The notes under the pieces are model-generated. The model had not been told where the DNA came from, did not search any database, and saw nothing but the letters and a program-made list of their open reading frames with translations. This document shows positions 1 through 64,000 of a stretch of 64,000 nucleotides of DNA, piece after piece. Each line of letters begins with the position of its first letter. Positions within the stretch are counted from its first letter, which is position 1. Location: contig NZ_JAJUWU010000003.1 of the NCBI RefSeq assembly GCF_021390325.1, positions 1-64,000 on the forward strand. The letters run 5' to 3'. The position numbers were made by a program, and so were the translations under genes. Source of the stretch: Jiella avicenniae. GTDB lineage: Bacteria; Pseudomonadota; Alphaproteobacteria; Rhizobiales; Rhizobiaceae.

Positions 1-120
1 ACTGTTCAGGTTGAACGAGCGAAGCGGGAAGGGACCAGGCCATGCCACGATCTCCCGAAGGGCGATCCGGATCCCGTCGGTCTCCTTCCCGCACCCTTCA
101 TACACCAAGCCAAACACACA

Positions 121-147
121 GGATCCCGGGTCAGGCCCGGGATGACG
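121..147. repeat. Palindromic intergenic repeat (REP-like)
   Basis: Perfect 8-bp arms ATCCCGGG (123-130) and CCCGGGAT (136-143) flank a 5-base loop. This matches the short 'CGTCATCCCGGG...' palindrome that is widespread between genes in alphaproteobacteria. The stop codon of the neighbouring oxidase gene (131-133) lies in its loop. Bases 1-120 contain no gene I can support. Confidence 0.7.
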
Positions 148-1321
148 ATGCGGTGATGGCGCCACCTCTTCCGGGGTGCGACTCCGGCGGCAGCCAGTTC
201 AGATGCTCGCGCCAATCCGCGCGAAGGCCATCGAAGCGCGAAAGCGACAGCTTCGACAGATCCGCAAAGCTGCAGACCCCATCCATCACCAGATCGCGGA
301 TCGCATGGCCGCTCGCCGGCGACAGGCCGAAGCCGACGCTCGACATCGTCGCCACCGTGACGTTGTCCGGCGAGGACAGCCGTTCGAGCACCGGCCGCCC
401 GTCCGGGGTATTCTCGATGACGCCGGCCCAGGAGCGGATCACCCTTGCATGCGCCGCTTTGGGCAGAAGCTCGGCGACCCGCCTGGCGAGATTGCGGGTG
501 ACCGAGCCGGAAGGACGCGGCGGCTCGCGGTCGAACGGCACGTCGTCCATCCATTCGTGCGGCCCGCCGCCATAGGCGAGGTTGCCGCGCAGGGTCTGGC
601 GGCCATAGAGCCCGTTGCCGTCGACACCGGTGATCGGCATCATCGGCAGCGGCTCGGTGACGATCATCTCGGCCCGTGCCGCCGCCATCGGCAGGTCGAT
701 GCCGAGCATCGCCGTCAGCTTACCGGTCTGCGGCCCGGCAACGATCACCAGCGCGTCGCAGCCGATCGTCCCTCGCGCGGTCTCGACGGCCGTCACCCTG
801 CCGCCGGTCGTGGTGATGCCGGTGACGACGGTGTGCTGGAGGATGCGCGCGCCGTGGTCCTGTGCGGCCCAGGCATAAGCCTGCGAGGTCCGTTGCGGGT
901 TGGCATGGCCGCCGAAATGGAAGCGCACGCCGGAGACGACGTTGTCGCCGGCCAGCGGCACCAGTTCGCGAACCTGTTTCGGGTCGAGAACCTCCCAGTC
1001 GTAGCCCTTGGGCAGGCGCAGCGCGAGCCCTTCGTGAAAGCGCTCCTTGCGCGGATCGACCTGGAAGATCAGGCGACCGCGCCGATATTCCGTCGGATAG
1101 CCGAGAAGCTCGTCCATCTGCGGCCACAGCCGCTGCTCCTCGTGGAAGAGCGGGCTCTGATAGTGGGTGCAGCCGCCGCCGTTGCGGCCCGAAGCCTCGA
1201 AGCCGACGATGCCCTTTTCGACGACGGTGACGGAAACGCCGGAGCGCGCCAGCCACCAGGCGGCGGAAAGCCCGGTGACGCCGCCGCCGGCGATGACGAC
1301 CGAAGTGCCTCTTTCGCTCAT
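131..1321 (-). CDS. FAD-dependent amine/opine oxidase, beta-type subunit
   Basis: This 396-residue flavoprotein belongs to the DAO/sarcosine-oxidase-beta fold. It has an N-terminal FAD-binding Rossmann motif, GGGVTGLSAAWWLARSG, near residues 12-28. The C-terminal family signature NTPDGRPVLERL is followed by GFGLSPASGHAIRDL. Members oxidise the C-N bond of secondary or N-substituted amino acids, and several (OoxB, NoxB, HcnC) work with an A subunit like the one encoded just upstream. It is the last gene of a four-gene operon and starts 10 bases after the preceding stop. The stop codon lies inside a palindromic repeat, so the extreme C-terminus may have been altered by that repeat. The substrate is unknown. 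Confidence 0.85.
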   Translation of the reverse strand: MSERGTSVVIAGGGVTGLSAAWWLARSGVSVTVVEKGIVGFEASGRNGGGCTHYQSPLFHEEQRLWPQMDELLGYPTEYRRGRLIFQVDPRKERFHEGLALRLPKGYDWEVLDPKQVRELVPLAGDNVVSGVRFHFGGHANPQRTSQAYAWAAQDHGARILQHTVVTGITTTGGRVTAVETARGTIGCDALVIVAGPQTGKLTAMLGIDLPMAAARAEMIVTEPLPMMPITGVDGNGLYGRQTLRGNLAYGGGPHEWMDDVPFDREPPRPSGSVTRNLARRVAELLPKAAHARVIRSWAGVIENTPDGRPVLERLSSPDNVTVATMSSVGFGLSPASGHAIRDLVMDGVCSFADLSKLSLSRFDGLRADWREHLNWLPPESHPGRGGAITASSSRA

Positions 1322-1331
1322 CGCCGTCTCC

Positions 1332-2945
1332 TCAATAGGGCATGCCGGCGCGAAGCTGCTCGGCCTCGCGTTCGGTGCCGATGTCCTCGTAGCCGATCCA
1401 CTGGGTGGCGATGCCGAACCAGACGTTCCAGCCGGCGTCCATGTCGGCCCCTTCCTGCCAGTCGGCGAGCACCGACAAAGGCAGCGGGCGCACCGGCGCG
1501 CGATAGCCGGCGAGCGGCACCGTCTCGGGCGCCACGCCGGCCCCGAGCGCCATCATCACCGCCACCTGCTCGCGGCAGCGCCGCGCCTGGCACGGCCCCA
1601 TGCAGGCCCGGGTTAGCCGCTTGATCTGGTCCTGGTTGACGGGCCCGTCCTCGGCCAGCGTCGTCAGGTCTCTCCGGGCGATGGCATTGGAACGCCAGTC
1701 GAGATAGCGGGGCGGCTTGACGCCGAGGAGGTCGCCGCGCGTCACGTCTTCGCAGATGCAGGCAAGAACGTCCTCGCCGCCGGTGGCGAGCATCGCCCGT
1801 GCCCAATCGAAGTGATAATCGAGGCCGCCGCTCCCGGTCGGCAGTCCGGCTGCGTCGGCATGCGCCTCGGTGTCGCTTGCTGCCGCTTCGACGGCCTTGC
1901 CGAGGGAGCGCAACGCCGCCCGCCCTGCCCGCTTGCCCGATGCCGCCGCGTCGCCGCCGAGCCCGGAGCAATCGCCGGCGGCGAAAACGCGCGGCAACGA
2001 CGTCGCGCCGTCTTCCGAAACGATCGGCACGTGGCCGCCGCGCTCCGGCGCCAGCGTACGCCTGGCGCCGAGGACGTCGAGAAGTTCGATGGCCGGCACG
2101 CTGCCGATCGCCATCACCACCGTGTCGCAGGCGACCTCGCCGCAATCCTCGGGATCCGAGCATCTGGCAGCGACGAGGCCCGTGATGCCCTCGGCATTGC
2201 CATGCGCCCTCAGCGGCACATGGCCGTTGACGACCCCGACCCCGCGTGCGGCCAGCGCCGCAACCTTCTCGACCGATCCCTGCGGCGTGTCGCGCACCTC
2301 GATCAGCGCCACTACGTCGAGCCCGCGATCGAGCGCCAGCGCGGCGGTGTCCAGCGCCAGGTCACCGGAGCCGACGACGACGATGCGCCGGCCGGCGAAG
2401 GCGTCGTAACGCGCGAGAAGCGTGTGGAAGCCTTGCGCCCCCATCACGCCCGGCCGGTCGGAGCCGGCGAAGGTGAAGTTGAGATCGCGCGCGCCTGTGG
2501 CCAGAACCAGCCGGTCGAAGCCGACGAGCCAGCTCTTTTCCTCGTCTGCGAGGCCCGCGATGCCGGACGCAAGACCGTTCAGCCCCGGCGCCTTCACCCA
2601 AGCACCCCAGACGCTGGTGGAAAGCCGCACGTCGACGCCGACGTCGAAGGCTTCCGCCAGCGCCGAGTTGGATTCCAGCACCCGCTCGACCAGCCGCTCG
2701 GGCGTCTGCACGGCGTTGGTCGCGCGACCGCCGAAATGGAACGGTACGTCCATGCCGACCAGCCCGGCCGGGACCGGGTTCTCGTCGACCAGCAGCACCG
2801 AAGCGCCCGCCCTCGCCGCCTCGATCGCGGCGGCGCAGCCTGCTTCGCCGGCGCCGACGACGAGGATCTCGACATGCTCTTCGACGGTGATGGACTTGCC
2901 CGCGATCGAGAAGCGATCGGGCGGCGGCAGCGTCGGTTCGGTCAT
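1332..2945 (-). CDS. NAD(P)/FAD oxidoreductase with BFD-type [2Fe-2S] domain, opine oxidase A-like subunit
   Basis: This 537-residue protein resembles OoxA, HcnB and the alpha subunits of opine and hydroxyproline oxidases. The N-terminal dinucleotide fold reads VVGAGEAGCAAAIEAARAG (about residues 30-48), and a second fold, VVVGSGDLALDTAALALDRG, lies near the middle. The C-terminal BFD-like region carries the cysteines CICEDVTRGDL and CMGPCQARRC, which suit a [2Fe-2S] cluster. Its ATG lies one base after the stop of the upstream PLP-enzyme gene, so translation is probably coupled. It likely forms a heteromeric dehydrogenase with the next gene. The exact substrate cannot be read from sequence. 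Confidence 0.85.
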   Translation of the reverse strand: MTEPTLPPPDRFSIAGKSITVEEHVEILVVGAGEAGCAAAIEAARAGASVLLVDENPVPAGLVGMDVPFHFGGRATNAVQTPERLVERVLESNSALAEAFDVGVDVRLSTSVWGAWVKAPGLNGLASGIAGLADEEKSWLVGFDRLVLATGARDLNFTFAGSDRPGVMGAQGFHTLLARYDAFAGRRIVVVGSGDLALDTAALALDRGLDVVALIEVRDTPQGSVEKVAALAARGVGVVNGHVPLRAHGNAEGITGLVAARCSDPEDCGEVACDTVVMAIGSVPAIELLDVLGARRTLAPERGGHVPIVSEDGATSLPRVFAAGDCSGLGGDAAASGKRAGRAALRSLGKAVEAAASDTEAHADAAGLPTGSGGLDYHFDWARAMLATGGEDVLACICEDVTRGDLLGVKPPRYLDWRSNAIARRDLTTLAEDGPVNQDQIKRLTRACMGPCQARRCREQVAVMMALGAGVAPETVPLAGYRAPVRPLPLSVLADWQEGADMDAGWNVWFGIATQWIGYEDIGTEREAEQLRAGMPY

Positions 2946-2946
2946 T

Positions 2947-4230
2947 TCAGAATGCGTCCAGGGCCTGAGCGAGATCGGCGATGAGATCGTCGGGATGTTC
3001 GATGCCGACGGAGATCCGCAGCGAGGAATCGTCGACGCCGACCTCCCGGCGAATGTCCGGCGGAACGGAATAATGCGTGGTCGAGGCGGAATGGCAAATC
3101 AGGCTTTCCGTCCCGCCGAGGCTGACCGCCATGCGGAACACCTTCAGCCGGTCGAGCATGGCGAAAGCTTGCCGCTCGCCGCCCTTGATCCTGAAGGAGA
3201 AGGTCGATCCGGGGCCGGCGCATTGCCGGTCGTAGACGGCCTTTGCGGGCGATCCTTCCTCCAGGAAGCCGAGATAGGTAACACCGGTCACCTTCGGATG
3301 GTCCCGCAGGAAGGCGGCGATCGCGCCGGCGTTGGCGTTGGAGCGGGCGTTGCGCAGCGGGAAGGTCTCGAGCGAGCGCAAGAGCAGCCAGGACGTGAAC
3401 GGGTCCATATGCGTGCCGAGCAGCGTGCGCAGCATCCGCACCGGCCCGACCTGCTCCAGCGAGCCCGTCAGGCAGCCGCCGAGAAGGTCCGAATGGCCGC
3501 CGGCATATTTGGTCAGCGAGGTGATGCAGAGGTCGGCCCCGTGCTCCAGGGGCTTTTGCAGCAGCGAGCCGAGGAAGGTGTTGTCGACCGAGATCACCGG
3601 CCGCTCGTGCTCGCGCCGGGCAAGCTCCCCGGCGAAGTCCGCGATCATCCGGATGTCGGCGATGCCGGCAGTGGGATTGGCCGGCGATTCGATGTGGATC
3701 AGGCCGATCGGGCCGTGCTTCCGCGCCGTTTCGGCCGTTTCGGAGACGCTCTGCCGGCTGAGTGCGTCGGCAATGCCGACGGCCTTGATGCCGAGCCCCG
3801 CCAGCGGCCCGTAGAGCAGCCCGTGCGTCCCGCCATAGAGCGGCGTCGTGTGGAGGACGCTGTCGCCGGGCTTCAGATGGGCGAGCATCGTCGCCGAGAT
3901 CGCCGCCATGCCCGAGGCGAAGGCCGCCGCGTCCTCGGCCCCGTCGAGGATGGCGAGCCGTGACTGCAGGAGCTTCAGGTTCGGATGGTCGAGCCGGGCA
4001 TAGATGAAGGGGGCGTCCCGCTCCGGCGCCGGGCCGTCGAAATAGGCACGGTGCACCTCCTTCGCCGCTGCGGCGGAGGGATAGGCGAAGGTCGAAGACA
4101 GGACGATGGGCGGCTTGACCGCGCCATAGGCCTCGGCCGGATCGTAATTGAAGCCGACCGCGAGCGTGTCGGGATGCAGTCCTTCATGCAGACTCGCCTC
4201 CGGCCGCTCCGGCAGCCCGTCGCCGCTCAC
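2947..4230 (-). CDS. PLP-dependent Cys/Met-metabolism (transsulfuration family) enzyme
   Basis: A 427-residue fold-type I PLP enzyme of the cystathionine gamma-synthase / methionine gamma-lyase family. The Schiff-base lysine is K241 in SLTKYAGGHSDLLGG. Phosphate-loop residues lie in ASGMAAIS (about 105-112), and the active-site segment TLLGTHMDPFTSWLLLRSLET follows. I chose the GTG at 4230 because it overlaps the Rieske-gene stop as GTGA; an upstream extension would lie inside that gene. It could be a gamma-lyase, gamma-synthase or sulfhydrylase. A biosynthetic MetY lies elsewhere in the window, so a catabolic role is favoured, but this is inference. Confidence 0.85.
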   Translation of the reverse strand: MSGDGLPERPEASLHEGLHPDTLAVGFNYDPAEAYGAVKPPIVLSSTFAYPSAAAAKEVHRAYFDGPAPERDAPFIYARLDHPNLKLLQSRLAILDGAEDAAAFASGMAAISATMLAHLKPGDSVLHTTPLYGGTHGLLYGPLAGLGIKAVGIADALSRQSVSETAETARKHGPIGLIHIESPANPTAGIADIRMIADFAGELARREHERPVISVDNTFLGSLLQKPLEHGADLCITSLTKYAGGHSDLLGGCLTGSLEQVGPVRMLRTLLGTHMDPFTSWLLLRSLETFPLRNARSNANAGAIAAFLRDHPKVTGVTYLGFLEEGSPAKAVYDRQCAGPGSTFSFRIKGGERQAFAMLDRLKVFRMAVSLGGTESLICHSASTTHYSVPPDIRREVGVDDSSLRISVGIEHPDDLIADLAQALDAF

Positions 4231-5597
4231 GAAGCGTCCGGCCACGGTTCGGCCGCGGCGGCCTCCCCGGCGAAGGCCAGCGTCATTGCGAGCCCCGGCG
4301 TCGCCGCCAGACCCGGAGCCGTCACATGGGCGCCATCCGCAGAAGCCGGAACCGCACTGATCGACATCGGCCGCCGGTCGATGCCGGTGCGCGCGGCGAT
4401 GAAGTCCTGCGCCTTGTCGCAATACCAGTCGACGAAGCGCTGGACGTAGGATTCCCCCTCTTCGCAGTAGGGCCCCGGCGTATACCCGAGCGAATGGACC
4501 CCGCGCTGGTTCATCTCGACCAGGTCGCGATCCTGCAGGTTGGTGACGTTCCACAGCGCCGTCAGCCGCTCGACGTCGTAGTCGACGCCCTCGACGGCGT
4601 CCTGATGGACGAGCCACTTGCAGGTCACGAGCGTCTCGTGCGGGCCGGTCGGCATGGCGCTGAAATAGACCGTCGTGTCGGAGGTCGAATGGCAGAAGCT
4701 GTGGGGCTCGATCGCCCAGCGCAGCGAGCCGACGTCCGGGTCGTCACCGTCGATCATCAGCTTCTTGACCGCCGGCCGGCCGTCCATCGTCAGCGACACC
4801 TGCCCTTCCCTGAGCGGGAAGCGCTCGACCTGCCACCACGGCCCGATATGGGGTCCCTTGGACAGGCCGAGCGACGCCAGCTTGGCGTCGAAGGCCTGAT
4901 GCCTCGGATCGTCGTCCTTGGCGAAATGGCCGCCCTTGGCCTCGCCGATCGGGAAGGTCAGCGACAGCTCCGGATGGCCGACGGCGCAGTGGTAGCACTC
5001 GCGGGCGTTCTCCATCACGAGCTTCCAGTTGCCCTTCTCCACCAGCGTGTTCTGGTGGGCGAGCTTGGCCTCGTTCAGCCGGTGCGGCGCGAGCAGCGGC
5101 TCCAGTTCGGCCCGGAACCGGTCGAAGGGCGGTGGCGTCTCGGCCATCGAAACGAACAGCGCGCCCGCGACCTCCTCGACATGCACCGGCTTCAGGCCGT
5201 GGTCCTCGGCCTTGAAGCTCGGCTGCATGTCCTTGGCATGGACCAGCTTGCCGTCCAGGCCGTAGACCCATTGATGATACGGGCAGGTCAGGCGCGAGCG
5301 GGCGCCGGCGCCGTCGCTGCAGACCTGGGCGCCGCGATGGCGGCAGGAATTGTGGAAGGCGTTCAGCGTTCCGTCGCGGTCGCGGGTGATCACCACCGGC
5401 GAGCGGCCGATGGTCAGCGCCAGCACGCCGCGCGGCCGCGGGATCTCGCAGGTGAAGCCGGCGAGGATCCACGATTGGCCGTAGATCGCCTGAAGATCGA
5501 ACTCGTAGACGTCGGGGCTGTTGTAGAGCGCCTGTGGCAGACTGTGGCCCGGCTTGCGCTGGGCGAAAACTGCCGCGATCATGGACAGGTCGAGCAT
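4227..5597 (-). CDS. Rieske non-heme iron oxygenase alpha subunit, GbcA/stachydrine-demethylase-like
   Basis: A 456-residue oxygenase. The Rieske [2Fe-2S] ligands are C85/H87 (CRHRG) and C105/H108 (CPYH). The mononuclear-iron segment NWKLVMENARECYHCAVGHP follows. The C-terminal signature LGYTPGPYCEEGESYVQRF resembles glycine-betaine and proline-betaine N-demethylases rather than aromatic dioxygenases. Such enzymes need a separate ferredoxin reductase (GbcB type), and none is encoded here. It is the first gene of the operon and faces the LysR gene across a 90-bp gap. The last 30 or so residues are Ala-rich and probably not catalytic. Assignment to N-demethylation is by family resemblance. Confidence 0.85.
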   Translation of the reverse strand: MLDLSMIAAVFAQRKPGHSLPQALYNSPDVYEFDLQAIYGQSWILAGFTCEIPRPRGVLALTIGRSPVVITRDRDGTLNAFHNSCRHRGAQVCSDGAGARSRLTCPYHQWVYGLDGKLVHAKDMQPSFKAEDHGLKPVHVEEVAGALFVSMAETPPPFDRFRAELEPLLAPHRLNEAKLAHQNTLVEKGNWKLVMENARECYHCAVGHPELSLTFPIGEAKGGHFAKDDDPRHQAFDAKLASLGLSKGPHIGPWWQVERFPLREGQVSLTMDGRPAVKKLMIDGDDPDVGSLRWAIEPHSFCHSTSDTTVYFSAMPTGPHETLVTCKWLVHQDAVEGVDYDVERLTALWNVTNLQDRDLVEMNQRGVHSLGYTPGPYCEEGESYVQRFVDWYCDKAQDFIAARTGIDRRPMSISAVPASADGAHVTAPGLAATPGLAMTLAFAGEAAAAEPWPDAS

Positions 5598-5687
5598 CGT
5601 GCCTCCTTATTGAGCCACGAGCTTGTCAGCGGTTGGAATCGCTTTCAAATACCGTTTTTGCATCGTCCCATCGAATTGAGGCAAGAG
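5598..5687. promoter_or_regulatory. Divergent promoter region between Rieske operon and lysR
   Basis: This 90-bp gap must hold both promoters and the usual LysR operator. It is richer in A/T than its surroundings (for example around 5641-5660). I cannot pick a unique T-N11-A box with confidence. A GAGG ribosome-binding site for the regulator lies at 5678-5681. Confidence 0.5.
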
Positions 5688-6713
5688 ATGCCGATCCGTC
5701 CGCCCGCAGCGGTCGACGAACCCCGAGCGAAGGTGAAGGCCGCACCGGCCGAACCCTCCGATGCCGCCCGGCTTTGGCTGCCGCTCAACGCGCTGAGAGC
5801 CTTCGAGGCGGTGGCGCGGCGTCTCAGCTTCACCGGCGCCGCCGCCTCGCTGCACATTTCCCAGAGCGCACTCAGCCGCCATGTCAGCCGGCTGGAGGAG
5901 CTTCTCGGCTGCAAGCTCCTGGAACGACGACCGCAGGGCCTCGTTCTGACGCCGGCCGGCGCGGCGCTCCTGCCGGTGGTTTCGAAGTCGTTCGACGGGC
6001 TGGAGTCCACGATGCAGGCGCTGCGCCACAGGGCCGGCCGGACGCAGCGCATGCTGCGCGTCCACATGCCGCCGACCTTTCTCGACGTCATGGGAATGTC
6101 GCTCCTGAGGGAATTCCGGCTGGCCTTTCCGGACGTCTCCATCGACCTGTTCTCGTCGAATGGCGTCGGCCTGCCGCGAGCCGCCCCTTGCGACATCGCC
6201 ATCGTCTTCGACCGCCAGCGCTACGGCGATGCGGTGCGCGACCCGCTCTGGCCGATCAGCCAGACGCCGGCCTGCGCGCCGGAAATCGCCGAACGCTGCG
6301 AGGGCATGGATCTCGAAACGTTCCTGCGCTCGAACGAGCTTCTCCACACCCGCCTCGAGGGCGAACCCTTCGGCGTCCTGTGGGCGGCCTTCGCCCGGCA
6401 TTTCGATCTGGAGATCGGGCCGGAACGCGGCCTGGCGCTCGACAGCGAGCGGCTGACCGTGGAACTCGCCGTCACCGGCAACGGCGTCATTCTGGTCGAC
6501 GTCGACATGTTCGCCAAGGAAATTGCCGACGGCCGGCTGGTGACGCCCTACGCGGCGACGTCGCAATCGGGCTTCGGCTACTATCTGACGGTCCATCCGG
6601 ACGACATGTCGGATCCCGCGATCGCCCTCTTCCGCTCCTGGGTGATCCAGCGCTTCACCCACGTCAACCGCGAGGGGGGTGCCCAGCCTTCGGACGGTCT
6701 CAGCGCAGGATGA
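5688..6713 (+). CDS. LysR-family transcriptional regulator (GcvA-like)
   Basis: A 341-residue regulator. The helix-turn-helix region is LNALRAFEAVARRLSFTGAA followed by LHISQSALSRHVSRLEELLG (about residues 29-70). A substrate-binding domain begins near residue 120 with LRVHMPPTF. The ATG at 5688 has a GAGG Shine-Dalgarno five bases upstream; the frame is open far upstream, but that part is antisense to the Rieske gene. It is divergent from the four-gene catabolic operon and is most simply its activator. Its 3' end overlaps the convergent FtsB-like gene by 14 bp. Confidence 0.9.
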   Translation: MPIRPPAAVDEPRAKVKAAPAEPSDAARLWLPLNALRAFEAVARRLSFTGAAASLHISQSALSRHVSRLEELLGCKLLERRPQGLVLTPAGAALLPVVSKSFDGLESTMQALRHRAGRTQRMLRVHMPPTFLDVMGMSLLREFRLAFPDVSIDLFSSNGVGLPRAAPCDIAIVFDRQRYGDAVRDPLWPISQTPACAPEIAERCEGMDLETFLRSNELLHTRLEGEPFGVLWAAFARHFDLEIGPERGLALDSERLTVELAVTGNGVILVDVDMFAKEIADGRLVTPYAATSQSGFGYYLTVHPDDMSDPAIALFRSWVIQRFTHVNREGGAQPSDGLSAG

Positions 6714-7008
6714 CGATCTCGTCGTCGCGGGCGACGTTGAGCGCCCGGCGGGCATTCTCGTCGATCATGTCCCGTTCGAGCGTCCCGTCCTTCATCGCCC
6801 GGACCCGCCTTTCGAGCGCGTCGCGCTTGGTCAGAAGCTCGGAATAGGCGGCGTTGCGCAAGGCGAGTTGCCGCGCGAACGCGACCTTCGCCTCGCTGCC
6901 ATATTGCCCGGTCTTGGCGCTGACGACGAAATAGGCGAGCACGGCCGTGGCCATCGCCGGCACGATCAGCTTGCCGAGAAAGGATTTCCGCTTTTGGATC
7001 GTTTGCAT
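6700..7008 (-). CDS. ftsB: FtsB/DivIC-family septum formation initiator
   Basis: A 102-residue membrane protein with a short basic N-terminus, one transmembrane helix (about residues 13-30, LIVPAMATAVLAYFVVSA), then a coiled-coil stretch through about residue 75 ending in GTLERDMIDENARRALN. This is the standard layout of the DivIC/FtsB family, which links FtsL and FtsQ in the divisome. The gene is monocistronic here and far from the dcw cluster at 37-42 kb. Its end overlaps the lysR 3' end by 14 bp. Confidence 0.8.
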   Translation of the reverse strand: MQTIQKRKSFLGKLIVPAMATAVLAYFVVSAKTGQYGSEAKVAFARQLALRNAAYSELLTKRDALERRVRAMKDGTLERDMIDENARRALNVARDDEIVILR

Positions 7009-7198
7009 CTGGCGCCTCCGATGCCAGATCTCGCACGCGCGTGGTTAAGACAGCGTGAACACGCCCGGCAAATGGGGGCCGACGAAAATTCGCGCCGCGG
7101 CCGATTGCCGTCTTCTTTCAGATCGTTGTCACGCTATTTTCCAGGCGTCGGCGGTTGATCACGGATGAACCCGGGAACGCCAGGCGTGGAACCCATCG

Positions 7199-8167
7199 AT
7201 GGCGCGAGCGGCGAATACCGGGGAAGACGATCTGAACGAAGACGCGGACGAAGCCGAAAAGGCCCGCAAGGATCCGGAGGAATCCCTCGACAACGCGCCC
7301 GACGAGGGCGAGACCATACGCGACTTCTTCTCCTTCGAGGAGATCTTCGCCCGCGTCCTTTCCGTCGCCGACCATGAGCTCGAAGCCTCGAACCGCTACC
7401 TGTTCTGGAGCGGACTCGGCGCCGGCGGCGCGCTGGGCCTGACCTTCCTCGCCCGGGTGGTCTTCACCGAAAGCGCCCAGGAGGCCGAGCCGGGCCTTCT
7501 CGGAAACCTGCTCTATCCCGTCGGGTTCCTGATCATCGTTCTCGGCCGCTATCAGCTTTTCACCGAGAATACTTTGACGCCGGTGGTTCTGGTCCTGACC
7601 AAGCTCGCCAGCGTCGCCAATCTCGCCCGTCTCTGGCTGGTCGTGCTCGTCGCCAACATGGTCGGCGCCGTCGGGGTCGCCGCGCTGCTTGCCTATTTCG
7701 ACGTCCTCAATCCCGAGCGCCTCGAAAAGGCGATCGAAATGGGCCGGCATGCCCACGAGGCGGGATGGTTCGAGATCTTCTCCAAGGCGGTGATCGCCGG
7801 CTGGATCGTCGCGGCCATGGTCTGGCTGGTGCATGCCTGCAGGGATACCGTGTCCCGCATCATGGTCGTCTGGTTCCTGATGTATTTCATCGGCGTCGGC
7901 GGCTTCTTCCACGTCATCACCTCGTCGGTGGAAGTGTTCTTCCTCGCCTTCCGCGAAAGCTCCGTCGACCTTCTGCCGCTGCTTCCGCAGTTCGTCCTGC
8001 CGGTCCTTCTCGGCAACACCATCGGCGGCGTCACCTTCGTCGCGGTCTTGAACTACGCCCTCTTCGCCGAACACAAGGATTCCAGGCTGTTCGAGCGGTA
8101 CGGGGACAAGCTGGACTGGCGCGACTGGATGTTCGGCATCGAAAAGACCCGTCGCCGCCCCGCCTGA
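7199..8167 (+). CDS. Formate/nitrite transporter (FNT) family protein
   Basis: A 322-residue inner-membrane channel. The first 40 or so residues are a strongly acidic, hydrophilic extension (EDDLNEDADEAEKARKDPEE). About six hydrophobic segments follow, as expected for the FNT fold. FNT-like stretches include LVVLVANMVGAVGVAALLA and LLGNTIGGVTFVAVLNYALF. It resembles the YfdC-like subgroup, where the substrate (formate, nitrite, hydrosulfide or other small anion) is not settled. The ATG at 7199 is the first start in frame. No partner enzyme is adjacent. Confidence 0.8.
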   Translation: MARAANTGEDDLNEDADEAEKARKDPEESLDNAPDEGETIRDFFSFEEIFARVLSVADHELEASNRYLFWSGLGAGGALGLTFLARVVFTESAQEAEPGLLGNLLYPVGFLIIVLGRYQLFTENTLTPVVLVLTKLASVANLARLWLVVLVANMVGAVGVAALLAYFDVLNPERLEKAIEMGRHAHEAGWFEIFSKAVIAGWIVAAMVWLVHACRDTVSRIMVVWFLMYFIGVGGFFHVITSSVEVFFLAFRESSVDLLPLLPQFVLPVLLGNTIGGVTFVAVLNYALFAEHKDSRLFERYGDKLDWRDWMFGIEKTRRRPA

Positions 8168-8398
8168 GGGCGCGACGGCAAAAGGGTGATGATCCGCTCC
8201 CTCCCGCAATGTCATGGGCGAGGTCTGCGAATTGGGACCCGTTCATGTCGGGCGCCTCTCGGCAGCGCCGTTCCATGCAATTCGATACAATATTTACTGC
8301 TTAACCAACTGCGACATCTTCGATCTATACCAAGCTCCATTTCGGGATCATCTGCATTATCCTACCGCAACTCCTGATCGACGCGGAAGGACGATGGC

Positions 8399-9124
8399 AT
8401 GACCGGCAGACTGCTCATCTCGCTCGTGACAGCAGCAAGTTCGCTTGCCGTCGCGGCCAGCCCGGCCAGCGCCGGCGGTCGCAGCGTCTCGTGCTACCAG
8501 CCGGTCGTCGAGCCGGCCGCCTATGCGACACGGCTCGAAACCGTGGTCGTTCGCCCCGCCGAGACCGTCTACGACGTCGTCCCGGCGCGCTATGGCTGGG
8601 GAACGCGCGAGGTCCTGGTCGAGCCCGGCGGCGTGTCCGATACCATCCTGCCCGCCGAGTACCGCTTCGTCGAAAAGCAGATCGTGCTGGAGCCCGCCCG
8701 CGTCATCGCCCGCTCGACCCCGCCCGTCTACCGCACGGTGAACCAGCAGGTGGTCGTCGATCCGGGCGGCGAGCGCTGGGAGTGGCGCATCGTGGACGGC
8801 AAGCGCGTCTATTGCCGGATCGTCGTGCCACCGCGCTACGGCACCCGGCCGACCACTGTCGTCGTCGAGCCCGGCCGCCAGTGGACCGAAGTCGTCCCGG
8901 CCCGCTACGGCGTCTCGCGCGAAAAGGTCCTCGTGCGCCCGGAATCGGTTCAGAGATACGTCGTTCCGCCCCGCTACGAAACCGTGCGCGAATGGGTGAT
9001 GATCGAGCCGGAACGCCGCGTCGCGCGGATCATTCCGCCGGAGTACGGGACGCGCGAAGTCACCGTGAAGGTGCAGGAAGAGCGCAGCGGCTGGCGGCAG
9101 GTCCATCTCGGAGGATCCTGCTGA
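8399..9124 (+). CDS. Secreted protein of tandem ~22-residue Tyr/Pro/Val repeats
   Basis: A 241-residue protein with a signal peptide ending near ASPASAGG. The mature part is about seven imperfect repeats. Each opens with a P-P/A-x-Y core and then a V-x-V-x-P strand, for example VVPARYGWGTREVLVEP, ILPAEYRFVEKQIVLEP, VVPPRYETVREWVMIEP and IIPPEYGTREVTVKV. One repeat carries an insert with a Cys (KRVYCR), and the chain ends in Cys. The pattern suggests a regular beta structure on the periplasmic or cell surface. Similar repeats occur in some OmpA-type or peptidoglycan-associated proteins, but no OmpA domain is present. Function unknown. Confidence 0.8.
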   Translation: MTGRLLISLVTAASSLAVAASPASAGGRSVSCYQPVVEPAAYATRLETVVVRPAETVYDVVPARYGWGTREVLVEPGGVSDTILPAEYRFVEKQIVLEPARVIARSTPPVYRTVNQQVVVDPGGERWEWRIVDGKRVYCRIVVPPRYGTRPTTVVVEPGRQWTEVVPARYGVSREKVLVRPESVQRYVVPPRYETVREWVMIEPERRVARIIPPEYGTREVTVKVQEERSGWRQVHLGGSC

Positions 9125-9215
9125 GGTCGCGGAAAGGCTCGTCCGCCCCGAACGACGACCGCCGCAGAAGATCCGCCCCCTTGCGTCGCGCCGATCATGG
9201 CGCGATGCAAGGGGC

Positions 9216-10535
9216 ATGACACTTTCGAGCCCGACGACCGCCCTTCCCGCCAGCTTTCGTCTCGAAGGCGGGCGGCTCTGTCTCGACCCGCGCGATCCGA
9301 CCTTCTTCGAAAATCCCTATCCGGCCTATGCGGCGCTCGTCGAAACCGGCGGGATCGCCTTTTGGGACAGGCTCGGCGGCCATGCCGTCGCCCGGCACGA
9401 TCTCGTCTCGTCGATTCTGAAGGACCGGCGCTTCGGCCGCATCGTCCCGAACGATGCCGAGGGCCGGCCGGACTTCTCGCAGAAACCCGAGCACCTCCGG
9501 GCCTTCTATGCCCTGGAAGCCCATTCGCTGCTCGAATTGGAGCCACCCACCCACACGCGGCTGCGGGCCCTCCTGACGAAAGCTTTCGTCTCCCGCCGGA
9601 TCGAGCGGCTCGCTCCCCAGATCGCCGCCATCGCAGACGCGCTGGTCGACGACTTCGCCGATGGCGACACGGTCGACTTCATCGCCGCCTTTGCCTCGCC
9701 CCTGCCCGTCCGGGTCATCGCCGATCTGATCGGCGTGCCGGCCTCCGCTTCACACCTCCTGCTCGACTGGTCGCATCGCATCGTGGGAATGTACACGCCA
9801 GGCCGGACCGCGGAGGTAGAACGCGCCGCCGACAGGGCTGCCGAGGAGTTCGCCGCCTTCCTGCGGGAGATCGTCGAAGAAAAGCGCAAGAAGCCGGCGG
9901 ACGACCTGATCTCGGCCTTGATCGCCGCCGAGACCGAAGGCGGCAAGCTGGATCGCGACGAACTGATCTCGCTCGTCGTGCTTCTCCTCAATGCGGGCCA
10001 CGAGGCGACCGTCCATCAGATCGGCAACGGGGTGAAGGCGATTCTCGCATGGAGCGCCGCCACGGGAACTCCGCCCGCATCGCCGTTTGCGAGCGAGGCG
10101 GCGGCCGAGGCCGCGATCGAGGAGACGCTGCGCTTCGACCCGCCTCTCCATCTCTTCGAACGCTATGCCCTCGCCCCGGTGGAACTCCCCGGCGGCGTCA
10201 CGCTCGCGCGCGGCGACAAGGTGGCGCTGCTACTGGCCGCCGCCAACCGCGATCCCGCCGCCTATGCCGAGCCGGACCGCTTCCTGCCCGACCGCTTCCT
10301 CGACCGGTCGGCGAAGACCGTCACCTCCTTCGGCGGCGGCATCCACTTCTGCATCGGCGCGCCGCTCGCCCGGCTGGAGCTGAGGATCGCGCTGGAGCGG
10401 CTGTTCGCGCGGTGTCCCCATGTGCAGATGACGGCCCGGACTCGATACCGGGACTCTTGGCATTTCCATGGATTGGAAAGGCCGGAGGTGATCCCCGGGC
10501 CGGTCGATCGACGGCCACGACAGCCGCCGTCCTGA
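9216..10535 (+). CDS. Cytochrome P450
   Basis: A 439-residue soluble bacterial P450. The heme-thiolate loop is FGGGIHFCIGAPLAR with ligand C379. The I-helix oxygen-activation motif AGHEAT and the ExxR motif EETLR are both present. Bacterial P450s take electrons from a ferredoxin and its reductase, and neither is encoded nearby. The gene is flanked by unrelated genes, so the substrate is unpredictable. The C-terminus ends in a basic, Pro-rich tail. Confidence 0.92.
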   Translation: MTLSSPTTALPASFRLEGGRLCLDPRDPTFFENPYPAYAALVETGGIAFWDRLGGHAVARHDLVSSILKDRRFGRIVPNDAEGRPDFSQKPEHLRAFYALEAHSLLELEPPTHTRLRALLTKAFVSRRIERLAPQIAAIADALVDDFADGDTVDFIAAFASPLPVRVIADLIGVPASASHLLLDWSHRIVGMYTPGRTAEVERAADRAAEEFAAFLREIVEEKRKKPADDLISALIAAETEGGKLDRDELISLVVLLLNAGHEATVHQIGNGVKAILAWSAATGTPPASPFASEAAAEAAIEETLRFDPPLHLFERYALAPVELPGGVTLARGDKVALLLAAANRDPAAYAEPDRFLPDRFLDRSAKTVTSFGGGIHFCIGAPLARLELRIALERLFARCPHVQMTARTRYRDSWHFHGLERPEVIPGPVDRRPRQPPS

Positions 10536-10586
10536 GGGTGCGGGCGTTCACCTTTCTCAGAACCCTCCCGCGCTTCGGCGCTTGGC

Positions 10587-10934
10587 TCAGATCTTCACCA
10601 CATAATGCTTCTTCGTCGGCTCGACGACCTTCCACCGCCCCTTGAAGCCGGGGCGGATGACGAAGCTGTCGCCGGCCGTCAGCTTCACCGGCTCGCCACC
10701 CTCTTCGGTGAGAACCGACACGCCCTCGAGAATGTGGAAGAACTCCCACTCGGTGTAGTCGACGTCCCATTCGCCGGCGGTCGACTCCCATATGCCGGCG
10801 TAAAGGCCCTTGCCGTCGTCCTCGAGGTTCCAGGTCTTCTGGGTCGGCCGGCCGCTGCGGAGCTTTTCCTTCGCCGGCGTCGCCGTTTCCGGCTCGACGC
10901 CGTCCTTGGCGAAACGGATCAGATGGTCGGTCAT
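10587..10934 (-). CDS. Small cupin-domain protein
   Basis: A 115-residue single-domain cupin. The core strands include YTEWEFFHILEGVSVLTEEG and AGDSFVIRPGFKGRWKVVE. This looks like the DUF861/cupin_3 type, found in sugar- or ureidoglycine-related proteins of unknown substrate. Metal-binding residues appear incomplete: one His (FFHILEG) and several Glu are visible. It is not clearly in an operon with metY upstream, as 150 bp separate the two. Confidence 0.75.
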   Translation of the reverse strand: MTDHLIRFAKDGVEPETATPAKEKLRSGRPTQKTWNLEDDGKGLYAGIWESTAGEWDVDYTEWEFFHILEGVSVLTEEGGEPVKLTAGDSFVIRPGFKGRWKVVEPTKKHYVVKI

Positions 10935-11083
10935 GTTCGGCCCCCTGGCTGAGATCCCGCAGACCGGATCGCACGATCCGGCAGACGGGCCGAAATGGCC
11001 GGCACGATCTTTCGTTCCCGCATGGCAGCAATGAGCCGAGCGGAATGCTGTTGGGGCCGGGCGGGCACCCGATCCCCTGCCGA

Positions 11084-12361
11084 TCAGACCTTGGCGAGCG
11101 CCTGGTCGAGGTCGGCGATGATGTCCGAGACGTCCTCGATGCCGATCGACAGGCGCACCACGTCCGGCCCGGCGCCGGCCGCCGTCTTCTGCTCGTCCGA
11201 GAGCTGGCGGTGGGTGGTGGAGGCCGGGTGGATCACCAGCGAGCGCGTGTCGCCGATATTGGCGAGGTGGGAGAACAGCTCCAGCGCCTCGACGAAGGTG
11301 ACGCCGGCATCAAAGCCGCCCTTCAGGCCGAAGGTGAAGACGGCGCCGGCGCCCTTCGGGCAGTATGTCTGCATCCGCGAATGTCCGGGGTCCTCCGGCA
11401 GGCCGGCATAGGAAACCCAGGAGACCTTGTCGTGGCCCTCGAGGTGCTGAGCCACGGCCAGGGCGTTGTCGCAATGGCGCTGCATGCGCAGGGGCAGCGT
11501 CTCGATGCCGGTGAGGATCATGAAGGCGTTGAAGGGCGAGATCGCAGGTCCGAGGTCGCGCAGACCGAGCACCCGGCAGGCGATGGCGAAACCGAAATTG
11601 CCGAAGGTCTCGTGCAGGACGATGCCGTTGTATTCCGGCCGCGGCTGCGACAGCATCGGATAGCGGTCGTCGGCCGACCAGTCGAACTTGCCGCCGTCGA
11701 CGATGACGCCGCCCATCGAGTTGCCGTGGCCGCCCAAGAATTTCGTGAGCGAATGGACGACGATGTCGGCCCCGTGCTCGAAAGGCTTGCAGAGATACGG
11801 CGTCGCCATGGTGTTGTCGACGATCAGCGGCAGCTTGTGGCGACGCGCGACCTCGGCGATCGCCGCGATGTCGAGCACGACGCCGCCGGGATTGGCGATC
11901 GATTCGATGAAGATCGCCTTGGTCTTGTCGGTGATCTCGGCCTCGAAGCTCGCCGGATCGAAGGGATCGGCCCACTTCACCCGCCAGTCGAAGGACTTGA
12001 AGGCGTGGCCGAACTGGTTGATCGAGCCGCCATAGAGCTTGCGCGAGGCGACGAATTCGTCGCCCGGCTGCATCAGCGCCTGGAACACGATCAATTGCGC
12101 GGCGTGGCCGGAGGCGACGGCGAGCGCCGCGGTGCCGCCTTCGAGCGCCGCGACGCGCTCCTCCAGCACCGCCTGGGTCGGGTTCATGATGCGGGTGTAG
12201 ATGTTGCCGAACTGCTGGAGGCCGAACAGCGAAGCGGCATGGTCGACGTCGTCGAAGACGAAGGAGGTCGTCTGGTAGATCGGCGTCGCCCGCGCGCCCG
12301 TCGCCGGGTCGGGCTGCGCGCCCGCATGGATCGCCAGGGTCTCGAATTTCGGTCCGCTCAT
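11084..12361 (-). CDS. metY: O-acetylhomoserine sulfhydrylase / aminocarboxypropyltransferase
   Basis: A 425-residue PLP enzyme making homocysteine from O-acetylhomoserine and sulfide in methionine synthesis. The start of the mature fold, KFETLAIHAGAQPDPATGAR, and the segments TPIYQTTSFVFDD and GNIYTRIMNPTQAVLEER are typical of MetY. The PLP lysine is in VVHSLTKFLGGHG. I start at the ATG 12361 (MSGPKFETLAIHAG); a longer frame exists, but the family begins here. No other methionine genes are adjacent. Confidence 0.88.
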   Translation of the reverse strand: MSGPKFETLAIHAGAQPDPATGARATPIYQTTSFVFDDVDHAASLFGLQQFGNIYTRIMNPTQAVLEERVAALEGGTAALAVASGHAAQLIVFQALMQPGDEFVASRKLYGGSINQFGHAFKSFDWRVKWADPFDPASFEAEITDKTKAIFIESIANPGGVVLDIAAIAEVARRHKLPLIVDNTMATPYLCKPFEHGADIVVHSLTKFLGGHGNSMGGVIVDGGKFDWSADDRYPMLSQPRPEYNGIVLHETFGNFGFAIACRVLGLRDLGPAISPFNAFMILTGIETLPLRMQRHCDNALAVAQHLEGHDKVSWVSYAGLPEDPGHSRMQTYCPKGAGAVFTFGLKGGFDAGVTFVEALELFSHLANIGDTRSLVIHPASTTHRQLSDEQKTAAGAGPDVVRLSIGIEDVSDIIADLDQALAKV

Positions 12362-12538
12362 CGTCGTTCTCCCACTTCGCCAGCCTGTGTGAATTCTTCG
12401 GCCTGCCGGCTTTCCGCCGATCCCGCCCGCCTTATCATGTGAGCCGATCGCCCGACGAGTGGGCGACACCCCGTTTTTCGGCCGGCGCGGAGCAAATTCG
12501 CCCGCCGATCATCCCTTCATTCCATCAGGAGCGCCGCC

Positions 12539-13642
12539 ATGCCGAGCCTCGAAGGAAAAATCCGCTATGCCGTCGTCGGCGGCGGCTGGATCTCCCAGGC
12601 CGCCTTCATGCCGGGCGTCGGTCAGACCTCGAACTCGCTGATGACGGCCATCGTCACCGGCGACAAGGAAAAGGGCGCCGAACTCGCGCGCCGCTACGGC
12701 CTCGACGTCTATGGCTACGACGAATACGACGCGATGCTGAAGAGCGGAACGGTGGACGCCGTCTACGTCGCGACGCCGAACTTCCGCCACCGCGAATTTG
12801 CCGAGCCGGCGCTGAAGGCCGGTATCCACGTGCTCCTCGAAAAGCCGATGGAAGCCAGTCTCGAAGACGCCGAGGCGATCCGGGCCGCGGCCAAGGCCTC
12901 CGGCGCCAAGCTGATGATCGCCTATCGTCTGCATTGCGAGCCCGGCACGATCGCCATGGTCGAAGCCGTGCGCAAGGGCGAGATCGGCAAGCCGCGCTTC
13001 TTCACCTCGACCTTCTCGCAGACCGTCCGGGCGACCAACCACCGGGCTACCAGCGGCTACTGGGCCGGGCCCGTGCCGGACATGGGCACCTATCCGATCA
13101 ATGCGGTGCGCAATCTCTTCGAGGCCGAGCCGACCGAAGTGATGGCCTTCGCATCGAAGACCGATCGCGATCTCGGCTGCGACGATACCGTCAGCGTCGT
13201 CCTCAAGTTCACCGAGGGCCGTCAGGCGAGCTTCACCCTCTCCTATTCGGCCGAAGGCGTCGACCAGTTCTATCTCGTCGGCACCGAAGGGGCGATGACC
13301 GCTTCGCCCGCCTTCGGCTTCGGCGAGGGCACGAAGATCGGCTACGAACTCGCAAAGGACGGCGAGACCAGCACCCACGAGGCGCCGGAGGTCGACCAGT
13401 TCGGCGGCGAAACCGCGTATTTCTCCGATTGCATCCTCTCCGGTCGCGAGCCCGAGCCGGACGGCGAGGAAGGCGTCCTCGACATGATCGTGCTCGCCGC
13501 CATCGAGCGGGCGATCGAGACCGGCGAGGTGCAGAAACTCCAACCCCGCTCGCGCCTCCGCCGTATCGGCCAGGAGCAATCTCGCGAGCTGGCGCTGGCA
13601 AAGAGCCCGTCCCTCGTCGGCATCGAACGGCCGGTGGAGTGA
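12539..13642 (+). CDS. Gfo/Idh/MocA-family NAD(P)-dependent oxidoreductase
   Basis: A 367-residue two-domain dehydrogenase. The N-terminal Rossmann fold begins IRYAVVGGGWISQAAFMPG, and the family EKP motif is at HVLLEKPMEA (about residues 99-108). The C-terminal alpha/beta domain spans about 130-340. It resembles glucose-fructose-oxidoreductase-like members acting on sugars or cyclitols. No sugar transporter is adjacent, so the substrate is open. A ribosome-binding site, AGGAG, precedes the ATG. The gene is divergent from metY with 177 bp between. Confidence 0.85.
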   Translation: MPSLEGKIRYAVVGGGWISQAAFMPGVGQTSNSLMTAIVTGDKEKGAELARRYGLDVYGYDEYDAMLKSGTVDAVYVATPNFRHREFAEPALKAGIHVLLEKPMEASLEDAEAIRAAAKASGAKLMIAYRLHCEPGTIAMVEAVRKGEIGKPRFFTSTFSQTVRATNHRATSGYWAGPVPDMGTYPINAVRNLFEAEPTEVMAFASKTDRDLGCDDTVSVVLKFTEGRQASFTLSYSAEGVDQFYLVGTEGAMTASPAFGFGEGTKIGYELAKDGETSTHEAPEVDQFGGETAYFSDCILSGREPEPDGEEGVLDMIVLAAIERAIETGEVQKLQPRSRLRRIGQEQSRELALAKSPSLVGIERPVE

Positions 13643-14026
13643 GGCCCTTCGCGCCCTCGCAGCCCCTGTGCGAACGGCGGAGCGTCGCGAACCCGCATTC
13701 GGGTCGCGGCCAACCGTTCGCGTTGGAACCAGAAGGGCAACCATCCCCTTCATCGGGCAGAAGTTCGCTTGAAGGCCCGGCTTCTGCCGGTGACGGAAAT
13801 CCACGGCCGGTCGGTTGGCAGCCTCCACATGGCGCAGACTTCGGGCGGATGCCTCCCCCGACCCGAAGGCCTGGCGCCCGCCCTCCATCCGGTAAAGCCC
13901 TCGTATCGGCGCCGGGCGGTGCCCGTCTTCGAAACGAGAAATCCGAGCTGACCACCCACGGCGGGGACGCATCTCCTTTCGCGAGGAAGCGCGTCCATCT
14001 CGTCGACCGCATTCGAGAAAGTTCCC
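13643..14026. other. 384-bp spacer, no gene recognised
   Basis: The stretch is GC-rich and open in several frames, but no candidate product has family features or a convincing start. It may hold the promoter of the DUF2231/sugar-dehydrogenase pair. Confidence 0.5.
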
Positions 14027-14482
14027 ATGGAAGCTGAACACGCAAGACACTGGGCGGCCACACCGGCTCGACCGATCGCAAACTTCCTGATCCCGTTCCC
14101 GGCGGTTTGCTTCACCCTCGCCCTGGCGACCGATCTCGTCTACTGGCAGACGGCAAACCTGATGTGGCAGAATTTTTCCGCCTGGCTTCTGTTCGTCGGC
14201 GAAGTCGTCGGCGGGCTCGCTCTGGTGGTCGGGATCATCGAGCTTCTCGTCCGAAAGGACCTGCGCGCCACCGGCCCCGGCTGGGGGTACGTCGTCCTCG
14301 GCGCCATCATCCTCATCGTGGCCTTCTTCAACAGTCTCATCCACGCCGGCGACGGGTGGACCGCCGTCGTCCCCTGGGGTCTGACGCTTTCGGTCGTCAC
14401 CTTCGTCCTCGTCCTCGTGGCCGCCGTCCTCGGCCGCGTGACGACACGCCAGCATGCCGCAGGAACCTACCACCATGCATGA
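14027..14482 (+). CDS. DUF2231-family integral membrane protein
   Basis: A 151-residue protein with four predicted transmembrane segments (near residues 20-38, 49-69, 84-104 and 115-137) and conserved DUF2231 features such as FPAVCFTLALATDLVYW. Function is unknown. In many proteobacteria DUF2231 genes sit next to the sorbosone-dehydrogenase-like gene, as here. The downstream ATG lies inside its last codons (8-bp overlap), so the two are translationally coupled. The protein ends in YHHA. Confidence 0.85.
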   Translation: MEAEHARHWAATPARPIANFLIPFPAVCFTLALATDLVYWQTANLMWQNFSAWLLFVGEVVGGLALVVGIIELLVRKDLRATGPGWGYVVLGAIILIVAFFNSLIHAGDGWTAVVPWGLTLSVVTFVLVLVAAVLGRVTTRQHAAGTYHHA

Positions 14483-16190
14483 CAGAACGCCCTTCCTTCG
14501 CACCTCGCTGCTCGCCGCGACGTGCCTTGCCGTCGCCGGTTCTCCCGCCGCCGCGCAGGACAACGGCTCCGACTTCGACATTTCGACGCAGATCGGCCCC
14601 GACCCCGTATTGCCCGACCCCGCCCAGTCGTTGCTTCCCAGCCTGAAGGTCGCGGAAGTGATCGGCTGGCAGGACGGACAGACGCCGACCGTGCCCGAAG
14701 GTCTGACGATCACCGCCTACGCCACCGATCTCGCCAATCCCCGGACGGTCCACACCCTGCCGAACGGCGACGTTCTCGTCGTCCAGTCGCGCGGGCCTTC
14801 CGGCGAGCCGCAGAACCGGCCGAAGGACATCATCCGCGGTTGGATCATGTCCATCGCCCACGGAGGTGGCGGCGGCGAGCAGAAGCCGAGCAACATCGTC
14901 ACGCTGCTGCGCGACACCGACCGTGACGGCAAGGTCGACGATCGACACGACCTGTTGACCGGGCTGAACTCGCCCTTCGGCGTCGCCTGGGCGGATGGCA
15001 CGCTCTATGTCGCGGCGACCGACGCGATCCTCGCCTATCCCTACGAGCTCGGCCAGACGGAAATCACCGCCGAGCCCACCGTGCTGACGCCCCTGCCCGG
15101 CGGGCCGATCGATCACCACTGGACGAAGGATCTCGCGCTCAGCCCCGACGGCCGATACCTCTACGCCTCGGTCGGCTCGAACTCGAACATCGTCGAGAAT
15201 GGCCTCGAAGCCGAAAAGGGTCGCGCGGCGATCTGGCAGGTCGACAGGCAGACCGGCGCGTCGCGCGTCTTCGCCTCGGGGCTGCGCAATCCGAACGGTC
15301 TGACCTTCCATCCCGAGACCGGCGAACTCTACACGGTGGTCAACGAGCGGGACGAACTCGGCCCCAATCTCGTCCCCGACTATATGACATCCGTGAAGGA
15401 CGGCGCCTTCTACGGCTGGCCCTGGAGCTATTACGGCCAGCACGTCGATCCGCGCGTGCGTCCGCAGCGGCCGGACATGGTCGAGAAGGCGATTCCGCCG
15501 GACTACGCGCTGTCGAGCCACGTTGCCGCCCTCGGCCTGACCTTCTCCTACGAAGCGGCAGGCTCGGCGCTGCCCGACGAGTATGCCCACGGCGCCTTCA
15601 TCGGCGAGCACGGAAGCTGGAACCGCAGCTTCTTCAACGGCTATCACGTCGTCTACGTGCCCTTCGAAAACGGCAAGCCGTCCGGCAAGGCCGAAGAGGT
15701 CGTCGGCGGCTTTCTCGACGGGGATCAGGCCCATGGGCGACCCGTCGGAGTCGGCATCGACGGCACCGGTGCGCTCCTCGTCGCCGACGATGCCGGCAAC
15801 ACCGTCTGGCGGGTCGCTGCCTCCAACGGCACCGTGTCGCCGCAGCCCGTGGGCACCGACGGTCAGCAGATGCAAGGGGCTGCCGCCGGTGGCGGCAGCG
15901 CCGACACAGCCGGTGAAGCGGGCGATGCGGCGGCAGGATCCGCGAATGCCGGGGCGGAAGGCCCGGGCGTCGCCACGCCCGCCGGCGGCGAAGCAACGCC
16001 GACCGAACCTCAGTCGAACGGAGGCAGCCAGGCGCCGGCCGCCTCGATCGACGAGCAACTGACCGGAGAGGAGCCCGTCGCTCGGCCGAGCGGCGACACC
16101 CCGGACCCCTCGCAGACCGAGGTGGCACCGGCCACGCTGCCGCAGGGGAGCGGCGAAACCGGGACCACCGCCCCCAACGGACCGCAGTGA
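14475..16190 (+). CDS. PQQ-type sugar dehydrogenase (L-sorbosone dehydrogenase family), exported
   Basis: A 571-residue periplasmic beta-propeller dehydrogenase. The signal peptide runs to AVAGSPAAAQ. Family signatures include GLRNPNGLTFHPETGELYTV, NERDELGPNLVPDY, FYGWPWSYYGQH and GSWNRSFFNGYHVVYVPF. After about residue 455 the chain becomes a 110-residue Gly/Ala/Pro/Glu-rich disordered tail. I prefer ATG 14475, which gives a cleaner signal peptide and has AGGA upstream; 14454 is the alternative. The enzyme would pass electrons from an aldose or sorbosone-like sugar to the respiratory chain. A terminator follows at 16203. Confidence 0.85.
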   Translation: MHDRTPFLRTSLLAATCLAVAGSPAAAQDNGSDFDISTQIGPDPVLPDPAQSLLPSLKVAEVIGWQDGQTPTVPEGLTITAYATDLANPRTVHTLPNGDVLVVQSRGPSGEPQNRPKDIIRGWIMSIAHGGGGGEQKPSNIVTLLRDTDRDGKVDDRHDLLTGLNSPFGVAWADGTLYVAATDAILAYPYELGQTEITAEPTVLTPLPGGPIDHHWTKDLALSPDGRYLYASVGSNSNIVENGLEAEKGRAAIWQVDRQTGASRVFASGLRNPNGLTFHPETGELYTVVNERDELGPNLVPDYMTSVKDGAFYGWPWSYYGQHVDPRVRPQRPDMVEKAIPPDYALSSHVAALGLTFSYEAAGSALPDEYAHGAFIGEHGSWNRSFFNGYHVVYVPFENGKPSGKAEEVVGGFLDGDQAHGRPVGVGIDGTGALLVADDAGNTVWRVAASNGTVSPQPVGTDGQQMQGAAAGGGSADTAGEAGDAAAGSANAGAEGPGVATPAGGEATPTEPQSNGGSQAPAASIDEQLTGEEPVARPSGDTPDPSQTEVAPATLPQGSGETGTTAPNGPQ

Positions 16191-16202
16191 CCGAATGATC
16201 GA

Positions 16203-16234
16203 AGCGCGGAGGGATCTTCCCTCCGCGCTCCGTT
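16203..16234 (+). terminator. Rho-independent terminator after sugar dehydrogenase
   Basis: A perfect 12-bp stem (16203-16214 with 16218-16229) has a TCT loop and is followed by a weak T stretch. Confidence 0.75.
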
Positions 16235-16412
16235 TCGCAAACGACTGCGCTCGCCCCGACCGGCGGCGTCGGTCAGCACCCGCCCTCCTCCGGCAACTCT
16301 CAGTAAGGTCGCAGCCAAGTGTTTGAAATGGAACCGAAAATACGGACGACGCCTTGAAGGAGCAACGCCGGGGCGAACGGTGCCCCGGCGCCGAACCTCA
16401 GGGAGAATGCAC

Positions 16413-16991
16413 ATGAAACGGATCGTGCTGACCGCCGCCGCCGCCCTTCTCATGTCGGGATCGGCCCCGGCTCTCGCCCAGTCCTCCAGCGAAGGCTCCA
16501 GTGGCCAGGCGATGGGCACCAACGCCATGGACACCGACCAGGCGTCGATGCCGGCGCCGCAGGACGTCGAGACGGCGAAGAACTTCGTGCCGATGGCCGC
16601 CGTCGGAAACAGCTTCGAGATCGAGTCGAGCAATCTCGCCTTGACGAAGTCGCAGGACGAGAACGTCCGCAACTTCGCCCGGACGATGGTCGACGATCAC
16701 TCCGCCGCCGCCATGAAGATGAAGCAGGCGGTCGAGGAGTCCGATACCGGGCTTTCGGTGCCCACGGGGCTCGACGCCAAGCATCAGGAAATGCTGAACC
16801 AGCTTTCCTCCGCCGACGACAGCGAGTTCGACGCCATGTATGCCGACATGCAGGCCAAGGCCCACGAGGAGGCGGTCACCCTCTTTACGGCCTATTCGCA
16901 GAACGGCGAAGACGGCCCCATCAAGACCTTTGCCGCAAACACGCTGCCGACACTGAAGCAGCACCAGTCGATGGTCGACACGATGCAGTAG
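16413..16991 (+). CDS. DUF4142-family exported protein
   Basis: A 192-residue periplasmic protein. The signal peptide MKRIVLTAAAALLMSG...ALAQ is followed by a short Ser/Gly-rich linker and a helical ferritin-like DUF4142 domain (about residues 50-190), with NFVPMAAVGNSFEIESSNLA and VRNFARTMVDDHSAAAMKMK. I chose the ATG at 16413 because GGGAG lies seven bases upstream; an in-frame ATG at 16407 is possible. Members are often stress-induced in this order, but no clear EcfG site is visible. It is monocistronic, with a terminator at 17029. Confidence 0.85.
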   Translation: MKRIVLTAAAALLMSGSAPALAQSSSEGSSGQAMGTNAMDTDQASMPAPQDVETAKNFVPMAAVGNSFEIESSNLALTKSQDENVRNFARTMVDDHSAAAMKMKQAVEESDTGLSVPTGLDAKHQEMLNQLSSADDSEFDAMYADMQAKAHEEAVTLFTAYSQNGEDGPIKTFAANTLPTLKQHQSMVDTMQ

Positions 16992-17028
16992 ACGCCACTC
17001 CGGTCTTCACGAAAGCAGCAACGGCGTC

Positions 17029-17061
17029 TGGCCGGGACGGAATTCGTCCCGGCCATTTTTT
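17029..17061 (+). terminator. Rho-independent terminator after DUF4142 gene
   Basis: An 11-bp perfect GC-rich stem (17029-17039 with 17045-17055) is followed by six T. Confidence 0.92.
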
Positions 17062-17133
17062 CGTGCGATAGACGACGTTTGGAAAAGAGGGCGGGCGATG
17101 CGATCCGGCACATCAGCGACGGCGTAGACGCCG

Positions 17134-17710
17134 TTGAATGACGGGTGCTGGAAGCGAGCAGGAACAACCAGCCGGCAACGGGAGGGCGGGGAGTGTGGTG
17201 AGCGAGTCGATCAGCATATCGGCGACATCCGCACCGTTTGCGGCCTTGGCGCGGTCTTTCTGTTGCGTCTCCCGATCTATCCGAGCATGGCCGACGGGAT
17301 CCCGTCTTCCTCCGGTCTGGATCGGTCGGAAATCGCCCGTCTTCGCTTGCCGGTCAGTGCGTTTCTCGCCCTTGCCGCCGTCCTCTTGGCGGTCGCCAGG
17401 GTCGTCGAACGGTTGGTCGCCGATTGCCGGAGGAGATCCGAACGGGACGGCATGACGAACCTGTTCAGCCGCCGGCTTTCGAACGGATGACACGGGCCGC
17501 TCGGGTGGCGTGGCGATCCTCTGCGACATCGACGACTTCGAACCCGGGAACGACGGCTACGGCCATGGCCTCGGCGACGACGTCGTCCGCGCCTTCGCCG
17601 CGTTGCTGCAGACGGCCTGTCCGACGGCCGCGCGGCTCGGCTGTCCGTCCGCTCGCGGGACCCAGACCTCGTCCGGCGGTCAGTCCGTGCGCCGCGGGTT
17701 CAGGCCGTAG
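17134..17710 (+). pseudogene. Remnant of a GGDEF diguanylate cyclase
   Basis: In one frame a membrane segment (LPVSAFLALAAVLLAVARV) leads into RRRSERDGMTNLFSRR, the usual entry to a GGDEF domain, and then stops at about 17490. One frame over, from about 17470, the domain continues as GFRTDDTGRSG then VAILCDIDDFEPGNDGYGHG and LGDDVVRAFAALLQ. The text ends at TAARLG, exactly where the catalytic GGDEF signature should begin, and becomes unrelated sequence. So a frameshift at about 17470-17480 and a 3' truncation at about 17640 have removed the active site. The outer boundaries are uncertain. Confidence 0.75.
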
Positions 17711-18252
17711 CTCTGGTACCCCTTCCCGAGTTTCGGCTTCTTCGACGACAGGACCCGCGAATTCACTCCGTTCCAACCGATCTCGCCGCAGAGCCGGGCA
17801 TATTCGATCTTCGGGCAGCGATCCATGATCACCGTGAGGCCGGCGGCCTCCGCCCTTGCCGCCGCCTCGTCGTGGCGGACGGTGAGCTGCATCCAGATCA
17901 CCTTGGGCAGGGGATCGAGGCCGAGAGCCTCGTCGACGATTCCGGGAGCCGCCTCGGAGGCGCGGAAGACGTCGACCATGTCGATCGGAACCGGAATCGA
18001 TCCGAGGTTCGGATAGACGGTCCTGCCGAGGATCTCCTTGCCGGCGAGGCCCGGATTGACCGGGAACACGTCGAAACCCTTGGCGAGGAGATATTTGAGG
18101 ACGAAGAAGGACGGGCGGACCTCCTTGGCGCTGGCGCCGACCATGGCGATGGTCTTCGTCTCGGAAAGGACGCGCCGGATCAGCGCGTCCGGATAGACGA
18201 GCGGTGCCGTGCCGCGCGGAGCGCTGGTCTCTGTCGATGCCTCGAGGGTCAT
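17680..18252 (-). CDS. CoA-binding (YccU-like) protein
   Basis: About 190 residues forming a single CoA_binding_2 Rossmann domain. Key stretches are TKTIAMVGASAKEVRPSFFV, GFDVFPVNPGLAGKEILGR and IWMQLTVRHDEAAARAEAAG, ending with MDRCPKIEYARL. I prefer the ATG at 18252, which overlaps the enoyl-CoA hydratase stop as ATGA and has GGA upstream; an ATG at 18264 is also possible. The coupling to an enoyl-CoA hydratase suggests acyl-CoA metabolism. The exact role of this widespread family is unknown. Confidence 0.85.
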   Translation of the reverse strand: MTLEASTETSAPRGTAPLVYPDALIRRVLSETKTIAMVGASAKEVRPSFFVLKYLLAKGFDVFPVNPGLAGKEILGRTVYPNLGSIPVPIDMVDVFRASEAAPGIVDEALGLDPLPKVIWMQLTVRHDEAAARAEAAGLTVIMDRCPKIEYARLCGEIGWNGVNSRVLSSKKPKLGKGYQSYGLNPRRTD

Positions 18253-19070
18253 TCGTTCGTCCATTCCGGCTGGCGCTTTTCGAGAAAGGCACCGATGCCC
18301 TCCTGCGCGTCACGCGCCAGCATGTTCTCGACCATCACGCCGGCAGCATAGTCGTAGGCCTCGGCGAGCCCCATCTCCGCCTGGGCGTAGAAGGCCTCCT
18401 TGCCGGTCTTCACGGTCATGGCGGATTTGGAGGCGATGGTCGTCGCATATTTGCCGACGACCGTGCCGAGATATTCCGGCGGCACGACGCGATTGACGAG
18501 GCCGAACTCGCGGGCCGACCGCGCATCGATGCGCTCGCCGGTGAGCAGCATTTCCATCGCATGCTTGCGGGTGAGATTGCGCGACAGCGCCACCATCGGC
18601 GTCGAGCAGAACAGGCCGATGTTGACGCCGGGCGTCTGGAACTGCGCTTCTTCCGAAGCGATGGCGAGATCGCAGGAGGCGACGAGCTGGCAGCCGGCGG
18701 CCGTCGCGAGGCCGTTCACCTCGGCGATCACCGGGCAGCGATGGCGGACGATCTGCTGCATCAGGCCCGAACACTGGCGCATGGTCTTCTCGAAGAAGGC
18801 GCGGCCACGGTCCTCGTCGCCGCGATGGGCGGTGAGTTCCTTCAGGTCGTGGCCGGCGGAAAACACCTTGCCGTTGGCGGCCAGCACGACGACGCGGCAG
18901 TCGGCGTCGTCGGCGGCCTCGCCGAGAGCGGCGCTGAGGGCATCCATCATCGCGATCGACAAGGCATTGGCCGGCGGGTTCGACAGGGCGATCCGGGTGA
19001 TGCCCGGCGCCTTCTGCACCTCGATCGGATGGGAATTGGGTTCAGGATTGAGCGGAAGGATTTCGGCCAT
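18249..19070 (-). CDS. Enoyl-CoA hydratase/isomerase family protein
   Basis: A 273-residue crotonase-fold enzyme. The oxyanion-hole segments are VFSAGHDLKEL (about residues 69-79) and NGLATAAGCQLVASCDLAIA (about 119-138). The segment EMLLTGERIDARSAREFGLV follows. The catalytic acidic positions differ from the mitochondrial-type hydratase, so hydration, isomerisation or another CoA-ester reaction cannot be chosen. It precedes the CoA-binding gene with a 4-bp ATGA overlap. Confidence 0.88.
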   Translation of the reverse strand: MAEILPLNPEPNSHPIEVQKAPGITRIALSNPPANALSIAMMDALSAALGEAADDADCRVVVLAANGKVFSAGHDLKELTAHRGDEDRGRAFFEKTMRQCSGLMQQIVRHRCPVIAEVNGLATAAGCQLVASCDLAIASEEAQFQTPGVNIGLFCSTPMVALSRNLTRKHAMEMLLTGERIDARSAREFGLVNRVVPPEYLGTVVGKYATTIASKSAMTVKTGKEAFYAQAEMGLAEAYDYAAGVMVENMLARDAQEGIGAFLEKRQPEWTNE

Positions 19071-19077
19071 GCGGCTC

Positions 19078-19305
19078 TCAGCTTTTCGTCAGGAGACGGA
19101 ACAGGATCGCAACGGTTGCAGCGAGATTGAAGCCCACCATCCACTGCAGGAGATTGAGACGGCCATCCAGGGCGGTAAACCGCTTGTCGTACTGATTGAG
19201 CTTTTCTTCGTAGTTGGCGACTTCCTCGGCAGCCTTGCGCGCCTTCTCGTCGTCGACATTGGCGGCGCGCAAGGCGTCGTAGAGTGAACTCATCATCAGC
19301 GCCAT
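19078..19305 (-). CDS. Small coiled-coil, single-TM membrane protein
   Basis: A 75-residue protein with an amphipathic N-terminal region, a charged coiled-coil (KARKAAEEVANYEEKLNQYD) and a C-terminal membrane helix (MVGFNLAATVAILFRLL) ending LTKS. It resembles the DUF1640/CCDC90-like small membrane proteins. I use the ATG at 19305, where AAGGAGG lies eight bases upstream; 19311 is too close to that site. It lies 7 bp ahead of the hydratase gene on the same strand, so probably in one operon. Function unknown. Confidence 0.7.
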   Translation of the reverse strand: MALMMSSLYDALRAANVDDEKARKAAEEVANYEEKLNQYDKRFTALDGRLNLLQWMVGFNLAATVAILFRLLTKS

Positions 19306-19408
19306 CTGCATGCCCTCCTTGCCGCTGGCGGCAGTTCCTGATCTGAACATAGTCGGGAGAGCCGGCTGCGCCAATGCTTCGCAGTCGGGGATGGCGGGAG
19401 GGCTTTCG

Positions 19409-19837
19409 ATGAAACCGGTGATGACGCTGCACGAGTTGCAGAGCTTCCTGACCGACGAATTCCCCCAGGTGATGGGCCCCGACAGCGGCTTTACGCTCGA
19501 CGCGGTCGGCGATGGCTCCATCACCATGAAGCTGATCGCCGCCGATCGCCATCTGCGTCCCGGCGGCACCGTCTCCGGCCCGACGCTCTTCACCCTCGCC
19601 GACGTCTCGGCCTATGTCGCGATCCTCGCCCATATCGGTCCGGTGGCGCTCGCGGTCACCACCAACATGTCGATCAACTTCCTGATCAAGCCGCCGCCCG
19701 GCACCCTGGTGGCAAAGGCTTCGATCCTCAAACTCGGCAAGCGCCTCGCCGTCGTCGAAGTGGCGATCTCCGGCAAAGCGGACGCCCGGACGGTCTGCCA
19801 CGCCGTCGCAACCTATTCCATTCCACCTGAAAGGTAG
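19409..19837 (+). CDS. PaaI-type hotdog-fold thioesterase
   Basis: A 142-residue single hotdog domain. Family features are HLRPGGTVSGPTLFTLADVS (with the catalytic-side Asp) and ALAVTTNMSINFLIKPPPGT. It probably hydrolyses acyl- or aryl-CoA thioesters. The ATG at 19409 has GGGAGG 7-8 bases upstream; the frame stays open further 5' but lacks family sequence. It is divergent from the coiled-coil/enoyl-CoA hydratase genes, so it shares a CoA-thioester neighbourhood. Confidence 0.85.
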   Translation: MKPVMTLHELQSFLTDEFPQVMGPDSGFTLDAVGDGSITMKLIAADRHLRPGGTVSGPTLFTLADVSAYVAILAHIGPVALAVTTNMSINFLIKPPPGTLVAKASILKLGKRLAVVEVAISGKADARTVCHAVATYSIPPER

Positions 19838-19882
19838 GGCCGGCGACATCTCACAACCAAAAGGAGCATTTAACCCGAGGCG

Positions 19883-20251
19883 TCAGCAAAGTCCGCATAC
19901 GTTCCGCTTGGATCGACTGCAGACAGAGCCTTTCGCGATAAATATCGATGTAAGTTCCCCGCCCACATATGAGCACGACTTAAAATCGCTAAAAATAGAA
20001 CATGCAAATACGGTCGCCGCCAGTCCACCCAGAAAGTCCTCGACTTCCTGCGCGGACGCGCCTGTTATACCCGCACCACCCAGGATCATTACACAAGTCC
20101 CCGGATATTCTCCGCATAGACGCTCGAAGCGGTCTTTCAACTGGTTGTCTTCAGTTCGAAGATCGCTGCAGGATTGGGCATTACAATGCGACGAAAAAGA
20201 CAAAACGAAAGCGACCGCGATCGCAGCAACGGAGCTTCTCATGATCGTCAT
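19883..20251 (-). CDS. Cysteine-rich secreted protein, unknown
   Basis: A 122-residue protein. The signal peptide (to about SFSSHCNA) is followed by a mature chain with eight cysteines (QSC, RLC, GTC, FAC, KSC, SVC, NVC, GLC), suggesting several disulfides. A hydrophobic Gly/Ala stretch (MILGGAGITGASAQ) lies in the middle. Base composition is clearly lower in GC than the neighbours, suggesting recent acquisition. The in-frame starts are 20251 and 20242. I do not recognise a family; the features support an exported, disulfide-bonded small protein. Confidence 0.65.
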   Translation of the reverse strand: MTIMRSSVAAIAVAFVLSFSSHCNAQSCSDLRTEDNQLKDRFERLCGEYPGTCVMILGGAGITGASAQEVEDFLGGLAATVFACSIFSDFKSCSYVGGELTSIFIAKGSVCSRSKRNVCGLC

Positions 20252-20597
20252 CCCAGTGATGCCAGATGAGACACGCTACCTGAAATTGCATATTCGCGCC
20301 AGTCTCGATAGGATTTTTCCCGCATAAGGTGTGGACAATGCCCGTTGAGTCGAGGTGCTGTCACGGTTTCCCATGGATCGTACTCTGTTCCCCACGGCCA
20401 TGCCCTTCAGGCAAGCGGCATGAGAAGTGGTTCCAAAGTCGATCCGACCTGGCTCCCGCCTTCTTCGCGACATGTCACCCGCTGCGGAGAAAGAGCGCCA
20501 AACAAAAGCACTACGAATTTCGTGGTATCATAATACCTTTACCCCTCAACGTACTGCAATAGAGGCATGAGGAGGAGGCAGAACGCGGACTTTTGCG
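20252..20597. other. Lower-GC spacer without a supported gene
   Basis: A/T content is higher than in the rest of the window, and only short frames with no family features are present. Together with the preceding gene it forms a roughly 0.7-kb compositionally distinct patch. Confidence 0.5.
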
Positions 20598-20626
20598 TTG
20601 ACAGCCCGCCGCTGCGACCGTATGGA
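20598..20626 (+). promoter_or_regulatory. Sigma-70 type promoter for rplM-rpsI
   Basis: A perfect -35 TTGACA (20598-20603), a 17-base spacer and a -10-like TATGGA (20621-20626) lie about 90 bp ahead of rplM. Confidence 0.75.
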
Positions 20627-20640
20627 GACGCCCAGGAAGA

Positions 20641-20662
20641 GCGGCCGCGGGCCGCCCTTTTT
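20641..20662 (+). promoter_or_regulatory. Terminator-like hairpin in the rplM leader
   Basis: Stem GCGGCC (20641-20646) pairs with GGCCGC (20650-20655), and CC plus five T follow. It lies inside the 5' leader downstream of the promoter and could act as an attenuator or L13 feedback element. Function is inferred. Confidence 0.5.
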
Positions 20663-20718
20663 GCATGGCGGCCACAGATGGCTTGCCTCGAAACCAGACC
20701 AACATCCAGGGGCAACCC

Positions 20719-21183
20719 ATGAAGACCTTCTCGCAGAAGACCGAGACGGTGGAGAAGAAGTGGATTCTGATCGACGCCGAAGGGCTCGTCGTCGGCCGCC
20801 TCGCCTCTCTCGTCGCGCTCCGCCTTCGCGGCAAACACAAGGCCACCTTCACGCCGCATGTCGACGATGGTGACAACATCATCATCGTCAATGCCGACAA
20901 GGTGGTCCTCACCGGCAAGAAGTACTGGAACAAGACCTACTTCTGGCACACCGGCTATGCCGGCGGCATCAAGGAGCGCAAGGCGCGCGAAATCCTCGAA
21001 GGGCGCTTCCCCGAGCGCGTCGTCGAGAAGGCCGTCGAGCGCATGCTGCCGCGCGGACCGCTCGGCCGTCGCCAGATGAAGAACCTCCGCGTCTATTCCG
21101 GGCCGGATCATCCGCACGTCGCGCAGAATCCCGAAGCGCTCGACGTCAAGTCGCTGAACTCCAAGAATGCGAGGGCCGCATAA
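20719..21183 (+). CDS. rplM: 50S ribosomal protein L13
   Basis: A 154-residue L13. It has [19 protein letters not shown] near the N-terminus and the signature [20 protein letters not shown]. The start at 20719 gives [15 protein letters not shown], the normal family beginning. Its TAA overlaps the rpsI ATG by one base (TAATG), so L13 and S9 are coupled as in most bacteria. Confidence 0.98.
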
Positions 21184-21665
21184 TGTCCCAGCTCTCCTCC
21201 CTCGAAGAACTCGGCTCGGCGGCGAACGTCCCGTCGGCGCAGCCCGAGGCTCCCGTCCACGTCCAGAAGCTCGACAAGTTCGGCCGCGCCTATGCCACCG
21301 GCAAGCGCAAGGACGCGGTCGCCCGCGTCTGGGTCAAGCCCGGCTCCGGCAAGATCATCGTCAACGACAAGGACTACACGGCCTATTTCGCCCGTCCGGT
21401 CCTGCAGATGGTGCTGCGCCAGCCGATCGTCGCGACCAGCCGTGACGGCCAGTTCGACATCATCGCCACCGTCGCCGGCGGCGGCCTTTCCGGCCAGGCC
21501 GGTGCGGTTCGCCACGGCATTTCCAAGGCGCTGACCTATTACGAGCCGGGCCTGCGCGCCGTCCTGAAGAAGGGCGGCTTCCTGACCCGCGACTCGCGCA
21601 CCGTGGAGCGCAAGAAGTACGGCAAGGCGAAGGCCCGCCGGTCCTTCCAGTTCTCCAAGCGCTGA
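21183..21665 (+). CDS. rpsI: 30S ribosomal protein S9
   Basis: A 160-residue S9 with an alphaproteobacterial N-terminal extension (about 35 residues) before the core [20 protein letters not shown]. Further core signatures are [19 protein letters not shown] and the basic C-terminus [11 protein letters not shown] that reaches the P-site tRNA. It is the second gene of the rplM operon and is followed by a strong terminator. Confidence 0.98.
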
Positions 21666-21697
21666 GCTTCGGCTCGCGCTTCAAGGCGCATGGATCG

Positions 21698-21732
21698 AAA
21701 GCCGCCGAGCATTTTGCCGGCGGCTTTTTTTT
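21698..21732 (+). terminator. Rho-independent terminator after rpsI
   Basis: Stem GCCGCCG (21701-21707) pairs with CGGCGGC (21718-21724), extended by A/T pairs, and is followed by eight T. Confidence 0.95.
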
Positions 21733-21902
21733 CGTGCTCGGTCCGTCGGAAATCCTCGCCGTCAGAGCTCGTTTCGGGCCGAATCCGGCCGTCTGCGGCA
21801 GAGCTGCCCTCACAGCCGAGAGAGCACCCGCCAAAATTCCGAACTGTCATCTTCTCGCCGTCCGAATCTGGCACATATCCGCTGCTCTCAACGAGGATGA
21901 GA

Positions 21903-22121
21903 ATGATGGATTCTCCAGACAATCCAGAACGTTTCAAAGATTCCTTCGAGCGGCTTCGAGCACAGCCGACGCAGCGGCGGCCGACGCTGTCGGAAGACTG
22001 CATGGAGGGCGAGCCGACGCTCGAGGAACTGCTCGACGAACCGATCGCCCGCCTGCTCATGGCCTATGACCGGGTCAATCCCAATCTTCTGGAGGAACTG
22101 GTGCGGCGACGCTTCGCCTGA
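21903..22121 (+). CDS. Small hypothetical protein
   Basis: A 72-residue acidic protein beginning MMDSPDNPERFKDSFERLRA and ending in a helical LLMAYDRVNPNLLEELVRRR. A GAGG ribosome-binding site lies six bases before the ATG at 21903. A perfect-stem terminator follows within 25 bp. Those two signals make it likely to be real although no family is recognised. The C-terminal part resembles small regulatory helical proteins of rhizobia, but this is only an impression. Confidence 0.65.
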   Translation: MMDSPDNPERFKDSFERLRAQPTQRRPTLSEDCMEGEPTLEELLDEPIARLLMAYDRVNPNLLEELVRRRFA

Positions 22122-22143
22122 CGAGCCGACGTCCGCCATGACG

Positions 22144-22177
22144 AAGGCCTGCCGCGGGATGCCGTGGCAGGCCTTTT
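22144..22177 (+). terminator. Rho-independent terminator
   Basis: A 10-bp perfect stem AAGGCCTGCC (22144-22153) pairs with 22166-22175 and is followed by T. It serves the small gene upstream and may also stop minus-strand transcription. Confidence 0.85.
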
Positions 22178-22261
22178 CATGTTCCCACGCGCCGATCCAG
22201 CGCACGAACACGGGGCGAACGGCTCGGGTTTGTCTGCTCCTGATTGCCGGCGCAGCGAGAA

Positions 22262-22275
22262 CCCCCCCCCCCCCC
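22262..22275. repeat. Homopolymer tract of 14 C
   Basis: An uninterrupted C14 run lies 6 bp beyond the stop codon of the chemoreceptor gene (poly-G on its coding strand). It is the longest homopolymer I noticed in the window. Confidence 0.9.
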
Positions 22276-22281
22276 GCAGCA

Positions 22282-24264
22282 TCAGAATTCGGACCAGCCC
22301 CCCTCTTCCGCCGCCTCGGCCGACCTGACCAGGGCCAGATTGCCGACGACGCGGCGGGCTCCGCCGGACGGCGCCGCCGGCGCCTTCGCCTGTACTCGGG
22401 TCGGCTGCGCCCTCACCGTCGCGCTTGCATTCGCGAGCTCGAACTGGCCGATCAGCCGGGCGAGTTCGTCGGTCTCCTTCAGCAGGTGATTGGCCGCCGC
22501 CGTCGACTGCTCGACCATCGCCGCGTTCTGCTGGGTCATCTGGTCCATGTTGGCGACGGCGGTGTTGACCTCGGCAAGGCTCGAAGCCTGCTCCTCGGAC
22601 GAACGGGCGATTTCCTGGACGATGCCGTTGATCGTCCCGACATGCTCGGCGATCGACCGCAGGGCCTTGCCGGCAGCGCCGACGAGTTGGACGCCGTCCT
22701 CGACCTGGCTCGCCGAACGGCCGATGAGGGCCTTGATCTCCCGCGCCGCCTCGGCCGAGCGCTGGGCGAGCGCCCGCACTTCCTGGGCAACGACGGCAAA
22801 GCCCTTGCCGGCCTCGCCCGCCCGTGCCGCCTCGACGCCGGCGTTGAGCGCCAGGAGGTTCGTCTGGAATGCGATTTCGTCGATCACCCCGATGATCTGC
22901 GAGATCTGCTGGGAAGAGTTCTCGATGCTGCCCATCGCAGCGATGGCGCCGTCGACGACGCTGGCCGACTGCTCCGCCTCCTGCTTCGCCAGGGTGACGG
23001 CGCTGCGGGCGTGTCCGACATTCTCGGCGGTGCGTCTGATCCCTTCGGTCACCTCGCCGAGAGCCGCGGCGGTCTCCTCGAGGCTCGCGGCCTGCTGTTC
23101 GGTCCGGCGCGAAAGGTCGTCGGTCGCCTGGAACATTTCCTGCGACCCGACACGGATCTGTTCGCCGCCGTCGGAAATCGTCGCCATCGTCCGATCGAGC
23201 GTGGCCACCGCCGCATTGAAGTCGGCCTTCAGCCCCTCATAGGCAGCCGGGAACTGCGCCTCGATCCGATAGGCCAGCCGGCCGTCCGAAACCGCCGACA
23301 GCGCCTTGCCGATCGCCGCGACGACCATCGCCTGTTCGCGGGCGGTGACGGCCTGGAACTCGGCGGCCCGATCGCGCTCTTCATCGGCCTCCTGGCGCCG
23401 CACGGCCGCGTCCTGCTCGAGCTTCGCCTTTTCCTCGGCGGCGCGCTTGAAGGCCTGGAAGGCGCGGCCGAGATCGCCGATCTCGTCGCGGCGTCCGGCC
23501 TCGGCGAGATCACCCACGCGCTCGCTGCGGGCCAGTCGGTCGAGCGCCTCGGTGACCCGGTCGAGTGGCGCCAGCAATTTGCGGCGAGTGAACAGGATGA
23601 GGGCAATGCCCGTGGCGATCGTAAGGAAGGACAGAACGTAGGAGAGCGCCGCAGCAATCGCGGCTCTGTCGGAAGCATCTGCGTCCGCCGCGGCCTGATG
23701 CCGGTCGATCCGTTCGAGCAGCCCGTCGATGCTCGTCTTCGCCTTGTCGACCGCTTCGCCGAGCCGCTGGGCGGTGGCGTCGAAATCGCCCATCAAACGG
23801 TTGCCGCCGGCCGGCCCCTCGGCGACATAGGCTCGCGCCATTCGCTGGCCGAGGTCGTAGAACGGCGGAAACGCGGCTTCGAGTTCGTCGAGGGTCGAAA
23901 GGGTTTCATCCGCGCCGAGGCGCCTTGCGAGATCCCTCGCGGCGGCGAGGTTCACGACGAAGGAATCGGCATGCTCCCTGGCGAGATCGAACCCGTCCGC
24001 CAGACCGTCGAGCCCACGCGTCGCCGAGACGTCGGTCAGGAACTGCTGCACCTGGACGACGTCGAGCTGAATCGCTTTCTGCAAGAGAGCGAGATCGAGA
24101 CTCTCGCGCGCCAGGGCCAGTTCGTTTTCCGCCGTCTGCCGCAGATGATCCGTGTTCGTCGCATGCAGACGGTCGACGACGATCTCGCCGCCGAGAATCA
24201 CCGCAATCGCTGCGACGATCGCGATGGAGATGGTCTTCTGAATACGCTTCGAGCGTTCGCCCAT
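22282..24264 (-). CDS. Methyl-accepting chemotaxis protein
   Basis: A 660-residue chemoreceptor. TM1 lies at about residues 10-28 and a helical periplasmic sensor domain spans about 29-200. TM2 is at about 205-227, and HAMP and HAMP-like segments follow from about 228 to 385. The signalling domain carries the hairpin tip [20 protein letters not shown] and [20 protein letters not shown]. The chain ends in GWSEF, which fits the xWxxF tether bound by CheR/CheB in high-abundance receptors. No che genes are adjacent, so its ligand is unknown. It is monocistronic, with a C14 tract just past the stop. Confidence 0.95.
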
Positions 24265-24575
24265 GCGTCGTGCCCCGTCAGTCGGTTTCAGTGGAGTTCG
24301 CGAACTGGATACAGCGGAACGTTTGCCGACTTTCTGTTCAGCCCGGTCCCGATTTTAATCAAACCAATAGATCGCTCTGCTTTAAGAACCCGTGACTTCC
24401 GCAATGATTGCCGCTCTGGAAATTGCCCCTCCGGTGTCGGCCGGCCTTCCACCACGTCGATTTCGCGCCTTGCAGACGCCGGAACGAAGCGCGCTTCCAG
24501 CGGTTAGCAGTCTGAAGCCTCCCGGCCCTTCCGATACGGGCCGGATGGAGACGATCAGCAGGGAAGGACCGGACG
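24265..24575. other. 311-bp divergent intergenic region
   Basis: It separates the chemoreceptor (minus strand) from the small hydrophilic gene (plus strand) and contains no supported gene. An A/T-rich stretch at about 24355-24385 probably holds the receptor promoter. Confidence 0.5.
24481..24505 (+). promoter_or_regulatory. Candidate EcfG-type promoter
   Basis: GGAAC (24481-24485) is followed after 16 bases by GGTT (24502-24505), one mismatch from the EcfG -10 CGTT. It lies 70 bp before a small disordered protein of a type often controlled by the general stress sigma factor. Confidence 0.35.
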
Positions 24576-24797
24576 ATGAGCAACGCGCCGGACAAATTCG
24601 ACAATCAGCAGAACCGCGCCGACGAGCAGGATCGCGACCAGGACATGAGCTACCGGCAGAACGCGCCCAAGGCCCGGCCGAGCCAGGACAACGCCTTCGA
24701 CCGCCCCGGCAGCGTCGATCCGACGGGCGGCGAGCAGGCGCGTCGGCCGGCCGAAACCGTCGAGATCGGCGAGGACGTCGAAGATCCGCAGAAGTAG
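24576..24797 (+). CDS. Small disordered hydrophilic protein
   Basis: A 73-residue protein, nearly all charged or polar, with many Asp, Gln, Asn and Arg (for example DKFDNQQNRADEQDRDQD) and no hydrophobic core. GGAAGGACC precedes the ATG. Composition resembles small general-stress proteins of Hyphomicrobiales, but no domain can be named. The upstream GGAAC-N16-GGTT element supports a stress role weakly. Confidence 0.65.
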   Translation: MSNAPDKFDNQQNRADEQDRDQDMSYRQNAPKARPSQDNAFDRPGSVDPTGGEQARRPAETVEIGEDVEDPQK

Positions 24798-24938
24798 GCC
24801 CGGCAATTCCACCGCCTTCGGGGCCGGATGCGCGCTCGCGCGTCCGGCCTCTTTCGTTTGCCGTGCCCGGCGCACACGGCCTCCGGCGCCGCAGACAAGA
24901 TGCTCGCATCCGATGGCGGTTCGCCCTACCCTGACATC

Positions 24939-26129
24939 ATGTTCCTGACCTTCTTCCTCGAACTCAAGGCCGCCGGCGTTCCGGTCACCCTTCGCGAGCA
25001 TCTGCAGCTTCTCGAAGCGATGGAGGCCGATCTCGTCACCTACGACGTCGAAGCCTTCTATTTTCTCGCCCGCGCGACGCTGGTGAAGGACGAGCGCTTC
25101 GTCGACCGGTTCGACCGGGTCTTCGCGACCGTCTTCAAGGGCGTCGAAGCGGTCGCCGGCGCGCCAGACGGCGAGATCGCGGCGCGGGACCTTCCCGAGG
25201 AATGGCTGCGACGACTCGCCGAAAAGCATCTGACGGAAGAGGAAAAGAAGCTGGTCGAAAGCCTCGGCGGCTTCGACAGGCTCATGGAGACGCTGAGAGA
25301 GCGGCTCGAAGAACAGAAGGGCCGACACCAGGGCGGCTCGAAATGGATCGGGACCGGCGGCACCTCGCCCTTCGGCGCCCATGGCTACAACCCGGAAGGC
25401 GTTCGCATCGGCCAGAACGAAAGCCGCCACCGCCGCGCCGTGAAGGTCTGGGACAAGCGCGAGTTCAAGGATTTCGACGACGACGTCGAACTCGGCACCC
25501 GCAACATCCGCGTCGCGATGAAGCGCCTGCGCCGCTGGGTGCGCGCCGGCGCACGGGAGGAATTCGCCCTCGACGAGACGATCGATTCCACCGCCCGAAA
25601 GGGGTATCTCGACGTCAGGACCCGGCCCGAGCGGCACAATGCCGTCAAGCTGCTGCTCTTCCTCGACGTCGGCGGCTCGATGGACGACCACGTGCGCGAA
25701 GTGGAGCAGCTTTTTTCGGCGGCCCGCGCCGAGTTCAAGCATCTCGACTTCTTCTATTTCCACAACTGCCCCTATGAGCGGCTGTGGAAGGACAATCGCC
25801 GCCGCCACACCGAGACCATCGCGACCGACGAGGTGATCCGCACCTACGGCGCGGGACACAAGGCGCTGTTCGTCGGCGACGCCTCGATGAGCCCCTACGA
25901 GATCGCCATGCCCGGCGGCTCGGTCGAGCACTGGAACGCCGAACCCGGCCGCGTCTGGCTCGACCGGCTGACCGGCAAGTGGGGCAAGGCCGCCTGGCTC
26001 AACCCGTCCAACCCGCGCCACTGGCACTACACCCAGTCCGTCGGCATGATCCGCGAGGCGATGAACGGGCGGATGTTTCCGCTGACGCTCGCCGGCATCG
26101 AGGCGGCGACGCGGGAACTCGCCCGCTGA
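24939..26129 (+). CDS. VWA-domain CoxE-like protein
   Basis: A 396-residue CoxE-family protein. The N-terminal half is helical, with LTFFLELKAAGVPVTLREHL typical of CoxE. The C-terminal von Willebrand A fold begins AVKLLLFLDVGGSMDDHVRE (MIDAS-like DVGGSM in place of DxSGSM). In most genomes CoxE is adjacent to a MoxR AAA+ ATPase with which it acts in metal-centre or complex maturation, and no MoxR is next to it here. I start at ATG 24939 (MFLTFFLELK). In the MIDAS the first Ser position is Gly, which could alter metal binding. Confidence 0.85.
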   Translation: MFLTFFLELKAAGVPVTLREHLQLLEAMEADLVTYDVEAFYFLARATLVKDERFVDRFDRVFATVFKGVEAVAGAPDGEIAARDLPEEWLRRLAEKHLTEEEKKLVESLGGFDRLMETLRERLEEQKGRHQGGSKWIGTGGTSPFGAHGYNPEGVRIGQNESRHRRAVKVWDKREFKDFDDDVELGTRNIRVAMKRLRRWVRAGAREEFALDETIDSTARKGYLDVRTRPERHNAVKLLLFLDVGGSMDDHVREVEQLFSAARAEFKHLDFFYFHNCPYERLWKDNRRRHTETIATDEVIRTYGAGHKALFVGDASMSPYEIAMPGGSVEHWNAEPGRVWLDRLTGKWGKAAWLNPSNPRHWHYTQSVGMIREAMNGRMFPLTLAGIEAATRELAR

Positions 26130-26427
26130 AGATCCTTGCCGCCCGGCGTGGACTGGACGGACCGGCGCGGCGATCCGCGGCGGCGGTTCGCGCCCGCCCG
26201 GGCCGACCATTCCCGCATTCTCGGCCATGTCCCATGGCGGAGGTATGAGCGGGCCGCTCGCGACGAGCACGCTCTTTCTCATATTGCCGCTGCGACGCAG
26301 TTTGTAACGATTCTTAATTTGCCGCCGCGACGGATCCTACGGCATCTTCGGCAGGGACGGTCGATGGTCTGCGGCAAGCGCGACGGGTCGTCTCCGGTTT
26401 TGAAATTGCTGAGGAGCAACGACCTTC

Positions 26428-26940
26428 ATGGCTATCTCCGCCCCCCGCTCGCGCGGCTGGTCGACGCTCAGCGTCGTGCTTCACTGGGCCATCGTCGTCC
26501 TCATCGTCGTCCAGTTCATCAACCACGAATGGATGGTCGACCTGTGGCGCGCCACGCGGCGCGGTGCCGAGGTCGACGCCACGACGCAGACGGCGGGATG
26601 GGCTCACGTCGTCGCGGGTTCGCTGGTGCTTCTGGCGGCACTCCTCCGGCTCTGGGATCGCTTCGCTCATGGCCGCCCGCCCTACCCGGCCGAAGAGCCG
26701 ACATGGTCGCTCTGGCTCGCCAGGATCACCCACGCACTGATTTACGCGATCCTGATCCTCATGCCGATCGCCGGGCTGATCGCCTGGTTCGGCATGATCG
26801 GAGAAGCCGGCGAGATCCACGAGTTCATGTGGACGCCGCTTCTCGTCCTGATCGGGCTGCATGTGATCGGCGCCCTCGCCCAGCAGTTCTGGTTCAGGAC
26901 GGGCGTCCTGAAGCGGATCTTCGTGCCGGGAACCGTCTGA
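26428..26940 (+). CDS. Cytochrome b561
   Basis: A 170-residue four-helix membrane cytochrome. Likely heme ligands are the His in SVVLHWAIVVLIVV (helix 1), GWAHVVAGSLVLLAALLRLW (helix 2), ITHALIYAILILMPIAG (helix 3) and LIGLHVIGALAQQF (helix 4). It shuttles electrons from quinol to periplasmic acceptors, or superoxide to quinone in CybB-type members. It is monocistronic, preceded by an A/T-rich promoter-like region (26290-26330) and convergent with azlD. Confidence 0.9.
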   Translation: MAISAPRSRGWSTLSVVLHWAIVVLIVVQFINHEWMVDLWRATRRGAEVDATTQTAGWAHVVAGSLVLLAALLRLWDRFAHGRPPYPAEEPTWSLWLARITHALIYAILILMPIAGLIAWFGMIGEAGEIHEFMWTPLLVLIGLHVIGALAQQFWFRTGVLKRIFVPGTV

Positions 26941-26963
26941 GGCCGGGGCGGCGCCCCGAGGCG

Positions 26964-27299
26964 TCACGAGCCGAGCGCCCGCGCCCCGGCCACCATCGCC
27001 GTGCCGATGACCACGACGGCGATCAGCGGCAGGCGCAGCGACAGGATGGCGCAGACGATGATCGCCACCCGCTCCGGCCAGTCGCCGGAAACCAGCACCG
27101 GCGCGACGATCGCCGTCATCACCGCAGCCGGCACCGCGTCGAGCGCCGCGGAGGCGCGCGGCGGTATGGTGCCAAGCAGCGAGATCAGAATGTGGCCCCC
27201 GAACCGCGTCAGATAGGTCAGGGCGCCGCCAATCAGGATGACCAGCCAGATCGATCCGGTGGACCACCCGGCGTCGGACAACAGCGCTTCGCCGTTCAC
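26964..27299 (-). CDS. azlD: AzlD-family branched-chain amino acid export subunit
   Basis: A 111-residue membrane protein with about four hydrophobic segments and the AzlD motif GGALTYLTRFGGHILISLLG near residues 24-43. It pairs with AzlC to form a branched-chain amino acid (analog) exporter. Its ATG overlaps the azlC stop by 4 bp (ATGA), so they are translated together. Confidence 0.92.
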   Translation of the reverse strand: MNGEALLSDAGWSTGSIWLVILIGGALTYLTRFGGHILISLLGTIPPRASAALDAVPAAVMTAIVAPVLVSGDWPERVAIIVCAILSLRLPLIAVVVIGTAMVAGARALGS

Positions 27300-28057
27300 G
27301 AGGCACCTCCCGCCCGGCCTTCACGGGCCGCTTCGGCGGGACGCTTCTGCGGGCCGATCGCCGCCGCGACGGCAATGCCCGCGAGCCCGCCGAAGCTGAC
27401 GTGCCAGGGCGGCCCGGCCAGCCAGTAGACGACGACGGAGACGGCGAGACTGGTGCCGGCGACGGGATAGAACGCGCCACGCTTGCGGAAGCCCATGACC
27501 AGCCCGAGAAAATAGACCGGCAGGACGAAATCGAGGCCAAAGGCCTCCGGATCCTCGATAAGCTCGCCGAAACTCGCACCCGCCAGCGTCGCAAGCTGCC
27601 AGCTGAGATACATCAGGATCGCATAGGTCAGGTAGAAGGCCGGCGTCAGCCGTCGCTTCGCCGCCCTCGCCTCGGCGGCGCCGAACAGCGGGTCGACGAG
27701 CAGGAAGAAGGCGAGCGCCTTCTGGCCGCCTGAAAACGCCCCGAGATGCCGGCTGATCGAGGCCGAATAGAGCACGTGCCGGAAGTTCAGCGCAAAGACC
27801 GTGAGGAGAACCGACCAGAGCGGCGCCCCGATCCCCATCAGCTGCAGCGCCGCGAGCTGCGAGGCGCCGGCGAAGATCGCGGCGGAAAAACCCAGCGCCT
27901 GGAGGACCGTCAGCCCCTCCTGCACCGCCACCGCACCGTAGACGAGGCCGAAGGGCAGCACCGCCAGAAGCACCGGCAGCAGCGTGCGAATGGCGGCCAT
28001 GCGTTCGCTCGCCGCATCCGCCGGCGTCTCGTTCGAAGGGCCGTCTGCCAAGCTCAA
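27296..28057 (-). CDS. azlC: AzlC-family branched-chain amino acid exporter subunit
   Basis: A 253-residue protein with about seven membrane segments. AzlC signatures are LPFGLVYGAVAVQEGLTVLQ, FAGASQLAALQLMGIGAPLW and ALNFRHVLYSASISRHLG. The LIV-E/YgaZ-type large subunit works with AzlD. The first 20 or so residues are polar; an internal Met at residue 20 could also serve as start. The operon is azlC-azlD; no Lrp-type regulator is adjacent. Confidence 0.92.
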   Translation of the reverse strand: MSLADGPSNETPADAASERMAAIRTLLPVLLAVLPFGLVYGAVAVQEGLTVLQALGFSAAIFAGASQLAALQLMGIGAPLWSVLLTVFALNFRHVLYSASISRHLGAFSGGQKALAFFLLVDPLFGAAEARAAKRRLTPAFYLTYAILMYLSWQLATLAGASFGELIEDPEAFGLDFVLPVYFLGLVMGFRKRGAFYPVAGTSLAVSVVVYWLAGPPWHVSFGGLAGIAVAAAIGPQKRPAEAAREGRAGGAS

Positions 28058-28187
28058 GGGGTCGCTGCCGGGATTTCAATCGTCTTCGCTGCGGGGTGGC
28101 CGAAAGGGCAGTCCGATTCGGCCACGACGGACGATACAGCAAACCGCCCGCGCACGAAGCCGTCCCTAGGACGGGGTGCGATCCGCG

Positions 28188-28709
28188 CTATTCGCCCGCC
28201 TTGCCCAGAACCTCGCGCGGGAAGGCCGCGAGCGTCACGGTCCAGCGGTCGAAGAGATCGGCGAGACGATCCCGTCCGAGATCCAGCGCCGAGGCGTTGA
28301 GCTCGACCACCGGCAAGCCGTCGGTGGTCAGATAGGCCTTGTTGTAGGCCCCGAGCGCATTCCAGCGGTTGAGCAGTTCGAGCGAGACACCGGCCGTGCC
28401 CCACACCGCGTAGAAATTGAGCGTTCGGCAGTCGCGATGGTCGCGGCAGTCGAGGAAGAAGAGCTGGTAGGCCGTGCCGTTGATGTCGCCGGTGATGACC
28501 GGGTCGCCGCTTTCGGTCTTGGTCAGCTCGGCCTCGCCATACCCCCTCGCGACGTCGAGCATGGAACCGAAATCATTCGCCTCGATCGCCTGCGCGGCCG
28601 GCCGCGCTTCTGTGGCTCGCGCCGCCTCAGCGAAGACGCCTGCTGCGGAAAGCAGGCAGGCCAGGGCCAGAACGGCAGGGCGGTTCAAGCGCGACGGATG
28701 GTGGAGCAT
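28188..28709 (-). CDS. YbjN-domain exported protein
   Basis: A 173-residue protein. The signal peptide (PAVLALACLLSAAGVFAEA) is followed by a YbjN domain with DPVITGDINGTAYQLFFLDC and LELLNRWNALGAYNKAYLTT. YbjN proteins of alphaproteobacteria are of unknown function, some linked to type III chaperone-like folds. I start at the ATG 28709 because it gives a normal signal peptide; an extended start at 28760 would not. Confidence 0.8.
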   Translation of the reverse strand: MLHHPSRLNRPAVLALACLLSAAGVFAEAARATEARPAAQAIEANDFGSMLDVARGYGEAELTKTESGDPVITGDINGTAYQLFFLDCRDHRDCRTLNFYAVWGTAGVSLELLNRWNALGAYNKAYLTTDGLPVVELNASALDLGRDRLADLFDRWTVTLAAFPREVLGKAGE

Positions 28710-28974
28710 GGAAAATCCGCGTGTTCGTTTCGCGCGAGGCTGCGGCGCGGAGGCTGCCAATGCAAGAGGCAGGCCCGGCCGGGCGGTTCATTCGCGCCCG
28801 CCCGTGGCGGTTCTGCACCGCAGCAACCACGCTCCGTTCAACTGCCGTCCCCTTGCGGAAAGGCGTCTCGATACTCGGCATTCCCGCCCCGAAAGACGCC
28901 ACGCTCCGATGGTGATTGCGCCGTCCCAGACGGAGCGGGCCGACCGGTCCGTAGAGACTTCGAGCCCCCGCCTC

Positions 28975-31918
<2,944 letters not shown>

Positions 31919-31922
<4 letters not shown>

Positions 31923-32234
31923 CAAATCTGCCGGTTCGGCTTTCGGAAACTGCAATCGCGTCGCTTGCGGACATCGCTGCCTACGTGGCGACCTCGGCAG
32001 GATCGCTCGAGGTCGCCCTGTCTTTCATCGAACGCATCGAGCGCCGATGTAAAAGGATCGGCAATGTTCCAAACGGTGGAGTGCCGCGTCCCGACCTTGG
32101 CAATTCGATTCGCGTCGTGCCCGTTCGAACGCTCCGCTGTCATTCTCTACCGAGCGCTCGAAGATCACGTCGAAATCGTCGACGTCTTCTACGGCGGACG
32201 CGACTACGAGACCATCATGGGCCGCAGATCATGA
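31919..32234 (+). pseudogene. parE: ParE-family toxin with frameshift
   Basis: The first frame reads a normal ParE N-terminus (VRLSETAIASLADIAAYVAT ... RPDLGNSIRVVP), then diverges near 32122. The next frame carries the C-terminus (FERSAVILYRALEDHVEIVD then VFYGGRDYETIM). One extra base around CCCGTTC (about 32120-32126) explains the break: removing it joins VVP to FERSAVILYR, the usual ParE text. The uncorrected frame continues to about 32296 with unrelated residues. The toxin is probably inactive unless there is a sequencing error or real recoding. Confidence 0.8.
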
Positions 32235-33338
32235 AGCGAGCCATTCCGGCTGCGGCAGGTCAAGGGCGAGCACGCGTTCGGCGATCCGCCGGCTGACCGG
32301 GCGCAGCCTTGTCGCGGCGGGCATGAGATAACGCAGGGCGAGCGACGCATAGGCGGGCGGCGCACCGAGCGTCGTCGTGCCTTCCAGCGTCTGGTCGAGC
32401 ACGGCCTTCACCACCGGCAGCCGCTGCGATTCGTATTCGGTCTCGCGGCCTTCGGAAAACAGCCAGGCGAAGGTCGCGGCGTCCCAGATGCCGAGATTCA
32501 TGCCCCGTCCGCCCACCGGCGAGTGGACGTGCGCGGCGTCGCCGGCGAGGAACACCCAGCCGCGCGACATCCGTTCGGCCCTTCGGAAAGCGACGCGGAA
32601 AGTCGACTGCCAGGTGACGGTTTCGATGCCTTCGACGGCTTCGACCAGCTTTTCCGGCGCATCGTGAAAGCCGATCAGCCGGGCCGAGCGGTCGCTCATC
32701 GGCAGCAGCGCATGGGACCTCTCATTGTCGGCGCCGAGCGAAATCTTCGCGCGGTGCGGATCGAGCGGCTCCGAAAACGTCACGTCGGCGAGAGCGAAGA
32801 CGCCGGGATAGCTCTCGCCGACCCACGGAACGCCCAGTTCCTCGCGCACCGCCGAATGGCTCCCGTCGCAGCCGAGAACCGCCCGCGCCGCCACCGCCTC
32901 GCCGCTCGAGAGCGTCACCGTCGGCCGGCGGGTATCGGCGATCCCCGTGACCGCGACGTTCCATTCGACGGCGATGGCGCGATCTTTCAGCCAGGCGATC
33001 ATCGCCCGCTCGGTCCGGCCCTGAGGCAGCGACAGGATGAAGGGATAGGGCGTCCTCGCCTTCGACAGGTCGAGCGAGAACGCCGGCTTTCCGCCGATGG
33101 CGATTTCAGCGCCGGTGATCTCCGTTCCCGCGCCGAGCAGTTCCTGCGTCAGACCCGAGGCTTCGAAGATGCGCAGGGTGGTCGGCAGGATTCCGAGGGC
33201 GCGCGACTGCTCCACCGGCGTCGGTCCCGCGCCGACATCGACGATCCGGACGGGAACGCCACGCCGCGTCAGTTCGACGGCCGCGGCGAGGCCGACGGGG
33301 CCGGCTCCCGCAATGAACACCAGGTCGTCGCGCGCCAT
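32229..33338 (-). CDS. FAD-dependent monooxygenase (PHBH family)
   Basis: A 369-residue class A flavin hydroxylase. The N-terminal FAD fold is FIAGAGPVGLAAAVELTRRG, the DG-type region is AVLGCDGSHSAVREELGVPW, and the FAD/ribityl motif is GDAAHVHSPVGGRGMNLGI. It resembles phenol/aromatic-ring hydroxylases and UbiH-like proteins that use NAD(P)H and O2. No pathway genes are adjacent. It sits between recN and ligA, where relatives have no gene, which hints at insertion. It is convergent with the ParE remnant, with a 6-bp overlap. Confidence 0.85.
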   Translation of the reverse strand: MARDDLVFIAGAGPVGLAAAVELTRRGVPVRIVDVGAGPTPVEQSRALGILPTTLRIFEASGLTQELLGAGTEITGAEIAIGGKPAFSLDLSKARTPYPFILSLPQGRTERAMIAWLKDRAIAVEWNVAVTGIADTRRPTVTLSSGEAVAARAVLGCDGSHSAVREELGVPWVGESYPGVFALADVTFSEPLDPHRAKISLGADNERSHALLPMSDRSARLIGFHDAPEKLVEAVEGIETVTWQSTFRVAFRRAERMSRGWVFLAGDAAHVHSPVGGRGMNLGIWDAATFAWLFSEGRETEYESQRLPVVKAVLDQTLEGTTTLGAPPAYASLALRYLMPAATRLRPVSRRIAERVLALDLPQPEWLAS

Positions 33339-33404
33339 GCAGATCCCCGTCCCTCTCCCGTCGGCCAGCCATCATGCGGGGCGGACCTTCCGGCGATCAA
33401 GAGT

Positions 33405-35078
33405 TCACGCCCCGCCGGCGCCGATCAACCTTGCGGCCGCCGCCCGCGCCTCTTCCGTCACGCTCTCGCCGGCCAGCATGCGGGCGATCTCCTCGCGGCG
33501 GCCATCGGGATCGATCGTGGCGACGCGGGTGGCGACGCGATCTTCCTCGCCGACATCCGATTTCGAGATCAGAAGATGGGTCGAGGCCCGGGCCGCGACC
33601 TGCGGCGCGTGGGTGACGGCGAGCACCTGCACCGAGCCGGCGAGGCGCTTCAGCCGCCGGCCGATCGCGTCCGCCACCGCCCCGCCGACGCCGGTGTCGA
33701 TCTCGTCGAAGACGAGGGTCGGTGCCGAGCCGCGATCGGCGAGCGCCACCTTCAGGGCGAGCAGGAAGCGGGAGAGTTCGCCGCCGGAGGCGACCTTCAT
33801 CATCGGCCCGGCCTTCGTGCCGGGATTGGTGCGGACGTGGAACTCCACCGTATCGATGCCGGAAGCGTCCGGCCGCCCGGCGTCGGTGTCGATCGTCACC
33901 ATGAAGCTCGCCCGTTCGAGCTTCAGATCCGGCAACTCCGCCATCACGGCGGCTTCCAGCATCCGCGCCGCCGTCGTGCGCTTCGCCGACAGCGAGGCCG
34001 CAGCCGCGTCGAAGCGTTCGCGTGCCGCCTCGACCTCGGCTTCGAGGGCGACGAGACGCTCCTCCCCGGCGTCGAGATCGGCCAGATCGCCGATCATCCG
34101 CGCCGTCAGCTCCGGCAGGTCGTCGACGGCGACGTTGTATTTCCGCCCCGCCGCCCTGAGCGCGAACAGCCGCTCCTCGGTCAATTCCAGCGCCCGCGGA
34201 TCGAATTCAAGGCTGCGCAGCGCCCCTTCCAGCGACGTCTGCGCCTCGGAGAGTGCGTCGAGCGCAACGTCGAGCCGGTCGATCGCCTCGTCGAGCAGAC
34301 CGGGAAGCTCGTCCCGCTTGCGGTCGAGGCGCTTCAACAGGTTGGCGAGACCCGGGATCGGCGAGCCCGGGCCGGACAGCTCCTCGTTGGCATCGTTGAC
34401 GTCCGTCGCGATCTTCTCGGAGCGCATCATGATCTGACGTCGTTCGGCGAGTTCCTCCTCCTCGCCGGCGAGCGGCTGAAGGTCGGACAATTCCTCGACG
34501 GCGCTGCGCAGGAAGTCCGCCTCGCGCGCGGCGGCCTCGACCTTGGCCCGGTGCTTCTGCAACGCATCGCGCGCGCCGCGCCATTCGCCATAGAGGCGGC
34601 CGACGGCGGCGGCGTCGGGATCGAGTCCGCCGAACTCGTCGAGCAGCGTCCGGTGGCTGTCGCTGTCGACCAGCGCGCGGTCGTCGTGCTGGCCGTGGAT
34701 CTCGACGAGGGAGAGGCCGAGCTGCCGCATCAGCCCGACGCTGGAGGGGCGGTCGTTGACGAAGACGCGGGTGCGCCCGTCGGCGTTCTGGACGCGGCGG
34801 AGCACGAGGTCGCCGTCGTCGTCGAAGCCGTTGTCGGACAGAAGTCGCCGGGCCGGGTGATCCGACTCGAGGTCGAAGGCGGCGATCACCTCGCCCTGCT
34901 TGGCGCCGTGGCGGACCAGCGCCCCGTCCCCCCGCCCGCCCAGCGCCAGCGACAGGGCGTCGAGCAGGATCGACTTGCCGGCGCCGGTCTCTCCGGTCAG
35001 CACGGACAAGCCTTTGTCGAGCGTCAGGTCGAGGCGCTCGATCAGGACGATGTCACGAATCGAAAGATGGACCAGCAT
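33405..35078 (-). CDS. recN: DNA repair ATPase RecN
   Basis: A 557-residue SMC-like protein of double-strand break repair. The N-terminal Walker A is GETGAGKSILLDALSLALGG (residues 28-47), coiled-coil arms lie in the middle, and the C-terminal ABC signature KVASGGELSRFLLALK and Walker B LVFDEIDTGVGG follow. It begins MLVHLSIRDIVLIERLDL, the usual RecN start. It lies downstream of bamD on the same strand with 168 bp between, as in other Hyphomicrobiales. Confidence 0.97.
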   Translation of the reverse strand: MLVHLSIRDIVLIERLDLTLDKGLSVLTGETGAGKSILLDALSLALGGRGDGALVRHGAKQGEVIAAFDLESDHPARRLLSDNGFDDDGDLVLRRVQNADGRTRVFVNDRPSSVGLMRQLGLSLVEIHGQHDDRALVDSDSHRTLLDEFGGLDPDAAAVGRLYGEWRGARDALQKHRAKVEAAAREADFLRSAVEELSDLQPLAGEEEELAERRQIMMRSEKIATDVNDANEELSGPGSPIPGLANLLKRLDRKRDELPGLLDEAIDRLDVALDALSEAQTSLEGALRSLEFDPRALELTEERLFALRAAGRKYNVAVDDLPELTARMIGDLADLDAGEERLVALEAEVEAARERFDAAAASLSAKRTTAARMLEAAVMAELPDLKLERASFMVTIDTDAGRPDASGIDTVEFHVRTNPGTKAGPMMKVASGGELSRFLLALKVALADRGSAPTLVFDEIDTGVGGAVADAIGRRLKRLAGSVQVLAVTHAPQVAARASTHLLISKSDVGEEDRVATRVATIDPDGRREEIARMLAGESVTEEARAAAARLIGAGGA

Positions 35079-35246
35079 GTCCGAATCGTCGGTGAGAAGC
35101 AGGATGCGGCCCAGGCAATGTCGGTCGCCGAGCGTGGTTTCGCAACCCCGCGCACCGCGGCGAGCGCTGCGGCCCCGGCGATGCCGAACAGCGCGCCCGC
35201 GGCGAGCCCGCCCTCATCAACCCACCGGCGATGCCGAGCGCCGGCC

Positions 35247-36131
35247 TCAGGACGCGCCGACGATCTTCTTCGTCGCGGCGGCGAACCAGGAATCCGACGA
35301 GCCGTCCCGCGGCTCCAGCCCGTGGCCCTGGAGAAGCGCGTAGGAGTCCCGGTACCACGGCGAATCGGGGAAGTTCTGGCCGAGCACCGAGGCGGAGGCC
35401 TGCGCCTCCCGCGTCAGGCCCATGGCGTAATAGGCTTCCGTCAGACGCGCGAGCGCCTCCTCGACCTGGCGCGTGTCCGGATAGACGTCGACGACGTTCT
35501 TGAAGCGGTTGACGGCGGCGAGATAGTCGCGCCGCTCCAGATAGTAGCGTCCGACGAGCATTTCCTTGCCGGCCAACTGGTCGCGGGCGATGCGCAGCTT
35601 CGACCTGGCGTCGTCGGCATACATCGTGTCGGGGAAGCGCTCCATCAGCGCCCGCATCGCCTGGGCCGTATAGGCCGCCTGCTTCTGGTCGCGCGTCACG
35701 TCCGGGATCTGGCGGTAATGGGACAGGCCGATGATGTATTCGGCGTAGGGAGCGTCTTCGGAATCGGGATAGAGCGAGATGTAGCGCTTCGCCGCGGTCT
35801 CCGCCGCGTCGTAGTCGCCGCCGCGATAGCTGGCGAAGGCCTGCATGATGAGCGCCTTGCGAGCCCACTCCGTATAGGGGTGCTGGCGGTCGATCGCCTC
35901 GAACTTCTTCGAAGCCTCGCCGAGCCGGCCGCCTTCGAGATTGGCGAGGCCCTGATTGTAGAGCACGTCCGGCGGATCCGTCTCGGCGGCCAGTGCCAGC
36001 ACGTTGACGTCGTTGTCGCCGCCCGACATGCAGCCGGCTAGGCCGAACGCCGCACCGAGAACCGTGGCCGTGAGCCCCAGCCGCGCAGCTTTGGTGATTG
36101 ATCCGGCGAAGTGCCGCGACGTGTCGATCAT
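35247..36131 (-). CDS. bamD: Outer-membrane assembly lipoprotein BamD
   Basis: About 294 residues. The lipoprotein signal peptide has lipobox LAGC near residues 30-33 ([12 protein letters not shown]), followed by TPR-like helices ([20 protein letters not shown], FRHYxQ-like [18 protein letters not shown]). BamD is an essential part of the BAM machine that inserts outer-membrane beta-barrels. Start choice: ATG 36131 has AGGGGA upstream; ATG 36155 is an alternative. It is placed between lpxC and recN in the conserved order. Confidence 0.93.
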
Positions 36132-36480
36132 GTTCTGCGGGTCCCCTAACCCCATTCAGCCTGCGACCGGCATCACTATCCCCCGATCGTGGCACGAACA
36201 ATGGCGAAGCCCGAGCAAGGTGCCTTTTTTGTGACCGGCAGGCGGATTTCGCCCGAGCCGCGCGCTTCCCGCCGGCGCTGTTGCCGTTGCGTCACGTCCG
36301 ACGACGGCGAAACGTCGCGTGCCGCATCGGCCGACCGCAGCGAGCCACGACGACCGACTCGGTCACCGGGACGTCTGCAGCATCCGCGACGGGGCAAGTT
36401 TCGACGACGAAGGCGCCGGAGGCGACCGCGAGCGCCGCCGGACGAGACACCGGCCGCGCGGACCGATGGCGTCGGTTCGA
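36132..36480. other. 349-bp spacer between lpxC and bamD
   Basis: It is GC-rich. Open frames exist on both strands but lack starts or family sequence. It probably holds the lpxC terminator and bamD promoter; I see no clear hairpin with a T run. Confidence 0.45.
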
Positions 36481-37419
36481 TCAGAGAACCTGCGGCCCGT
36501 AGGCGGGCGCGGCGACGGCGACCAGCGGCGCATGGCGCACCGGGTCGACGCGGCGGGACGGCATCTCGACGATCTCGTAGGCCTTGCGGTCGGCGAGCAG
36601 CGCCTTGAGCGCCAGGGCGTTCAGCCGGTGGCCGCCGCGATAGGACCGATAGCAGCCGAGAATGCGGACACCGCCCAGCGCCTGGTCGCCGACGGCATCC
36701 AGCGCCTTGTGGCGGACGAACTCGTCCTCGAAGCGCAGTCCCTCCGGATTGACGACGCGGCCGTCGTCGGACAGCACGACCGAATTCTCCAGCGACGAGC
36801 CGAGCGCGTAGCCCGCCGCCCACAACCGCTCCACGTCGGCCATGAAGCCGAAGGTGCGGGCCCGCTGGAGATCCCTGGTGAAGCGCGCGGCGGTGAGGTC
36901 GGCCCGGTAGGCTTGCCGGCCGATCGCCGCATTGGCGAAATCGATCTCGATCTCGAACCGTGTCCCGGCATAGGGACGATACTCCGCCCTCGCCTCGTTC
37001 AGCTCGACGCAGACCGGCTTGAGGATCCGCAGATAGCGGCGCTTGGCGACCTGGCTGACGACGCCCGCCTCGCTGATGCCGCGCACGTATTCGGCAGCGC
37101 AGCCGTCGAGGATCGGCGTTTCCTTGGCGTCGATCTTCACGACGACGTTGTCGACGCCCATCGCGTAGAGCGCGGCCATCAGATGCTCGACGGTGGAAAC
37201 GTGGGAGCCCTTGAGGTCCCCGACGACGGTCGACAGGTCGGTCGGCACGGAATTGCTGGAGACTGCGGGAATTTCGTGAACGAGGCCGTCCGCTCCGGCA
37301 AGGTGGAAGACGATGCCGGTATCAGGCTCGGCGGGAAGCAGGGCGAGCCGGACCGGCAGACCGCTGTGCACACCCACGCCGTAAAAATCGATACGCGATG
37401 CTATCGTCTGCTGGAACAT
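36481..37419 (-). CDS. lpxC: UDP-3-O-acyl-N-acetylglucosamine deacetylase
   Basis: A 312-residue zinc amidase catalysing the committed step of lipid A synthesis. Zinc ligands are H79 in STVEHLMAAL and the His and Asp in the later motif FVRHKALDAVGD. The substrate-fold residues begin MFQQTIASRIDFYGVGVHSG. I start at ATG 37419, which matches the family; an extension to 37485 would add 22 unrelated residues. It lies downstream of ftsZ on the same strand but is separated from it by a strong terminator, so it has its own promoter in the A/T-rich region at 37500-37660. Confidence 0.96.
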   Translation of the reverse strand: MFQQTIASRIDFYGVGVHSGLPVRLALLPAEPDTGIVFHLAGADGLVHEIPAVSSNSVPTDLSTVVGDLKGSHVSTVEHLMAALYAMGVDNVVVKIDAKETPILDGCAAEYVRGISEAGVVSQVAKRRYLRILKPVCVELNEARAEYRPYAGTRFEIEIDFANAAIGRQAYRADLTAARFTRDLQRARTFGFMADVERLWAAGYALGSSLENSVVLSDDGRVVNPEGLRFEDEFVRHKALDAVGDQALGGVRILGCYRSYRGGHRLNALALKALLADRKAYEIVEMPSRRVDPVRHAPLVAVAAPAYGPQVL

Positions 37420-37663
37420 CAACACGTCAGGACAACCTTTCCCCGCGGCATGCCGGTCGTTTCGATCCACCGGGCCCCCGCCCACACACAGAATTCCGCC
37501 CGCTCTACGACCGACGCCCCCTGAAGAACTTTCCCCCGTTCTTCATTCGTTGAGATCGTTGGTAAATCGCCGGCCCAATTCGGCAAAATCACGCTTTCTT
37601 ACCCCGTGTTAAAAGCGCTGCAGCATCGAGCCGCGATATCACTGTATTTTCAATACGTTAACC

Positions 37664-37694
37664 AAAAATGCCCGCCGGATTTCTCCGGCGGGCA
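37664..37694 (-). terminator. Rho-independent terminator after ftsZ
   Basis: A perfect 10-bp stem (37669-37678 with 37685-37694) is followed on the minus strand by five T. It ends the division operon before lpxC. The remaining 37420-37663 stretch is unusually A/T-rich and gene-free and should contain the lpxC promoter. Confidence 0.95.
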
Positions 37695-37723
37695 CTGTCA
37701 CATCGCCGCAACAATCGGCGCGA

Positions 37724-39289
37724 TCAGTTAGCCTGCCGCCGGAGGAACGCGGGAATCTCCAGCTGATCCTCTTCGCTGACCGGACGCGAGGCCGTCGCCG
37801 GGCGGGCAGCCGACTCGGATGCGACGCGGCGCGGCGCATAGGGGTTCGGCTCGACATGGGCGCGGCGCGCCGGCTCGGCGGCCTGATGCTCCTCGTCCTC
37901 GCGGCGCGACAGGCCCGTGGTCAGACGGCGCAGCAGCCCCATGGCGCCCCGCTCGTCCGGCACCTGTTCGTTGGCGGCGGCCCGCTGCTCCATCTCGCCC
38001 CGCACCACCGGCGGGAAGTCCTCGACGCGCGGCATGCGCGGAGAGGCGACCGGCTCCGACGCCGTGTCCGCACTCGGGACGGTGGGACGGGCCGCGGGCT
38101 GCGGTGCGACATGGGCGATCTCGGCAGCGAGCGCGGCGGAGAAGGCATCCTCGATCTCCGGCTCCTCTTCGGCCGGCTGGACCGGCGCGGCAGGAGCGGT
38201 CGCGGCGGGAGCGTGCTGAACCGCCGGCTGCGGCGCCTGTGCGGCCTGGGCCGAGACCCGCTGCTGCGACACGAAGGCCGTCTGGCTGGCGGTCATCGTC
38301 GGCCGCGCCGCCATTTCCACTTCGCTCTTGTCGATGCCGGTCGCGACGACCGACACGCGGATCACGCCCTCGAGGTTCTCGTCGAAGGTGGCGCCGAGGA
38401 TGATGTTGGCGTCCTGGTCGACTTCCTCGCGGATGCGGGTCGCCGCCTCGTCGACTTCGAAGAGGGTCAGGTCGCGGCCGCCGGTGATGGAGATCAGCAG
38501 GCCCTTGGCGCCCTTCATCGAGGTCTCGTCGAGCAGCGGGTTGGCGATCGCCGCCTCGGCGGCGGCCATGGCGCGGCCCTCGCCCGAGGCTTCGCCCGTG
38601 CCCATCATCGCCTTGCCCATCTCGCGCATCACCGAGCGGACGTCGGCGAAGTCGAGGTTGATCAGGCCTTCCTTGACCATCAGGTCGGTGATGCAGGCGA
38701 CGCCCGAATAGAGCACCTGGTCGGCCATCGCGAAGGCGTCGGCGAAGGTGGTCTTGTCGTTGGCGATGCGGAAGAGGTTCTGGTTCGGAATGACGATCAG
38801 CGTATCGACGTTCTTCTGCAGTTCCTCGATGCCCTGCTCGGCGATGCGCAGCCGGCGCTGGCCCTCGAAGTGGAACGGCTTGGTCACGACGCCGACGGTG
38901 AGGATGCCCTTCTCGCGGGCGGCGCGGGCAACGACCGGGGCAGCGCCGGTGCCGGTGCCGCCGCCCATGCCGGCGGTGACGAAGCACATGTGCGAGCCGA
39001 GGAGATGATCGCAGATCTCGTCGATCGACTCTTCGGCGGCAGCCCGGCCGACCTCCGGCTGGGAACCGGCGCCGAGACCCTCGGTCACGGCGACGCCCAT
39101 CTGGATGATACGCTCGGCCCGCGAGGAGCGCAGCGCCTGGGCGTCGGTATTGGCGATCACGAAGTCGACCCCCTCGAGGCCGGCACTGATCATGTTGTTG
39201 ACCGCGTTGCAGCCACCGCCACCGACACCGAACACGGTGATGCGGGGCTTCAGTTCGGTGATGTCCGGCTTTTTCAAGGTGATACTCAT
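37724..39289 (-). CDS. ftsZ: Cell division GTPase FtsZ
   Basis: A 521-residue tubulin homolog forming the Z ring. Residues [15 protein letters not shown] (about 21-35) and the signature [18 protein letters not shown] are intact. The T7 loop segment [11 protein letters not shown] is present. A long Ala/Pro/Glu-rich linker (about residues 330-505) leads to the C-terminal conserved peptide [10 protein letters not shown] that binds FtsA and other partners. It is the last gene of the ddl-ftsQAZ operon, 120 bp after ftsA. Confidence 0.98.
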
Positions 39290-39409
39290 GCCCTCATTCC
39301 TCTTTCAGATCGCAAAGGCCGTCTCGCCGCGCGGCCGTTTCGTTGTCATGCTTGGGCGCGCGGCGCGCACCGTTTTGTCCTTATCGGCACGGCCCTCGCC
39401 GTGCCCGCC

Positions 39410-40738
39410 TCAAAGCGCCCTTCGCAGCCAGGAGCCGATCCGGCCTCCCTCCATGGCCTTTTCCACGGCCTGGAGGGCGATCGATCGCTCCGCGACGTAT
39501 TCGCGGTGGGCAACCTGCGGATAGATCAAGAGGCCGACCGCGGTCGAAAATCCCGGCCCCTTGCTCGATGGATTGAGTCCCGTAACACCCAGCGGTCGCC
39601 CGAGCCTGACGTTGCGCTGCAGAACGATGCGCGCCGTCTCGGCGAGGCCGGCGAGCTGGCTGGCACCGCCGGTCAGGACGACGCGCTTGCCGATGACGTG
39701 GCCGAGGCCGGAGGCATTCAGCCGGTCCCGCACGAGTTCGAGCGTCTCTTCGGCCCGCGGGCGGATGATCTTCGTCAGGAGCGAGCGCTTGACGACGATC
39801 GGATGGGCGTCGCCGCTCTCGCCGAGCGGGGTGACGGTGATCGGCTCGCCGCTGTCGTCGAGGAGTTCGGCCATGGTCGAGCCGTGCATCACCTTGATGC
39901 GTTCGGCGTCCGCCGGGCTGATCGACAGGCCGCGGGCGAGATCCATGGTGATGTTCGACCCGCCGATCGCGATCTGATCGGCATAAACGAAGCGGCCGTT
40001 CTGGAAGATGGCGATGGTGGTGGCGCCCGAGCCCATGTCGATGCAGGCCGAGCCCATCGCGGCCTCGTCCTCGACCATGGTGGCCAGGGCGCTGGCATAG
40101 GGCGTCGCGACGAAGGCCTCGACGACGAGCTGCGCCCGATTGATCGCGGCTTCGAGATTGCGCAGCGGCGCGATTTCCGCCGACAGGAGGTGGAGGCTGG
40201 AGGACAGCCGCTCGCCGGTCATGCCGACGGGATTGTCCAGCCCCGCGTCGTCGTCGAGCTGAAGATCGTAGACGGTGGAGTGCAGGGCCACGCGGCCCTC
40301 GTCGAGCGGCACCCGGGCGGCCCTGGCGGTGACGCGGGACAGATCGGCCGCGGAGACCTCGCCGACGACTTCGGTGTCGGCGCGGCGGCGCTGGCTCTTC
40401 AGCCGGCCCGCGGTGAGCGAGACGATGAGCGATTCGACGGTCAGCCCGGCCATGCGCTCGGCGGCGTCGACGCACTGGCGGATCGCCATCTCGGCTGCCG
40501 CGATGTCGACGACGGCACCGGCCTTGATGCCGCGCGAGCGATGATGGCCGACGCCGAGAACCTCGATCGTGTGCGAGCGATCGGGAAGCATCTCGCCGGC
40601 GATCCGCGGGCGCAGCCGGGCGATCAGGCAGGAGATCTTTTCCGAGCCGACGTCGAGGACCGAGATCACGCGGGAGCGCCGCGGCGACAACGCCTTGATC
40701 CTGGGAACGTCGGATTTGCCGAAACCGAACACACTCAT
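39410..40738 (-). CDS. ftsA: Cell division protein FtsA
   Basis: A 442-residue actin-fold ATPase tethering FtsZ to the membrane. The phosphate motif is VISVLDVGSEKISCLIARL (about residues 25-43), with SACIDMGSGATTIAIFQNG later. The C-terminal amphipathic helix ends in the basic RIGSWLRRAL. The ATG at 40738 overlaps the ftsQ stop by 4 bp (ATGA). Upstream frames running into ftsQ are not FtsA sequence. Confidence 0.96.
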   Translation of the reverse strand: MSVFGFGKSDVPRIKALSPRRSRVISVLDVGSEKISCLIARLRPRIAGEMLPDRSHTIEVLGVGHHRSRGIKAGAVVDIAAAEMAIRQCVDAAERMAGLTVESLIVSLTAGRLKSQRRRADTEVVGEVSAADLSRVTARAARVPLDEGRVALHSTVYDLQLDDDAGLDNPVGMTGERLSSSLHLLSAEIAPLRNLEAAINRAQLVVEAFVATPYASALATMVEDEAAMGSACIDMGSGATTIAIFQNGRFVYADQIAIGGSNITMDLARGLSISPADAERIKVMHGSTMAELLDDSGEPITVTPLGESGDAHPIVVKRSLLTKIIRPRAEETLELVRDRLNASGLGHVIGKRVVLTGGASQLAGLAETARIVLQRNVRLGRPLGVTGLNPSSKGPGFSTAVGLLIYPQVAHREYVAERSIALQAVEKAMEGGRIGSWLRRAL

Positions 40739-41643
40739 ACCGGCTTGTCCTTGCCAAGACGCTTGATCAGCTTCGCGCGCTCTTCCAGGCGCTGCTTGCG
40801 CCGGGACAGAGAATCTTCCGTCAGCCGGACCACGACGCGATCGGAAAGCCGCATGTCGACCATTGCGATGTCGCGCTCGAGCAGCGTGTTTTCCCTGTCC
40901 ATACGCACGACCTGCGCCACGGCCTCCAAGGGTTTGTCTTCCGGCAGCCGGATGACGACACCGTTCTTCAACTCGATGTCCCAGCGGCGGCTGCCCACGC
41001 GAACATAGGCCCGCACCCTTGCGCGAAACTCGGGAAAGCCCTCCATCTCGTCGACGATGCCGGCGGCGGCCCCCGCCGCGCCGTCGCCGACGACCACCGG
41101 CAGTGCGTCGAAGCGGCCCGGCACGTAGGGGACGATCTTCTTGCCTTCGCGATTGACGACGTAGAACGACTTGTCGGTCTGCCAGATCGCATAGGGGCGA
41201 TGCTCGTCGAGATCGATCGTCACGCGGTCCGGGAAGATCTTCGAGACCGACGCGCGGTCGATCCACGGCATCGCTTCGAGGGTCTCGCGCGCCTCGGTCG
41301 GATCGAGCGACAGGAGGGTCTGCGACCCGGTCTGCCAGAGCGCCTGCAGGACGTCGATCTCCGAGGTCTCGCTGTTGCCGTGGACGGATACCTTGTCGAT
41401 CGAGAAGCCGAGCGGCTGGCCGATGCCGTCCAGCACCGCGCCGGTGTGCCCGCCGACGGTGATGCCGCAGACCACCGCTCCGCCGACGACGGCGAAGGCG
41501 ACGGCGCCGAAGCTCGGCAGCCGCAGGTTCGAGGCGGTCGCGACGAAGCCGGCGAGACGGCGCGTCATGCGGCTGGCAAACAGCGGCGTGCGGGCGCCGC
41601 TCCAGCCGGCCTGCGGATCGATCCTGGCGTTCAGCGGGCGCAT
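40735..41643 (-). CDS. ftsQ: Cell division protein FtsQ
   Basis: A 302-residue bitopic divisome protein with a cytoplasmic N-terminus (about 48 residues), one TM helix ([16 protein letters not shown]) and a periplasmic POTRA domain beginning [20 protein letters not shown]. The central part includes the segment [15 protein letters not shown]. It starts at ATG 41643, overlapping the ddl stop by 13 bp, and is translationally coupled to ftsA. It recruits FtsB/FtsL; an FtsB-like gene lies elsewhere in this window at 6.7 kb. Confidence 0.95.
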
Positions 41644-42554
41644 GAGGCGTCCTCCACCATCCAGCCGATGAGATCCTCGAAGCTGTGTCCGGCGGCCCGC
41701 GCAATGTCGGGAACGAGGGAGGTCGGCGTCATGCCCGGCTGGGTGTTGACCTCCAGCCAGATCAGTTCGCCGCCCTCGCCGAAGCGGTCGTCGTAGCGGA
41801 AATCGGAGCGGCTGACGCCCCGGCACCCCATCGCCTTGTGGGCGGCGAGCGAATGTTCCTGGACGCGTCGCGCCACCTTCTTGGGGATATCCGCCGGCAC
41901 GACGTGGCGCGAGCCACCCGGCGCATATTTGGAATCGTAGTCGTAGAAGGCGTGGCCCTCGGGCACGATCTCGCAGACGTCGAGGGCGACGTCGCCCATC
42001 ACCGCGCAGGTGAGTTCGCGGCCGGCGACGTAGCGCTCGACCATCACCGTGTCGCCATAGGGCCAGTCGCTCGAATAGAGTTCCTGAGGCGGCTTCGAGC
42101 GATCCTCGCGCACGATCAGGACGCCGAAGCTCGACCCTTCGGCGACGGGCTTGATGACGTAGGGCGGCGTCATGACGTGGGCCGGCGCCGCGTCGAGCCG
42201 GTGCAGCACCTTCGCCTCGGCCACCGGGACGCCGGCCGCCTTGGCGACGATCTTGGCGCGCTCCTTGTGCATCGCGAGCGCCGAGGCGAGCACGCCGGAA
42301 TGGGTGTAGGGAAGCCGGAGATATTCGAGGATGCCCTGGATCGTGCCGTCCTCGCCGAACGGGCCGTGCAACGCGTTGAAGGCGACGTCCGGCGCGATCT
42401 CGGCAAGCCGCTGGGCGACGTCGCGGCCGACGTCGAGGCGCGTGACGCGATGGCCGATCGCCTCGATCGCGTCGGCGCAGGCCTTCCCCGAAGAGAGGCT
42501 GACCGGCCGCTCCGACGAGAATCCGCCCATCAACACCGCCACATGCTTCGCCAT
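41631..42554 (-). CDS. ddl: D-alanine--D-alanine ligase
   Basis: A 307-residue ATP-grasp ligase making the D-Ala-D-Ala dipeptide of peptidoglycan. Motifs: [18 protein letters not shown] (N-terminal substrate site), [20 protein letters not shown] (ATP-binding lysine and loop) and [17 protein letters not shown] near the C-terminus. I prefer ATG 42554 (GGA upstream); a GTG at 42566 is possible. It is the first gene of the division operon in this window. The mur genes that often precede it are not here. Confidence 0.95.
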
Positions 42555-42611
42555 GAGATCCGTCACCCGAAATTAACGAAGGGTTTGATTCAATCTTTCG
42601 CAGATCGATGG

Positions 42612-42626
42612 TTAAGCGTCGGTTAA
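42612..42626. promoter_or_regulatory. CtrA-binding box (TTAA-N7-TTAA)
   Basis: TTAA at 42612-42615 and TTAA at 42623-42626 have exactly seven bases between them, the full CtrA consensus of cell-cycle promoters in Caulobacter and rhizobia. It lies 57 bp upstream of the ddl start on the minus strand, so it would control the ddl-ftsQAZ transcript. The remaining 42555-42853 sequence shows no gene. Confidence 0.75.
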
Positions 42627-42853
42627 CCGACTGTGGCGAAAGCAAGAAATTTGAAAGGGTCTGGCTGGCGGGCCGGTCGTGTCGGGCATCGTCGCCTCGC
42701 AATCGGGGCTCTCGTCGCCATTTCGTCCTGCAGAACGCCCTGCCCCGCGACGACGTCGCGGGCCGGCTCCGCACACGCGACGTCTTTTCGCCGGGCGCGT
42801 CGGATTCGCCCCTTGCGAAACGGCAGGCGTGTCAGTAGGTAGAGCGCCGGTGA

Positions 42854-42927
42854 GGCCTCGTGGCGGAGTGGTTACGCAGAGGACTGCAAATCCTTGCACG
42901 CCGGTTCGATTCCGGCCGAGGCCTCCA
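42854..42927 (+). tRNA. tRNA-Cys (GCA)
   Basis: The acceptor stem GGCCTCG (42854-42860) pairs with CGAGGCC (42917-42923), then T and encoded CCA. The anticodon loop reads ACTGCAAAT (anticodon GCA), and the T arm carries GGTTCGATTCC. It is 74 nt and intact. Confidence 0.97.
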
Positions 42928-43251
42928 ATCGCCTTCGCATTCGTATCACGACAGGGCGAGCGGTTCGACGACGACCCGTCCATCTGCAGGCCTCGAAGGC
43001 CGAACGAAGATCGGCCGACCGATGACGGCAGCCAGGGTGTCGGCGTGACATGCGATGGCGGATCCGGGGGCCGGTTGCGGAAAAGCGCCGAAGCCCGAGG
43101 CTGGCAATCGGTGGACGAACCACCACATCCCTCTTCGCAACGGCCCGGCCGATTGTGATACAGGACCTTTTGGTCTATTGAGCCGCTCGATATGTGCACG
43201 TTCTCAGGCGATTCCCGCCGGACGAAGCCTTACTACGATAGAGTACTTCTG
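42928..43251. other. 324-bp spacer between tRNA-Cys and purC
   Basis: No gene is supported. An A/T-richer stretch at 43150-43200 (TTGTGATACAGG region) is a plausible purC promoter. No integrase or att duplication of the tRNA 3' end was seen. Confidence 0.5.
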
Positions 43252-44016
43252 ATGACACGTCGCCGCCGAATCTACGAAGGCAAGGGCAAGATCCTCTACG
43301 AAGGCCCCGAACCCGGAACCCTCGTTCAGTTCTTCAAGGACGATGCGACCGCCTTCAACAAGAAGAAGCACGAGATCGTCGACGGCAAGGGCGTCCTCAA
43401 CAACCGGATCTCGGAATACGTCTTCACCCACCTGAACAAGATGGGCATCCCGACGCACTTCATCCGCCGGCTCAACATGCGCGAGCAGCTGATCAAGGAA
43501 GTCGAGATCATTCCGCTCGAGGTGGTGGTGCGCAACGTCGCCGCCGGCTCGCTGGCCAAGCGCCTCGGCATCGAGGAAGGCACGGTGCTGCCGCGCTCGA
43601 TCATCGAGTTCTACTACAAGGCGGACGCGCTCGACGATCCGCTGGTCTCGGAAGAACACATCACCGCCTTCGGCTGGGCGAGCCCGCAGGAGATCGACGA
43701 CATCATGGCCCTGGCGATCAGGGTCAACGACTTCCTCTCCGGCCTCTTTCTCGGCGTCGGCATCCAGCTCGTCGACTTCAAGATCGAAACCGGCCGGCTG
43801 TTCGAGGGCGACATGATGCGCATCGTCGTCGCCGACGAGATCTCGCCGGACAGTTGCCGGCTCTGGGACGTCCAGACCAACGACAAGCTCGACAAGGACC
43901 GCTTCCGCCGCGACATGGGCGGGCTGGTCGAGGCCTATCAGGAAGTCGCGCGCCGGCTCGGCATCATGAACGAGAACGAGCCGCCCCGCCCCTCCGGGCC
44001 GGTGTTGGTCAAGTGA
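43252..44016 (+). CDS. purC: Phosphoribosylaminoimidazole-succinocarboxamide synthase
   Basis: A 254-residue SAICAR synthetase converting CAIR plus aspartate to SAICAR in purine synthesis. It begins [20 protein letters not shown], the classic start, with [20 protein letters not shown] and the SAICAR signature [17 protein letters not shown] chose ATG 43252; an upstream in-frame Met at 43192 lacks conserved sequence. It is the first of the purine cluster, 109 bp before purS. Confidence 0.97.
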
Positions 44017-44125
44017 AGCGGCGAAGGCCCGTGAAACAGCCGGCACCGGCTTTGAGACTAGTCTATTCCAGAGATCGCCAGACCCGTCTGTCTCAACGGC
44101 CGACGCAGCCCCGCGCAGAGGACAC

Positions 44126-44374
44126 ATGATCAAGGCCCGCATCATCGTCACGCTGAAGACCGGCGTCCTCGATCCGCAGGGCAAGGCGATCGAAGCCGCC
44201 CTCGGCAATCTCGGCATCGACGGCGTCGGCCAGGTCCGCCAGGGCAAGGTCTTCGACGTCGAACTCGCCGGCGAGGATGCCGCGAGCGCCAAGACGAAGC
44301 TCGACGCCATGTGCGGGCAGCTGCTCGCCAACACGGTGATCGAGAACTATGCTGTGGAGATCGACCACGGGTAG
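44126..44374 (+). CDS. purS: FGAM synthase subunit PurS
   Basis: An 82-residue PurS bridging PurQ and PurL in three-subunit FGAM synthase. It begins [20 protein letters not shown] and holds the conserved [11 protein letters not shown]. Length is normal. A short coiled-coil gene lies between it and purQ. Confidence 0.95.
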
Positions 44375-44388
44375 CAGGAGCCGGTGTG

Positions 44389-44646
44389 ATGGCCGAGGTG
44401 ACGAACGACTTGATCTACGAAGTCCTGAAGAAAATTCAGGCGGATGTATCCGAACTTCGGCACGGCCAGCAGGGCATTCGACAAGAGCTGATATCGATGC
44501 GCGGTCACATGCTCTCGATGCAGAACGATATTCACAACATCTATCTGAGGTTCGACCGGCACGACGAGCGGCTGGAGCGCATCGAGCGCCGGCTGGAGCT
44601 ACGAGAGATGGCCGAGCCGCACACACCCTTCGAGCACGATCGATGA
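44389..44646 (+). CDS. Small coiled-coil protein between purS and purQ
   Basis: An 85-residue charged, helical protein ([40 protein letters not shown]) with heptad-like spacing and no signal peptide. AGGAG precedes the ATG at 44389, and its stop overlaps the purQ ATG (ATGA), so it is translated with purine genes. It resembles small coiled-coil proteins found in mobile or variable loci. Its role in or near FGAM synthase is unknown. Confidence 0.7.
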
Positions 44647-45323
44647 AAACCGCCGTCGTCCTTCTCCCCGGCCTCAACCGCGACCGCGACATGATCGCGG
44701 CGCTGACGACGATCACCGGCAAGGCGCCTCTGACCGTCTGGCAGACGGAGACCGCTTTGCCCGACGTCGACCTCGTCGTCGTGCCGGGCGGGTTTTCCTT
44801 CGGCGACTATCTGAGGGCCGGCGCCATCGCCGCCCGCTCGCCGGTGATGCGGGCCGTCGCCGAGGCGGCGGCGAAGGGCGTACCGGTGCTCGGCGTCTGC
44901 AACGGCTTCCAGATCCTCTGCGAGGCGGGGCTCCTGCCCGGCGCCCTGATGCGCAACGCGGCGCTCCGCTTCGTCTGCCGCGAAGTGAAGCTCGAAGTGA
45001 CCAATGCGCGGACGCGGTTTTCGACGGCCTATCGGCAGGGCCAGATCATCCGCTGTCCGGTTGCCCACCACGACGGCAACTATTTCGCCGACGAGGCGAC
45101 GCTGAAGGGTCTTCAGGACAACGACCGGATCGTCTTCCGTTATGCCGAAGGCACCAATCCGAACGGCGCGATCAACGACATCGCGGGGATCGTCAACGCG
45201 GCCGGCAACGTCCTCGGGATGATGCCGCATCCGGAAAACCTGATCGAGCCGGAGCATGGCGGCACCGACGGACGGGGCATCTTCGAGAGCGCTCTCGGCG
45301 CCTCGCAGAGCGTCGCGGCCTGA
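44643..45323 (+). CDS. purQ: FGAM synthase glutaminase subunit PurQ
   Basis: A 226-residue class I glutamine amidotransferase. The nucleophile is in [19 protein letters not shown], and the His-Glu of the triad lies in [16 protein letters not shown]. It feeds ammonia to PurL. The ATG at 44643 overlaps the small coiled-coil stop. The next gene starts directly after its stop. Confidence 0.97.
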
Positions 45324-45734
45324 GTGGCGCCAGTGCACGGACGGGCCCCGCTCGCGATCGTCGCGTCCCTGTCGCTCGCGGCACTCGCCGCCTGTGCCGC
45401 GGGACCGTCGGCACCGGCCGGAAAGACGGCGGACACCGGCCTCGACCGGATGGAGCGTCTGACCCTCAACGCCAATCGCTGCTGGTTCAAGTCGAAGGAT
45501 CCGGCCTTCGCGCGCTATTCGCTGGCGCCGGAACTTTCCTCCTTCTCCGGTCGGCCGCGCTTCCTGCTTGTGCCGAAGGGCCAGCCGGAAGCCCGCCCGC
45601 TCCTCGTCGTCGAGGGCCAGTCCGGCTCGGCGCGGATCGACACTTACGGCCCGCTGACCGGCGAGACCCTCGGCAGGCGCGTCGACGCCGATCTGACGCG
45701 CTGGGCCGCCGGCGACGACGGTTGCGCGGCCTGA
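45324..45734 (+). CDS. Putative lipoprotein in the purine cluster
   Basis: A 136-residue protein starting at GTG immediately after the purQ stop. The signal peptide ends in a lipobox, LAALAAC (about residues 18-24), and a compact domain with MERLTLNANRCWFKSKDPAF follows. A GTG at 45333 is also possible. I recognise no family. Position between purQ and the next lipoprotein gene suggests cotranscription. Confidence 0.75.
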   Translation: MAPVHGRAPLAIVASLSLAALAACAAGPSAPAGKTADTGLDRMERLTLNANRCWFKSKDPAFARYSLAPELSSFSGRPRFLLVPKGQPEARPLLVVEGQSGSARIDTYGPLTGETLGRRVDADLTRWAAGDDGCAA

Positions 45735-45741
45735 CGATCCG

Positions 45742-46281
45742 ATGACTGACCGCCTGTCGCTCGGCCTCGCGCTCCCGGTAATGCTCGCACTGGTCGCCTG
45801 CGCGAGGGGCGGCGCTTCCGATCCGCTGTCTTCGGTGTCGATCCCTCAGATTCAGACTGCGAGCGCTGCTCAAATTTCTGCCGGAAGCGACGGAACCGTC
45901 GCGGACATAGCGCCAGCCGGGTCGTCCTCCGAGGCGAGCGCCATCGCGCAACTCGAGACGGCCGGCATCATGACCGGCGGCGGAACACCCACGGCGGGGG
46001 AAATCGCCTATGCCAATGCCAATGCGGCCGGTCTGTTTCGGCGCCGTAAGTTCGAGCGGGCGACCACATTCCTGCCGGCCGGCGCAGTCGACGGCTACGG
46101 ATTGTGCCTGCGCGCGCCGGCCCGCAAGGGCAGTGGCTACGACTACGTGCTGGTTCTCCAGGCCCGGCGGGGCACCGGCGAAGCGGTCAGTCAGGTCGAC
46201 GACGACACGCTGGTGATGCGCCGGACCGCCGATGTGGCGCCTTGCCGGACGGGATCGCTTGCCTGGGTCGCGGTGCGCTGA
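45742..46281 (+). CDS. Putative lipoprotein, unknown
   Basis: A 179-residue protein. The signal peptide ends in lipobox ALVAC (residues 16-20), followed by a Ser/Ala-rich linker and a domain with LFRRRKFERATTFLPAGAVD and YDYVLVLQARRGTGEAVSQV. It lies 7 bp after the previous lipoprotein gene and 108 bp before purL. Function unknown; the two lipoproteins may act together. Confidence 0.75.
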   Translation: MTDRLSLGLALPVMLALVACARGGASDPLSSVSIPQIQTASAAQISAGSDGTVADIAPAGSSSEASAIAQLETAGIMTGGGTPTAGEIAYANANAAGLFRRRKFERATTFLPAGAVDGYGLCLRAPARKGSGYDYVLVLQARRGTGEAVSQVDDDTLVMRRTADVAPCRTGSLAWVAVR

Positions 46282-46389
46282 CGGATCTGCGATCACGCCT
46301 CCGCCGTCATGCCCGTCGCGGCCTTTTTCCCGGGTCGCTTGAATGCTAACAGGTCTCCGACCGCCCAAACCATCGCCGGAACCGCAGCC

Positions 46390-48615
<2,226 letters not shown>

Positions 48616-48708
48616 GCCCGGCGCTCGGCGTCGGGGCCGGATTGCGAGGCGGCCGGGCGATCACTATCATCCGACGAAACCACCGACCGCCAGCGCCGGA
48701 GATGCGAA

Positions 48709-48942
48709 ATGCCGATGAATGCCCGCGACATCGAGAAGATGATCAAGAAGGAGATCCCGGACGCCGTCGTCTCGATTCGCGATCTCGCCGGAGACGGCGA
48801 CCATTACGCCGCCGAGATCGTCTCCGAGAGCTTCCGCGGCAAGTCCCGCGTCCAGCAGCACCAGATGGTCTACAAGGCCCTGCGCGGCAACATGGGCGGC
48901 GAACTCCACGCGCTTGCGCTGCAGACGAGCGCACCTAAATAG
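48709..48942 (+). CDS. bolA: BolA-family protein
   Basis: A 77-residue BolA-fold protein with the DNA/Fe-S helix region GKSRVQQHQMVYKALRGNMG and the conserved His in HALAL near the C-terminus. Family members form a [2Fe-2S]-bridged pair with monothiol glutaredoxin, and grxD follows 342 bp downstream. The start MPMNARDIEKMIKKEIPDAV is normal. Confidence 0.92.
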   Translation: MPMNARDIEKMIKKEIPDAVVSIRDLAGDGDHYAAEIVSESFRGKSRVQQHQMVYKALRGNMGGELHALALQTSAPK

Positions 48943-49284
48943 CGGTGACGAACGGTCGGGCGCGCTGGCGAGCCACAGACGCCGACGCAAGGGGCCAGAC
49001 GCGAGGCGCGCCACACGGGGCACCGACACGGGGAATGGCGCGAGCGCCGCGCGGGATGATTTCGAGAAGCTCGTTCGGCCAGACGGAGCCGACGGGTTCC
49101 CAAGGGCGCAGGTCCCGTGAAGGCTGCCTTGTCCCGGTCGCGACACGACAACGCCTTCGACGCGCCGGGCGCCTTGGCGAACCTGGATTGAGATGAGAGT
49201 TTCGCGGCGTCTCGAACGCCCCGACCACATGATTGGAAGACGGATCCGGCCAGCCGGCGTCCCCACCCTCTGAAGGAGTTTCAC
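48943..49284. other. 342-bp spacer between bolA and grxD
   Basis: It is GC-rich with short frames on both strands and no family sequence or convincing start. No hairpin with a T run was seen, so bolA and grxD may be one transcript or have separate promoters. Confidence 0.45.
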
Positions 49285-49632
49285 ATGAGCGGCATCAACG
49301 AGTGGATCGACAACGAAGTGAAGTCGAACGACGTCGTCGTCTTCATGAAGGGCACGCCGTCCTTCCCGCAATGCGGTTTCTCGGGCCAGGTCGTCCAGAT
49401 CCTCGACTATCTCGGCGTCGCCTACAAAGGCGTCAACGTCCTCACCTCGGACGAGCTGCGCCAGGGCATCAAGAGCTATTCCGAATGGCCGACGATCCCG
49501 CAGCTCTACGTCAAGGGCGAATTCGTCGGCGGCTGCGACATCATCCGCGAGATGTTCCAGGCTGGCGAGCTGAAGGGCTTCTTCGCCGAGAACGGCATTG
49601 CGACCAGCGAGCCCGCTGCGGCCAACGGCTGA
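49285..49632 (+). CDS. grxD: Monothiol glutaredoxin Grx4 family
   Basis: A 115-residue single-domain glutaredoxin. The active site CGFS lies in [19 protein letters not shown], and [20 protein letters not shown] holds the conserved cis-Pro. It carries a [2Fe-2S] cluster with glutathione and serves Fe-S transfer together with BolA. AAGGAG lies ahead of the ATG. Confidence 0.96.
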
Positions 49633-50031
49633 CGCGCCGGCGATGCGGAACGGCGCCTGCGGAGCCGTCCCGCCTCGGTCGAAATCGGCGGGGCGAAGTA
49701 TCGCGGCGATAAACCCGGGCGGCGCTGTCTGGGCGGCTCGCTCGACCGATGGCATCCATGCCTGCGACGCGAGGCGTTGCCGACCGCTCCCGCAGCCGAT
49801 GGCGAGTGGGCTCGGCCTTTGGTGAACGGAGCGTATCTCGGCCATGCGCCGCCGGCGGATGGTCAATGCGCGTCCGCATGCTATGTCTCCCGCAGCAAAC
49901 CCTCGCAATTCCGTCCGAGATCGCTCCAGCATCTCTGTTCAGGATGCCCTGCAATCACTTGCGCCGTGCCGTCTCGTCGCTTCCGACGATGACGGCGACG
50001 GCGTTTGCTGCTTCGAAACGCTGAGGTCCGC
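49633..50031. other. 399-bp spacer before efflux gene
   Basis: No supported gene. A GAGG site lies five bases before the efflux ATG, and the rest is GC-rich with small frames only. Confidence 0.45.
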
Positions 50032-51312
50032 ATGGCTCCGCCTGCACGCAATATCGATACCCACGGGGTGCCCTACCGGGAACTCGTCTTGATGGTCGCC
50101 TGCCTGATGGCGATGAACGCCGCTGCGATCGACATCTTCATTCCTGCCCTCCAGGACATCGGCAAGGCGCTCGACGTCGGCGACGCCAACCAGCGCCAGT
50201 TCGTCATCACCGCCTATCTGCTCGGCTTCGGCCTCGGGCAGATCGCCTATGGGCCGCTCAGCGACCGCTTCGGGCGGCGGCCGCTCTTGCTCTTCGGCAT
50301 TGCCGTCTACGTCGCCGCAGCGGGCATCGCGACGTTCTCTTCCAGCTTCACCATGCTGCTCACCATGCGCCTGATCCAGGGCCTGGGTGCCGCCGCGACA
50401 CGGGTGATCGCCGTTTCCGTGGTGCGCGACTGCTTCGGCGGACGGCAGATGGCGAGCGTCATGTCGCTGGTGATGATGGTGTTCATGGCCATTCCCGTCC
50501 TCGCGCCGAACATCGGCCAGGGCATCATGCTGTTCGGCTCGTGGCGGGAGATCTTCGTGGTGGTCGCGCTGTTCGGCGCCGGCGTCGGCATCTGGTCGTC
50601 GCTGCGGCTGCCGGAAACGCTGGCGCCCGAAAACCGCCGCGAACTGACCGGCAAACGCGTCGCCGAGGCCTTCCGGATCGTCCTGACCAATCGCGTCGCC
50701 TTCGGCTACACCATCGCCACGGCGATGATCTTCGGCGTCCTGTTCGGCTTCATCAATCAGGCCGAACAGATCTATACCGGCGCCTACGGCCTCGGCCCGT
50801 ATTTCACCCTGGTCTTTTCCGCCACGGCGATCTTCATGGCGCTCGCCTCCTTCGCCAATTCGCGGCTGGTGGAGCGGTTCGGCATGCGGCGGCTCTCCCA
50901 CGGCGCGCTGATCGTCTTCATGGCGACCGCCGCCCTTCACCTCGTCGTCGCCTGGCTCTGCGGGGGTGCGGCTCCGCTGTGGTTCTTCATCCCGGTGATG
51001 ACCTTCAATTTCTGCATCTTCGGCTTCATCGGAACGAACTTCAACGCTCTCGCCATGGACCCGCTCGGCCATGTCGCCGGCACGGCGTCGTCGGTGCTGG
51101 GCTTCATGCAGACCTTCGGCGGCGGTCTCGTGGGCGCCTTCCTCGGCTATCTCTACGACGGGACGCTCGTCCCGCTGCTCATCGGTTTCATCGTTCTGTC
51201 GGGCTTGTCGACCCTCTGCGTCTTCCTTGCCGAGGGCCGGCTGTTCGACGCCAAATACGACGACTCCACCGGGCCGCACGCCACGCCTGCCGAGGCCCGA
51301 GCCGCCGAGTGA
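50032..51312 (+). CDS. MFS multidrug efflux transporter, Bcr/CflA subfamily
   Basis: A 426-residue, 12-TM drug:H+ antiporter of the DHA1 family. Motif A-like GPLSDRFGRRPLLLFGIAVY follows TM2, and the D1/motif B region is RLIQGLGAAATRVIAVSVVR. TM1 ends in IDIFIPALQDIGKAL. I start at ATG 50032 (MAPPARN); an earlier Met in frame at 50005 lacks a ribosome-binding site. Substrate cannot be predicted. It is convergent with the inositol-phosphatase-family gene, with a shared hairpin between. Confidence 0.9.
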   Translation: MAPPARNIDTHGVPYRELVLMVACLMAMNAAAIDIFIPALQDIGKALDVGDANQRQFVITAYLLGFGLGQIAYGPLSDRFGRRPLLLFGIAVYVAAAGIATFSSSFTMLLTMRLIQGLGAAATRVIAVSVVRDCFGGRQMASVMSLVMMVFMAIPVLAPNIGQGIMLFGSWREIFVVVALFGAGVGIWSSLRLPETLAPENRRELTGKRVAEAFRIVLTNRVAFGYTIATAMIFGVLFGFINQAEQIYTGAYGLGPYFTLVFSATAIFMALASFANSRLVERFGMRRLSHGALIVFMATAALHLVVAWLCGGAAPLWFFIPVMTFNFCIFGFIGTNFNALAMDPLGHVAGTASSVLGFMQTFGGGLVGAFLGYLYDGTLVPLLIGFIVLSGLSTLCVFLAEGRLFDAKYDDSTGPHATPAEARAAE

Positions 51313-51338
51313 ACCGACGAGATCGCGAGACGACGTGG

Positions 51339-51364
51339 AAATGGCCGGCAATCGCCGGCCATTT
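51339..51364. terminator. Bidirectional hairpin terminator
   Basis: An 11-bp perfect stem (51339-51349 with 51354-51364) lies between convergent genes; the stem ends are A/T, giving T runs on both strands. Confidence 0.8.
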
Positions 51365-51483
51365 GCTTTCCTGCGCCCGGCAAATGAAAACGGTCTTTCG
51401 GGCGCGCGACGCGCGTAGCGGGCATCACGCGCACTGTTGGGCGCACCCTCGAAGCGCGACGCCCGCCGGCATGGAGCCGGGTC

Positions 51484-52311
51484 TCAAGCCCCGGGAAACA
51501 GGCCCTCGCGCGCCGCATGCCAGCTCTCTTCGCTGCCGGCGGCGATCAGCGTGCCCTGCCGGTCCCGCGGCGTGTAGGGCGTGCCGTCGATCTTGGCGAC
51601 ATGACCGCCCGCCTCGGTGGCGATGAGGACGCCCGGCAGATGGTCCCAGGGCATCAGCTTCGAATAGACCGCGAACTGCGACCCGCCGGAGGCGAGCAGG
51701 CGATATTCGTGCCCGGCACAGCGGAGATTGGCACTGACCTTCACGTCACCCAACCGCGGCAGGACGGCCTTCTTCAGCTCCGCCGGGAAGTAGGTGTAGC
51801 TGACGCAGCCGACCGCCTCGGACAGAGGCACGTGCGCGGCCGTCGCGAGCGGAAACGTCTCGCCCGTGGCGAGCCGGCGCTGCGCGCCCGCGCCCTTCTC
51901 GGCGAGCATGCAGTCGTCGCCGAGCGGGTCGTAGATGAGACCAGCAACCGTCTCGCCGCGGCTGACGACGGCCATCATCACGGCGAACAGAGGAACGCCG
52001 GCGGCAAAATTCGCCGTGCCGTCGATCGGATCGACGACGACGGCGAGGTCGGCCTCGTCGAGCCGGGCGAGCAGCGAGGCGTCCGCGGCGACGGACTCTT
52101 CGCCGACGAACAGGGCGTCCGGCAGAAGACTCCGGCATTCGCGGGCGATGAACCGCTCGGCCGCCTCGTCGGCCTCGGTCACGAGATCGGTGGCGGAGGT
52201 CTTCTCGCGGATGTCGCCGTCGGAGAGATTGCGGAAGCGCGGCATGATCTCGGCCTTGGCGGCCTCGCGCAGGAGATCGGCGAGGCGGGCGACGTCGATG
52301 GTGGCGGTCAA
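51484..52311 (-). CDS. Inositol monophosphatase family protein
   Basis: About 275 residues. The Mg-dependent phosphatase motifs are GEES (metal site 1), [20 protein letters not shown] (metal sites) and [16 protein letters not shown]. Substrate may be inositol phosphate, a nucleotide or another phosphomonoester. There is no ATG or GTG near the family start; the best choice is TTG 52311, which overlaps the ttcA stop as TTGA and starts L-T-A-T-I-D. This makes it translationally coupled to ttcA. Confidence 0.8.
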
Positions 52312-53219
52312 GCGTCTGGTCCTTGTTTGAGCGACAGTCCGGCGAAGTCGAAGAGGCTCGCATCGACGAGATGGCCCGGCCGGACGTTCGCGAGCGCGCG
52401 CGTCATGACGGTCTTGCGGCCGGGATAGCGGGCCTCGATCTCGTCGAGCATCGTCTTGGTGAGATTGCGCTGCAGGCCGTCCTGGCTGCCGCAGAGATCG
52501 CAGGGAATGATCGGGAAGCGCATGGCCGCGGCGAAGCGCTCCAGATCGCTCTCGGCCGACTGGATCAGCGGCCTGAGGACGAAGAGGTCGCCTTCGTCGT
52601 TGACGAGCTTGGCCGGCATCGCCGACAGCCGACCGCCATGCAGGAGGTTCATGAAGAAGGTTTCGAGGCAGTCGTCGCGGTGATGGCCGAGGACGAGCGC
52701 CTCGCAGCCCTCTTCGCGGGCGATCCGGTAGAGATGGCCGCGCCTGAGACGCGAGCAGAGCGAGCAATAGGTGGCGCCTTCCGGCACCTTGTCGGTGACG
52801 ACGGAATAGGTGTCGCGATATTCGATCCGGTGGGCGATGCCGTTGGCGCTCAGCCACTCCGGCAGGACGTGTTTGGGAAAGTTCGGCTGACCCTGGTCGA
52901 GATTGCAGGCGAGAAGATCGACCGGCAGCAGGCCGCGCCATTTGAGATCGTGGAGCAGCGCGAGCAGCGCGTAGGAATCCTTGCCGCCGGAGATCGCGAC
53001 GAGCCAGCGGGCGCCCGGTCGCACCATGGCGAAGCGCTCGAGCGTTTCGCGCATTTCTCGCAGCAGACGCTTGCGCAGCTTCTTGAAGCCCACCGTCGAC
53101 GGCACGTCGCGAAACAGCGGATGGGCCCCCGCGCCGGTGTCGTCGGCGTCGTTTCCGAGAGCCGCACCGTCGATTGCTGGCTTGTCGAAATGCGTCTTCG
53201 CCTCTTCTGCCTCAAGCAT
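52308..53219 (-). CDS. ttcA: tRNA 2-thiocytidine biosynthesis protein TtcA
   Basis: A 303-residue PP-loop enzyme thiolating C32 of tRNA. The ATP loop is SGGKDS in [18 protein letters not shown], and the Fe-S cysteines are CSLC (in [12 protein letters not shown]) and the third in PCDLCGSQ. The N-terminal 40 residues are polar and variable. It is first of a two-gene unit with the phosphatase-family gene. Confidence 0.95.
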
Positions 53220-53607
53220 GGATCACCTCGCAAGTTGCGAGGCCGGTTTAGAGGGCCGGGCAGGAAAACGGAAGAGCGCGCGGCGCGGACACTGTGCCCG
53301 CCCTTCCATTCTTTCGATGTGCCCCAAGCTCTAGCGGGCCGCCGTGGAGGCGGACTTCACTTGTCATGCGAGCGGGCTGCAAAAGCCACACACAGCGCGC
53401 CTGACGGCAGATGCGAGAACAGGACATCTGTAAAGCTGCGCCACATGACCCGTTCCTTCACGGGTCTTCCGCCGGTGCAGTGAGTCTATACCATGACTTT
53501 TGCCATGACAGCGACGTTGAGTCGGGTGGATGGACTAGTTTCGGCCTGAGCAAAAATGCGACGTTCCGAAACCGGTGTCGCGCTGGATTGTTCGGCAGTT
53601 GGATGCA
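53220..53607. other. 388-bp spacer without a supported gene
   Basis: It includes the ttcA promoter side and an A/T-richer middle (53480-53600). A plus-strand frame at 53411-53671 has no family features or good ribosome-binding site. Confidence 0.5.
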
Positions 53608-54033
53608 CTACAGGCACGGGTTCCAAACCGGCTTTCGCGGTACCGACAATATGTCGTCCAAGCCCGACTGAAACTTTGCGGCGCCGAAATTTAGAATAAG
53701 TATCTCAAGAAATCCACCCTCCGCCGACATGAGCACATTGCACTGTGTGGGGGGAGAGTTACGAGCCTGCCGCTCGGTGAATCCTGCGGCCTGCTGCCGT
53801 GTCCAGCCATTCGCGACCTCGAACTCTTCCAGGCGCCGCAGCGACTTGGCGAGGTTGCGAATCTCCGTCTTCTTTTCCGGGACACATCGTTGAGCAAGAG
53901 CCCAGGCGGTGGCCACAAGCGAGTGGACGCATAGGATCGCCCCTTTGCCCGAGCCGTCGATCTCCAAGGATCGCTCCTCGGCGGTAGCGGAGATCGTACC
54001 GAGACACAGGACCAAAATCAGCGCCAGTCGCAT
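53608..54033 (-). CDS. Small secreted protein, unknown
   Basis: A 141-residue protein. The signal peptide LALILVLCLGTISATA is followed by a mature domain with ILCVHSLVATAWALAQRCVP and LAKSLRRLEEFEVANGWTRQ (two to four cysteines). GGAG lies nine bases before ATG 54033. Base composition is lower in GC than the adjacent rpsD. No family is recognised. It lies downstream of a strong rpsD terminator, so it needs its own promoter. Confidence 0.65.
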   Translation of the reverse strand: MRLALILVLCLGTISATAEERSLEIDGSGKGAILCVHSLVATAWALAQRCVPEKKTEIRNLAKSLRRLEEFEVANGWTRQQAAGFTERQARNSPPTQCNVLMSAEGGFLEILILNFGAAKFQSGLDDILSVPRKPVWNPCL

Positions 54034-54047
54034 CGAATCAGAGCTCC

Positions 54048-54082
54048 AAAAAGAAAGGCCGCACCTGCAGGCGCGGCCTTTC
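54048..54082 (-). terminator. Rho-independent terminator after rpsD
   Basis: A 10-bp perfect stem (54053-54062 with 54073-54082) is followed on the minus strand by a run of T. Confidence 0.92.
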
Positions 54083-54104
54083 TCGATGTAGAGCAGAATG
54101 AATA

Positions 54105-54722
54105 TCAGCGCGAGTAGAACTCGACCACCAGGTTCGGCTCCATCTGGACGGCGTAAGGCACGTCGTGGAGGCCCGGAACGCGGAGATAGGTCGCGACCAT
54201 CTTGTGGTGGTCGACCTCGATGTAGTCCGGCACGTCGCGCTCGGCGAGCTGCGTCGCCTCGATGACGGCGACGTTCTGCTTGGACTTTTCGCGAACCTCG
54301 ATCACGTCGCCCGGCTTGCAGACGTAGGACTGGATGTTCGTGCGAACGCCGTTGACGTTGACGTGGCCGTGATTGACGAACTGGCGCGCGGCGAAGACCG
54401 TCGGGACGAACTTCGCCCGGTAGACGATGGCGTCGAGCCGGCTCTCGAGCAGGCCGATCAGGTTCTCCGAGGTGTCGCCCTTCTTGCGGGCCGCCTCGGC
54501 GTAGATCTTGTGGAACTGCTTCTCGCGGATGTCGCCGTAATAGCCCTTCAGCTTCTGCTTGGCGCGAAGCTGCACGCCGAAGTCGCTGACCTTGCCCTTG
54601 CGGCGCTGGCCGTGCTGGCCCGGGCCGTACTGACGGCGATTCACCGGGGACTTCGGGCGTCCCCAGATGTTTTCGCCCATGCGGCGATCGATCTTGTATT
54701 TCGACGATGTGCGCTTGGTCAT
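54105..54722 (-). CDS. rpsD: 30S ribosomal protein S4
   Basis: A 205-residue S4 that nucleates 30S assembly. It begins [20 protein letters not shown] and carries the S4 RNA-binding fold [20 protein letters not shown] and [17 protein letters not shown]. The start at ATG 54722 has AAGGAAA upstream; an extended frame to 54776 is not conserved. It is monocistronic, not in an S13-S11-rpoA cluster, as usual for alphaproteobacteria. Confidence 0.97.
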
Positions 54723-54851
54723 CGCATTTCCTTTTGGCAAAACATGTAGGCCCGCGGATCGCCCACGGGCCGGCAAGGAAACGCGCCCTCCTCTGCCCCG
54801 AAGGGCCGACAGAACCGCATGGGCACAAACCGACGCAGCTCACGGGACACG

Positions 54852-54886
54852 TTGAAAACCGGCCGGAGCGGTGCTCCAGCCGGTTG
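54852..54886 (-). terminator. Hairpin terminator after the Pmp3-type gene
   Basis: A seven-plus-five base-pair stem with one mismatch (54857-54869 with 54873-54885) is followed on the minus strand by TTTT. Confidence 0.7.
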
Positions 54887-54954
54887 GCGGGGTTGTTAGG
54901 CGGATGTCGTGGAGATGTCAACAGCGCCGCGGATAGTCGCGCCGCCGGAGCCGC

Positions 54955-55113
54955 TCAGTATTTCGCGATCACCCACACCGCGTGAACGATGCCGGGGATA
55001 TAGCCGAAGATCGTCAGCAGGATGTTGATCCAGAAATGCTTGCCGAGGCCGACCTGCAGGAAGACACCGAGCGGCGGCAGGAGAATGGCGAGGATGATGC
55101 GGACGATATCCAT
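54955..55113 (-). CDS. Pmp3/YqaE-family small membrane protein
   Basis: A 52-residue protein of the UPF0057 family. It reads MDIVRIILAILLPPLGVFLQ, then GKHFWINILLTIFGYIPGIV and HAVWVIAKY, with two membrane helices. GGAGG lies seven bases before the ATG at 55113. Members are induced by salt or membrane stress. A perfect EcfG-type promoter lies 32 bases upstream of the ATG. Confidence 0.93.
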   Translation of the reverse strand: MDIVRIILAILLPPLGVFLQVGLGKHFWINILLTIFGYIPGIVHAVWVIAKY

Positions 55114-55145
55114 GGACAGGCCTCCGTTGGAAGATTTGTGACCTT

Positions 55146-55170
55146 AACGTGGTGATGTGACGCCCGTTCC
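55146..55170 (-). promoter_or_regulatory. EcfG-type general stress promoter
   Basis: On the minus strand GGAAC (55170-55166) is followed after exactly 16 bases by CGTT (55149-55146), the EcfG consensus of alphaproteobacterial general stress genes. Confidence 0.8.
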
Positions 55171-55282
55171 GCCTTCTCGCCCGTAAGGAAGGCCCCGCTT
55201 TCGCCATTTCCGGCATGCACTGTCCGCATGAGGCGAAAAGCGCCCGACCCTACCGCTCAGCCAGACGAGGAGAGCGTCTCCC

Positions 55283-55798
55283 GTGCCTTTCACCACCGCC
55301 CTCATTCGCTGCGTCACCCTCGTCGGGGCGCTCGCCGTCGTTCCGTCGAGCGAGGCGGCGACGGACTATCTCTCCCGATTCGACGGCTCATGGCGGGGCG
55401 GCGGCAGCGTCACCGTCAGGCAGTTGCCATCCCCGGTCGACGTCTCCTGCAACGTCGCGGGAGACCGGCGCGGGGCGCGCTCCTTCTCGCTCGGCGGAAC
55501 CTGCCGCGCCATGCTTTTGATGAAGCGCCAGATCGGCGCGAACATCGCCTACGATCCGAGCTCGAGGCGCTATACGGGGACCTATACCGGCTCGACCAGC
55601 GGCCCGGCGCGGCTCGCCGGACGGCTGAAGGGCGACACGCTCGATCTCAGGGTCACCTGGGCGAAGAAGATCTACGACGACGACTATGCCCGCATGCTGA
55701 TCCGGAACACCGGCCGGGGCGCCTTCACCATGCAGGTGGTCGAGAAGATCGGCGGCCGAAACGTCGTCGTCTCTGACCTGACGTTCCGGGGCCGCTGA
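55283..55798 (+). CDS. Secreted protein, unknown
   Basis: A 171-residue protein starting at GTG. The signal peptide ends near VVPSSEAATD and is followed by a beta-rich domain (RFDGSWRGGGSVTVRQLPSP, YTGTYTGSTSGPARLAGRLK) with one pair of cysteines (DVSC, GGTC). It resembles rhizobial exported proteins of unknown role. It is monocistronic, between the Pmp3-type and thrS genes. Confidence 0.75.
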   Translation: MPFTTALIRCVTLVGALAVVPSSEAATDYLSRFDGSWRGGGSVTVRQLPSPVDVSCNVAGDRRGARSFSLGGTCRAMLLMKRQIGANIAYDPSSRRYTGTYTGSTSGPARLAGRLKGDTLDLRVTWAKKIYDDDYARMLIRNTGRGAFTMQVVEKIGGRNVVVSDLTFRGR

Positions 55799-55821
55799 GC
55801 GCGGCCCCGATCGATCGTCGT

Positions 55822-57849
55822 CTAAGCGGCGCTTCGGCCGGGGGCGACGGCGCGATCGGCCGCCTGACGCTTCAGGTCCGGCGGCACCGCCTCCTCGGAG
55901 AGCAGCAGCAGCGCCTCGTCGAGCGAAAGCGACCTCTGATCCTTCGAGCCGAGCCGGCGCATGTTGACCGTCCGCTCTTCGGCTTCCCGACGTCCGCAGA
56001 CCAGCATGACGGGCACCTTCGCCAGCGAGTGCTCGCGGACCTTGTAGTTGATCTTCTCGTTGCGAAGATCGACGCTCGCCCTCAGCCCCGCCGCCTTCAG
56101 CGCCGCGACCACCTCCATGGCGTAGTCGTCGGCCTCCGAGGTGATGGTGGCGACGACGACCTGCTCGGGCGCGAACCACAGCGGCATGTGGCCGGCGAAG
56201 TTCTCGATCAGGATGCCGAGGAAACGCTCCATCGAGCCGCAGATCGCCCGGTGGATCATCACCGGCTGCCGCTTCTCGGAGTTTTGATCGATGTAGAAGG
56301 CGCCGAAGCGCTCCGGCAGGTTGAAGTCGACCTGGGTCGTGCCGCACTGCCATTCGCGGCCAATGGCGTCCCTCAGGGTATATTCGAACTTCGGGCCGTA
56401 GAAGGCGCCTTCGCCGGGCAGGATGCCGGTCTTGATCTTGCCGCCGGAGCTTTCGGCGATCTCGTCCAGAACCTTGGTCATGATCGCCTCGGCGCGGTCC
56501 CAGCTCTCGTCCGAGCCGACGCGCTTTTCCGGGCGGGTCGACAGCTTGACCACGACTTCCTCGAAGCCGAAATCCTCGTAGACCGACAGGATCAGGTCGT
56601 TGATGCGCAGGCACTCGGCCGCCATCTGCTCCTCGGTGCAGAAGACGTGGGCGTCGTCCTGGGTGAAGCCGCGCACGCGCATCAGGCCGTGCAGCGCGCC
56701 GGACGGTTCGTAGCGATGGACGTTGCCGAATTCGGCAAGCCGGATCGGCAGTTCGCGGTAGGACTTCAGGCCGTGCTTGAAGATCTGGACGTGGCCCGGG
56801 CAGTTCATCGGCTTGATCGCGAAGACCCGGTGATCGGCCTCCTCGTCGTCGGGATGGGTGAAGGCGCGGGCCGACTTCACCGCGAACATGTTTTCCTGAT
56901 ACCAGCCCCAGTGGCCGGAGGTCTCCCACAGCGACTTGTCGAGGATCTGCGGGGCGTTCACCTCCTCATAGACGCCGTCGAGCCGCCGGCGCATGTAGGC
57001 GACGAGGGTCTGGAACATCTTCCAGCCCTTGCCGTGCCAGAAGACGACGCCCGGCCCCTCCTCCTGGAAATGGAAGAGATCCATTTCGCGGCCGAGCCGG
57101 CGATGGTCGCGCTTTTCGGCTTCCTCCAGCATGTGGAGGTAGGTCGCGAGCTGCTCCTTGGTCGCCCAGGCGGTGCCGTAGATGCGGCTGAGCATCGCAT
57201 TGTTCGAGTCGCCGCGCCAATAGGCGCCCGCGACCTTCATCAGCTTGAAATTCTCGCCGATGTGGCCGGTCGAGACCATGTGCGGCCCGCGGCAGAGATC
57301 GAACCACTCGCCCTGGGAATAGATCTTGAGATCCTGCCCCTCGGGGATCGCGTCGACCAGCTCGACCTTGTAGTTTTCGCCCTTGTCGCGAAAGACCTGC
57401 TTGGCCTTTTCGCGCGACCAGACGTCCTTGCTGAACGGCGCATTGCGGCGGATGATCTCGGCCATCTTCTTCTCGATGACCGGCAGGTCCTCGGGCGTGA
57501 AGGGCTCGTTCTTGGCGAAGTCGTAGTAAAAGCCGTTTTCGATCACCGGGCCGATGGTCACCTGGGTGCCGGGCCACAGCTCCTGCACGGCTTCCGCCAT
57601 CACATGGGCCGCGTCGTGACGGATGAGTTCCAGCGCCCGCGGATCGTCGCGGGTGAGAATTTCGAGCGCGCCGGAGCGGCCGACCGGATCGGCGAGATCG
57701 CGCACTTCGCCGTTCAGGGCGTAGGCCACGGCCTTCTTGGCCAGCGACTTGGAAATGCCGGCGGCGATCTCCGCGCCGCTGATCGCAGCGTCGAAGGAGC
57801 GTTCGGAACCATCGGGGAAAGAAAGGGAAACGGCCTCGGCCATCGTCAT
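55822..57849 (-). CDS. thrS: Threonyl-tRNA synthetase
   Basis: A 675-residue class II synthetase. N-terminal TGS/editing domains precede the catalytic core, with motif 1-like [20 protein letters not shown], motif 2 [20 protein letters not shown] and motif 3 [20 protein letters not shown]. The editing-site region [20 protein letters not shown]-type and the zinc-binding residues are intact. An in-frame ATG at 57843 has better ribosome-binding-site spacing. The C-terminus is a short tail. Confidence 0.97.
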
Positions 57850-58040
57850 GTCTCCTGAAAGTCCAGTCCCGCCTACGAGCGCGGGTGGCTGTTTAAAATC
57901 GGCGGCACGGCCAGCCTGTGGTCGCCTCGGCCCTCATGGGCGCAGAGCCGCGATGAAGAGAACGGCATGGCGTTCTTCCCGGCGCGGCAGCGACCGTCCT
58001 ATAATCGGCGCGAACCGTCCTCTCAAGTAGGAAGCCGACG

Positions 58041-58633
58041 ATGGCGTCGCCAGCCAGTGGCCGCGGCAGCCGATGGATCCCGCCGAAGCGCATCCGGCCG
58101 ATCGCCATCGGCCTGTGCGTCGAGGACCGTCACGTCCTCCTGATGGAAGTGCTCGACGCCGAGGGCAGGCTCGTCGGTCACCGGCCGCCGGGTGGCGGCA
58201 TCGAGTTCATGGAAAGCGCGGAAGCGGCGGTGACGCGGGAGTTAGAGCGTCCTTTGTGCGTCCAATCGGACGCACAAAGGACGCTCTAAGCCATTGAATC
58301 TACGGATCGTGCTTTCCGAAAATCGATTCCGATTTTCGGGCCGATCCTGTAAAGGAAGAACTCGGCTGGCAGATCGCGGCGCCGCGGCTTCTTGCCACCT
58401 GCGAAAACCGCTTCGAGCACGATGGCCGGCCCGGCCACGAGATCGTCTTCATCTTCGCCGTCGAGCGACCGCAGGATGGGTCGCCGCCGCGAGAGGCCGG
58501 GCGCATCGACGTCGTCGACGGGGGGGTGGACGTGGTGATCCGCTGGATCCCCGTCGAAGAGGCTCTTGCCGGGGTGCTCTTCCCGCCTGCCCTGGCAAAG
58601 CTTCTCGCCGAGCGAGACACAGGGGGAGAATGA
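58041..58633 (+). pseudogene. Nudix hydrolase disrupted by a palindromic insertion
   Basis: The first part (to about 58244) reads a Nudix domain up to GGGIEFMESAEAAVTREL. A 107-bp insertion (58245-58351) adds a premature stop. The domain then resumes as EELGWQIAAPRLLATCENRF and RPGHEIVFIFAVERPQDGSP to a stop at 58631. Joining 58244 to 58352 recreates RELKEELGW, the full Nudix box, showing the gene was intact before insertion. Confidence 0.9.
58245..58351. mobile_element. MITE-like palindromic element with TA duplication
   Basis: The insert holds a perfect 22-bp inverted repeat (58242-58263 with 58268-58289; four-base loop) and a second perfect 10-bp hairpin (58316-58325 with 58330-58339). 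It is flanked by TA on both sides (58243-58244 and 58350-58351), as expected for a 2-bp TA target duplication. No transposase is encoded. The 105-bp body matches no other site I noticed in the window. Confidence 0.85.
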
Positions 58634-58642
58634 GGTGGGAGG

Positions 58643-58819
58643 CTACTCCATCTCCTCGGTCGGAGCCTCGGGCACGAATTTCTTGATCGACTCGATCGCC
58701 CGATGAGCGCCGGATTTCGACGCATAGCCCTCGGTCGAGAATATGACCTCGCTATTGTACTTGAAGCGAACGCGGTATTCGCCCGCCTTGTCCTTGTAGA
58801 CTTCGAACTTGTGGGCCAT
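58643..58819 (-). CDS. YegP-family (DUF1508) protein
   Basis: A 58-residue single YegP repeat: KFEVYKDKAGEYRVRFKYNS and SKSGAHRAIESIKKFVPEAP. AAGGA lies nine bases before the ATG at 58819. Many YegP proteins have two copies; this has one, with an acidic tail. Function is unknown. It is convergent with the broken Nudix gene. Confidence 0.85.
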   Translation of the reverse strand: MAHKFEVYKDKAGEYRVRFKYNSEVIFSTEGYASKSGAHRAIESIKKFVPEAPTEEME

Positions 58820-58899
58820 CGTCGCACATCCTTCTCTGCGTCGGCGAAAGGTCCGACGACGGGCGGCAAAAGTCAATCGCAGCGCCGCGCGCCATTCCG

Positions 58900-59166
58900 T
58901 CAGGCATCCGGCACGTTGTCGATACCATGCCCGCCGAAGGGCCCGCATTTCGCGACGCGCTTCGCCGACAGCCAGCCGCCGCGCCACAGGCCGTGCCGGG
59001 CGATCGCCTCATAGGCGTATTCGGAACAGGTGGGCAGGTGCCGGCAGTGGCCGCCGACGAGCGAGGAAAACGTCAGTTGATAAAGCCGGACGAAGCCGAC
59101 CCCGAACAGGCGGCCGGGCGTCTTGCGCCAGGGGCCGCCGTAGTTACGGGAGATCTTCGCCGGCAT
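58900..59166 (-). CDS. yidD: Membrane protein insertion efficiency factor YidD
   Basis: An 88-residue YidD acting near the YidC insertase. The signature CRHLPTCSEYAYEAIARHG (about residues 41-59) is intact, preceded by GFVRLYQLTFSSLVGG. The ATG at 59166 overlaps the HepT stop by 23 bp. Such yidD genes often lie beside the IscU-like/folE group in this order; here a toxin-antitoxin pair lies between. Confidence 0.93.
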   Translation of the reverse strand: MPAKISRNYGGPWRKTPGRLFGVGFVRLYQLTFSSLVGGHCRHLPTCSEYAYEAIARHGLWRGGWLSAKRVAKCGPFGGHGIDNVPDA

Positions 59167-59524
59167 CGGTCAGGATCGGTTCGAGGCTTCGGCTCAGAAT
59201 GACCACATCGTGGTTTGCGATATCCCACAGCCGCTCGAACGATATGCCATCGTAGCCATGGACGAGAAGGTTCCGCACTGCGACAGCAGGCCGAAGTTGC
59301 AAATCAGATCTGGCGTCGCAGAAACCAGGGTATTTCCTGACGATGCCTGCCGCAGCTTCTCCAACGAGTTCCACCGCCTTGGACAACGCCAGTTGGTGCA
59401 TCTGGCTGGTCTGGAGCAAGCCGATGTCCATGGCGGGCAGCAACTGTGCGACTCGTAGGCAAGCCACATGTAGTCCGACCAAGCGGTCGACGAGCCCCAC
59501 GGGTAGATCGGCGTCCTGCGTCAT
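59144..59524 (-). CDS. hepT: HepT HEPN toxin (DUF86)
   Basis: A 126-residue all-helical HEPN-fold RNase toxin. The RX4HXY motif is RNLLVHGY (R84, H89, Y91). In the studied MntA-HepT pair this Tyr is AMPylated by MntA to silence the toxin. The stop lies 23 bp inside yidD. It is coupled to mntA by a 4-bp ATGA overlap. Confidence 0.9.
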   Translation of the reverse strand: MTQDADLPVGLVDRLVGLHVACLRVAQLLPAMDIGLLQTSQMHQLALSKAVELVGEAAAGIVRKYPGFCDARSDLQLRPAVAVRNLLVHGYDGISFERLWDIANHDVVILSRSLEPILTDAGEDLP

Positions 59525-59811
59525 AGGGGCTTGAACACCCGGCTTATGCGGCGAAAGACGCGGTCGGAAAAATCGCCGTCGGTACGGACGTCGACCTTCA
59601 TTTCGGAGCGCGAAGCAAGTTCTTCCTCCATCCGAACGAGGTCGAACAGAGTCAACCCGGCCCCTGCCTCCACGATGATGTCGAGATCGCTCGCCTCCGT
59701 ATCCTCGCCTCTTGCGACCGACCCGAAGATGCGCGGATTGCTGACCGGATAGCGCGACAGGATCTCACGGATCGTCTCGCGATGCTTTTCGAGGGCTTCC
59801 GAGGGTTTCAT
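59521..59811 (-). CDS. mntA: MntA nucleotidyltransferase antitoxin
   Basis: A 96-residue minimal nucleotidyltransferase. The GSX10DXD motif begins FGSVARGEDTEASDLD (G30, S31, D42, D44). It transfers AMP to HepT. I start at ATG 59811 (MKPSEALEKHR), with GGAG just upstream; a longer frame to 59886 lacks homology. Both catalytic and target motifs are intact, so the pair is likely functional. Confidence 0.9.
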   Translation of the reverse strand: MKPSEALEKHRETIREILSRYPVSNPRIFGSVARGEDTEASDLDIIVEAGAGLTLFDLVRMEEELASRSEMKVDVRTDGDFSDRVFRRISRVFKPL

Positions 59812-59925
59812 CGCTCCTTCTCCGCACTTGGCGAGCCCGGCGGCGGGAATGCCGAGCGGGACTTTGAGCATCTTACGGCGAAACACCTTTCATCGCGACC
59901 TGTCAGGTCGCACGACGCCGCTCGA

Positions 59926-60372
59926 TCAAGCCGCCTCGCCGCGCCCTTGCGCCTCGATCTTGTCCAGCGCCTCGACCACGGCGTCGAAGGTCAGCATGGT
60001 CGAGGCATGGCGGGCCTTGTAGTCCCGGACCGGCTCCAGATACTTCAGATCCTCGAAGCGTCCGGCCGGTGGCGCGCCGTTCTCCTTGAGCATGGCGCGC
60101 ATCTCCTCGCGGACCGCACGCAACTCCTCGGGCGTCGCGCCGACCACGTTGCGGGCCATGACCGAGGACGAGGCCTGGCCGAGCGCACAGGCCTTCACCT
60201 CGTGGGCGAAATCGGCGACCCGCCCATCCTCCACCTTCAGATCGATGGTGACCGTCGAGCCGCAGAGCCTGGAATGCGCCGTCGCGCTCGCATCGGGTTC
60301 GGCGAGCCGGCCGGTACGCGGGATGTTGCCGGCAAATTCGAGGATTTTTGCATTATAGACGTCGTCGATCAC
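59926..60372 (-). CDS. IscU/SufU-like Fe-S cluster scaffold
   Basis: A 148-residue NifU-N-type protein. It has two of the three cluster cysteines, in RLCGSTVTIDLKVEDGR and KACALGQASSSVMARNVVG. The third, expected in the C-terminal HC motif, is replaced by Ala in KARHASTMLTFDAVVEAL. It may hold or pass a cluster with other ligands. It is divergent from folE. The position between yidD and folE is the usual one in this order. Confidence 0.85.
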   Translation of the reverse strand: MIDDVYNAKILEFAGNIPRTGRLAEPDASATAHSRLCGSTVTIDLKVEDGRVADFAHEVKACALGQASSSVMARNVVGATPEELRAVREEMRAMLKENGAPPAGRFEDLKYLEPVRDYKARHASTMLTFDAVVEALDKIEAQGRGEAA

Positions 60373-60642
60373 GGTATTTGTCCCTGGCCGGGGTTTTTGC
60401 TTCGCGCCCTGTCAAAGGCACGCTTCGCAAATTATATAGGAACCCGGTTGCCGCTTCGATAGACCGCCGGCGGGCGGACGCGGAGGCACTCGAACGGTCG
60501 CTCCGACGGCCCTGGTCCGATGAGGAGCGATCACGCGTTGAAGAAGCCAGACACAACCGGCAGTGACGGGCGCTCCGGCGCACCGGATCCCCATTCCCTC
60601 TGGGTGGCAGCTCGGATTCCGACATTTTCGGAGCGCAGGAAC

Positions 60643-61266
60643 ATGGAAGCAGTCGTCAAGAAATTTCCCGAAAAGCCGGAAGAGGCCGTCGTCGAACGTC
60701 CGAGCCGCGCCGAAGCGGAAGCGGCGGTCGAGACGCTGCTCCGCTGGATCGGCGAAAACCCGAAACGCGAAGGCCTGAAGGAAACGCCGAAGCGGGTCGT
60801 CAAGGCCTATGAGGAGTTGTTCGGCGGTTACGACCACGAGCCTGCGGAGGTGCTCGGCCGCACCTTCGAAGAGGTTGCGGGCTACAACGACGTGGTTCTC
60901 GTCAAGGACATCAAGTTCCATACGCATTGCGAGCACCACATGGTGCCGGTGATCGGCCGGGCGCATGTGGCCTATCTGCCTGCCGGCCGCGTCCTCGGGC
61001 TGTCGAAGATCGCCCGGCTCGTCGACATGTTCGGCCGCCGGCTGCAGACGCAGGAGGCGATGACGGCGCAGGTCGCCGACGCGCTGATGAACACTCTCCG
61101 CCCTCAGGGCGTCGCGGTCATCTTGGAGGCGGAGCATCTGTGCATGTCGATGCGCGGCATCCGCAGCGAAGGCTCGTCGACCTTCACCGCTACCTATCGC
61201 GGCGTGTTTGCCGACGATCCTGCGCAGAAGGAATCGATCCTGCGGCTCACCGGCTGTGCGAGGTGA
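60643..61266 (+). CDS. folE: GTP cyclohydrolase I
   Basis: A 207-residue enzyme of folate synthesis. Catalytic and zinc residues are in [20 protein letters not shown], with TEAHLC-type [18 protein letters not shown] downstream. The ATG at 60643 has GCAGGA upstream. It is followed 10 bp later by hisI, so the two are probably one transcript. Confidence 0.96.
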
Positions 61267-61276
61267 TTCGCGGCAA

Positions 61277-61699
61277 ATGGCGTCACCCGTCTTTTCTGCG
61301 CCTTCCACTGACCTGTCGGAGCAGGAGGAAGGTACGACCCTGCGCCCGCGCTTCGACGCGAACGGCCTGATCACCGCCGTCGCGACGGACGCCGAGACCG
61401 GCGATCTCCTGATGGTCGCCCACATGAACGCCAAGGCGCTCGAACGGACGATCGCCACCGGATTTGCCCACTACTGGTCTCGCTCGCGCAAGGCCTTGTG
61501 GAAGAAGGGCGAAAGCTCCGGCGCGTTGCAGCATGTCAAAGAAATACGGGTCGACTGCGATCAGGATGCGGTCTGGCTGCGGGTCGAATGCGAGCGCCGG
61601 GACGACACCTGTCATACGGGTCGCACGACTTGCTTCTATAGGATCGTGAGTCCCGGGGACGGCGCTCTGACGACCGTCGATCCACCCCCGGCAAAGTGA
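61277..61699 (+). CDS. hisI: Phosphoribosyl-AMP cyclohydrolase
   Basis: A 140-residue Zn/Mg enzyme of histidine synthesis, the standalone form not fused to HisE. Key cysteines are in [20 protein letters not shown] and [11 protein letters not shown]. The loop [20 protein letters not shown] is typical. The start at ATG 61277 is 10 bp after folE. Confidence 0.96.
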
Positions 61700-61805
61700 C
61701 GAGCGCAAAGCCGGCCGGGTTTTCATGGGCCTTCGATCCTTAACACGATGGTCAAGAGTTCGGCCTAGGCTCGTTCATCTCGAAGACCGGAACCGGAGGG
61801 CCGTC

Positions 61806-62801
61806 ATGCTCGAGCGTGTATTCGGTTGGCGCGACGTTGCGGTCGACCAGTCGCAGTTCTCTCCCCACCAGGCCCCGGCACAGCCGAAGGAGCCGGGCGG
61901 CATCGCTCTGGCGCTCGGCGGCGGCGCGGCGCGCGGCTGGGCACATATCGGCGTTCTCAAGGCCCTCGACGAATACGCCGTGCCGATCTCGATGATCGCC
62001 GGAACCTCCATCGGCGCGCTGGTCGGCGGCTGCTATCTGGCGGGCAAGCTGCCCGAACTCGAGGATTTTGCGCTTTCGCTGACGCGCCGCGGCCTCATCC
62101 GCTATCTCGACTTCAGGATCGGCGGCTCCGGGCTGATCGGCGGCCTGAGGCTGTCGCGGCGCCTCGCCGAGGCGCTTCACGACACCCGGATCGAAGACCT
62201 AGACCGGCCGCTCATCTGCGTCGCGACGGATGCGCAGACCGGGCACGAGGTTTGGCTCGATTCCGGCTCTCTGGTCCTGGCCATGCGCGCCTCCTATGCG
62301 CTTCCCGGCGTCTTCGAACCGGTGATGTGCGGCGGCCGCCGGCTGATGGACGGCGCGCTGGTCAACCCGGTTCCCGCCAACGTCTGCCGGGTCTTCGAGC
62401 AGCAGAACGTCATGGCCGTCAATCTGCATTACGATCTCTTCGGCCGCGCCGCCGTGTTGCGGATGCGGGCGAACGAGGCGGATCTGCCGGAGGACGAGGC
62501 ATTCCGTCCGGTCTCGCCGCACCACGACGAGGGCGACAGCTCGGCGCAGCGGCGCAAGAAACTCGGCCTGACCCGCACCATGGTCGACGCCTTCAACATC
62601 ATCCAGGACCGCATCTCCCGGGCCCGCCTCGCCGGCGACCCGCCGGACCTGTCGCTGCAGCCGCGCGTGCGCGACATCGGCCTTTGGGAGTTCTTCCGGG
62701 CAGCCGAGGCGATCGAGATCGGCTACGGCGCCACCAAGAGCCGCATGTCGGAGATCCAGCGTCTCGCCGAAAGCCGCACCCCCGAGCCGCTGCGGCTCTG
62801 A
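61806..62801 (+). CDS. Patatin-like phospholipase (RssA-like)
   Basis: A 331-residue serine acyl hydrolase. The oxyanion loop is GGGAARGWAHIG, the nucleophile motif is GTSIG (S68), and the catalytic Asp is in LMDGALVNPVP. An N-terminal extension of about 30 residues carries no signal peptide. It likely acts on phospholipids or lysophospholipids. GGAGG precedes the ATG at 61806. It lies downstream of hisI with 106 bp between. Confidence 0.88.
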   Translation: MLERVFGWRDVAVDQSQFSPHQAPAQPKEPGGIALALGGGAARGWAHIGVLKALDEYAVPISMIAGTSIGALVGGCYLAGKLPELEDFALSLTRRGLIRYLDFRIGGSGLIGGLRLSRRLAEALHDTRIEDLDRPLICVATDAQTGHEVWLDSGSLVLAMRASYALPGVFEPVMCGGRRLMDGALVNPVPANVCRVFEQQNVMAVNLHYDLFGRAAVLRMRANEADLPEDEAFRPVSPHHDEGDSSAQRRKKLGLTRTMVDAFNIIQDRISRARLAGDPPDLSLQPRVRDIGLWEFFRAAEAIEIGYGATKSRMSEIQRLAESRTPEPLRL

Positions 62802-62996
62802 AGCCGAAAGGCGCAATCAGGTCCCGCCGGCGGCTCCTCCCGCCGACCATACGGGATGGACCGGGTCGTCCGCCGGATGCGGGGTACGGCGAGACCCTCG
62901 GGACGATTGCCGGACCGGCGGGCGAGCCCCAGCTCGGCGACCACTTCGTCTCATGGCCCGGCTGGTGCCGCCGCCCGCGTCATTCCGCAGCCACGG

Positions 62997-63428
62997 TCAT
63001 CCCGCTGCTATATATTCGCGCATCTGCGCGGCCTCGCGCTCGGCTTCCTCGATCTTCAGCTTGACCACGTCGCCGATCGACACGATGCCGGCCAGCCGTC
63101 CGCCCTCGACCACCGGAAGATGCCGGAAGCGGCCGTTCGTCATGATCGCCAGCACCTCGTCGATGCCGGTGTCGCTGGTGCAGGTCTTGACCTTGACGGT
63201 CATCGCTTCGCCGATCGGCTTGGTCAGGATCTCGGCGCCGAACTTCGCGAGCACCCTGACGACGTCGCGCTCGGACACGATGCCCGCGACGTGGCCGGCA
63301 TCGTCGAGAAGGACGATCGCGCCGATCCGGCGCTCGGCCAGCACGTCCACCACCTCCGCAAGCGTCACGTGCGGCTGCAGGGTGAAGACTTCCCCACCCT
63401 TCACCTTGAGTATCTGATCGACAGTCAT
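62997..63428 (-). CDS. Two-CBS-domain protein
   Basis: A 143-residue protein of two CBS motifs: EVFTLQPHVTLAEVVDVLAE then IVSERDVVRVLAKFGAE, and MTVKVKTCTSDTGIDEVLAI then GIVSIGDVVKLKIEEAEREA. Such proteins bind adenylates and regulate partners. A GGAGG-like site precedes ATG 63428. No partner enzyme is fused or adjacent. Confidence 0.9.
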   Translation of the reverse strand: MTVDQILKVKGGEVFTLQPHVTLAEVVDVLAERRIGAIVLLDDAGHVAGIVSERDVVRVLAKFGAEILTKPIGEAMTVKVKTCTSDTGIDEVLAIMTNGRFRHLPVVEGGRLAGIVSIGDVVKLKIEEAEREAAQMREYIAAG

Positions 63429-63540
63429 CCTGGCCTCCCTTTTTGCTCCCGATGAACGAAGGTGGGACAAGGTCGAGGCGACAGCAAGACCTTCCGCAAG
63501 CAACAACGGCGTCGCCGGAGAGCGCCGCGAAACCGGGCGA

Positions 63541-63999
63541 CTAGACCCGTTCCACCCGATCGAAGAACGGCAGGCAGAAGAAACCGAAGACGAAGCCGCC
63601 GAGATGGGCCTCCCAGGCGACTTCGCCGCCGCCGGTCAATGCGCCGCCGACACCGGCCCCGACGAGAAAGTTGGTGACGAAGAAGGCGATGACGAAGATG
63701 AGGACCGTTCTGTCCGAGAGTGCCTCTCGAACGGAAATCATCGGCTGCAAGGCTTCTGGCAAGCCGCCGTGCATCGGCCGCTGCCTGACGAATGCGAAAC
63801 GGCAGGCGCCCCCCATCAGCGCCGAAACGGTACCGGACGCTCCGATCACCGGCACTTCGAGCCCGGTGTTGACGAGGTAGAAGACGGCCGCTCCGGCAAT
63901 CGTGCCGGCCGCGGCGAAGGCGAGGAAACGCACGTGGGAGAGCCGCCGCGCCACCGGGGTCCCGAAGGCGAGGAACCAGAACGTGTTGATGCCGAAATG
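63541..63999 (-). CDS. Rhomboid-family intramembrane protease (5' end beyond window)
   Basis: At least 153 residues; the gene begins beyond the right edge. The catalytic Ser is in IGASGTVSALMG and the His in WEAHLGGFVFGFF. The visible N-terminal part reads HFGINTFWFLAFGTPVARR, a transmembrane segment of the family (HFxxN motif). It likely cleaves membrane substrates. It has a normal C-terminus at 63541. Confidence 0.85.
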   Translation of the reverse strand, partial: HFGINTFWFLAFGTPVARRLSHVRFLAFAAAGTIAGAAVFYLVNTGLEVPVIGASGTVSALMGGACRFAFVRQRPMHGGLPEALQPMISVREALSDRTVLIFVIAFFVTNFLVGAGVGGALTGGGEVAWEAHLGGFVFGFFCLPFFDRVERV

Positions 64000-64000
64000 C

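Follow-up and report, generated by a model that had tools for sequence, protein, structure and literature searches.

The window analysed here, a 64-kb stretch of DNA from the marine bacterium Jiella avicenniae, carries a Nudix gene whose Nudix box is interrupted by an insert. The 5′ part of the gene (58041..58244, + strand) reads in frame up to the residues ...TREL; in the ORF listing, the frame opening at 58041 (58041-58289) is terminated by a TAA of the insert at 58287-58289, giving a product of 82 aa. Coding resumes 3′ of the insert with EELGW at 58355, in a 3′ part (58352..58633, + strand) that runs to a TGA. The two halves matched adjoining positions of the Pfam NUDIX profile, 3-52 and 53-119, with 17.6 bits for the 5′ half and 20.8 bits for the 3′ half (over 58352-58630), each below the curated cut-off of 21.1 bits. 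The Nudix box has the motif GX5EX7REUXEEXGU. It can be read in the window only across the split, while the two genes aligned with the 5′ half (L022 and L023) have it whole in form, with F as the residue after RE.

Orthologues in J. pacifica 40Bstr34 (G004) and J. pelagia HL-NP1 (G005), adjoined by thrS as in the window, were uninterrupted and had no insert at the aligned place; the 3′ half shared 79% identity with the J. pacifica gene and 76% with that of J. pelagia. Together with the early stop and the restart at EELGW, this bears out the broken Nudix gene of a preliminary description made from the window alone. At the aligned places GAG TTC ACC GAA and GAG TTC GCG GAA in the relatives face GAG T-TA...TA-AAG GAA in the window, a net gain of 107 that corresponds to the 107 bp announced earlier, namely a 105-bp body and one TA. 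An empty TA site had also been anticipated in relatives; the orthologues are indeed uninterrupted, but neither has a TA at the aligned place (TTCACC in J. pacifica, TTCGCG in J. pelagia). Among the ten genomes of the genus searched, own genome included, the 3′ half matched strongly in these two relatives, weakly in G009 (38% identity) and not at all in the six others, and the gene is therefore taken as dispensable.

The window gene is distant from the two relatives (dS of 0.573 and 0.795). The dN/dS values of the broken copy (0.216 and 0.141) are close to that between the relatives themselves (0.147), hence the break looks recent on that scale, in line with the recent, non-autonomous insertion first proposed. 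The apparent conservation of the halves would also agree with a split gene that still gives a useful product, comparable to the Rickettsia palindromic elements found within proteins. We consider this extremely unlikely, given that 107 bp is not a multiple of three, that the frame ends inside the insert, with a stop at 58287 in place of in-frame readthrough, and that the conserved catalytic motif is itself split. Since the insert shifts the frame and brings an in-frame stop, the gene is almost certainly inactive and, as judged from its reading frames, the Nudix function would have been lost through the insertion.

The element is short and carries no transposase gene. Its 105-bp body (58245..58349), in which the left arm is 4 bp longer than in most other copies, lies between a left TA (58243..58244), also the last two bases of the 5′ Nudix part, and a right TA (58350..58351). 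Two perfect hairpins had been claimed. Hairpin 1 (58242..58289) is so, with perfect 22-bp arms (58242-58263 and 58268-58289) around a 4-base loop, its left arm being "perfected" relative to nearly all other copies. In hairpin 2 (58301..58351) perfect pairing is limited to the inner 10-bp arms (58316-58325 and 58330-58339), and the outer stem is bulged. The fold energy was -45.3 kcal/mol compared with -13.3 +/- 2.6 kcal/mol for shuffled sequences (z = -12.4; none of 200 shuffles as stable). A GANTC site (58325..58329, GATTC or GAATC according to strand) starts at offset 22 from the right TA and comprises the last stem base and the loop of hairpin 2; a second one (58296..58300, GAATC or GATTC) is located in the linker at offset 51. 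In the window as a whole, GANTC has a density of 1.56 per kb, and 0.95% of 80-bp windows contain two or more.

The body recurs, as had been predicted, in its own genome and beyond. Nine near-full-length places were found in the own genome, window copy included, two of which (L007 and L008) were identical in the compared stretch; one other own-genome copy showed 100% identity over 96 bases. All ten genomes of the genus, own genome included, gave matches: 21 in the own genome, at least 65, 44 and 65 in G001, G002 and G003 respectively and 3 to 8 in each remaining genome, counts which include partial and palindromic self-matches (40 candidates were scored in each of G001-G003). Among public plasmids, 340 of 72,556 records matched, 249 of them from Rhizobium and 78 from Sinorhizobium. 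The order- and class-wide searches, in which no more than 4 candidates were scored in each genome, provide lower bounds: at least 12 of 199 genomes of the order matched, own included, with 5 of 7 sampled genomes of its family and one weak match (E 2.9e-9 to 7.3e-4) in each of 7 further genomes outside the family; at least one of 190 genomes of the class matched, the own genome, in a sample holding few genomes of the order. Two plasmid records, CP070278.1 ("Dysgonomonadaceae", 246,192 bp) and NZ_CP066788.1 (Martelella lutilitoris, 246,197 bp), gave equal matches and have the same source, which suggests a mislabelled record.

We assembled 61 distinct copies, 56 of them full length. The right TA was present in 43 of the 56 and the left TA in 42, the latter count resting on a fuzzy pattern that itself contains TA; 30 had both. 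Copies are thus generally TA-flanked, and not devoid of the dinucleotide. In a set of 63 full-length copies, GANTC occurred at offset 21-23 in 49 and at offset 48-54 in 51, the site at 22 being conserved no better than the neighbouring bases. An Rfam search gave sub-threshold matches only, to RF02600 (Brucella sRNA CI27), to CI408 and to a microRNA family, and a small RNA identity was not adopted. The RF02600 matches lie at or over element copies, in the window (58199-58359) and in L002, L003, L004, L055, L079 and L084, and the Brucella sRNA CI27 family may be, or may contain, a repeat of this kind.

Filled and empty sites were compared on Rhizobium plasmids. Between kdpB and kdpC in the Rhizobium leguminosarum group, alignment showed the element in WSM1455 and GLR17 and an empty site in TP23 (CGCCTAAGG) and 3841 (CGCCTGAGG). 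The filled site reads CGCCTA-element-TAAGG, with flanks nearly identical between filled and empty strains; one of the two empty strains has TG instead of TA. Among the best 60 of 252 matching records, two aligned as a single piece (one being the query) and the next 27 in two pieces with a span 103 to 105 bp shorter, two of these 27 being included in the base-level alignment. A second site, between genes for an acyl-CoA dehydrogenase and a DUF4126 protein, exists in three states: empty in R. indicum, occupied by another TA-flanked palindromic element alone in R. johnstonii 3841 and R. laguerreae WSM1455, and occupied by both elements on the same TA in WSM1689 and OyaliB, with one differing junction base. 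The family thus inserts at TA with exact 2-bp duplication at two polymorphic Rhizobium plasmid sites. The target duplication first suggested for the window is thereby established for the family; at the window site itself it is deduced from the net gain of 107 and the flanks.

Several further features of these sites were recorded. At kdpB (L144/L149-L151) and at the second site (L145/L152-L155), the element occupies the TA of the upstream stop codon and leaves TAG, so that the upstream gene keeps its stop. The second palindromic family, seen in L153 at the acyl-CoA dehydrogenase/DUF4126 site, measures 105 bp with its TAs and has GANTC at 16 and 22 from its right end. To the right of the copy L002 (from about 1597 onward), a palindrome TAGAGCGGGATGA...TCATCCTGCTCTA directly abuts the element; its ends are similar to the ones seen in the multicopy IS630 of Jiella pelagia, no GANTC was found in the 130 bases examined, and it is possibly another mini-element.

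The left arm of the window copy is unusual. The left arm is short in nearly all copies (typically TAGAGCGCCGTGCGTCC), and only two of the 56 full-length copies, the window copy (L001) and L079, have a long one (L067 was also flagged by the script, through a misfit). The long arm is a mirror image of the right one, without a mismatch in the window copy; in L079 two bases close to the loop break the symmetry. The perfect arm could be ancestral, since a perfect palindrome might lose 4 bp once and the shortened form then spread. We find this unlikely, as so few copies have the long arm and the aligned Rhizobium copies are also short-armed. Moreover, a private variant in the right arm of L079 (G001:C22), CAGAG for CAAAG, recurs mirrored in its left arm. 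Such mirrored arms, the L079 variant included, fit the outcome of template switching in a quasi-palindrome, as far as the consulted extracts on that process describe it, and most likely the left arm of the window copy would have been rewritten from the right arm by template switching within the hairpin. The altered left end may have immobilised this copy.

We then considered the ends of the element. The preliminary description had pointed to an IS630-like transposase with matching ends, and one was indeed present in the own genome (L052), with closer ones in relatives: these elements belong to the IS630 family, measure about 1.05 kb and have TAGAGC-type ends, and their transposases were identified with NCBIfam NF033545 and Pfam DDE_3. 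Elements of this type were also found on named plasmids of Bosea, Martelella, Microvirga, Rhizobium, Hoeflea and Azospirillum. Thirty DDE_3 loci of the genus were examined and TAGAGC-type end pairs assigned in 11; for L052 another TA pair scored higher, and the TAGAGC pair, also given by the end-letter rule, was chosen. Among 10 plasmid IS elements both ends were found in 7, the exceptions being L135, L139 and L140. In L105 a run of A marks the junction of two reading frames, an arrangement known from elements that use a programmed frameshift.

The family ends TAGAGCGCCGTGCG and TACAGCATCGGCCC each agree in 12 of 14 bases with some real IS630 end, a level reached by 4 of 1288 background TA sites. 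With end profiles built from 30 IS630 elements and a background of 2331 TA sites, the family right end scored 25.2 on the proximal profile, where real ends had a median of 24.4 (14.9-34.9) and the background peaked at 16.0, and no background site was as high; after removal of the GANTC columns it scored 15.2, again with none of the 2331 as high. On the distal profile the family left end scored 9.6 (0/2331), compared with a median of 20.5 for real ends (1.9-28.1) and a background maximum of 9.4; on the proximal profile it scored 11.7 (1/2331). As it scores on both profiles, it is IS630-like without clear polarity by itself. In the window copy, the right end (58324..58351, read inward on the − strand) scored 18.6 (0/2331), or 8.5 without the GANTC columns (15/2331). 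Its left end, at -4.9 with 78 of 2331 background sites as high, had no IS630 match, owing to its different left arm. Apart from the first ~12 bases and the GANTC sites, the element shows little base-by-base similarity to the IS630 elements compared.

Hence the element is very probably a miniature transposon derived from an alphaproteobacterial IS630-family parent that landed at a TA in the Nudix box. From its letters, the right half looks like the leader of a TAGAGC-type IS630. The repeat as such is most likely an internally deleted IS630: it would consist of about 60 bp resembling the parent's transposase-proximal end joined to a short other end, and an IS630 transposase could have mobilised it in trans. 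Its entry into the Nudix box would then have hit a dispensable gene, causing the frameshift and contributing the in-frame stop. At an E value of 0.001, no DDE_3 match was detected in G001 and G003, both rich in copies, and the present-day source is missing there. The other IS630 of the own genome, L053, with TACCAAC ends, was rejected as direct parent, since the consensus ends match those of L053 and L111 at 5 of 14 positions at most.

Two other modes of mobilisation were weighed. The element is rich in hairpins and dispersed, as would be a REP-type palindrome moved by a RAYT, an IS200-like Y1 transposase acting on hairpins. Such an origin has next to no probability in our estimation: Y1_Tnp matches were found in only two of the ten genus genomes (G003 and G009) and in none of the own genome (G000), G001 and G002, the latter two being rich in copies, and neither a two-base TA duplication nor IS630-like ends would be expected. 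Mobilisation by another TA-targeting family, for example IS427-type IS5, is also quite improbable. IS711 of Brucella, of this type, duplicates TA (at YTAR) and is reported from inside a Bru-RS1 repeat (PMC3163539), and GANTC is present in IS5 leaders too; against this, the right end of the family exceeded all 2331 background sites on the proximal IS630 profile, in a comparison that covered IS630 ends.

The IS630-derived element probably belongs with the RIME1 and Bru-RS repeats of the Rhizobiales. RIME1 (Rhizobium-specific intergenic mosaic element), reportedly described by Osteras in 1995, is said to have a similar length and two palindromes. The likeness is by description, and similar copies were met on numerous plasmids of both Rhizobium and Sinorhizobium; the nesting of insertions on a single TA suggests an explanation for the mosaic look of RIME-like repeats. 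Bru-RS1 and Bru-RS2 of Brucella are presented as palindromic repeats of 103-106 bp (PMC10800456, PMC3163539). Again by description, they are alike in size and palindromes; the weak match to RF02600 (Brucella sRNA CI27) stayed below the cut-off. In the extracts consulted, publications linking RIME- or Bru-RS-type repeats to IS630 were not found.

By its described features the element also fits the CIR (CcrM-associated intergenic repeats; Chen and Shapiro 2003, via PMC2229807), consensus letters being no part of the comparison. In the relevant parts of this 2007 review, CIR are alphaproteobacterial repeats of ~110 bp in many copies, known from Caulobacter, Brucella and relatives, in which two long inverted repeats form two arms with a linker, GANTC lies at or in the terminal loop and TA is found at the termini (PMC2229807). 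The window element has the length, the two-armed fold with linker, a GANTC partly in the loop and the TA termini. The same parts give no terminal inverted repeat and no intragenic copies for CIR, mark the target duplication with "?", leave the mechanism of mobility to be ascertained and state that no role of GANTC had been determined (PMC2229807). In contrast, the family of the window has IS630-like ends, a TA duplication, an intragenic copy and a GANTC likely derived from IS630. With our results, CIR-type repeats gain candidate parent transposons, as well as filled and empty sites that show an exact TA duplication.

Elsewhere, the review describes RUP of Streptococcus pneumoniae as a non-autonomous element of 107 bp with TA targets and IS630-Spn1-like ends, and Correia/NEMIS and ERIC as small elements that end in TA, duplicate their target and fold into stable stem loops (PMC2229807). 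RUP thus shares length, target and end type with the window element, by description and in another lineage; Correia/NEMIS and ERIC differ, again by description, in forming one end-to-end stem loop as opposed to the two arms of CIR, and in their hosts.

The GANTC sites were further examined in the IS630 transposons themselves. Among 94 alphaproteobacterial DDE_3 loci, 38 had TA[GC]AG[CT] ends at 1030-1080 bp, a rule based on end letters and length in which GANTC had no part; the 56 left out had other end types, lay at contig edges or were fragments. The 38 elements formed 30 clusters at 90% identity and 25 at 75%. In all 30 non-redundant elements a GANTC started at offset 22 from the transposase-proximal TA, and in none from the distal end. 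Its middle base was A in 26, G in 2 and C in 2, with GA-TC constant. A further GANTC was present at 28-46 in 21 of the 30 and at 52-61 in 27. The first 80 bp contained 84 sites (in 2400 bp) versus 16.7 expected from their own dinucleotides, the middle of the elements 7 in 26,817 bp versus 133 expected, and the last 80 bp 6. Control words were counted in the first, middle and last portions (AGNCT 11/66/15, CTNAG 6/39/5, TCNGA 28/84/12), and none occurred at offset 22. In the 29 elements where a mechanical search found a likely start codon, it lay at 66-95 in 28 and at 53 in the other, so most GANTC sites lie upstream of it. The other IS630 group (L053, L111) has leader GANTC at 20, 31 and 54. 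Among 39 non-alphaproteobacterial loci, one (L238) had ends fitting the rule; its first 100 bases, with the ends as chosen separately, were free of GANTC.

The own genome encodes CcrM (best NCBIfam match NF050803, 629.6 bits for a cut-off of 830, with a RAMA domain). A CcrM gene was found in 17 of 18 hand-picked genomes with GANTC-leader IS630 (G065 being without), and no full-length CcrM, apart from one partial 44% match, in seven likewise hand-picked small alphaproteobacterial genomes with DDE_3 transposases. In four of the latter (G029, G067, G019 and G033) the IS ends were of other types and the first 100 bp lacked GANTC, in a tally leaving out G015 (ends uncertain) as well as G014 and G150. 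This contrast between the genome sets may reflect kinship instead of CcrM.

Upstream sequences were also compared for 19 transposase genes and 34 other genes hand-picked from three 50-kb plasmid stretches. Within 110 bp upstream, each of the four IS630 genes had between two and four GANTC (11 in total); the same count gave 5 for four IS5 genes, 3 for 11 other IS genes (two of them before one IS110 gene) and 8 for the 34 other genes, none of which had two or more. In the four IS5 transposase genes, of two kinds of IS5 (L260 3271-4104, 9879-10712 and 41568-42401; L261 16190-17524), GANTC lies 37 or 39 bases before the start codon. A fixed leader GANTC may therefore not be confined to IS630.

What these sites do can be read in two ways. 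Leader GANTC could be binding sites for the transposase or RNA polymerase, methylation playing no part, a possibility we hold for doubtful but substantial. The fixed spacing from the end (22, 28-46, 52-61) would also suit a protein-binding array or a promoter, and the GcrA-like context YGAKTCK (PMC8725594) is rare, in 4 of 84 sites. Less expected of binding sites are the variable middle base at offset 22 with GA-TC kept in 30 of 30, the depletion in the middle of the elements (7 sites versus 133 expected) and the CcrM of the host genomes (17 of 18). Alternatively, and with a chance we put at slightly under even, IS630 and mini-elements of the CIR/RIME/Bru-RS type are timed by CcrM through fixed GANTC sites: these would become hemimethylated once the replication fork passes, and could thereby gate transposase expression or end use. 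CcrM-dependent methylation might thus help control expression of the transposase or use of the proximal end. In the papers on CcrM or GANTC that were searched by term, words for transposons and insertion sequences did not occur; the wider literature search was directed at the repeats and at mini-elements of the IS630 kind.

The position of the GANTC of the repeat thus links it with a GANTC shared without exception by the 30 non-redundant transposons of the parent type, and the sub-threshold RF02600 matches hint that some hairpin repeats catalogued as small RNAs may be transposon remnants. If control by CcrM is true, the GANTC of CIR repeats would be explained as a relic of the parent transposon. 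Dam methylation controls IS10 and IS50, and CcrM timing would then be its alphaproteobacterial counterpart. The outcome is a specific, testable claim on how the cell cycle may control transposition across a large group of bacteria.
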